DNA of 28,974 bases from a virus. Below are positions 1 through 28,974 of the stretch, piece by piece. A program made the position numbers and the translations under genes. The DNA is taken from IMG/VR virus record IMGVR_UViG_3300034101_003510, positions 1-28,974 of that record. One strand, 5' to 3'. The notes under the pieces are model-generated. The model worked only from the letters and a program-made list of their open reading frames with translations, had not been told where the DNA came from and made no database searches. Within the stretch, counting starts at the first letter, position 1, and each line of letters begins with the position of its first letter.

Positions 1-333
1 GGCTACTGTGACTGTCTGGCCATCTACATTTGACTGAGCAAGGTTTTTAGCTTCCAGTGCTGCGGATTCTGCATCTACTGCATCATCGTAGGCATCATAT
101 GCATCGTCTTTAAGCTCCATAGCATTTTTTGCATATGTAAATTTATTTTCTGCTATGTCTATAAGATCTATAAAATCATCTTGATAAACTAAATTAGACA
201 CTTTACTATTAAGCTCTTCTATTTCTTGAGCGGCTAAGCTAAGTGGATCATCTCCGTGGGCAGGAGTGAGAAATACCCATCCAAACATTAAAATGGTGGC
301 TAATGATAATCTCCATGCTTTAGTCCTAGTCAA
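1..333 (-). CDS. Exported protein of unknown function, C-terminus beyond the window
   Basis: The frame is open for 111 codons from a TTG start at 333 to the window edge, so the 3' end is missing. The start is chosen because AGGAG at 340-344 lies 6 nt upstream; the only early in-frame ATG is codon 16, inside the hydrophobic segment. The N-terminus looks like a Sec signal peptide: a basic start (MTRTKAWR), a hydrophobic stretch at about residues 9-23, and a possible cleavage site after TPAHG. The predicted mature part is helical, rich in Asp and Ala (DAYDAYDDAVDAESAALEA), and could form a coiled coil. No family recognised. Export to the cell surface or periplasm is inferred. Confidence 0.6.
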   Translation of the reverse strand, partial: MTRTKAWRLSLATILMFGWVFLTPAHGDDPLSLAAQEIEELNSKVSNLVYQDDFIDLIDIAENKFTYAKNAMELKDDAYDAYDDAVDAESAALEAKNLAQSNVDGQTVTVA

Positions 334-347
334 TTATAACTCCTACA

Positions 348-374
348 AGCAAAATTTGCTATGTAGTAATTATA
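348..374 (-). promoter_or_regulatory. Possible promoter -10 box with small inverted repeat
   Basis: On the minus strand TATAAT lies at 369-374, just after the FmdB-like gene and before the TTG-start exported gene. A 6-bp inverted repeat (AGCAAA/TTTGCT, 348-360) follows it. No convincing -35 box is visible, so this is a weak call. Confidence 0.25.
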
Positions 375-376
375 CC

Positions 377-565
377 CTATCTTGCATTATCTGTTTTATA
401 AAAGCCATTGCCTTTAAATTGTATACCGAATGGGGTGAAATGTCTTACCATAACAGATTCACATTCAATACATGTATACCCTGGATCATCTTCTGTAATT
501 GATCTGTTAACTGACATTAAAGCGTGTGCTTCATCATATGAGCACTTGTATTCGTATACAGGCAT
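377..565 (-). CDS. FmdB-like small zinc-ribbon protein
   Basis: This 62-aa protein begins MPVYEYKC, the typical N-terminus of the FmdB/CxxC_CxxC putative regulatory family, and ends in the family-like FKGNGFYKTDNAR. The second knuckle is intact (C32-I-E-C35). The first is degenerate: C8 is present but its partner position holds D11, so zinc binding may differ from the family norm. The ATG at 565 overlaps the nuclease stop codon by 1 nt (TAATG), which implies coupled translation. FmdB proteins are usually described as regulatory, but their biochemical role is uncertain. Confidence 0.75.
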   Translation of the reverse strand: MPVYEYKCSYDEAHALMSVNRSITEDDPGYTCIECESVMVRHFTPFGIQFKGNGFYKTDNAR

Positions 566-972
566 TACTTACCGCTTTTTTTCCTCGCCTTAGCTAAGGC
601 ATCAAAGTCTTTAATTTTTGTTTCTCCCATATAACCCCAAGCATGTCCGTCTTCAATCATCTTATAGTTAATAGATTTATCTGATCCGTCTAAGAAAACC
701 CATCCCAAGATGCGACCATACTTTTCAGATGAGTCCATTTTTTCTGTTTTAATAACAACAGTTTTAGCTGAATCAATTGCATTCTTTAAATACGCCTTTG
801 CTTCTAATCCTAAAGCCTTTTCCATTTTATCAGAAGTACGACTTTCTGGAGTGTCTATACCAGCAAGACGAACTCTAGAGCTAAACGAAATATCAAATCC
901 AAGATCGATATCGACATCTATTGTGTCTCCATCTACCACTTTACTGACTTTTTTTACATAGTATTCAAACAT
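565..972 (-). CDS. Staphylococcal-type thermonuclease (SNase family)
   Basis: A 135-aa protein with the complete SNase core. VVDGDTIDV starts the OB-fold, RVRLAGIDTPE carries R35, D40, T41 and E43, and KYGR carries R87; with D21 these fall at the same numbers as in mature Staphylococcus nuclease. The family cleaves DNA and RNA using calcium. No signal peptide is visible, so it probably acts in the host cytoplasm, for example on host nucleic acid or in nucleotide recycling (inference). The ATG at 972 has AGGAG a few bases upstream. The gene lies 10 nt after the small membrane protein and overlaps the FmdB-like gene by 1 nt. Confidence 0.9.
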   Translation of the reverse strand: MFEYYVKKVSKVVDGDTIDVDIDLGFDISFSSRVRLAGIDTPESRTSDKMEKALGLEAKAYLKNAIDSAKTVVIKTEKMDSSEKYGRILGWVFLDGSDKSINYKMIEDGHAWGYMGETKIKDFDALAKARKKSGK

Positions 973-982
973 TATTCTCTCC

Positions 983-1267
983 TTATATCCAATACTTAAT
1001 TATAGCACTCACTGCAAGTATTGTCCAAAGTATGTTGAACCAAATTATTGTGGGGAGAGTTTTTACTGTTGATGACCAGATCAGCGCAAGGCTTGATACT
1101 AGGGCAAATATATATAGCCACCACCATTGCTTACCAAATAATAAGCCTGGAAATATAATAGATATCTTTGTCATGAAAGCAAAGAATTCAACAGTATTAG
1201 GTCTGTCCCAATACTTTCTATGTCTCATTGTTTTTAATGCATTTATCCATTCAGTTCTAAATTTCAT
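983..1267 (-). CDS. Small multi-pass membrane protein
   Basis: A 94-aa protein with a basic, soluble-looking N-terminus (about residues 1-28, HRKYWDRPNTVEFF) followed by hydrophobic, Trp-rich segments at roughly 31-44, 48-66 and 72-92, suggesting three membrane helices. No family recognised. The ATG at 1267 overlaps the halogenase stop (ATGA) and has GGAG 8 nt upstream, so it is translationally coupled to the halogenase. A membrane role linked to the halogenase product, or a holin-like role, is possible but only from position. Confidence 0.7.
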   Translation of the reverse strand: MKFRTEWINALKTMRHRKYWDRPNTVEFFAFMTKISIIFPGLLFGKQWWWLYIFALVSSLALIWSSTVKTLPTIIWFNILWTILAVSAIIKYWI

Positions 1268-2817
1268 TTTAGAGACTCCAAAAATTCATTGTGGCTAACG
1301 CATTTTGAAGCCCTGCTTTTTTGGTACCCAACAAAATAATTGTACAAGTCTAATCCTTTTCTATACTCGTCTTCACCATCTATATAAATTGATGCTATAG
1401 ACTTGTTAATTGTTTCTTGAAATGATCCAACAATAAACCAACTATTTGGGCTCCATCTTTCTCCATTATCAGTTTTATTTGGAAGTCTATTTCTCCAAAG
1501 ATCAATTCGCTTCTTTAAATCTTCTGGTGCATTTTCATAAGAAAATTTTTTCCAGAACTCTGTGTCTTTTCTTTTAGTCATATAGTGGAAATATATAAAG
1601 CTAGCTATGTCATCGTTCATTGATGCTATAGTGCTATTAAACTGATTCCTTATTTCATCCGACCCGCCATTAATCCAATCGGGTGTTCCAAAAATATGAG
1701 AGAGTCCTATAATGCTAACCCAAATAGATGTGGCCTCAAGTGGCTCGATAAAGTTTGCTGATAAACCTACTGCAACACAATTTTTTATCCACGGCTCTTC
1801 AAAGTACCCAGCGGAGAATTTAAATCCTCCTTTATCTTTTCTTGGATATGCTGGAACATACCCTAAAAAATTTTCTATCTCTTCTACTGCTTGTTCTTCA
1901 GATATTAAAGAAGAGTCGTAAACGTACCCACATCCAAACCTATTTTGCAAAGGTATCTTCCACATCCAACCGTACTTCATGGCTATTGCTTCTGTGTACG
2001 GAGGAATATCATCTGTTACGTCAATAAAAAATGGAACAGCAGAATCTGACGGAAGGAAGTCGCTGTAGCTTTTCCACTTTGAATTAAATGTTTTTCCAAT
2101 AATTAACCTGTGAAATCCACTACAGTCAAATACAAAATCACAATCTATAACTCCAACATTTTCTAAATCTAAAGACTTAATATTTCCTTGATCATCCAAC
2201 AAAACTTCTTTTATTATGCCATCAATTACATTTATGCCTCGCTCTTGGCCAATCTCTTTCAATCTGTTTGCAAGCTTAGACGCATTAAAGTGAATTGAAG
2301 TACTTGATATATTATCGTAAGATAATGTTGGATCGTTTTCATTGTGAGATTTAAATACAAATGGAACTTTGTTTTCTTCTGAAATTTTTTCTGTGAAGTC
2401 CACCTGTTTTAATCCGTTGTTTAATAATAGACTCATTGTTAAAAGTGTGCTATTTGCTACAAATGGGGATTTAGAAAAGTTAGGGCCTAAAGACATGTCC
2501 TTTGCTGGAAATCCATGATAGAAGAAGCCCCCATCATTATTCCAATTTGTAAACTTAATACCATTCTTTATTGTTGCATCACAATTTTTTACCAAGTCAG
2601 ATATTGGTATTCCAAGGTATTCAAACAAGGTATTTAGGTGTGGTGTGGATCCCTCTCCAGCTCCTAGTATACCTATCTCTTTAGATTCTATAACAGTAAT
2701 GTTTAAATTAGGTTGAGATCTTTTTGCCATAAGTGCAGTGAGCCAGCCTGCTGTTCCGCCGCCAACAACTACTACTGTTTTTGGCACTATTTTCTTCCCC
2801 ATTGTATATAGTTCCAT
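1264..2817 (-). CDS. Flavin-dependent tryptophan halogenase (PrnA/RebH family)
   Basis: A 517-aa protein, close to the usual length of about 510-540. It has the FAD-binding GGGTAGW (19-25), the GAGEGSTP loop, the catalytic lysine in ATIKNGIKF (K84), the WxWxIP signature (W284-M-W286-K-I-P289) and the conserved EPLEATSI with E361, which pairs with the lysine in characterised enzymes. The family uses FADH2, oxygen and chloride or bromide to halogenate tryptophan or other aromatic substrates; the substrate here is unknown. The ATG at 2817 overlaps the upstream membrane-protein gene; ATG 2802 (codon 6) is an alternative, and neither has a strong ribosome site. Members of this family are known from cyanophages. 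A partner flavin reductase is not visible and would have to come from the host. Confidence 0.92.
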   Translation of the reverse strand: MELYTMGKKIVPKTVVVVGGGTAGWLTALMAKRSQPNLNITVIESKEIGILGAGEGSTPHLNTLFEYLGIPISDLVKNCDATIKNGIKFTNWNNDGGFFYHGFPAKDMSLGPNFSKSPFVANSTLLTMSLLLNNGLKQVDFTEKISEENKVPFVFKSHNENDPTLSYDNISSTSIHFNASKLANRLKEIGQERGINVIDGIIKEVLLDDQGNIKSLDLENVGVIDCDFVFDCSGFHRLIIGKTFNSKWKSYSDFLPSDSAVPFFIDVTDDIPPYTEAIAMKYGWMWKIPLQNRFGCGYVYDSSLISEEQAVEEIENFLGYVPAYPRKDKGGFKFSAGYFEEPWIKNCVAVGLSANFIEPLEATSIWVSIIGLSHIFGTPDWINGGSDEIRNQFNSTIASMNDDIASFIYFHYMTKRKDTEFWKKFSYENAPEDLKKRIDLWRNRLPNKTDNGERWSPNSWFIVGSFQETINKSIASIYIDGEDEYRKGLDLYNYFVGYQKSRASKCVSHNEFLESLK

Positions 2818-2990
2818 CCACGCTCATGTGCGTAGTAAATAAATATTTTAACTACCGTTTCCCAAAAGGCAATAGTTACAGAAAGACCAGCATTTCTTGT
2901 AATAACATAGGCAACAGCAACAGAGGAAAGCGTTCCCCATATTCGATAACTTAATGCCTTGGCAAAAGATCTAGCCCTGGTTACTGTCAT
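2787..2990 (-). CDS. DUF2061-family small membrane protein
   Basis: A 67-aa protein matching the DUF2061 pattern: basic start (RARSFAKALSYR), two hydrophobic helices at about 17-30 and 33-50, then YYAHERGWNYIQWGRK, the family's HERxW ending. ATG 2990 is preferred because GGGGTGG lies upstream and family members begin just before the RSxxKA segment. A TTG at 3038 in the same frame would lie deep inside the preceding small gene. The start overlaps that gene by 20 nt and the end overlaps the halogenase start. The family's function is unknown; the protein presumably sits in the inner membrane. Confidence 0.8.
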   Translation of the reverse strand: MTVTRARSFAKALSYRIWGTLSSVAVAYVITRNAGLSVTIAFWETVVKIFIYYAHERGWNYIQWGRK

Positions 2991-3078
2991 CAGATCCACC
3001 CCATTTTTTGTCAACAAAGTGGACGGCAATAGCGGCAACTATAAGTGAAACAACAACTGCAATAGCATTTTCTAACAT
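2971..3078 (-). CDS. 35-aa single-pass membrane protein
   Basis: This short frame (MLENAIAVVVSLIVAAIAVH...) starts at the base immediately after the stop of the kinase-nucleotidyltransferase gene. It has one hydrophobic helix (about residues 4-19) followed by a polar tail ending DKKWGGSDDSNQG. Its tail overlaps the DUF2061 start by 20 nt in a different frame. Tight packing and a clean membrane profile support it being real; no family recognised. Together with the DUF2061 gene it forms a nested pair of small membrane proteins, reminiscent of holin/spanin-type layouts, but no lysis enzyme is near. Confidence 0.6.
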   Translation of the reverse strand: MLENAIAVVVSLIVAAIAVHFVDKKWGGSDDSNQG

Positions 3079-3840
3079 TTAAAGTCCCATTTCTTTACGC
3101 TTTTGTGTGGCAGAAATAGCATGAATATCTGCACCTAAATCTACTTGTTCAATCTTATATCCTACATCTCTACCGTATACAATGTTGGTAATGTTAGGTA
3201 GTCTTAGTACTAATGCACCATCCATAAATTCATCCTTAGCAATATATTCTTTTACCTGATCAAACTTAAGTGGATCTTTCTCGCTTGTGTTGTATGTATT
3301 ACGTACTCCAAGTAGTACCTGGTCTGTTCTCTTACCCGCCTCTTTATAAAGAGCGTGGTGGCCTTCGTGCCAAGGCTGGTACCTACCCAGCATCAATGTG
3401 GTTGGAGCTGACCAATCATGCAATCTGAATTTTTCAATAATATGTGAGGCCTTTGCATCTGCATTAAGGTTATGACTAATAAAGGATACATCAAATTTAT
3501 CTGGTCGCTCAAATATTTTATTAGTGTCTTCGAAGCGTCCTTCTGCTAAAGTGTCCATGAATACAAGGATGTCTGGCTTACCGAATGCTGCACGAGTTAT
3601 TTCAGTTGGACATACAAAGTCAACAATTACGGGCGCAACACCTTGCTTGGCAATTAGTCGAGCCATCTCACCCATGCGTCTTGCTTGTTCAATTCTGTCT
3701 TCTGGAGTAAAGCTTAAATCAGAGTTTACTGTTGCACGTACCTCATCTGCATTAAGATGAATAGCATTTATGCGTTCCTTTAGTGCTTTGGCTAATTCAG
3801 TTTTCCCTGAGCCTGGAAGGCCTATAATCTGTATAATCAT
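3079..3840 (-). CDS. APS-kinase-like P-loop kinase fused to a cytidylyltransferase-fold domain
   Basis: A 253-aa two-domain enzyme. Residues 1-140 form a P-loop kinase like adenylylsulfate kinase: Walker A GLPGSGKT (7-14), then HLNADEVRATVN and FTPEDRIEQARR as in APS kinases. Residues about 145-253 form a nucleotidyltransferase of the NMN-adenylyl/cytidylyltransferase type: GRYQPWHEGH with HEGH at 158-161, and a closing ISATQKR at 242-248. It would phosphorylate a small molecule and then attach a nucleotide, but the substrate cannot be read from sequence. NadR also joins a kinase and a nucleotidyltransferase, but in the reverse order. The ATG at 3840 follows an AGGG site and a candidate promoter. 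Confidence 0.85.
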   Translation of the reverse strand: MIIQIIGLPGSGKTELAKALKERINAIHLNADEVRATVNSDLSFTPEDRIEQARRMGEMARLIAKQGVAPVIVDFVCPTEITRAAFGKPDILVFMDTLAEGRFEDTNKIFERPDKFDVSFISHNLNADAKASHIIEKFRLHDWSAPTTLMLGRYQPWHEGHHALYKEAGKRTDQVLLGVRNTYNTSEKDPLKFDQVKEYIAKDEFMDGALVLRLPNITNIVYGRDVGYKIEQVDLGADIHAISATQKRKEMGL

Positions 3841-3871
3841 TTATTTCCCTAACCCTTTGCGATAGATACCA

Positions 3872-3899
3872 ATTGTATCATATCAAATTAAAATAACAA
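3872..3899 (-). promoter_or_regulatory. Candidate extended -10 promoter for the kinase-halogenase-nuclease operon
   Basis: Minus strand: -35 TTGTTA (3894-3899), 16-nt spacer, -10 TACAAT (3872-3877) preceded by TGA, an extended -10. It sits in the 65-nt gap between the GMP-reductase-like gene and the kinase gene. The short inverted repeat GATAC/GTATC overlaps the -10 and could be an operator. Confidence 0.5.
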
Positions 3900-3905
3900 T
3901 ATCGT

Positions 3906-4961
3906 TTAAACTCTGTTTATAGACTCTAAATTAGACATTGATGAAACCTCAATATATGTTGAGTTTTTTCTAAACTCCATTAAATTTTCTGATCCAGAAT
4001 AAGACAAAGCACTCTTTACATTATTTACTAACATATTTAATGAGTACTCTATTGATCCTTTAGATGAAACAAAGCCTGATACGCCCTCAACATATAAATT
4101 TTTTAAATCTTTTGTAAGCTCTTCGTTATTATCTTTTTGAACTTCTAATGAAGCAGAGCCTCTAAACACATGTCTGCCATTTTTGTCTGTATCACACTCA
4201 TCATGCCCAGAAAAAAATGATCCCATCATTACAGCCGAAGCTCCAGCAGCTAAAGCCTTTGCTACATCTCCATTGTTTTTAATTCCACCATCTGATATTA
4301 TTCCATTTACTTCAGAAGAATTTATATTTTCATAGCAATCCATAACTGATGATAAAACTGGAACTCCAAACCCTGTGACCATTCTAGTTGTACATGCAGC
4401 GCCTCCGCCAATTCCAACTCTTACTGAGTCTGCGCCAGCATCCATCAGATCTTTATAAGCCTCATAAGAAGAAACATTGCCACACATAATATGTACACCA
4501 GAGCCTACTAACAGTCTAAGTTCCTTTACTGCGTTAACAACAATTTCTAAATGTCCTAAAGCTACTTCTAAAAGCAAAACCTTTATGCCAAGTTTACCTA
4601 GTAGTTCTACGCAGCTTTTATTTTTTGACTCTTCAATAGATATAGCAAATCCAATAAGACTGTTGTCAACTTTAGGTAATATCGATTTTAACCTTGCTAT
4701 TCTTTCTTCAAAATTAGTATATCTAGGAAGTATGGCTAGCCCACCAAATGATGTAACCTTTTCTATCATAGAATCACTTGTAATAAAATCCATAGGTGCC
4801 ATAATAATAGGAGACCTTAAGTGTATAAAAGATTTTGGCCTGATTGGATTACCAATTACAGTATCTAGATTTATGCTGCCCCTTGTTACTATGTTAGATT
4901 TTTTAGGGACAAGCAGTATGTCATCAAAGCATATTGACCTAGTGCTTGTATCTTTTTTCAT
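3906..4961 (-). CDS. IMP dehydrogenase/GMP reductase family enzyme, most like GMP reductase
   Basis: A 351-aa TIM-barrel enzyme without CBS domains, the size of a GMP reductase (about 346 aa) rather than IMPDH (about 490). The active-site loop [11 protein letters not shown] carries the catalytic C190 and the following threonines. [17 protein letters not shown] and [11 protein letters not shown] follow; the GHDE ending is typical of GMP reductase, where IMPDH has a GT-containing version. The later [15 protein letters not shown] segment looks more like the IMPDH C-terminus, and the IMPDH flap Arg-Tyr pair is not visible. Either activity would change the GMP/IMP balance of the host. AAGGGG lies 5 nt before ATG 4961, which directly follows tRNA-Lys. 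Confidence 0.85.
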
Positions 4962-4982
4962 TCTTTCCCCTTTTTAATACAG

Positions 4983-5055
4983 TGTCCCCAGATGGTCTCG
5001 AACCATCGACCCGCAGATTAAAAGTCTGCTGCTCTACCAACTGAGCTATAGGAAC
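4983..5055 (-). tRNA. tRNA-Lys (anticodon TTT)
   Basis: A 73-nt cloverleaf. The acceptor stem GTTCCTA/TGGGGAC includes G-T pairs; the anticodon stem is GCAGA/TCTGC with loop CTTTTAA giving TTT; the T-arm is GATGG-TTCGAGA-CCATC; the discriminator is A. CCA is not encoded. It is separated from tRNA-Asn by 1 nt and shares about 22 bases of its D-arm region with it, so one may derive partly from the other. It would read AAA and AAG, likely frequent in these AT-rich genes. Confidence 0.95.
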
Positions 5056-5056
5056 G

Positions 5057-5129
5057 CTGCCCCACCTGGCCTCGATCCAGGGACATTCGAATTAACAGTT
5101 CGACGCTCTACCAACTGAGCTATAGGGCA
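5057..5129 (-). tRNA. tRNA-Asn (anticodon GTT) with unusual T-loop
   Basis: A 73-nt cloverleaf. Acceptor TGCCCTA/TGGGGCA, anticodon stem TCGAA/TTCGA with loop CTGTTAA giving GTT, discriminator G, no encoded CCA. The T-arm is CCTGG-ATCGAGG-CCAGG, so position 54 is A where nearly all elongator tRNAs have T. No clear promoter is visible between it and ahpD, so co-transcription with ahpC-ahpD is likely. Confidence 0.93.
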
Positions 5130-5164
5130 AAGCTGGTAGTTTTAAGTCATACCAAGGACTTATC

Positions 5165-5677
5165 CTAAGCCGAAAGAATTTTTGCTAGTGCATTAATTGT
5201 TGCTGCAATTCTTCCGATATCACGCAACTGCTCAACCGTATAGCCTTCTTCTTTCAATGTTTCATAATGTGCCTTAACACAAAAATGACATTTGCCAATA
5301 ATTGATGATGCTAAAGAGTAAGCTTCAAACTTACCCTTTGTTGTGCCACCATGAGAAGAAATAGCATTCATTCTTAGCTGTGCTGGCAACCCCTTTAGGT
5401 TTGGGTCATCTGCCATTTCAATGAATGGATACCAAACATTGTTTTGTGCCATGATAGCACCAGCTGTTAAAGCTGCATTTTTTTCAACTTCATCAGTAGC
5501 GCTTGCAGTAATAAATGCAAGCAGCTTAGAATTTCCAGTTGCAAATGCTGCAGCAATAGAAAGGTATGTTGCATGCTCTGGATCAATAGTTGACCTGTTG
5601 ATTACAGCATCTAGGTTTAACTTAATGTCTTTAGCATACTCTGGCAAGGAATCTTTTAGCTGGTCAACCCATAACAT
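5165..5677 (-). CDS. ahpD: Alkyl hydroperoxide reductase adaptor AhpD
   Basis: A 170-aa all-helical protein matching actinobacterial AhpD (M. tuberculosis form 177 aa). Catalytic positions align by number: E118, C130, C133 and H137 in FEAYSLASSIIGKCHFCVKAH. AhpD passes electrons from the dihydrolipoamide system to AhpC and has weak peroxidase activity of its own. One oddity: the M. tuberculosis H132 position is Phe here, with His moved to 131 (C-H-F-C), which may reduce proton relay. The ATG overlaps the AhpC stop by 1 nt (TAATG) with GGAG upstream, so the two are co-translated. Confidence 0.93.
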   Translation of the reverse strand: MLWVDQLKDSLPEYAKDIKLNLDAVINRSTIDPEHATYLSIAAAFATGNSKLLAFITASATDEVEKNAALTAGAIMAQNNVWYPFIEMADDPNLKGLPAQLRMNAISSHGGTTKGKFEAYSLASSIIGKCHFCVKAHYETLKEEGYTVEQLRDIGRIAATINALAKILSA

Positions 5678-6213
5678 TACAAAGTTTCTCCACCTAGTGA
5701 TCGATTACATGCACAAAGCTCTCCTGTTTGCAAAGCATCTAGTACACGAAGAGTTTCATCTGGGTTTCTACCTACATCTAGGTTGTTTACTGTAACATGC
5801 TGAATAATATTGTCTGGATCAATAATAAATGTGGCACGGTAAGTTACACCAGAAGAATGGTGAACTCCGAGATCATTAGCCAAATGGTGTGCAGTATCTG
5901 CAAATGACCATGAATTAGTCTTTTTTAGATCCTCGTGGGCATTTCTCCAAGCAATCTTACAGAACTCATTGTCCACTGATCCAGTCATTAAGACAGCATC
6001 TCTATCGTTAAAGTCATTAACTAAAGCATCATAAGCAACAATTTCTGTTGGGCATACAAATGTAAAATCTTTTGGATAAAATGCAATAATCTTCCATTTA
6101 CCTGGGAACGAATCCTGCGTGATTACCTCGAAAGAGGAATCTTCATATGACAAAGCTCCTGGCTTAACACCAGTGACTGCAAAATTTCCTAACTTATCTC
6201 CTACTGTTTTCAT
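5677..6213 (-). CDS. ahpC: Peroxiredoxin AhpC (alkyl hydroperoxide reductase)
   Basis: A 178-aa 2-Cys peroxiredoxin. The peroxidatic cysteine is C54 in KDFTFVCPTE, and the resolving pair C167/C169 is in GELCACNR, matching the three-cysteine actinobacterial AhpC (C61, C174, C176 in M. tuberculosis). It reduces hydrogen peroxide, organic peroxides and peroxynitrite, with AhpD as likely reductant. ATG 6213 is chosen because AAGGAG lies 5 nt upstream and the family starts MxTVGDK; an in-frame ATG at 6246 would add 11 non-family residues and touch the tRNA-Arg region. The gene follows tRNA-Arg within about 40 nt and is probably transcribed from the tRNA promoter. Confidence 0.95.
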   Translation of the reverse strand: MKTVGDKLGNFAVTGVKPGALSYEDSSFEVITQDSFPGKWKIIAFYPKDFTFVCPTEIVAYDALVNDFNDRDAVLMTGSVDNEFCKIAWRNAHEDLKKTNSWSFADTAHHLANDLGVHHSSGVTYRATFIIDPDNIIQHVTVNNLDVGRNPDETLRVLDALQTGELCACNRSLGGETL

Positions 6214-6250
6214 TTTTCTCCTTGTGTATAAGTGATGATATTTCATATCG

Positions 6251-6322
6251 CACCCCTGGCTGGATTCGAACCAGCGGCCAACAGATTAGAAGTCTGTTGC
6301 TCTTCCTCTGAGCTACAGAGGT
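6251..6322 (-). tRNA. tRNA-Arg (anticodon TCT)
   Basis: A 72-nt cloverleaf: acceptor ACCTCTG/CAGGGGT, D-arm GCTC/GAGC, anticodon stem ACAGA/TCTGT with loop CTTCTAA giving TCT, T-arm GCTGG-TTCGAAT-CCAGC, discriminator G, no encoded CCA. It reads AGA and AGG; AGA is the Arg codon an AT-rich phage would favour. Its 5' base lies 8 nt after a TATAAT box. Confidence 0.95.
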
Positions 6323-6330
6323 ATAAATAA

Positions 6331-6359
6331 ATTATACTATTAAAGATCAAAATCTTCAA
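6331..6359 (-). promoter_or_regulatory. Promoter of tRNA-Arg, probably also of ahpC-ahpD and downstream tRNAs
   Basis: Minus strand: -35 TTGAAG (6354-6359), 17-nt spacer, -10 TATAAT (6331-6336). Eight bases separate the -10 from the mature tRNA 5' base at 6322, so the start site should fall at or within 1-2 nt of the tRNA. The -35 lies inside the 3' end of the upstream 109-aa gene. Confidence 0.65.
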
Positions 6360-6669
6360 TAGTGTCTAAAGGTATAATACCTTTACTTTTAGCAATCTCG
6401 TACCCCTCTAATGTAAAATTAAATGTGGCATTTAGATTTTCATCGTATTCAACCTGCATTAAATCATTGTCTAATAAATCTAATAGTTCTGCATCGATAT
6501 ACTGTTCGTGTGCTTCCCAGAGTTCTGGAGCCAAATCCTTAGTAGTATCTTCATTTAGCTCGAATATGGCCTCTCCATCTTCAGTAAACCCAGCAACCCT
6601 TATTGCGCCTATTTCAATATAGTGCTGTATCTTATTCATCATTTCTTCTTCGTCAAAATCATTAAACAT
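6340..6669 (-). CDS. Acidic protein of unknown function
   Basis: A 109-aa, strongly acidic protein (MFNDFDEEEMMNKIQ..., ending DTIEDFDL). It looks like a small alpha/beta fold: a helix at about 8-24, then a FTEDGEAIFELNE hairpin and a helical middle (DLAPELWEAHEQYIDAELLDLL). No family recognised. The acidic, compact character would suit a regulator or a protein that mimics DNA or binds a partner, but nothing shows this directly. The ATG at 6669 has GGGGG 4 nt upstream. It lies between tRNA-Met and tRNA-Arg, and its 3' end holds the tRNA-Arg -35 box. Confidence 0.75.
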   Translation of the reverse strand: MFNDFDEEEMMNKIQHYIEIGAIRVAGFTEDGEAIFELNEDTTKDLAPELWEAHEQYIDAELLDLLDNDLMQVEYDENLNATFNFTLEGYEIAKSKGIIPLDTIEDFDL

Positions 6670-6680
6670 GTTACCCCCTG

Positions 6681-6754
6681 TGCAACAAGTAGGACTTGAA
6701 CCTACGATTACCGAATTATGAGTTCGGGGCTTTAACCAACTAAGCTATTGTTGC
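6681..6754 (-). tRNA. tRNA with CAT anticodon (elongator Met, or Ile2)
   Basis: A 74-nt cloverleaf: acceptor GCAACAA/TTGTTGC, anticodon stem CCGAA/TTCGG with loop CTCATAA giving CAT, T-arm GTAGG-TTCAAGT-CCTAC, discriminator A, no encoded CCA. Position 1 pairs with 72 (G-C) and the anticodon stem lacks the three G-C pairs of initiators, so it is not an initiator. Elongator Met is most likely; a lysidine-modified Ile2 cannot be excluded from sequence. Confidence 0.93.
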
Positions 6755-6762
6755 CTAGTTGA

Positions 6763-6792
6763 ATTATAGTATTTTATTATTGTTTTTGTCAA
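6763..6792 (-). promoter_or_regulatory. Promoter of tRNA-Met
   Basis: Minus strand: -35 TTGACA (6787-6792), 18-nt spacer, -10 TATAAT (6763-6768). It is embedded in the last codons and stop of the 82-aa gene. Eight bases lie between the -10 and the mature tRNA 5' base at 6754, the same spacing as at tRNA-Arg. Confidence 0.65.
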
Positions 6793-7012
6793 TAGACTGC
6801 TCAACTATTTGCTGAACATACTCAGAAAAATGTTTTCTTATACTTCCTGGTGGTCTTTTTCCTATATCCGCCCATACCCTTTTGTATTCATGTATGTTGT
6901 CAAATGTAGTTGGGCAAACCATTACTCCTTCATACTCCTTTAATCTTGTAGGAAGAGGCACATGCTTACTGCAGCACTTACATTCTTTAGCCTTTTCTTG
7001 ATATATACTCAT
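6764..7012 (-). CDS. Small cysteine-containing protein downstream of terminase
   Basis: An 82-aa protein with a likely metal-binding N-terminus: C11, C13, C14 and H17 (KECKCCSKH), then C33 in VMVCPTTF. A charged helical C-terminus follows. No named family recognised. The ATG at 7012 overlaps the terminase stop as ATGA, so it is translationally coupled to TerL; a role in packaging is possible from position only. Its 3' end contains the tRNA-Met promoter. Confidence 0.75.
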   Translation of the reverse strand: MSIYQEKAKECKCCSKHVPLPTRLKEYEGVMVCPTTFDNIHEYKRVWADIGKRPPGSIRKHFSEYVQQIVEQSIDKNNNKIL

Positions 7013-8799
7013 ACTATTTCCATTCCACTTAGTGCATCAGAAAGATCTTTTGGCATTGCTGATGGTGCTTTGATTAAATTAGGTGACTCTGCAGATATTG
7101 ATTCTCTATACTGTTTTCTTACAGATGAATAATCATGTACTTCGATATCTCCAAACGCCGTCCTTGTCATGCTAATAGCATTATATATTGACCCGCATAC
7201 AGCATCGGCTAAGTCTTTAGATCCTTTTCTTGGGTGATCTACCTTGTCCCTCATAATTCTTAACTCTAATAATTCATCAACTAGAAGCGGTATGTGTGGA
7301 CCGTTTAATCTTTCTTCCATTACAACCATAGCCATATCATCATAGTGTTTTTTAGCTACTGATAAAGTTTCTGTACTTATTCCATACTGCCTTAGCTGCT
7401 GCATCATGTCGTGGGAGTTCCACCTATCGAATGTACAAAGCCTAATGTTAAAGCCCCTGGACCTAAGAGAAAGAATGTAATCTCTAACCTCAGTAAAGTC
7501 TACAGACTTGTCTGATGTTGGAGTCCAATACATAACAGCATCAACCTTTACGATTGGAGCTGGCTGAGAGTATGTGTCTGTTACCTTTACACTAACCCAC
7601 TTTTCAACATGAGCCATTGATACAGCGCAATGGTCATGCTTTTGAGCTAAGTCAACATGAATAAAGTATTCTTTATCGTCTTGAGGAACAAACCACTCTT
7701 CAAATCTACCGAAGCCATCTACAGCTATTGATAGATCATTAAAAGCCATTTCAATTTTTTCACGTGACTTAAAAAAAGCATCAATTGCTTCTGGTGGCAT
7801 ACATGCAAATCTTCCTAGAGCATCTGTAACATCTCGGTAAAAAGCAATTTTAAAATCCTCAATACTTCTGGTTGGATTTACTTCCCATGTAGGTCTACGA
7901 ATTGCATAAACTTTAGGGTACTTATATGAAATAATTTGATCTTCATCCCAGAATATCTCAAACTCATTTCCTACAGTATTGTCTGGCAGGTTTGGATCTA
8001 ACTTAAACTTATGAGATCTAGATATGATTTCTTTTTCAGAAATAATATTATCATATCTTTGCTGTATATAATCATTCTTAAATCTTGGGAACGATAGAAG
8101 AATTACTTTACCGTAGTCTGGAAAACGAGAGTCTACAGATGCCCTGTACATGTCATATATTCCGCTAGCTGTCTTTGCCTGATCGTGTCCGCTTGTACTG
8201 TCTAAGGCAAAGCCAGAAATTTCATCGAGCACTGCAACCAAAACGTTGTACCCTTCAAAAGCTTCTCTTTCTGAGTGACCAGAGTACACGGTTACATTTT
8301 TATCAAACTTAATTTCAGAAGCTTTTTCAAAATACTTTCCAGCAAACCAAGGTGAGTGTGTTACTCTATTTTTAAATCCCTTAAAGAAAACGTTGTTTGC
8401 CTGCTGAGCGTTAATAGCAATATTGATAATATCTATAGAGTCTCCAGGCGGCTTGCCGTAGTAAGATGCTGGGTCTTTCAAACACAATAGTAAATAAACT
8501 ATATACGCAACAGATATGGTGGAGCAGTAATCCTTACCGCTACCCTTGCCTAACTGTGCTACAACTTCATTACAGGTTTGTCTGTATCTTAAAGACCCTT
8601 CGCTTTCACCAAAGAGCTTTATTAGAGTTGACTCTTTATATATCTGAGATGATTTTTCTATAAGTGTATACTGATGATCAGATAATTCTGGCAAACCTAA
8701 ATAGTTTTTGTCTGTTACAAAAGTTTTTAGGTCAACTGGCCTTTCATCAAACTCTTCACCATCCAAGATGTCGATGAGATCATTAAAATCAAACTCCAC
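7009..8799 (-). CDS. terL: Terminase large subunit (ATPase-nuclease packaging motor)
   Basis: A 596-aa protein with the ATPase P-loop QLGKGSGKD (K89), Walker B VAVLDE (about 188-193), and RNase H-like nuclease acidic residues in HVDLA (D383), CTFDRW (D458) and KDLADAV (D529, D533). It translocates DNA into the prohead and cuts the concatemer. GTG 8799 is chosen because GAGG lies 6 nt upstream; a TTG at 8811 in frame has no comparable site. The GTG start overlaps the small-subunit gene by 11 nt and the stop overlaps the next gene by 4 nt. Confidence 0.93.
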   Translation of the reverse strand: MEFDFNDLIDILDGEEFDERPVDLKTFVTDKNYLGLPELSDHQYTLIEKSSQIYKESTLIKLFGESEGSLRYRQTCNEVVAQLGKGSGKDYCSTISVAYIVYLLLCLKDPASYYGKPPGDSIDIINIAINAQQANNVFFKGFKNRVTHSPWFAGKYFEKASEIKFDKNVTVYSGHSEREAFEGYNVLVAVLDEISGFALDSTSGHDQAKTASGIYDMYRASVDSRFPDYGKVILLSFPRFKNDYIQQRYDNIISEKEIISRSHKFKLDPNLPDNTVGNEFEIFWDEDQIISYKYPKVYAIRRPTWEVNPTRSIEDFKIAFYRDVTDALGRFACMPPEAIDAFFKSREKIEMAFNDLSIAVDGFGRFEEWFVPQDDKEYFIHVDLAQKHDHCAVSMAHVEKWVSVKVTDTYSQPAPIVKVDAVMYWTPTSDKSVDFTEVRDYILSLRSRGFNIRLCTFDRWNSHDMMQQLRQYGISTETLSVAKKHYDDMAMVVMEERLNGPHIPLLVDELLELRIMRDKVDHPRKGSKDLADAVCGSIYNAISMTRTAFGDIEVHDYSSVRKQYRESISAESPNLIKAPSAMPKDLSDALSGMEIV

Positions 8800-9325
8800 T
8801 GACTTCCTCAATTATTTCTATTGGCTCAACTATTCCAGTGATTTGAGATAAACGCTTAGCTACTTCCATTTTGCACTTTGGACATGACGCAGTTACTTCC
8901 TTCAATATCTTCACAAGAACTTCTTGCTTTCTTTCAGACTCTGCTATCTGTCCAGCAAGCTCTGCATTGTCAAGCAAGCCAACCTCTTGAAGCATTCCAA
9001 TTCTTTTTCCTTCAATGTCGGCAATCAGCTTTAAAGCTCCAGACTTAACGCTAAGCTGTCCAGCCTGATCTGCATCCTCAACTGTTTTCCATGCTTCTTT
9101 AATTAGCATAGCGTAGTGCTGATCAGCTCCAGAGATAGCCTCTTTAGCACGTTCACGGGCTGATGTGTCGTTGTGGACTACATTCTTCCACTCATCTATA
9201 AGCCCAACAACTTCTGCCCTTTTAAAGCCAGTAAGTGTAGCAATTTGGGTAGGGTTATTTCCTCTAAGTAGTTCTTCAACTACTTTATTCATTCGATCAA
9301 AATGATCTGCTAGTTCAATTTCCAT
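8789..9325 (-). CDS. Probable terminase small subunit (HTH DNA-binding)
   Basis: A 178-aa, mostly helical protein. Residues about 15-47 form a helix-turn-helix (GNNPTQIATLTGFKRAEVVGLI), the middle is a long helical oligomerisation-like region, and CPKC at about 148-151 suggests one metal knuckle near the C-terminus. Position directly before and overlapping TerL is the classic small-subunit place, which would recognise the packaging site. No Shine-Dalgarno precedes ATG 9325; a TATAAT box ends 8 nt before it, so the message appears leaderless. The assignment rests on context plus the HTH. Confidence 0.7.
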   Translation of the reverse strand: MEIELADHFDRMNKVVEELLRGNNPTQIATLTGFKRAEVVGLIDEWKNVVHNDTSARERAKEAISGADQHYAMLIKEAWKTVEDADQAGQLSVKSGALKLIADIEGKRIGMLQEVGLLDNAELAGQIAESERKQEVLVKILKEVTASCPKCKMEVAKRLSQITGIVEPIEIIEEVSGV

Positions 9326-9333
9326 ATGACTTT

Positions 9334-9362
9334 ATTATACTTCTAGTCGACTGAAATAGCAA
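9334..9362 (-). promoter_or_regulatory. Promoter for the terminase genes, likely leaderless
   Basis: Minus strand: -35 TTGCTA (9357-9362), 17-nt spacer, -10 TATAAT (9334-9339). Eight bases separate it from ATG 9325 and no ribosome site lies between, so transcription should begin at or next to the A of the start codon. Confidence 0.6.
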
Positions 9363-9684
9363 ATTCCTTAGCAACCTTTAGTAATATTAGGTATCCAATT
9401 AGATCATCAATATCATTATCGCCTGGATAATCTGTTCCCTTAATTAATCTATTAAGCTTATCATCAATACGGACATATAGCTGCTCTTTTGGTCCCGCCT
9501 TTGAAAATATTCTAACTGGCTCCAATGCAGAATTTCCATAGGCAATATTTTTTTTAATTAACATGTGAGCAATTTCAAGGCAGGTTGACAATATCTCTTT
9601 CCCAGCTTCTGTACCTACTGTAAGTAAATATAAATCATCGTATCTAAATTCCTTTGAGTCTTCAAAAACTGGTGTAAGGGTCAT
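9343..9684 (-). CDS. DUF1599-like (nucleotide modification associated domain 1) protein
   Basis: A 113-aa protein whose second half matches the DUF1599 pattern: KKNIAYGNSALEPVRIF, then VRIDDKLNRLIKG and DNDIDDLIGYLILLKVA. This helical fold resembles the MazG/dUTPase-like nucleotide pyrophosphohydrolases, and the Asp residues of DDK and DDLIGY could bind metal. A role in nucleotide clean-up or modification is inferred. The ATG at 9684 overlaps the HTH gene stop (ATGA) with AAAGG upstream. The terminase promoter overlaps its 3' end. Confidence 0.7.
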   Translation of the reverse strand: MTLTPVFEDSKEFRYDDLYLLTVGTEAGKEILSTCLEIAHMLIKKNIAYGNSALEPVRIFSKAGPKEQLYVRIDDKLNRLIKGTDYPGDNDIDDLIGYLILLKVAKEFAISVD

Positions 9685-9815
9685 TTAATTAAACCTTTTT
9701 CTTTTAGGGCTCTATATATGGTCATAACAGTTACGCCACATTCGCTAGCAATTTCTTCCATACTTTTTCTTTGGATAACATATCTTCTATGTAGCCAGTC
9801 TTTATTCTTGTACAA
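9681..9815 (-). CDS. 44-aa helix-turn-helix protein
   Basis: This short frame reads DWLHRRYVIQRKSMEEIASE and continues CGVTVMTIYRALKEKGLIK, a nearly minimal HTH: a Trp-anchored first helix, then SMEEIASECGV-TVMTIYRAL as turn and recognition helix. Similar stand-alone HTH pieces occur in homing endonucleases and phage regulators. TTG 9815 is preferred because AGAGG lies 5 nt upstream; GTG 9821 would sit on that site. It lies between the RuvC-like and DUF1599-like genes with 4-nt overlap downstream. A DNA-binding role is inferred. Confidence 0.65.
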   Translation of the reverse strand: MYKNKDWLHRRYVIQRKSMEEIASECGVTVMTIYRALKEKGLIK

Positions 9816-9817
9816 TT

Positions 9818-10384
9818 TCACCTCTTCGTCAACACTTCATTAGCATAATACGCAATGCCAAAACTATCAGCGACATCAAAATCTTCTAAGTTTAAATCAT
9901 ACTTCTTATTAAAATAATCTGCCGTTCTCTGCTTTCTCATGTTACGTAATTTGTTTTTGTACCACGAATCTGCGTATCCTGGATTCAATATTCTAATTGC
10001 ATCTTTTTCATCTTTAGTTGGGTTTTTATTTCCAATGTGGGACTGCCATGCCGAAGGGCTTATTGTAATAACTTTAGCTCCAGTTGACATCAACTCAGCA
10101 ATTACAACTCCATACACATAAGATAATTTTATCACAGCATCTGGTGATCTGACAAGTATCGCTCCCTCAACTGCTATGTAGTCTGACTTAAGTTCATCTA
10201 GCATAATAGCGGTTTTAACTTTAGCGTCATATATCTTTTCATATATGTCATTGCCAAGTATGTTTATCTTTCCCCACTTTAGTGGCTTATTGTTTTCTAG
10301 CAAGCAAAAAGCGACTGAAGATGTTGATGCATCTATTCCTAAAACCCTGTTGGCTTTTGTTTTAGCTAATTTGGCCAGAGTCAT
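9818..10384 (-). CDS. RuvC-like Holliday junction resolvase
   Basis: A 188-aa RNase H-fold nuclease: VLGIDASTSSVAF with D18, YIAVEGA with E73, and FDVADSFGIAYYA with D170 and D173, the four-acid RuvC pattern. SPSAWQSHIGNKNPTKDE in the middle is also RuvC-like. It would resolve recombination or replication branches before packaging, as in other phages with RecA-type recombination. The ATG at 10384 has AAGG 7 nt upstream and overlaps the preceding zinc-finger gene by 23 nt. Confidence 0.88.
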   Translation of the reverse strand: MTLAKLAKTKANRVLGIDASTSSVAFCLLENNKPLKWGKINILGNDIYEKIYDAKVKTAIMLDELKSDYIAVEGAILVRSPDAVIKLSYVYGVVIAELMSTGAKVITISPSAWQSHIGNKNPTKDEKDAIRILNPGYADSWYKNKLRNMRKQRTADYFNKKYDLNLEDFDVADSFGIAYYANEVLTKR

Positions 10385-10655
10385 TTAGCATCCTTAATAT
10401 TTTCTCTTTGTCTGAATTAGAAATACTTTTCTCACACTTCGCACATATTGTTGAAGAGTTGTACCTACTTAAACTAGATTTACACTTCTTACAATACCTT
10501 TTTTGTCCAGAACGAATAGCTTTTTTTTCATAGTATTTCTCCATGATTTTTTTGTTTGTTGCAACCCTGCAACATTCATCTGAACAATACTTTTGGTTGT
10601 GAGTTTTTGGGGTAAACTCTTTATCGTTAAGACAGTCTGAGTTTGCACATATCAT
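10362..10655 (-). CDS. Double zinc-ribbon protein
   Basis: A 97-aa basic protein with two apparent four-cysteine sites: C3/C8 with C24/C28 or C29 (YCSDECC), and C55/C58 with C71/C74 (YCKKCK, CAKCEK). The link ATNKKIMEKYYEKKA is a positively charged helix. This fits a nucleic-acid-binding protein. The ATG at 10655 overlaps the Cas4-like stop as ATGA. The specific role is unknown; context is recombination (Cas4-like nuclease upstream, resolvase downstream). Confidence 0.75.
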   Translation of the reverse strand: MICANSDCLNDKEFTPKTHNQKYCSDECCRVATNKKIMEKYYEKKAIRSGQKRYCKKCKSSLSRYNSSTICAKCEKSISNSDKEKILRMLNDSGQIS

Positions 10656-11443
10656 AAAGAAGGCACCTTAAATCTTTCAATCTGCACTGTTCCAGTAGGA
10701 GTTTCTTTAGAGTAGCACTGCTTTTTAATTGGGCAGTAAGTGCAGGGCATCTTAGTTTTTGTGGCTCCTTCTGGCTTCATAGGAAGGTCGCCATCTTTAA
10801 AGTTGTCCCATACCTCTCTCATCCAAAGAAATGTATCCTCAATAATCTTTTTATTCTTATCATTCATAACTACTGGAATAATTAGTATCTCCTGAGTATT
10901 CTTATTTTCGTATAAAAAGAAACCTTCTTTTGCATCCTTTAGCTTCATATAAGTTAAAAGCTGCAGGAGATGGTTTGCAGACGGGCTCATTTCTGCCTGC
11001 CTTGCATCCCAAACTTCTTGCTTTGCAGTTTTAATTTCACCAATTACAGTCTCACCATCGTACTCCATAATAAGATCAATAAAGCCACGAATAGGCGGGT
11101 ACTCATTAATAATTTCTTCTTCTTCTGCAACCCACTGAGGCATTGTCTTTATTAGATTCTGAAGCCTTTCGTGAGCCTGGGTTCCTTGTGCCATATTGGC
11201 AACCGCAACTGCATCGTTATTGTCAATGAATACTGCACCCGAAAATGCCATGTACCAGTACCTTGGGCAGGTTCCGTGTCCATATCCAAGAGAGCTTGGG
11301 CTAAATGATTTCTTTGTCATTTCTCCGTCAGCCCTCTTGGTATTTTTGTAGGACTCATCAAGCAGTTCAGCAAATGCTTCTGGATCAAAGAACTTTCCAG
11401 TATGCTTTTTAAACTTTAAGTTCTTTACTATATTTCTTCCCAT
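10652..11443 (-). CDS. Cas4-like PD-(D/E)XK exonuclease with iron-sulfur cysteines
   Basis: A 263-aa RecB-type nuclease. H91 (GTQAHERL), D123 (GFIDLI), E136 and K138 (GEIKTA) and Q161 (QLLTYM) form the active site. C59 (GTCPRYW) together with C234, C237 and C243 (CTYCPIKKQC) match the four-cysteine 4Fe-4S cluster of Cas4/AddB-type nucleases. It probably resects DNA ends for recombination. No CRISPR array or cas gene is in the window, so this is the phage replication type, not adaptive immunity. The ATG at 11443 overlaps the upstream stop by 1 nt. Confidence 0.88.
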   Translation of the reverse strand: MGRNIVKNLKFKKHTGKFFDPEAFAELLDESYKNTKRADGEMTKKSFSPSSLGYGHGTCPRYWYMAFSGAVFIDNNDAVAVANMAQGTQAHERLQNLIKTMPQWVAEEEEIINEYPPIRGFIDLIMEYDGETVIGEIKTAKQEVWDARQAEMSPSANHLLQLLTYMKLKDAKEGFFLYENKNTQEILIIPVVMNDKNKKIIEDTFLWMREVWDNFKDGDLPMKPEGATKTKMPCTYCPIKKQCYSKETPTGTVQIERFKVPSL

Positions 11444-11781
11444 TATAGATTATACCTAACGACATACTTAAGTGCATCTACAAGTTTGTCTATGGACTCC
11501 TTTGCTGAGTAATATATATTTTTCTTATTATTGTTCATGGTTCCAGCCTTATCCTTTGCTATTGTTGAATAGTAAGATGCCATCATGGCAAACTTAGTTG
11601 ACATAGCCTGAAGTTCAATAATAAGCTGAGGAGCTTTTGCAGCAGGAACATCTGGATTTAACAATAGTTTAACTATGACAGCTAAAGCTCTGTCCAGTTG
11701 AGCATCATTCATATACTCATGAAGATCGTTAAATTCAGTTATAGAGTTAATTAACTCTAATGTATTTTTATCCTCTGTCAT
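11443..11781 (-). CDS. Helical protein of unknown function in the recombination block
   Basis: A 112-aa protein, almost all helical by pattern: an acidic N-terminus (MTEDKNTLELINSITEFNDLHEY), an amphipathic middle (LDRALAVIVKLLLNPDVPAAKAPQLIIELQAM) and a basic C-terminus. No catalytic motif and no family recognised. Its stop overlaps the Cas4-like start by 1 nt (TAATG), so the two are probably made together; a partner role for the nuclease is plausible only from this coupling. No strong ribosome site is seen, which suggests coupling to the upstream small gene. Confidence 0.7.
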   Translation of the reverse strand: MTEDKNTLELINSITEFNDLHEYMNDAQLDRALAVIVKLLLNPDVPAAKAPQLIIELQAMSTKFAMMASYYSTIAKDKAGTMNNNKKNIYYSAKESIDKLVDALKYVVRYNL

Positions 11782-11872
11782 TTTTAATCTTTTTATCCCA
11801 CTTATCCATCAACAATCCAACGCCATACCCAGCAGCAAAGCCAAATAGGCATCCATAAATAAAGTATACCAC
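11768..11872 (-). CDS. 34-aa glycine-zipper membrane peptide
   Basis: The frame from GTG 11872 reads VYFIYGCLFGFAAGYGVGLL and then MDKWDKKIKNDRG. It has a single hydrophobic helix with Gly spaced as GxxxGxxxGxG, a helix-packing pattern, and a basic cytoplasmic-type tail. The start overlaps the SSB stop by 1 nt (TAGTG) and the end overlaps the next gene by 14 nt, exactly filling the gap between them. The tight fit supports it; coding status is otherwise unproven. Confidence 0.5.
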   Translation of the reverse strand: MVYFIYGCLFGFAAGYGVGLLMDKWDKKIKNDRG

Positions 11873-12264
11873 TAGAATGGAACCTCAGCGTATGTCTTGT
11901 ATGAAGGGAAATCGTTATCGCCTGAAGGCTTATCCTTAGACAATGAGTATGCTGTTACAGAAATTGAATCTGCATTGATTTCATAAGAGCTTCTCTTAAT
12001 TCCATCTTTATCTGTCCAATTTTCTTCATAAATCTTTCCAACGATAATAACTTCCATACCCTTTTTAATTACAGACTTTGATTGTCCTGCAAGTGTACGC
12101 CAAGCTTTTACTGTCCACCAAGAAGTGTTTTTGTCTTCCCACTCTCCAGTAGTTTCATTCTTAACGCGATCATTAGTTGCAACTCTAAACCTGAGACCAT
12201 TTGATCCAACAGGTTCTGGTTCACTACCAACTCGCCCAACGATTGTAATAATCGGATTAGCCAT
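11872..12264 (-). CDS. ssb: Single-stranded DNA-binding protein (OB fold)
   Basis: A 130-aa SSB: start ANPIITIVGRVGSEPE, then LRFRVATNDR, TSWWTVKAWRTLA, GMEVIIVGKIYEENW and SSYEINADSISV, the usual OB-fold strands. The C-terminus AEVPF resembles the acidic DxxPF tip that recruits partners in bacterial SSBs, but with one acid. It would coat single strands during replication and recombination. The ATG at 12264 follows a very strong GGAGG site, suggesting high expression. A second, unrelated ssDNA-binding protein is predicted at 17269-17943. Confidence 0.9.
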   Translation of the reverse strand: MANPIITIVGRVGSEPEPVGSNGLRFRVATNDRVKNETTGEWEDKNTSWWTVKAWRTLAGQSKSVIKKGMEVIIVGKIYEENWTDKDGIKRSSYEINADSISVTAYSLSKDKPSGDNDFPSYKTYAEVPF

Positions 12265-12565
12265 TTTTATTTTCCTCCCAAAATGTGATCAGCTCTTCTA
12301 GTACTGACCACTCTATGATTCCAAGACGGACCTTGGAATCCCCACCAATAATAATTTTAAGGGCTGGATGCATGTCCCTGCTAACCTTAAAAGTATCTGT
12401 ACAGATTTTAGCCCATACATCTTTATTTAAATTAAATGAAGCTTTAGATTCTTTGTAGTCTACTACAAAGTTTTTCCATTTAGCATCACCTTTTTGATAT
12501 TCTCCACGGCCACTATTCTTTTGTGCTTTAGCGCCGTCTCTCTTTACTTCTGCTCTTTCTGACAT
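12257..12565 (-). CDS. Possible small PD-(D/E)XK-type endonuclease or resolvase
   Basis: A 102-aa basic protein. The segment NSGRGEYQKGD (17-27) followed by FVVDYKES (D36, K38) resembles the E...D...(D/E)xK arrangement of small phage resolvases and endonuclease-I-like enzymes, and the rest is consistent with a compact alpha/beta fold. The match is by motif only, so the function is tentative; an alternative is a DNA-binding accessory protein. The ATG at 12565 overlaps the upstream stop by 1 nt, and the end overlaps the SSB start by 8 nt. Confidence 0.55.
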   Translation of the reverse strand: MSERAEVKRDGAKAQKNSGRGEYQKGDAKWKNFVVDYKESKASFNLNKDVWAKICTDTFKVSRDMHPALKIIIGGDSKVRLGIIEWSVLEELITFWEENKNG

Positions 12566-12756
12566 CAGTTAAGCTTATGCTTTGTCTCATGACCAGATGG
12601 GCATTTCCAGTACATTTCTAAAGTAACCTGATTAAAACTATAGTATGGAGCAGAAAGATCACACTTACTGCATGGCCTCTGCTGTTCTATTTTTTCAACT
12701 CTGTTATCTATAGACTCTTCAACTTTTGAAGTAAAAAACTCATTAATGTTTGGCAT
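12565..12756 (-). CDS. Small zinc-ribbon protein
   Basis: A 63-aa protein with a helical, charged N-terminal half and a zinc ribbon: C29 and C32 (PCSKC), then C52 and H56 (KCPSGHE). The fold resembles a TFIIS-like or ribosomal-type ribbon. The function is unknown; context (recA before, SSB after) suggests nucleic-acid binding. The ATG at 12756 has AGGAG 6 nt upstream and overlaps the end of recA by 14 nt. Confidence 0.72.
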   Translation of the reverse strand: MPNINEFFTSKVEESIDNRVEKIEQQRPCSKCDLSAPYYSFNQVTLEMYWKCPSGHETKHKLN

Positions 12757-13747
12757 TTATTTCTCCTATTAAGCTGTCTACAACATCTGGATTTTCCTTT
12801 AAATATGCTACAGCCTTTGCACGTCCTTGAAAACGTTCTCCATTTACTGTATACCATGCGCCACCCTTTTCTACAATGCCACACATTTCTGCAACGTCTA
12901 ATGTTTCTCCAACATAATCTATACCAAGAGCTTGCCCTTGGTAGTAAAAGTCATATTGTCCTGATAAATTTGGGGGGCCGACCTTGTTGTAATCAACAAT
13001 CCAATTAACTGGTCGCCCAACTCTTTGTTCAATAATCTTGTCACCAACTTTAATACCTGCTTTAATAGCATTAGCCTCAGCCTCAGAAGACCATAGCTTA
13101 ATGACGGTTGAAGAGAAGAACTTAACTGCCATGCCACCTGTGGGGATGTGACTAGCATGCATAGATCCAAATTGATTTCGTTGCTGCGAGATGAGAACAA
13201 GTAATGTGTTTTTGTTTGCATAGTTTAACATCTTGACTGCGTGGGTCATATCCTTTGCTTCTGCGCCGATTTGCTTAGTGTCTTGCAAATCCTTCATTTC
13301 ATTTCCGTCTTTTTCAAAATAGATTGCTGGTAGCAACGCTGAAATAGAATCAACTACTATCAGATCAACACCAGCTTCCATAAGCTTTGTTGCAACATCA
13401 ACCATATCATTAACAGTTTTAGCTGGAGAGTATATTAATTCTTTTGAGTTTACGCCAAGCTTTTCTGCCCACTCAGGATCGTAAGAATGCTCCGCATCAA
13501 TCCACGCACATGTCTTGCCTTCTTTTTGAGCTAAAGCAATCATCTGCAAACAGAAAGAAGACTTTCCTGCAGACTTATTTCCCCAAACAAGTATTTGCCT
13601 TCCATAAGCAAAACCTCCGTTTAATGCGAAGTTCAGTCCTATGCTAGGTGTAGGCTGCTTTTCAATCTGAATATCCACGGCAGACTGAACCCTAGCTCTA
13701 GTCTTAGGGTCTAGCTTTGCTAATATATCGTCTAGTTGCATTTCCAT
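12743..13747 (-). CDS. RecA-like recombinase
   Basis: A 334-aa RecA/UvsX-type ATPase: Walker A GNKSAGKSS (56-64), AWIDAEHSYDPEWAEKLGV as in bacterial RecA, Walker B DLIVVDSISAL, and VLISQQRNQFG in the L1-region strand. It lacks the long C-terminal domain of some RecAs but is close to full length. It would drive strand exchange and recombination-dependent replication. ATG 13747 or 13741 (MEMQ) both fit; neither has a strong ribosome site, so coupling with the upstream small gene is likely. Confidence 0.93.
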   Translation of the reverse strand: MEMQLDDILAKLDPKTRARVQSAVDIQIEKQPTPSIGLNFALNGGFAYGRQILVWGNKSAGKSSFCLQMIALAQKEGKTCAWIDAEHSYDPEWAEKLGVNSKELIYSPAKTVNDMVDVATKLMEAGVDLIVVDSISALLPAIYFEKDGNEMKDLQDTKQIGAEAKDMTHAVKMLNYANKNTLLVLISQQRNQFGSMHASHIPTGGMAVKFFSSTVIKLWSSEAEANAIKAGIKVGDKIIEQRVGRPVNWIVDYNKVGPPNLSGQYDFYYQGQALGIDYVGETLDVAEMCGIVEKGGAWYTVNGERFQGRAKAVAYLKENPDVVDSLIGEINAKH

Positions 13748-13752
13748 AACGA

Positions 13753-13977
13753 TTAGTTGTTTGGCAATTCTTCTTCAGATTCAGATGGTTTATCTTCTAG
13801 TCTAAATTCAAATGACATAGTTTCGTCATTATATGTTACAGAAAGCTGTACATCTTGATTGTTGGAGTTTATAAAATCTTCAGTAGGTATACTAATAGAT
13901 TCAATTTTATTTAAAATAGCAACCAAAACTCTTGTAGCGTTCATTGTTTTAAAAACATCTTCTGTATTACTTGTCAT
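13753..13977 (-). CDS. Small acidic protein between dnaE and recA
   Basis: A 74-aa protein: helical N-terminus (DVFKTMNATRVLVAILNKIESI), then beta-strand-like segments (DVQLSVTYNDETMSFEFRLED) and an acidic tail (SESEEELPNN). No family recognised. The ATG at 13977 overlaps the dnaE stop (ATGA) with AAGG upstream, and recA follows 5 nt later. The coupling points to a replication or recombination accessory role, but nothing more specific can be said. Confidence 0.7.
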   Translation of the reverse strand: MTSNTEDVFKTMNATRVLVAILNKIESISIPTEDFINSNNQDVQLSVTYNDETMSFEFRLEDKPSESEEELPNN

Positions 13978-16900
13978 CTTACATCCTTAACCATAAGTGT
14001 TCCATCTTCTAAGGTTTTTAGAGTTGGCTCGCAAATCATTCCTTCTCGCATTTTAGCCAATGAAATTGGATACATGCTAGAAAAAACAATAGCTCTATTT
14101 AAATTCTTATCTTTATCTGACATAACAAGGTGCGCCATAGTTTTGCCAGCTTTTGTTTTATATGGTGTATAGCTTATCACGAACCTTTGATTTTCGTCAA
14201 TAGGGTATGACTTTGCATATAAATATTTAACAAATGCATCGTCAGAATCCTTATTGATAGAATCAACATCTATGTATCTTGATATTCTATTATCGCCTAC
14301 AAGAACAAAATACATTTTATTTGTTTCTATTTTTGTCTGCTCTATATCGAATAATCCTACAGATCCACTTTCATCGACAAGCTCAATTCTCGACCAGCCA
14401 TTACCACGCTTGATGCTTTTGGCCATACCAAACATTACGAATGATCCCAGCTCTTCAAATTCATCAATAGGTCTTGCTTGTGCTTTAACCCTTGGCTCTA
14501 AGTTAGAAAGGTTAAAAGAAGGTATCCCTAAAAATTCGTAATAAGACTCTGCTTCTTTGCCACTTCTAGGATTATCATCAAAAGCAGCGCCCCCAATAGC
14601 ATTAAGAGAGTTAACGGCCCTAGAGTTAATACCGCTACCCTTCTTAGACGCCTTGTCGACAAAATCTTTGTAGTTTTCATACGGTCTCTTTTCAATAATT
14701 TTATTTGCAATACTGTCTGAAATAAATTTAACTTCAGCTAAACCAAATCTAATTGAATCTTTTTGTAGTGAAAAGTTTACATCTGATTCATTTACATGTG
14801 GAAGCTTAACTTTAATTCCAAGCCTCTTGGCTTCAATTAGATATCCTGTTCTGGCATCCTTGTCTCCTTCATTTTTAAGGATCGAGAATAAAAATTCCAA
14901 AGGATAATAGCACTTAAGCCAAGCGGTATAATAAGAAAGCATAGAATAAGCAACAGCGTGACTACGATTGAATGAGTATCCAGCGTGAGCTTCGAATGTT
15001 TTCCAGAGGTTCTCTGCTTCATCGGCGCTGATATGCTTTTTAGCGCCTTGAATAAACTTATCTTTAAACGGACCGAGTTCCTTTGCATCCTGCTTTTTAC
15101 CAATAACCTTTCTAACCTTGTCAGCCTCTGACCAAGTCATTCCACCTAGGTGTACGCATGCTTGCATAACCTGTTCCTGATAAATAATAACTCCGTATGT
15201 ATTTTCTGTAAAAGGTTTCATGATAGGATGAATATAGTTAACTGCCTCATCCCCGTGCTTTCTTTTAATATATGAAGCACCTACGGTATTCATTGCTCCT
15301 GGTCTAACAAGAGCATTTGATGCAGCCAAGTCTTCAAACTTATCTACCTGCATCTTTATAAGTAGATTTGTGTAAGGCGTTGCTTCTGCTTGGAAAACAC
15401 CTTTAGTGTATCCGTCGTTAAACATCTTGTAAACTTTTTGGTCGTCAAGGGGGATGTTGTAAAGATTAATCTCTTTACCGTGTCTATCCTTAACTGATTT
15501 TAATGTATCTGAGATTACAGATAAAGTCTTAAGACCTAGGGCATCTAGCTTAATAAGACCTATATCTGCAACCGTATCCATGTCGTATGCCACGACTGGA
15601 ATTCTTCCAGACACGTCATCATTTGCATCTGCTCTGGACTCTATTGGTGCATACTTTCTCAAGTCATCTTTTGCCACAACTACACCAGCAGCATGTACTC
15701 CAACGCTTCGAATCTTTCCACGAAGACGTTCTGCAAGCCAAGTTACCTCTGGGTACTTTGCTCTAAACTCTTTTGTATTGGGTGAATCCATAAAATCTTC
15801 AAACGTATCAATAGACTTCATTGCACGATTAACATCAGAAAGAGGAACCATAAATACTCTTGCCGCATCTCTAATTACACCCTTATCTTTAAAGTAAGTA
15901 AATGTAGAAATAGATGCTACGTGCTTAAACTTCTTCTTCAAATAATCTTTAACCTCTTTACGACGACGGTCCTCGAAGTCTGTATCAATATCTGGAAAGT
16001 CATTACGTTCTGGATTAATAAATCTAAAGAAAAGCAAATCATATTTAATTGGATCTACATCTGTAATTCCAAGGGCGTAGCAAACTAGTGAGCCTGCTGC
16101 AGAACCACGACCTGGGCCAACCATAATATTATTTGACTTAGCCCATGTAATCATATCTGCAACAACTAAGAAATATGAAGCAAATGCTTTATCTTTAATT
16201 ATAGATAACTCTTCTGCAATTCTATCCAAGTAGACCTGATCTTTGTCCAGAGATAGCCTTCTAAGGCCTTCTAAGGCCATATCAGCTAGTTTCTTGTCAG
16301 CATTGGTCTTTGGGATGGGTAGCAGATCTAATCCCTCATAGAAGTCATACTCTTCAATCTTGTCTGCAATCTCCATTGTATTATCATATATATCTGTACG
16401 AGTAATGCCTGCTTTATTAAAGTCCGCCTCAATTTCAGACCTGCTTTGAATAAATAGATTATAATCTTGAAATGATATTCTACGGTCTGGGTATAAGTAA
16501 TTAAATCTATCCATCATGTCTGGCATTTGTCTAGACATTTCAAAGTCTGCATCTTTATCCGACTTAGGAGATGTTGATAGAATAAGCATTGCTTCTTCTA
16601 ATACTCTATCTTCTTCTTTAGCAAAGTGAGCATCTCCTGTTGCCACCGCTTTTATCTTGAGTTGATCAGCCAGCTCCAAAAGCTTTGAGTTGATTTCTGT
16701 CGGGTTATGAGATTGCACCTCAACGTAAAAGTCTTCACCAAAAGTTTTCTTAAAGTCTTGAAGTACAAGTTTTGCTTCTGAGAATTCCTGGCGTTCAATA
16801 GCCTTACTAATAAGCCCGTTAAGGCATCCAGACAATACAATAATACCTTCTGCATACTCTTTCAATACCTCTCTATCAATACGTGGCTTATGATAAAAGC

Positions 16901-17243
16901 CTTCTGTCCATGCAAGCTCCTGAAGGGTGTTTATATTCTCTAGACCCTTTTTATTCTTAGCTAAAAGAATAATATGGTTATAGGCCTGAATTGATTTATC
17001 TGTCTTTGAAGATCTATCAAATCTATCTGTTGGAGAAATGTATGCTTCCACTCCAAGAATTGGCTTGATCCCTTGCTCTTTACATGCAATTTGCATTTCA
17101 CGGTGTGAAGATAGTGTTCCGTGGTCAGTAATAGCCAGAGAAGTCTGACCAGCTTCTTTTGCAGCTTTTACAAGTTCGGCAGGAGAATTAAGCCCATCCA
17201 TTAATGAATAGAAAGAATGCACATGCAAATGTGTGAAGTTCAA
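13974..17243 (-). CDS. dnaE: DNA polymerase III alpha subunit (family C replicase)
   Basis: A 1089-aa DnaE-type polymerase, slightly shorter than the bacterial 1160. PHP domain at the N-terminus: HLHVHS (5-10), AITDHGT, LGVEAYI and GDAHF keep the metal-binding residues, so a proofreading-type activity is possible. Palm: GPGRGSAAGS (376-385) and FPDIDTDFEDRRR with catalytic D418 and D420. An OB-fold region is near 955-1010. It replicates the phage genome. The TTG start at 17243 is supported by GGAG 7 nt upstream and by the HLHVHS start. It lies 25 nt after the gp32-like gene. Confidence 0.95.
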   Translation of the reverse strand: MNFTHLHVHSFYSLMDGLNSPAELVKAAKEAGQTSLAITDHGTLSSHREMQIACKEQGIKPILGVEAYISPTDRFDRSSKTDKSIQAYNHIILLAKNKKGLENINTLQELAWTEGFYHKPRIDREVLKEYAEGIIVLSGCLNGLISKAIERQEFSEAKLVLQDFKKTFGEDFYVEVQSHNPTEINSKLLELADQLKIKAVATGDAHFAKEEDRVLEEAMLILSTSPKSDKDADFEMSRQMPDMMDRFNYLYPDRRISFQDYNLFIQSRSEIEADFNKAGITRTDIYDNTMEIADKIEEYDFYEGLDLLPIPKTNADKKLADMALEGLRRLSLDKDQVYLDRIAEELSIIKDKAFASYFLVVADMITWAKSNNIMVGPGRGSAAGSLVCYALGITDVDPIKYDLLFFRFINPERNDFPDIDTDFEDRRRKEVKDYLKKKFKHVASISTFTYFKDKGVIRDAARVFMVPLSDVNRAMKSIDTFEDFMDSPNTKEFRAKYPEVTWLAERLRGKIRSVGVHAAGVVVAKDDLRKYAPIESRADANDDVSGRIPVVAYDMDTVADIGLIKLDALGLKTLSVISDTLKSVKDRHGKEINLYNIPLDDQKVYKMFNDGYTKGVFQAEATPYTNLLIKMQVDKFEDLAASNALVRPGAMNTVGASYIKRKHGDEAVNYIHPIMKPFTENTYGVIIYQEQVMQACVHLGGMTWSEADKVRKVIGKKQDAKELGPFKDKFIQGAKKHISADEAENLWKTFEAHAGYSFNRSHAVAYSMLSYYTAWLKCYYPLEFLFSILKNEGDKDARTGYLIEAKRLGIKVKLPHVNESDVNFSLQKDSIRFGLAEVKFISDSIANKIIEKRPYENYKDFVDKASKKGSGINSRAVNSLNAIGGAAFDDNPRSGKEAESYYEFLGIPSFNLSNLEPRVKAQARPIDEFEELGSFVMFGMAKSIKRGNGWSRIELVDESGSVGLFDIEQTKIETNKMYFVLVGDNRISRYIDVDSINKDSDDAFVKYLYAKSYPIDENQRFVISYTPYKTKAGKTMAHLVMSDKDKNLNRAIVFSSMYPISLAKMREGMICEPTLKTLEDGTLMVKDVR

Positions 17244-17268
17244 CTTAATTCTCCGCCTATACTCTCTC

Positions 17269-17943
17269 TTACCAGTCTACGCTGCTGCTTGTTGAAGATG
17301 ACTCTCGTTCTTCTGGAGATGACTCACCAGTATAGAATGCTTCCTGCTCTGCGTATGGAACGCTACGCACTGCTGTTTTTTCTAAATCAAACAGCTCGAC
17401 AGCAGAAAAGTCGAATGGCTTTTCATCTTTAGCCAACGGTATAATTGTGTAGCTTGTGTCTGTCTTAAGACCACTACGCTTTACACGCCACATTAGATTT
17501 GTGATGCTTCCCATTTCATTTGCATATTCAATCAGTGTTGGTGTAATTGTTTTACCGCTTACTCCTTGAGAAAGAATTGCTACATATGGCTCAGTCTTTC
17601 CATCATCGACTAGAACATTAATGTAAAGACGCTTTCTTGCGCCCCAACCAGCCTTTGGATCCTTGCGGTGCTGCTCTTGAGCCCAGTCACGGCCTTCATC
17701 TTCCATTGTGTCTAGTGCCTTACGGCGATAATCTTTAGGGTTTGTGTGTTCAATTGCAAAAAATCCGCAACCCATTTTTTCATTATAGTGTGGTGAATCT
17801 GGATCAAGCTCTTGTAAGAAACGAATCTTTACAGCTTCTCCATCTTCAATCTTTAACCACTTTGCCTTGCTATCTTCTGAACTAGTGTATGTAACCTTGT
17901 CCATTGCCTTTGTCATTCCTGACAAACCTTTTACTATTCCCAT
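17269..17943 (-). CDS. gp32-like single-stranded DNA-binding protein (putative)
   Basis: A 224-aa protein with the pattern of phage replication ssDNA-binding proteins: KAKWLKIEDGEAVKIRFLQE as first strand region, a cysteine and histidine region (MGCGFFAIEHTNPKDYRRKA), basic patches (RKDPKAGWGARKRLY), then a Ser-rich acidic tail (ESSPEERESSSTSSSVDW) ending in an aromatic, as in proteins whose tail contacts the replisome. The assignment is by pattern and by its place between primase and polymerase. ATG 17943 has AAGGAG upstream. It would work beside, not replace, the SSB at 11872. Confidence 0.65.
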   Translation of the reverse strand: MGIVKGLSGMTKAMDKVTYTSSEDSKAKWLKIEDGEAVKIRFLQELDPDSPHYNEKMGCGFFAIEHTNPKDYRRKALDTMEDEGRDWAQEQHRKDPKAGWGARKRLYINVLVDDGKTEPYVAILSQGVSGKTITPTLIEYANEMGSITNLMWRVKRSGLKTDTSYTIIPLAKDEKPFDFSAVELFDLEKTAVRSVPYAEQEAFYTGESSPEERESSSTSSSVDW

Positions 17944-17963
17944 TTTATTCTCCTTATGTATGT

Positions 17964-17980
17964 AACGGTATATATCCGTT
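17964..17980. repeat. Short inverted repeat before the gp32-like gene
   Basis: AACGG and CCGTT flank a 7-nt AT spacer inside the 53-nt gap between the primase stop and the gp32-like start. It is too short for a confident terminator, could be an operator or mRNA hairpin, and has no T-run after it. Confidence 0.3.
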
Positions 17981-17996
17981 TGTAACCACGTATTTT

Positions 17997-18986
17997 TTAA
18001 GTTCTATATTCAAAATTAGATATGGCATTTGTTATACAGGCTTTAATATCTTCATCAGACATATCACCTGCATCTTTTACACCCTCTGGATATATTCTAC
18101 CATAAGAATGCGATGCCCACAAGATGTTTTTATTACTTAATTTGTAAGCAATAGCCGAGCCTAAATCTCTTCCAGCCTTATCTGCATCAGTCATAATAAT
18201 AACTGTATTGAAATATCTGTTTAAAAGCCCTAAATTATCTCCAGATATATGACCGCCAAGAGTGGCAACTACATTAGGAAAGCCAGCTTGGTGAACACGA
18301 ATAGCATCAAAGCTAGACTCTACAACTATTACTCTGTCACCAATTTTCTTGGCACGATGAATATTAAACATAGTCTTGCTTCTTGGAAGGTCTTTACTAT
18401 TCTTAAATCTTTTATCAGATATAGATCTACCAACAACACCGACTGGAGTTCCATCTGGACTATGTACTGGAACAGTTATCATGTCCATATTTTCAGAATA
18501 CCCTAACATAAAATGTTCCATTGATTCTGAATTAATTCCACGAGAAACTAGATACTCTTTTGCCTTGCTGCTTTTTACTAAACCATCATATAAATTTTTT
18601 AAGGTAGCTTCTGGGAACTCAACAAACTCTGGTTTATCTTGCAGCATATCTTTAAGAGACTCATCAAAATTTGCTAATGCTTCAGACTGCTTAGACTCAA
18701 TAAATCTTAGCGACTGAAACTCATTTTTATTTAATATCCTTTTAACAAGGTCGCTCAATGTTCCAGCTTCTCCGCAGGATGGATTAAAGCAAATATATGC
18801 GCCTTTTGTTTTACTTATACTAAAACTTGATGTATGTCTATTAGAATGAAATGGGCAGTACGCAAGATAATCATTTGATGTCTCGCCCACCATATCTATT
18901 CCAAGGCTTTGTACTATTGATTTGATATGGGCAGGGGTGTACTCCGAGCTATCAACTTGCCTTGAGTTATACCCTCTAATTGCCAT
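17997..18986 (-). CDS. dnaG: DnaG-like primase
   Basis: A 329-aa primase. The N-terminal CHC2-type zinc site has C44, H47, C66 and C71 (YCPFHS and CFNPSCGEAG). The TOPRIM core has E223 and D227 (VIVVESSFDAI) and D267, D269 (MTDADKAGRD). It makes RNA primers for the phage replisome with the DnaB-like helicase upstream. ATG 18986 (MAIRGYNSRQ) is preferred; a GTG at 19037 would extend further into the preceding gene. Even so, the first 73 nt overlap the 99-aa gene in another frame. It lacks a long C-terminal helicase-binding domain, as in compact phage primases. Confidence 0.92.
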   Translation of the reverse strand: MAIRGYNSRQVDSSEYTPAHIKSIVQSLGIDMVGETSNDYLAYCPFHSNRHTSSFSISKTKGAYICFNPSCGEAGTLSDLVKRILNKNEFQSLRFIESKQSEALANFDESLKDMLQDKPEFVEFPEATLKNLYDGLVKSSKAKEYLVSRGINSESMEHFMLGYSENMDMITVPVHSPDGTPVGVVGRSISDKRFKNSKDLPRSKTMFNIHRAKKIGDRVIVVESSFDAIRVHQAGFPNVVATLGGHISGDNLGLLNRYFNTVIIMTDADKAGRDLGSAIAYKLSNKNILWASHSYGRIYPEGVKDAGDMSDEDIKACITNAISNFEYRT

Positions 18987-19213
18987 GACTTCTTCTTTCC
19001 TACATAGACTCCGTGGATAGTCATTAAGAATTTCCACGTTTGACCATCAAATTCTACCGAAAAGGATGGGTCAATGTCAAGTACTCTGGTGTATCCAGAT
19101 TCTCTCATTTGATCTACAAGCAAGTTTTCATACTGTTTCTTGATCTTAATCATATTAGAATCATCTAGAAACTCAACCTGTATTTGAAACCTTTTAATGT
19201 TTTGATGAGTCAT
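18914..19213 (-). CDS. Small protein overlapping the primase start
   Basis: A 99-aa protein that looks like alpha/beta: a strand (KRFQIQVEFLDD), a helix (MIKIKKQYENLLVDQMRESG), then strands (VLDIDPSFSVEFDGQTWKF, LMTIHGVYVGKKKSW). No family recognised. The 73-nt overlap with the primase in a different frame, plus 20 nt with the helicase upstream, makes it unusually entangled; the protein-like pattern over its whole length argues that it is real. A replisome accessory role is inferred only from its place between helicase and primase. Confidence 0.65.
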   Translation of the reverse strand: MTHQNIKRFQIQVEFLDDSNMIKIKKQYENLLVDQMRESGYTRVLDIDPSFSVEFDGQTWKFLMTIHGVYVGKKKSWQLEGITQGKLIARSTPLPISNQ

Positions 19214-20444
19214 TGCTCAGCTCTGGAAGATCTTCGTAAATTGGAGTAATAACACCTCTGTTAATATCCCAATCAAGGAAGAATCTGAAGTCGTGTCCGT
19301 GTCTATTCTTTCTAGACACCACCTCAATTAAATCTGTATTAGCATGCTTGTGAATAGCAATAGCCATATCTGCATCATACTCAATTGCTTTTGACCATGC
19401 AACTTGGCTCATCATCGGAGGCTGCTTTTGGTCTGAGATATCATCTGCAGTTGCTGCAGTAATATCAATAATTGGAATTCCATTTGTAACAGCCAATAAC
19501 TTAAAGTCTCTTGAGATATTTCTATTTCGCTCTACTTCAGAGTTACTTCGCTTGTTATCATTAAATAGTTGATGGTAATCTAAAATTACTAAGTCTGGCT
19601 TATGCTGATCAATCTTTCCTTGAATTGTTGCTGGTGTTACTTCTCCAGCACCTTCATTAGAAACAAGAATGAAGCTGTTCTTTCCTTCAGTTTTTTTCTT
19701 TCCCCAAGTTTTAAAATCATCAATGTTAATGTCACCTTTTGAAAGGTCGCTTGCTCTAAACAATCCAGAACCAAGCATTGTATATATTCTGTCTCGCATA
19801 TTCTCTGGTGCCATTTCAAGAGAAACAATCATAGGCTTAAAGCCTTGCTCCCAAGCTTTGCATGCTAAGTATGATGTGAACCAAGTCTTACCACGTCCTG
19901 GCCAGCCAATAGCAACGATAAGGTGTCCTGGAGCCATACCTGTTGGGTAAGCTTTATCAATTGCTTCAAATCCAGTTAGGATTCCTGGGCTACCGCCCAT
20001 TGCCAATGATCTAGTTCTTACTGACTCGTAGTGTCTTTCTGCTGAATCTAAATCTGTTATATCTAAATCTTTTACATTATTAGTATATCTGCTTAGGTTT
20101 GCTAACTGTGACTGCATTGTACCAAGAACCCTAGAAGGAGCATCGTCCTTCAAAGAGGAACCAGCTTGAAGAAGAATGGTCTTTAGTTTGTTGCCAACAA
20201 ATTCATTTTTAAGTTTATCTAAATAGTATCCAGTCTCTCCTTTAGTTTCAACTGGCTCAAAGTCTTTAAACTTATCTTGAAGAATAGTTGCTTCTGGTAC
20301 AGCTCTAAACTTATAATAATATGACTTAAGGCCTTCCCAAATATCTTTATGAGAAACGAATAGGTCGTCTGAGTTATCTGCAAGTATAGTGCTGATGTCT
20401 TTGTTCTTGCATACCGCTGAGATTAGCTCGGCTTCTGTATTCAT
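19194..20444 (-). CDS. dnaB: DnaB-like replicative helicase
   Basis: A 416-aa RecA-fold helicase. The N-terminal 130 residues resemble a DnaB N-domain in a loose way; Walker A is GWPGRGKTWF (K186), Walker B is DLVILDYHQL, and SQVAWSKAIEYDADMAIAI and VSRKNRHGHDFRFFLDWD follow as in DnaB. It would unwind DNA ahead of DnaE. The ATG at 20444 overlaps the upstream stop (ATGA) with GAGGG before it, so it is coupled to the 105-aa gene. Confidence 0.92.
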   Translation of the reverse strand: MNTEAELISAVCKNKDISTILADNSDDLFVSHKDIWEGLKSYYYKFRAVPEATILQDKFKDFEPVETKGETGYYLDKLKNEFVGNKLKTILLQAGSSLKDDAPSRVLGTMQSQLANLSRYTNNVKDLDITDLDSAERHYESVRTRSLAMGGSPGILTGFEAIDKAYPTGMAPGHLIVAIGWPGRGKTWFTSYLACKAWEQGFKPMIVSLEMAPENMRDRIYTMLGSGLFRASDLSKGDINIDDFKTWGKKKTEGKNSFILVSNEGAGEVTPATIQGKIDQHKPDLVILDYHQLFNDNKRSNSEVERNRNISRDFKLLAVTNGIPIIDITAATADDISDQKQPPMMSQVAWSKAIEYDADMAIAIHKHANTDLIEVVSRKNRHGHDFRFFLDWDINRGVITPIYEDLPELSNDSSKH

Positions 20445-20758
20445 TCATTACCCTCAATCATTTTTTTTGTTTCCTGCAACAGACGGCTTCTGTTGGCTTT
20501 GTCTTCTTTAATCTGCATCATCATGTCTTCTATTCTTTCAAAGTTGTTGTAGAAAAAATTAAGCGGGTGCCTATTCTTTCCAGTCTCAAAATAATAGTAC
20601 AAAACATCCTTTGCGCGATCAAACCCTATGCTGTCAATCACATCTTGCATAGCCCATTTTTCTTTATATCTATTAATTGTTGGCTTTGAACTGTATAGGC
20701 CTTCATATAGATTTGAATATAAAGATAGCAGGATATAGGGTTCTTTATTTACTGCCAC
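20441..20758 (-). CDS. Helical protein upstream of the helicase, possible loader
   Basis: A 105-aa, mostly helical protein (LLSLYSNLYEGLYSSKPTIN, then QDVIDSIGFDRAKDVLYYYF, then a charged C-terminal coiled region ending TKKMIEGNE). No family recognised. Its stop overlaps the helicase ATG, a location where phages often encode helicase loaders, so loading or accessory function is a reasonable but unproven guess. The start is GTG 20758 with GAGG 6 nt upstream. Confidence 0.7.
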   Translation of the reverse strand: MAVNKEPYILLSLYSNLYEGLYSSKPTINRYKEKWAMQDVIDSIGFDRAKDVLYYYFETGKNRHPLNFFYNNFERIEDMMMQIKEDKANRSRLLQETKKMIEGNE

Positions 20759-20954
20759 GCAATTCCTCTTCTACTTCTTGAGTCTTTTGAATGAGCTTGT
20801 CTTCAACAAACTTGTAAACTCTATCTGCTGCTGCATCTACTGTTTCGCCGTCTCTAACAAAATCGTCTACGCCGATACCAATTTTAATGCTTTCGAAGTT
20901 ACCTAAGTTACGTGTAAAAGATAGATCAACTCTAACCTGAGTTCCCTTTTCCAT
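20745..20954 (-). CDS. Small alpha/beta protein of the replication block
   Basis: A 69-aa protein: strands VRVDLSFTRNLGNFESIKIG and GVDDFVR, then a helix (ETVDAAADRVYKFVEDKLIQKTQEVEEEL). No family recognised. The ATG at 20954 overlaps the 40-aa zinc-finger stop (TAATG) with GGAG upstream; its end overlaps the GTG-start gene by 14 nt. No function can be assigned. Confidence 0.75.
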   Translation of the reverse strand: MEKGTQVRVDLSFTRNLGNFESIKIGIGVDDFVRDGETVDAAADRVYKFVEDKLIQKTQEVEEELRGSK

Positions 20955-21076
20955 TAGTGCTCCGCCTTTCTATGTCTGCTTAAAGTGTCGTGGGCAAAAA
21001 TGCCCCAACGCACTACCAATTCTTTCTTACATATTTCACATACTACAACTCTTGCTGGGGCTACTCTGCTTTCCAT
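20954..21076 (-). CDS. 40-aa C2H2-type zinc-finger protein
   Basis: From ATG 21076 the frame encodes a short basic protein with C13-x2-C16 (VVCEICKKEL) and H29 and H35 (FAHDTLSRHRKAEH), spaced like a compact C2H2 zinc finger. It overlaps the previous gene by 16 nt and the next by 1 nt (TAATG). Zinc-liganding residues at every expected position in so short a frame support coding. DNA or RNA binding is inferred. Confidence 0.6.
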   Translation of the reverse strand: MESRVAPARVVVCEICKKELVVRWGIFAHDTLSRHRKAEH

Positions 21077-21543
21077 ACTGGCACAAAGTTCCCTTCTGTT
21101 GTCTTAGTATACAATATAGTGTTGTGTTTGAGAAGAGCCCTCATTTCATTTCTTGAAGGCATGTTATTAGAATACCCTGATTCTAATATAAACTCATGAA
21201 TGTCCATAATGTCCGATTCACTATACATAAACTTATACCATGTGCTATCTGGATTACCTATTGGATATACTTTTTGAGGATATCTTATCTTCCCGTCCAA
21301 AATATAATCTTCTATAGTAACCTTATGCTTGCCAAGCATTTGAGCTACTTGGCTAGTTGAATATGCATTCTCCATAGTTTTTAAAACTTGTGAATAAGAA
21401 TACATAAGTCTTTTTTTATCTGGATAGCACCAAGCAACCATTTGGTCTTTAGATCTTGAATGACTTAATACTTTATGTATCTTGTTATTTAAGAAGAAAT
21501 ACCGAATGCTTTTAGCTGACTGTTTTCTCTTTTTTCTATCCAT
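21061..21543 (-). CDS. Helix-turn-helix DNA-binding protein (excisionase/MerR-like)
   Basis: A 160-aa protein with a basic N-terminus (MDRKKRKQSAKSIRYFF), then AYSTSQVAQMLGKHKVTIEDYILDGKIRYPQK at about 60-91, a winged-HTH of the excisionase/MerR sort, and a C-terminal helical part ending VPVWKAE. It may regulate transcription or mark an origin. The ATG at 21543 has AGGTAA near it; the start lies inside the upstream zinc-ribbon gene (55-nt overlap in another frame). Confidence 0.75.
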   Translation of the reverse strand: MDRKKRKQSAKSIRYFFLNNKIHKVLSHSRSKDQMVAWCYPDKKRLMYSYSQVLKTMENAYSTSQVAQMLGKHKVTIEDYILDGKIRYPQKVYPIGNPDSTWYKFMYSESDIMDIHEFILESGYSNNMPSRNEMRALLKHNTILYTKTTEGNFVPVWKAE

Positions 21544-21677
21544 TTACCTAGTGCACTCGTATCCTTATTAATCATCCATCTTTTACCGCACATCATGCAG
21601 AAAAGCTCTACGTGTAGTTTTTGTGAAAATACTCTATCTACAAAAACTCTCCCCTGACACTTATTGCATTTCATCAT
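21489..21677 (-). CDS. Small zinc-ribbon protein
   Basis: A 62-aa protein with two CxxC knuckles: C4/C7 (KCNKC) and C27/C30 (FCMMCGKRW), separated by two strands, then a basic helix. This is a classic short zinc ribbon; the function is unknown. The ATG at 21677 or 21674 overlaps the stop of the metallophosphoesterase. Its last 55 nt overlap the HTH gene. Confidence 0.75.
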   Translation of the reverse strand: MMKCNKCQGRVFVDRVFSQKLHVELFCMMCGKRWMINKDTSALGKWIEKRENSQLKAFGISS

Positions 21678-22474
21678 AGCGTAAATAGCTTCCCATCAAC
21701 AACACATGAGTAATCTGGTGCCACATGGATCATTTGAATATGTGGGTAGTCATTTACAATATGTGCAATGGCAAAACCCTTTTGCCAATCATGGTGCTGC
21801 ATATATTTCATTCCATCTGATTTTTCATCACACATGTGGCCAAGCTCATAACCTCGAAGAGTTTCTCCCTGTCCACCGTTTCTTAATTCATAAGTAACTA
21901 GGTGTGATGCTATTCTGTGAGAGTGTCCTCTCATCAAAGATATCTGAAGGTCTTCCATGTCTTTTCTTACTGAACCAGTTGAAGCAATTGAAAGCCCATG
22001 GTGAACGTGTATATCTCCGAATCGGCGCTTTGGAAGTTCATTATAATAAATATACTCATAGCCTAAAGAGTCTAAGCTCCACATTGATTCTGGAGTTACC
22101 TCAGAAATATACTCTGGCAATTTAGCATCTACATAATTAAAGATTCTAATATCATGATTTCCTAATGCTGAAAAAAGCTGAGCATCTGGAAGCATCTCTC
22201 TTGTCTTTGCATAAAAGTCTCTTGCGCCTTTTGCTTCATGCCTCATCATTGGAACAATAAGATCTTTGCTATCATTCTTATGATAGTTTAAAAACTCTGC
22301 TGATTTGCCCTCAGTATACTTGCTATAGCAAGCCTGATCATCTGTGTCTCCAAGGTAGTCAACGACATCTGGTTTAAACCACTTCATGACTTTAAACCAA
22401 AGCGCAATCATCTTATCATCTTGATACGGAAATTGTTGATCGGATGATATCATCCACTTTAAATCGTTGCTCAT
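21674..22474 (-). CDS. Calcineurin-like metallophosphoesterase
   Basis: A 266-aa protein with the metallophosphoesterase motifs in order: SDQQ (D12, with the usual DxH changed to DxQ), GDTDD (42-46), GNHD (105-108), HVHHG (about 156-160) and GHSH (183-186). The family hydrolyses phosphomono- or diesters with two metal ions; the substrate is unknown, and phage members may act on DNA ends, nucleotides or signalling molecules. It is the first gene after the strong promoter at 22528-22555, so probably the first of the replication operon; ATG 22474 has AAGGG 5 nt upstream. Confidence 0.88.
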   Translation of the reverse strand: MSNDLKWMISSDQQFPYQDDKMIALWFKVMKWFKPDVVDYLGDTDDQACYSKYTEGKSAEFLNYHKNDSKDLIVPMMRHEAKGARDFYAKTREMLPDAQLFSALGNHDIRIFNYVDAKLPEYISEVTPESMWSLDSLGYEYIYYNELPKRRFGDIHVHHGLSIASTGSVRKDMEDLQISLMRGHSHRIASHLVTYELRNGGQGETLRGYELGHMCDEKSDGMKYMQHHDWQKGFAIAHIVNDYPHIQMIHVAPDYSCVVDGKLFTL

Positions 22475-22495
22475 TAAAACCCTTAATATATATAA

Positions 22496-22515
22496 AAGCC
22501 ACGATATCGTGGCTT
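22496..22515. promoter_or_regulatory. Perfect 20-bp palindrome in the 5' leader of the replication operon
   Basis: AAGCCACGATATCGTGGCTT is self-complementary over all 20 bases. It begins about 6 nt after the predicted transcription start and is followed on the minus strand by a T/A-rich run. It could be an operator for a dimeric repressor, a protective 5' mRNA hairpin, or a terminator/attenuator for read-through from the virion genes. Confidence 0.7.
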
Positions 22516-22527
22516 AACGTTATAGCA

Positions 22528-22555
22528 ATTGTAACATATTAAATCAATGTGTCAA
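22528..22555 (-). promoter_or_regulatory. Strong sigma70-like promoter of the replication operon
   Basis: Minus strand: perfect -35 TTGACA (22550-22555), 16-nt spacer, -10 TACAAT (22528-22533) preceded by TGT, an extended -10. The predicted start is near 22521. It lies in the 89-nt gap between the virion genes and the metallophosphoesterase gene. Confidence 0.8.
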
Positions 22556-22563
22556 TAGATAAT

Positions 22564-22989
22564 TTAAGGGTTACTTATAATCTTTTTACCTGCACTCAAC
22601 CAGTGAAAATTAACTGGTCCAGAGATAGTTTTTTCAGCATACACATTAAGCTTAGTTGATCCCGCCCACTGTCCAGAAATAGACCATCGCATGTTATTAG
22701 TTTTAGGATCTTGGTTTCTTGGTGTTGCTACAACATAAGCAATTTCATATCCTGGTCCCCAACCTAAATCAATGTCAATTGAGCTAACCTTTCCACCAGG
22801 CAATCCAGTTTCAAATGTGACTACGCCAGCCTCTAAATGCATTCTAGATGACTGTGTGATACTACCTGCAGTTGTTGTACTAAGCTTATAAGACTCATCA
22901 GACTGAAGCTTAATGTTATCTATTTGAGTTTGAAGATCCTGTAATTTTTTAGGATCTACTGGCTCTCCATCTTGAAATGTTACAGTCAA
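22564..22989 (-). CDS. Virion-region protein of unknown function
   Basis: A 141-aa protein. The first 40 residues hold a helical, coiled-coil-like segment (DPKKLQDLQTQIDNIKLQSDESY); the rest is beta-rich (AGVVTFETGLPGGKVSSIDI, YEIAYVVATPRN, LNVYAEKTISGPVNFHWLSAG), suggesting a trimeric or decoration-type structural fold. No family recognised. The start is TTG 22989, supported by GGGAG 7 nt upstream. It is the last gene before the replication promoter. Confidence 0.7.
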   Translation of the reverse strand: MTVTFQDGEPVDPKKLQDLQTQIDNIKLQSDESYKLSTTTAGSITQSSRMHLEAGVVTFETGLPGGKVSSIDIDLGWGPGYEIAYVVATPRNQDPKTNNMRWSISGQWAGSTKLNVYAEKTISGPVNFHWLSAGKKIISNP

Positions 22990-23178
22990 TTAAATACTCC
23001 CTAGCTTTGACTCAATTTCATTTGAGTATTCTTCTAATGCTTTTTGTCTATCATTTTTTTCGTTTGTAAGAAAAGTCAGCTCAGCTCTTAGCATTGCAAT
23101 TTGCAATTCATAATTAGCGGCGAGCTGACCAATTCTTTCCTGCATAGCACTAATAATAAGTTCTTCTTTGCTTTGCAC
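22990..23178 (-). CDS. Short coiled-coil protein
   Basis: A 62-aa protein, helical throughout with heptad-like spacing (MQERIGQLAANYELQIAMLR, then LTFLTNEKNDRQKALEEYSN). It probably forms a coiled coil with itself or a virion partner. The start is GTG 23178 with AAGGA upstream; it abuts the next gene without a gap. No family recognised. Confidence 0.7.
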   Translation of the reverse strand: MQSKEELIISAMQERIGQLAANYELQIAMLRAELTFLTNEKNDRQKALEEYSNEIESKLGSI

Positions 23179-23186
23179 TTTTATCC

Positions 23187-23405
23187 TTAGCTAACTTTTG
23201 TTAGTTCTTCTTCAAGGGCAGCGATCTTTGTATTAATTGAATCCAGCTGTGAATTCAGCTGTGCCAAGGATTCAGAGGAAGGTGCTTCCAAAGACTCCTC
23301 TTCAATGATTGAAAGCTCTGTATTATACTTACTGTAAGATAGGCTTCTTAGATGTGTAGTTATAACTGTTGCTTTTTCGTCATTTGTTAATTGGTAATCT
23401 GACAT
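23187..23405 (-). CDS. Small protein with C-terminal coiled coil
   Basis: A 72-aa acidic protein. The C-terminal half (SSESLAQLNSQLDSINTKIA, then ALEEELTKVS) has coiled-coil periodicity. The ATG at 23405 has a near-perfect GGAGG site, suggesting strong translation, and an extended -10 box lies just upstream. No family recognised. Confidence 0.72.
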   Translation of the reverse strand: MSDYQLTNDEKATVITTHLRSLSYSKYNTELSIIEEESLEAPSSESLAQLNSQLDSINTKIAALEEELTKVS

Positions 23406-23431
23406 TTCGTACCTCCATTTTTTATATTATT

Positions 23432-23440
23432 ATTATACCA
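23432..23440 (-). promoter_or_regulatory. Possible extended -10 promoter
   Basis: Minus strand TGGTATAAT (TATAAT at 23432-23437 with upstream TG) overlaps the stop of the preceding zinc-binding gene and lies about 27 nt before ATG 23405. No good -35 box is seen at 16-18 nt, so it would rely on the extended -10. Confidence 0.4.
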
Positions 23441-23677
23441 TTACCATTTGCCTACTGGGCAAGTGGCTAATTTAAGCTTTGTTTTAGCTGCCATAAAGCA
23501 TCCACACTCAGAACATGTCTTAGTTGTTTGATTAAATAGAGGACATTCCTGACAAATAGAGTATCTGCTATCAGCCACTTCTTTTTCTGCATACTCTGTT
23601 TTAGGATCTAAAAAATCCCATGGCTTAACCCCGTCAGAATTAACCAAATTTTTCATTTGCTGCCACTTGCTAGCCAC
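23441..23677 (-). CDS. Six-cysteine zinc-binding protein
   Basis: A 78-aa protein with C42, C45 (ICQECPLF), C55, C58, C60 (TCSECGCFM) and C73 (ATCPVGKW). The pattern RYSICxxCP...TCxxCGCFMxxKTKL occurs in small phage and bacterial proteins of unknown function. GTG 23677 is preferred: a longer frame from 23752 would overlap the upstream gene by 83 nt and encode non-family residues. The end at 23441 adjoins a possible promoter. It may be a virion or assembly accessory protein. Confidence 0.7.
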   Translation of the reverse strand: MASKWQQMKNLVNSDGVKPWDFLDPKTEYAEKEVADSRYSICQECPLFNQTTKTCSECGCFMAAKTKLKLATCPVGKW

Positions 23678-23909
23678 GATCTTCTGCCTTTTCAAAATTA
23701 TACCCGTTCCAAAAGTATCCTTTTCCTGGTACTGGAAGATCTGGAATGTCAATTTCTAAATCTTCCATGTCTACAAGTGTTGGGTTGCTTGAAAGTGCTG
23801 ACCTAAGTAAGAATGTCTCTTCTGTACCAGTTGGTATATTAAACCAACCAGCAAATTCTCCTTCGATCAAAACCATGTAGGTGCTTCCACCTAAATCTAA
23901 TTTATTCAT
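23670..23909 (-). CDS. Small tail-region protein of unknown function
   Basis: A 79-aa protein with beta-strand-like segments (STYMVLIEGEFAGWFNIP) and an acidic, proline-containing C-terminal half (VDMEDLEIDIPDLPVPGKGY). No family recognised. The ATG at 23909 follows AAAGG and a strong promoter; it is the first gene after the large fibre gene. Position suggests a virion-associated or assembly function. Confidence 0.7.
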   Translation of the reverse strand: MNKLDLGGSTYMVLIEGEFAGWFNIPTGTEETFLLRSALSSNPTLVDMEDLEIDIPDLPVPGKGYFWNGYNFEKAEDRG

Positions 23910-23931
23910 ATATTACCTTTCGAGTTACTAT

Positions 23932-23959
23932 ATTCTATCATTTTATACAGGATTGTCAA
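23932..23959 (-). promoter_or_regulatory. Promoter for the small genes downstream of the fibre
   Basis: Minus strand: perfect -35 TTGACA (23954-23959), 16-nt spacer, -10 TAGAAT (23932-23937) preceded by TGA (extended -10). It lies in the 65-nt gap after the fibre stop and has the same architecture as the promoter at 22528-22555. Confidence 0.72.
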
Positions 23960-23974
23960 GGCTTTATATTTTCA

Positions 23975-26900
23975 TTAACGCTCATCGCCCTGGAATGATG
24001 GGAAGAATGGTCCGTCAAAGAACGGTGGGAAGAACGGTGGGAAGAACGGTGGGAAGAATGGTGGGAAGAATGGGTTAGCAGGGAAGCTAGGGCCCTTAAA
24101 TGATGGGAAGAACGGTGGGAAGAATGGGAAGAACGGTGGGAAGAATGGGAAGAACGGTGGGAAGAACGGTGGGAAGAACGGTGGGAAGAACGGTGGGAAG
24201 AACGGTGGGAAGAACGGTGGGAAGAACGGTGGGAAGAACGGGTTAGCAGGGAAGGAAGGTGGGGTTGAGCAGAATCTTTCTTCTACAGTGCTGCATGGTG
24301 AACCAGAACCACAAACTCTCGTGCGAGTTTGTGTAAAGTTATTGCAGGCACTCCATCCAGACCAAGCACTACAATTTGCTAATTCTGTAGCATTACAAGT
24401 GCAAGGTGTTTGACATGCTGGGTATCCGCTTGTGCTACATGATGTTGAGTATCCAGAACCGCTACCACTTATGTTACTACTCTCAACGCTTTGGCTACAT
24501 CCAGCGCAGTTAAAGTTTACGCTTGTTGTGCAATACCATGTGCTGCATGGCTCTGTTTCAGAAGTTGCACAAGGGGATCCAGAATTACATGTTCTAGTTC
24601 TAGTTCTGCTATTTCCTGAACATGCTGACCATAATGACCAACTTGTGCATGCACTTTCGTTACAAACACATGGGGTTTGACATGCTGGGTATCCAGATGT
24701 GCTGCAAGAAGTAGAGAATCCAGAACCGCTACCACTTATGTTACTACTCTCAACGCTTTGGCTACATCCAGCGCAGTTAATATTAACGCTTGTTGTGCAA
24801 TACCATGTGCTGCATGCCTCTGTTTCGGAAGTTGAACACGGTGATCCAGATGGACACGTTCTAGTTCTAGTTCTATATCCATTTACACAAGCACTCCAAA
24901 AACTCCAAGTACTACATGCGTTATCTGCTGCAGAATTACAAACGCAAGGGGTTTGACATGCTGGAAACCCGCTTGTGCTACATGATGTTGAGTATCCAGA
25001 ACCGCTACCACTGATGTTGCTTCCTTCAATAGACTGACTACAGCCTGCACAGTTAGAGTTTACGCTTGTTGTACAATACCAGCACTGCTGTGTTTGAGAT
25101 GTTTCGCATGGTGAACCATTTGGGCAAATTCTTGTACGGGACCTATACCCTCCAGAGCAAGAGCTCCAAGCGCTCCAAGCTCCGCATTTTCCGTTTGCAG
25201 TAGAGTCGCAAACGCAAGGGGTTTGGCAGGCTGGAAACCCGCTTGTGCTACATGATGTTGAGTATCCAGAACCGCTACCACTGATGTTGCTTCCTTCAAT
25301 AGACTGACTACAGCCTGCACAGTTAGAGTTTACGCTTGTTGTACAATACCAGCACTGCTGTGTTTCAGATGTAGGGCACACGGATCCGTTTGGACAAATT
25401 CTTGTGCGGGATCTATAACCTCCAGAGCATGAGCTCCAAGCGCTCCAAGCGCCACACTTTCCTTCTTCTGTAGAATTACAAATGCATGGGGTCTGACATG
25501 CTGGGTATCCAGATGTGCTGCATGACGTTGAGTATCCAGAACCGCTACCACTGATGTTTTGAGTCTCTAGAGTTTGAGTACAACCAGCACAGTTAAAGTT
25601 AACGCTTGTTGTGCAATACCAGCAATAATCTTCTTCCGTTGTAACAGTAGTAGTACAATTTAAAAAAGTTTCTGTTTTAGTTCTAGTTCTTACACCACCA
25701 GCTGAGCAGGCACTCCAATCACTATAAACAGTTGAAACGCAACATGATGGTGTTGTATAGCATGCTGTTGCATATCCAGAACCATTTCCGCTTACGTTTG
25801 TTGGTGATTGAAAAGTTGAACACGTAATTGGTGTACCCTGTACATATGTTACGCAATACCACGTTCCTGTTGTTTCGCAGGACTCTGAAGATGTTTCAAA
25901 ATCGTATGAAAAAGCTGTAAGGTCGGAATTATTTATTTTAGATGTTGTAACAGATACACACGATGGTTGATTTTGGCTAACTCCTGAAACAGATATAACA
26001 GATCCAGATCTTGTTGCGTTTCCATTTGTGCAGTTTATTGTTATATCAAATGTACTTATGTCTTGATAATTTAATATATCAACCTTAAATGAAGTAGCTG
26101 TGGCATCATATGCTCTAGAAAGTATAGCCTGAATTCCTAAATTAAGAGTTCTAATGCTTTCTGTTATAGTATTACTTTCCTTTAGAGGATAGGCATTCCC
26201 TCCAAGGGCAGTAACAGATATGTTATAAAGAGCATTTATTGTTAGCCCAGATAGTACAGCAGATGTATTTGTTGTGGTTACTGGATAACCAGACAACGAA
26301 GCTCCAGTTGAATTCCTTTTTATATCCACCCTATAAGAAGTTGCATTTGTAGAAAACCATTCTACAGAAAAAGATTCCTTGGTTCTATTTGAAAATGTAA
26401 TTGATGGGTCTTCAATAATTCCTGGTTGCCAGTCTATAAATGCAAGCTCTTGTGTTGGTCCGTCTGAAGAATATCTAACTCCAGTAAAATCTCTGTAGTA
26501 ATCATCAGCTATGATTGAAAGCTCCCACTGATAACTATCATTAGGGTTTAGATTATTTGGTAAATTTATTACTGTTGATGTATCTAGTAATGATACGACT
26601 TCAGCAAAAGGAAGCTGTGGCTGTCCAGCACTATTATAAAGCTGAATTTCTTGTGAATACATATAGGTTGGAATTTGAGAAACTGTTATTGTTGAAGGAT
26701 CATATGCCCAGGATAGCGTTAATGCCGATTCTGTTTCATCTGTAATTTCAAATGATGATATGTTAAATAAATATCTGGCTGCAATTCCCATAGATGGAAA
26801 GTTTAGGTCTGCTTCTCCATCATCATTTTCTGCTTTTATCTTTCCTCTAAATTTTGCCTTATTGTAAACATCTGTTTTTGATATTAGAGGCCTGTTAGAT

Positions 26901-27361
26901 ATGCTTGTTGGCACTTGAAAAGATGCATCAGAATTAGAATAATTTGTATATTCTTTAACTACTGGAGTTATTAAATCTGTCCATGTTGAATACGGAGGAC
27001 TTGATTTTTGAATGTACATGGTAAATTTTGTAGGCTGTTCATTCCATTCGCCTCTAGTTAAATATATTCTATCTCCATTAAATGGAGAATCAATTGATTC
27101 AAATCCAGCTGGTGAAACAAAATTTAAAGATGGTGGATTTGCTGTTTCAGCATTAGGAATATTAGATCCAAAAATTTTAATCCATAGACCAGTGCTTTGT
27201 AGTCTCCAGATGGTTCTTATTTTTACCCAGCCGTTTACTGCAGCAGAAACTTCTCCACCTGAGTCATTAATTCTTCTCCATATATTTTTTATCTTTACCC
27301 AACCATTTGTTGCGTATGGAACTTCGCCACCTTGGTCGTTAATTCTTCTCCAGATTGTCAT
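23975..27361 (-). CDS. Large tail fibre or adhesin: FN3-like, TSP1-like modules, FFPP tail
   Basis: A 1128-aa protein. Residues 3-50 are two 24-aa repeats (IWRRIND.GGEV..A.NGWVKI). About 195-405 holds fibronectin-III-like sandwiches. From 501 to about 1030 come six cysteine-rich modules of 80-92 aa, starting at W501, 581, 671, 761, 853 and 942. The last five each contain WYCTTSVN, CAGC, NISGSGSG and CQTPC, then a thrombospondin-type-1-like unit such as WSAWSSCSGGYRSRTRIC; the first is degenerate. Residues 1034-1128 are mainly FFPP repeats. The tail-tip gene upstream is 12 nt away. It is probably a receptor-binding fibre stabilised by disulfides outside the cell; which part touches the host is unknown. 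There is no signal peptide, as expected for a virion part. Confidence 0.85.
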   Translation of the reverse strand: MTIWRRINDQGGEVPYATNGWVKIKNIWRRINDSGGEVSAAVNGWVKIRTIWRLQSTGLWIKIFGSNIPNAETANPPSLNFVSPAGFESIDSPFNGDRIYLTRGEWNEQPTKFTMYIQKSSPPYSTWTDLITPVVKEYTNYSNSDASFQVPTSISNRPLISKTDVYNKAKFRGKIKAENDDGEADLNFPSMGIAARYLFNISSFEITDETESALTLSWAYDPSTITVSQIPTYMYSQEIQLYNSAGQPQLPFAEVVSLLDTSTVINLPNNLNPNDSYQWELSIIADDYYRDFTGVRYSSDGPTQELAFIDWQPGIIEDPSITFSNRTKESFSVEWFSTNATSYRVDIKRNSTGASLSGYPVTTTNTSAVLSGLTINALYNISVTALGGNAYPLKESNTITESIRTLNLGIQAILSRAYDATATSFKVDILNYQDISTFDITINCTNGNATRSGSVISVSGVSQNQPSCVSVTTSKINNSDLTAFSYDFETSSESCETTGTWYCVTYVQGTPITCSTFQSPTNVSGNGSGYATACYTTPSCCVSTVYSDWSACSAGGVRTRTKTETFLNCTTTVTTEEDYCWYCTTSVNFNCAGCTQTLETQNISGSGSGYSTSCSTSGYPACQTPCICNSTEEGKCGAWSAWSSCSGGYRSRTRICPNGSVCPTSETQQCWYCTTSVNSNCAGCSQSIEGSNISGSGSGYSTSCSTSGFPACQTPCVCDSTANGKCGAWSAWSSCSGGYRSRTRICPNGSPCETSQTQQCWYCTTSVNSNCAGCSQSIEGSNISGSGSGYSTSCSTSGFPACQTPCVCNSAADNACSTWSFWSACVNGYRTRTRTCPSGSPCSTSETEACSTWYCTTSVNINCAGCSQSVESSNISGSGSGFSTSCSTSGYPACQTPCVCNESACTSWSLWSACSGNSRTRTRTCNSGSPCATSETEPCSTWYCTTSVNFNCAGCSQSVESSNISGSGSGYSTSCSTSGYPACQTPCTCNATELANCSAWSGWSACNNFTQTRTRVCGSGSPCSTVEERFCSTPPSFPANPFFPPFFPPFFPPFFPPFFPPFFPPFFPPFFPFFPPFFPFFPPFFPSFKGPSFPANPFFPPFFPPFFPPFFPPFFDGPFFPSFQGDER
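24023..24070. repeat. 12-bp tandem array A (FFPP codons)
   Basis: Four units of CGGTGGGAAGAA on the plus strand (the last with one base change) encode FFPP on the minus strand. The array is followed by the same GGGTTAGCAGGGAAG segment that borders array B, so a whole end block appears duplicated. Confidence 0.9.
24104..24240. repeat. 12-bp tandem array B (FFPP codons)
   Basis: Seven uninterrupted 12-bp units (24155-24238) and two 21-bp variants (24113-24154) that each add an FFP. All units are multiples of 3 bases, so copy changes keep the frame. The plus strand is almost pure purine in blocks. Confidence 0.9.
24270..25861 (-). repeat. Six tandem cysteine-rich/TSP1-like coding modules
   Basis: WYC codons that mark each module lie at 25853-25861, 25613-25621, 25343-25351, 25073-25081, 24797-24805 and 24530-24538, giving spacings of 240, 270, 270, 276 and 267 bp. 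Modules 2 and 3 (counting the degenerate one as 0) are the most alike. Confidence 0.88.
24960..25365 (-). repeat. Identical 136-bp direct repeat inside the fibre gene
   Basis: Bases 24960-25095 and 25230-25365 appear identical and are offset by exactly 270 bp, one module. Flanking bases differ. This points to recent duplication or gene conversion. Confidence 0.85.
27212..27355 (-). repeat. Two 72-bp repeats at the fibre N-terminus
   Basis: They encode the imperfect 24-aa repeats IWRRINDQGGEV... and IWRRINDSGGEV..., followed by a third, broken copy (IWRLQSTG, then LWIKIFG). The position suggests the part that attaches the fibre to the tail (inference). Confidence 0.75.
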
Positions 27362-27373
27362 ATGCCTACACCA

Positions 27374-28974
27374 TTAAATTCTTGAAAGCCATATGTCTCC
27401 AGGATTGAAGCTTACACTTACTCCGCCAACATCTCTAGATAAAGCCCCATTGGGAAGGTTTGCTCCCCCATAATGGAATGCTCTACCAGTTGTTAGGTAT
27501 CCATCTTTATCTTGAACAACCGTAGTATCTCCACCATATCCGTCATTGTTAGATGAAACACTAAGTCTAATTTTAAATTGGCTATATGGTAAACCGCTTG
27601 GATTTATTGAAACAGAGTTAGATGTTTTATCATAAACTAAAGAACCATTTCCTAATGCAAAACTTCCTGCTGCTTTTGTTGTTCCAGATATGGTTGTGTC
27701 CTTACCAAGCAAGTAGTCATTTGAAAAATTAACTCCTGTACCTAAAAATATATTAGAGGCTACAAGATCTGTTTGCACATTAAATACTGTTCCATCATAT
27801 GTTAGCTTTCCGCCTGCTAATCTAAAGTTTCCACTAGAAGAAATATAGTCTATGTTTCCTGGGTTTCCACTTCCAGCTCCTGGATTAGCAGTGTTCCATA
27901 CGGAAGGACTTGTAAAATAATGATTTGATCCTACTATGTTACCACCAATTATTGAACCCTGAAGACCATTCAGTCTTATTTCAGAAGATACGTTTGTAGA
28001 CTTTATGTCTGCTCCGTCAACTTTCCATCCCTGATCAAGCTTGTATCCAGTTGCTGTTGTTGCGTCAGGTATTAATGTTCCAAAATATGCTTCTCCAGTC
28101 TGTACCATTCCCTTAAGCACTGCATCTCTAGCTACAAGTTTACCTGCGTATGTTACAGAAAAATTAGGACTTACCGTTCTAGATCCACCAGCCCATATGG
28201 CTACATCTCCTGGTGTAGTTGTAGCAAAAAATCCAATATTGCCAGCTTTGTTTATAGATGTATCATCTATTGTCCAACCAGCAATTGTTCCTTTGTTAGC
28301 AATAATTCCAGATTCAGTGTCTAGCTGGAAAAGCTTACCAGATGAGTTGGTTCCTTGGATTCCAATACCAATCTTTTGTCCAGAAATATTTGTTAGCTTT
28401 CCTATTTCAAATTTTCCAGATGATGTTGTTACTCTAAGTTGTCCATCTACAGATGATGTTCCTATGTCTACAGAACCAGTAAATGCTCCAGCATTAGCAT
28501 TTATTTTTCCAGTTATTTCTAAATTAGTTCCGTTCCAAAGTAACCAGTCGTTTGTTCCTCCAACTTTAAATCTTGCAGCAGATGAAACGCTAGTGTTTCC
28601 AGTTACATACCAATAATTTTCTGGAGCGATGTATAAACCTTTATTTGAATTACTTCCACCAATTCCGTATCCGAGTTTCATGTCTCCAGCAGTAATTGCT
28701 ACATCTGTTTTTAAAGATGTGTTAGCTGGTATTACTATATCTGGATACTGCTTATACCCAGAGTTGTCATTTCCATAAACATCATACGTTGTTACAGCTA
28801 TCTGATAAGTTTGACCAGCCTTTAATCCATACAAATATGTTGATAGGGTTCCTCTTCCTGGAACAGACATATATGTATAATTAGCATCAGAAGCAGTCTT
28901 GTATCTTATTCTATATCCAGAAGTTGAAGTATCTGTGTTTTGTGTCCATGTAAAAAGAATCTTTTTATCAAAAT
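27374..28974 (-). CDS. Tail-tip/receptor-binding protein, N-terminus beyond the window
   Basis: The frame stays open past ATG 28870 to the window edge, so the 5' end is missing. The added residues (KILFTWTQNTDTSTSGYRIR, YKTASDANYTYM) complete a fibronectin-III-like domain with AGQTYQIAVTTYDVYGN. After it comes a long Gly/Ser/Thr-rich beta region with GAFTGSVDIG, GTIAGWTIDD, FFATTTPGDVAIWAGG and GNFRLAGGKLTYDG, typical of the C-terminal part of central tail-tip/host-specificity proteins (lambda gpJ type). It ends 12 nt before the fibre start, consistent with a tail-tip operon. Confidence 0.8.
   Translation of the reverse strand, partial: FDKKILFTWTQNTDTSTSGYRIRYKTASDANYTYMSVPGRGTLSTYLYGLKAGQTYQIAVTTYDVYGNDNSGYKQYPDIVIPANTSLKTDVAITAGDMKLGYGIGGSNSNKGLYIAPENYWYVTGNTSVSSAARFKVGGTNDWLLWNGTNLEITGKINANAGAFTGSVDIGTSSVDGQLRVTTSSGKFEIGKLTNISGQKIGIGIQGTNSSGKLFQLDTESGIIANKGTIAGWTIDDTSINKAGNIGFFATTTPGDVAIWAGGSRTVSPNFSVTYAGKLVARDAVLKGMVQTGEAYFGTLIPDATTATGYKLDQGWKVDGADIKSTNVSSEIRLNGLQGSIIGGNIVGSNHYFTSPSVWNTANPGAGSGNPGNIDYISSSGNFRLAGGKLTYDGTVFNVQTDLVASNIFLGTGVNFSNDYLLGKDTTISGTTKAAGSFALGNGSLVYDKTSNSVSINPSGLPYSQFKIRLSVSSNNDGYGGDTTVVQDKDGYLTTGRAFHYGGANLPNGALSRDVGGVSVSFNPGDIWLSRI

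Follow-up and report, generated by a model that had tools for sequence, protein, structure and literature searches.

Thrombospondin type-1 repeats (TSRs), known chiefly from animals, have been studied as adhesion domains of animals and apicomplexans, and their folding depends on C-mannose and O-fucose. Cysteines in group 1 TSRs pair as C1-C5 and C3-C4. Structurally, the domain is a stack of Trp and Arg residues supplied by three antiparallel chains (PMC6736995; PMC6954052). TSRs carry six Cys in three disulfides, and O-fucose shields one of these, C2-C6, from reduction (PMC9198472). Here, we analyzed a 28,974-nt stretch of viral DNA (the window; IMG/VR record IMGVR_UViG_3300034101_003510) that encodes a tail fibre with TSR-like modules. 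We consider it fairly likely that this protein is the terminal, host-contact tail fibre of an uncultured aquatic actinophage related to Stanwilliamsviridae, in which an array of TSR variants serves as a putative binding rod.

The fibre gene, its operon, and the phage

The tail-fibre gene (23975..27361, minus strand, as are all genes and domains of the window given below) is a 1128-aa ORF under purifying selection and the final gene of the tail operon. Its N-terminal region (aa 1-65, 27167..27361) contains three Trp-rich repeats of the type IWRR..GWVKI, and similar repeats begin the fibre proteins of relatives L004, L008, L013, and L015. These repeats are probably the attachment part of the fibre, a function that we infer. 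A fibronectin type III (Fn3) domain lies at aa 321-399 (26165..26401; Pfam PF00041, E=3.9e-6, 27.4 bits vs a cut-off of 25). The six-module array covers aa 501-1031 (24269-25861), and a C-terminal Phe/Pro repeat tail (FFPPFFPP) covers aa 1032-1128 (23978..24268), with a tandem repeat at 24018-24241; these two parts and the N-terminal region were delimited from sequence. The FFPPFFPP tail is common to close relatives, and FFPY or FAPPSFF variants occur in others. Antisense and short overlapping ORFs across the fibre region were considered mechanical.

Upstream of the fibre, the window holds the C-terminal 532 aa of an Fn3-containing tail protein (27374..28974; Pfam fn3, 22.2 bits), which matches Gilson gene 45 over its Fn3 stretch (BLASTP E=3e-5) and has a full homologue of 826 aa in L049. 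On a related 53-kb contig, the gene order is tape measure (at least 2620 aa), a 196-aa protein, minor tail protein (1097 aa, phrog_10359), a 115-aa protein, tail protein (286 aa, phrog_9983), Fn3 tail protein (826 aa), and TSR fibre. The fibre gene sits where a tail-fibre gene would, behind the tape measure and minor tail genes of the tail operon. Genes 40-45 of Streptomyces phage Gilson follow the same order, then comes a phosphoesterase; the 1097-aa protein, the 286-aa protein, and the phosphoesterase are homologous between Gilson and the relative. Endolysin, transglycosylase, and LysM-like matches lie within the tape measure at L049:12108-19970.

The terminase and DnaE are nearest to those of Streptomyces phages of Stanwilliamsviridae. 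In addition, whiB, an actinophage marker (PMC6802176), is present in two relatives, one of them with a 93% identical terminase. Because of the synteny with Gilson, the Streptomyces-phage-like terminase and DnaE, and whiB in relatives, the host is most likely an actinobacterium. The GC content of the window is 37%, which sets it apart from Stanwilliamsviridae and fits freshwater actinobacterial lineages.

Several other genes of the window are metabolic. A tryptophan halogenase gene lies at 1264-2817 (PF04820, E=7e-105; phrog_2928). An IMP dehydrogenase-like gene lies at 3906-4961, and a fusion of kinase- and cytidylyltransferase-like parts (APS_kinase plus CTP_transf_like) lies at 3079-3840. 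The metabolic genes are interspersed at 4982-6754 with four tRNA genes, for Lys, Asn, Arg, and Met. At 5165-6246, an AhpC-type peroxiredoxin stands beside a CxxC-containing, AhpD-like CMD protein; a tie between these two genes and the Cys of the fibre modules would be speculation.

Six modules, each with a compact variant of the thrombospondin type-1 repeat

The initial annotation described six tandem Cys-rich modules of 80-92 aa, and these are indeed present at 24269-25861, within one base of where it placed them. From module 1 to module 6, they measure 80, 90, 90, 92, 89, and 90 aa and contain 8, 12, 12, 12, 12, and 12 Cys (68 in total). TRF detected the tandem array with a score of 1001, and dN/dS within the modules was 0.06-0.18 between the window and four relatives, indicating purifying selection. 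Being a tandem repeat that is conserved in homologues and under purifying selection, the array is more than chance. The motifs first ascribed to all modules were less uniform: WYCTTSVN and CQTPC occur in modules 2-6, while the divergent module 1 reads WYCVTYVQ in place of the former and lacks the latter. Likewise, WSxWSxCSGGYRSRTRxC is exact in modules 2 and 3 only; its counterpart in module 1 is YSDWSACSAGGVRTRTKTE, and the degenerate forms outside modules 1-3 are WSFWSACVNGYRTRTRTC, WSLWSACSGNSRTRTRTC, and WSGWSACNNFTQTRTRVC.

Each module joins two parts, of which the second is a compact TSR variant. Module 1 (25622..25861) has a TSR-like half at 25622-25729 that scores 13.1 bits on the Pfam profile TSP_1 (PF00090). 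Module 2 (25352..25621) consists of a first half at 25496-25621 and a TSR half at 25352-25456 (19.3 bits, E=0.0013). The highest score in the window belongs to module 3 (25082..25351; first half 25226-25351, TSR half 25082-25186; 20.2 bits, E=6.8e-4; fold model m18436e758ffb). Modules 4 (24806..25081; 24956-25081 and 24812-24916) and 5 (24539..24805; 24680-24805 and 24545-24649) score 17.5 and 17.8 bits, respectively, and module 6 (24269..24538; 24413-24538 and 24269-24373) is weak at 10.1 bits.

A whole-protein hmmscan returned TSP_1 at E=0.15 only, so modules were scanned one by one. Scanned singly, all 26 aligned second halves, from the window and its relatives, matched TSP_1 (best E=4.2e-5), and none of ten controls did (five Cys-fixed shuffles and five reversals). 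All six halves of the window fall below the curated cut-off of 21.6 bits, which is exceeded by three modules of relatives (23.5, 24.0, and 24.1 bits). The alignment runs colinearly from position 2 to position 44 of the 49-position profile, and each of W, W, C, R, R, C, G, C, and C falls into place. Across the 26 sequences, C1, W4, C10, R17, T18, R19, C21, G24, C27, T29, and C35 never vary, and >90% have W7. The TSP_1 succession of WxxW(xxW) in strand A and RxR(xR) in strand B is thus found, with two Trp instead of three. When PDB sequences were compared with a profile of the 26 halves, nine of the ten matches were TSR proteins; complement C8 beta came first through its C-terminal TSR (E=0.017), and complement C6 was also among them. 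These matches are weak individually; it is their agreement that counts. In L031 and L015, the TSR-like stretches are divergent, and scans with them matched only the contigs they came from.

The predicted fold agrees with the profile. With 29 aligned modules, AlphaFold reached a pLDDT of 86-96 in the second half, whereas the first 45 residues stayed at <50, too low to be usable; five single-module models were similar in mean pLDDT. The model of the second half has the three-stranded layered TSR fold. In a Foldseek search of the PDB, its best eight matches all bear TSRs (probability 0.96-1.00, dropping to 0.21 at the ninth) and are chains of the complement membrane-attack complex and Unc5A. The corresponding E-values of 0.04-0.23 are weak, as expected at 35 residues, and not significant alone. 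A tandem-module model also ranked complement proteins first, and its quality hangs on one of five predictions (best pLDDT 80.4, the remaining four 53-58). Both the profile search and the structure prediction therefore came out in favor of the TSR likeness that had been noted from the motifs.

Cys spacing within the second half is 8/10-11/5/7 in nearly all modules, one L031 module having 8/14/5/7. Module L008:5988 has 5/8/5/5 vs the usual 8/10/5/7 and is shortened in all three strands: A by 3 (one WSx step), B by 2 (one RT step), and C by 2. These losses are those that taking out one Trp-Arg layer would require, a reading that is suggestive only because it is a single case. Along with the fold match, this module lends indirect support to a putative Trp-Arg stack.

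The Cys complement departs from the six of a TSR. Phage halves have five, and the equivalents of C2 and C6 are both missing, so both ends of the C2-C6 bond are gone together. The C1-C5 and C3-C4 pairs could still form. In the PDB profile alignments, C2 is likewise missing from the TSRs of complement C8 beta and complement C6, and the TSR fold therefore does not need C2. Because these complement TSRs also do without it, the loss of C2 and C6 lowers canonical TSR membership and leaves the fold itself tenable. Because the cytoplasm in which phage proteins fold is reducing, the disulfides are assumed here.

The first half has the consensus WYCTTSVN..C..C..N.SGSGSGY..C..YPxC, with four invariant Cys in a wide set. 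It had been suspected of being a new domain, and comparison with Pfam, PHROGs, and PDB sequence families gave nothing credible, in line with that suspicion; the sole PDB match of its profile, a LIM protein at E=0.38, was judged to be chance. Other phage proteins (L016-L021, L046, and L048) have this half but no TSR. As a sequence unit, it is a separate, apparently mobile, and unclassified micro-domain. Several Cys-rich relatives (L016, L018, L019, L031, L046, and L048) end, by eye, in a Hint-type-looking autoprocessing domain after a proline-rich stretch.

Relatives, module divergence, and the role of the array

Scans of IMG/VR yielded about twenty contigs with related proteins, and close relatives retain the full architecture with a varying number of modules. 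Searching 50,697 phage records by tblastn with the modules and with the 1031-aa region gave no match. Across 84,980 genomes of bacteria and archaea, scanned twice, the patterns used picked up no relative, and therefore no cellular source was found.

Comparison with L013 localizes the divergence to the modules. The two sequences are 91-99% identical upstream (28974-26275), fall to 60-82% with gaps within 26274-24175, and return to 96-97% directly downstream. In agreement, dS is 1.5 in the modules vs 0.17-0.35 in the remainder of the protein. Because the identity boundary around the modules is so sharp, this pattern indicates that the module cassette was replaced by recombination between near-identical phages. 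Such exchange in turn points to the cassette as a candidate host-range element. A second exchange is visible against L004 at 27175-27774 (58-69% identity, flanks 82-98%) and takes in the fibre's N-terminal repeats along with the end of the gene before it.

From this layout, we infer a fibre that is present in the virion and works as follows. The N-terminal Trp repeats would fasten it to the tail tip, and the Fn3 part would act as a spacer. The module array would form a thin rod held together by Trp-Arg layers and disulfides in place of a large hydrophobic core, the TSR halves keeping their C1-C5 and C3-C4 equivalents without either partner of the O-fucose-protected C2-C6 bond. These disulfides would probably form once lysis has released the fibre into oxic water. 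The exposed basic face of the rod, together with the first-half micro-domain, may then bind the actinobacterial surface through a glycan or a protein.

The main rival to this reading is that the array is merely a stiff, extendable stalk whose module number sets fibre length, with binding located elsewhere, for instance in the FFPP tail or the preceding tail protein. The repeats are regular and their number differs among relatives, as a stalk would have it. Moreover, receptor binding in phage fibres is usually the task of the C-terminal ends, and the C-terminus here is the FFPP tail. However, the pair whose modules were exchanged has almost the same FFPP tail, the reverse of what would be expected if the modules were a passive stalk and the tail did the binding. 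This pattern of exchange argues against a passive stalk, which we regard as unlikely.

A different doubt concerns the origin of the fold rather than its role: phage fibres could have evolved a three-stranded, Cys-rich, W/R-stacked fold of their own, separately from eukaryotic TSRs. At 35 aa vs about 50-60, the module is short, C2 and C6 are missing, scores lie near the threshold, and scans of 84,980 genomes with the patterns used gave no bacterial relative. Yet the TSP_1 match runs in order over nearly the whole profile, and the best matches are complement TSRs that have lost the same Cys. Convergence seems quite unlikely to us, and even if it occurred, it would still leave a TSR-like fold. 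Finally, binding of zinc or iron by the Cys, in place of disulfides, would give a cytoplasm-stable fibre and suit both the reducing cytoplasm in which phage proteins fold and the CxxC and CxC pairs of the modules, but it is very improbable given that no zinc-finger family matches, the TSR half retains Cys pairs that are disulfides in TSRs, and the window's modules contain no histidine.

Comparison with known systems

Our preferred reading, a host-contact fibre with a TSR-variant rod, can be set against three known systems. With Gilson and its relatives in Stanwilliamsviridae, the phage shares tail operon order, terminase (63%), DnaE (58%), and phosphoesterase (41%). By contrast, nothing in the Gilson genome matches TSP_1, and no fibre-sized gene lies there between gene 45 and the phosphoesterase.

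Among predicted viral structures, the best match was UniProt A0A6J5N7M8 (probability 1.00, 39% identity over 41 columns). This entry, assigned to an uncultured Caudovirales phage, bears the name "Thrombospondin type-1 (TSP1) repeat (Fragment)"; it differs in being a database fragment, and its name is probably automatic. The initial annotation had called TSRs seldom met in phages. While its identification of the halves as TSRs is supported, the domain is not unprecedented there, and the existing name limits any claim of novelty. A literature search on thrombospondin with phage tails found nothing relevant: a jumbo-phage review has the word only within its reference list, and a freshwater actinophage paper does not mention the domain (PMC6802176). 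The locus supplies a probable host-recognition element for phages of aquatic actinobacteria, as well as a new Cys-rich micro-domain common to several phage fibres.

The closest comparison remains TSP_1 itself, with complement C8 beta (3ojy) and complement C6 (3t5o) as the nearest solved structures. The phage half shares with them the order WxxWxxC, RxRxC, G, C, C, the predicted fold, and the missing C2. It differs from TSP_1 in its shorter length, the joint loss of C2 and C6, two Trp vs three, and an additional Cys three residues ahead of the first Trp. Because it is made in bacteria, no C-mannose or O-fucose machinery is expected for it. It is quite possible, if tentative, that actinophages own a TSR branch without the C2-C6 bond or eukaryotic glycosylation, joined to a phage-only four-Cys micro-domain (WYCTT..C..N.SGSGSGY..C..YPxC) as an exchangeable receptor-recognition array. 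A phage TSR that lacks exactly the reduction-sensitive bond would be a minimal TSR that may fold unaided by C-mannose and O-fucose, making it useful for protein design and for the question of where TSRs originated.
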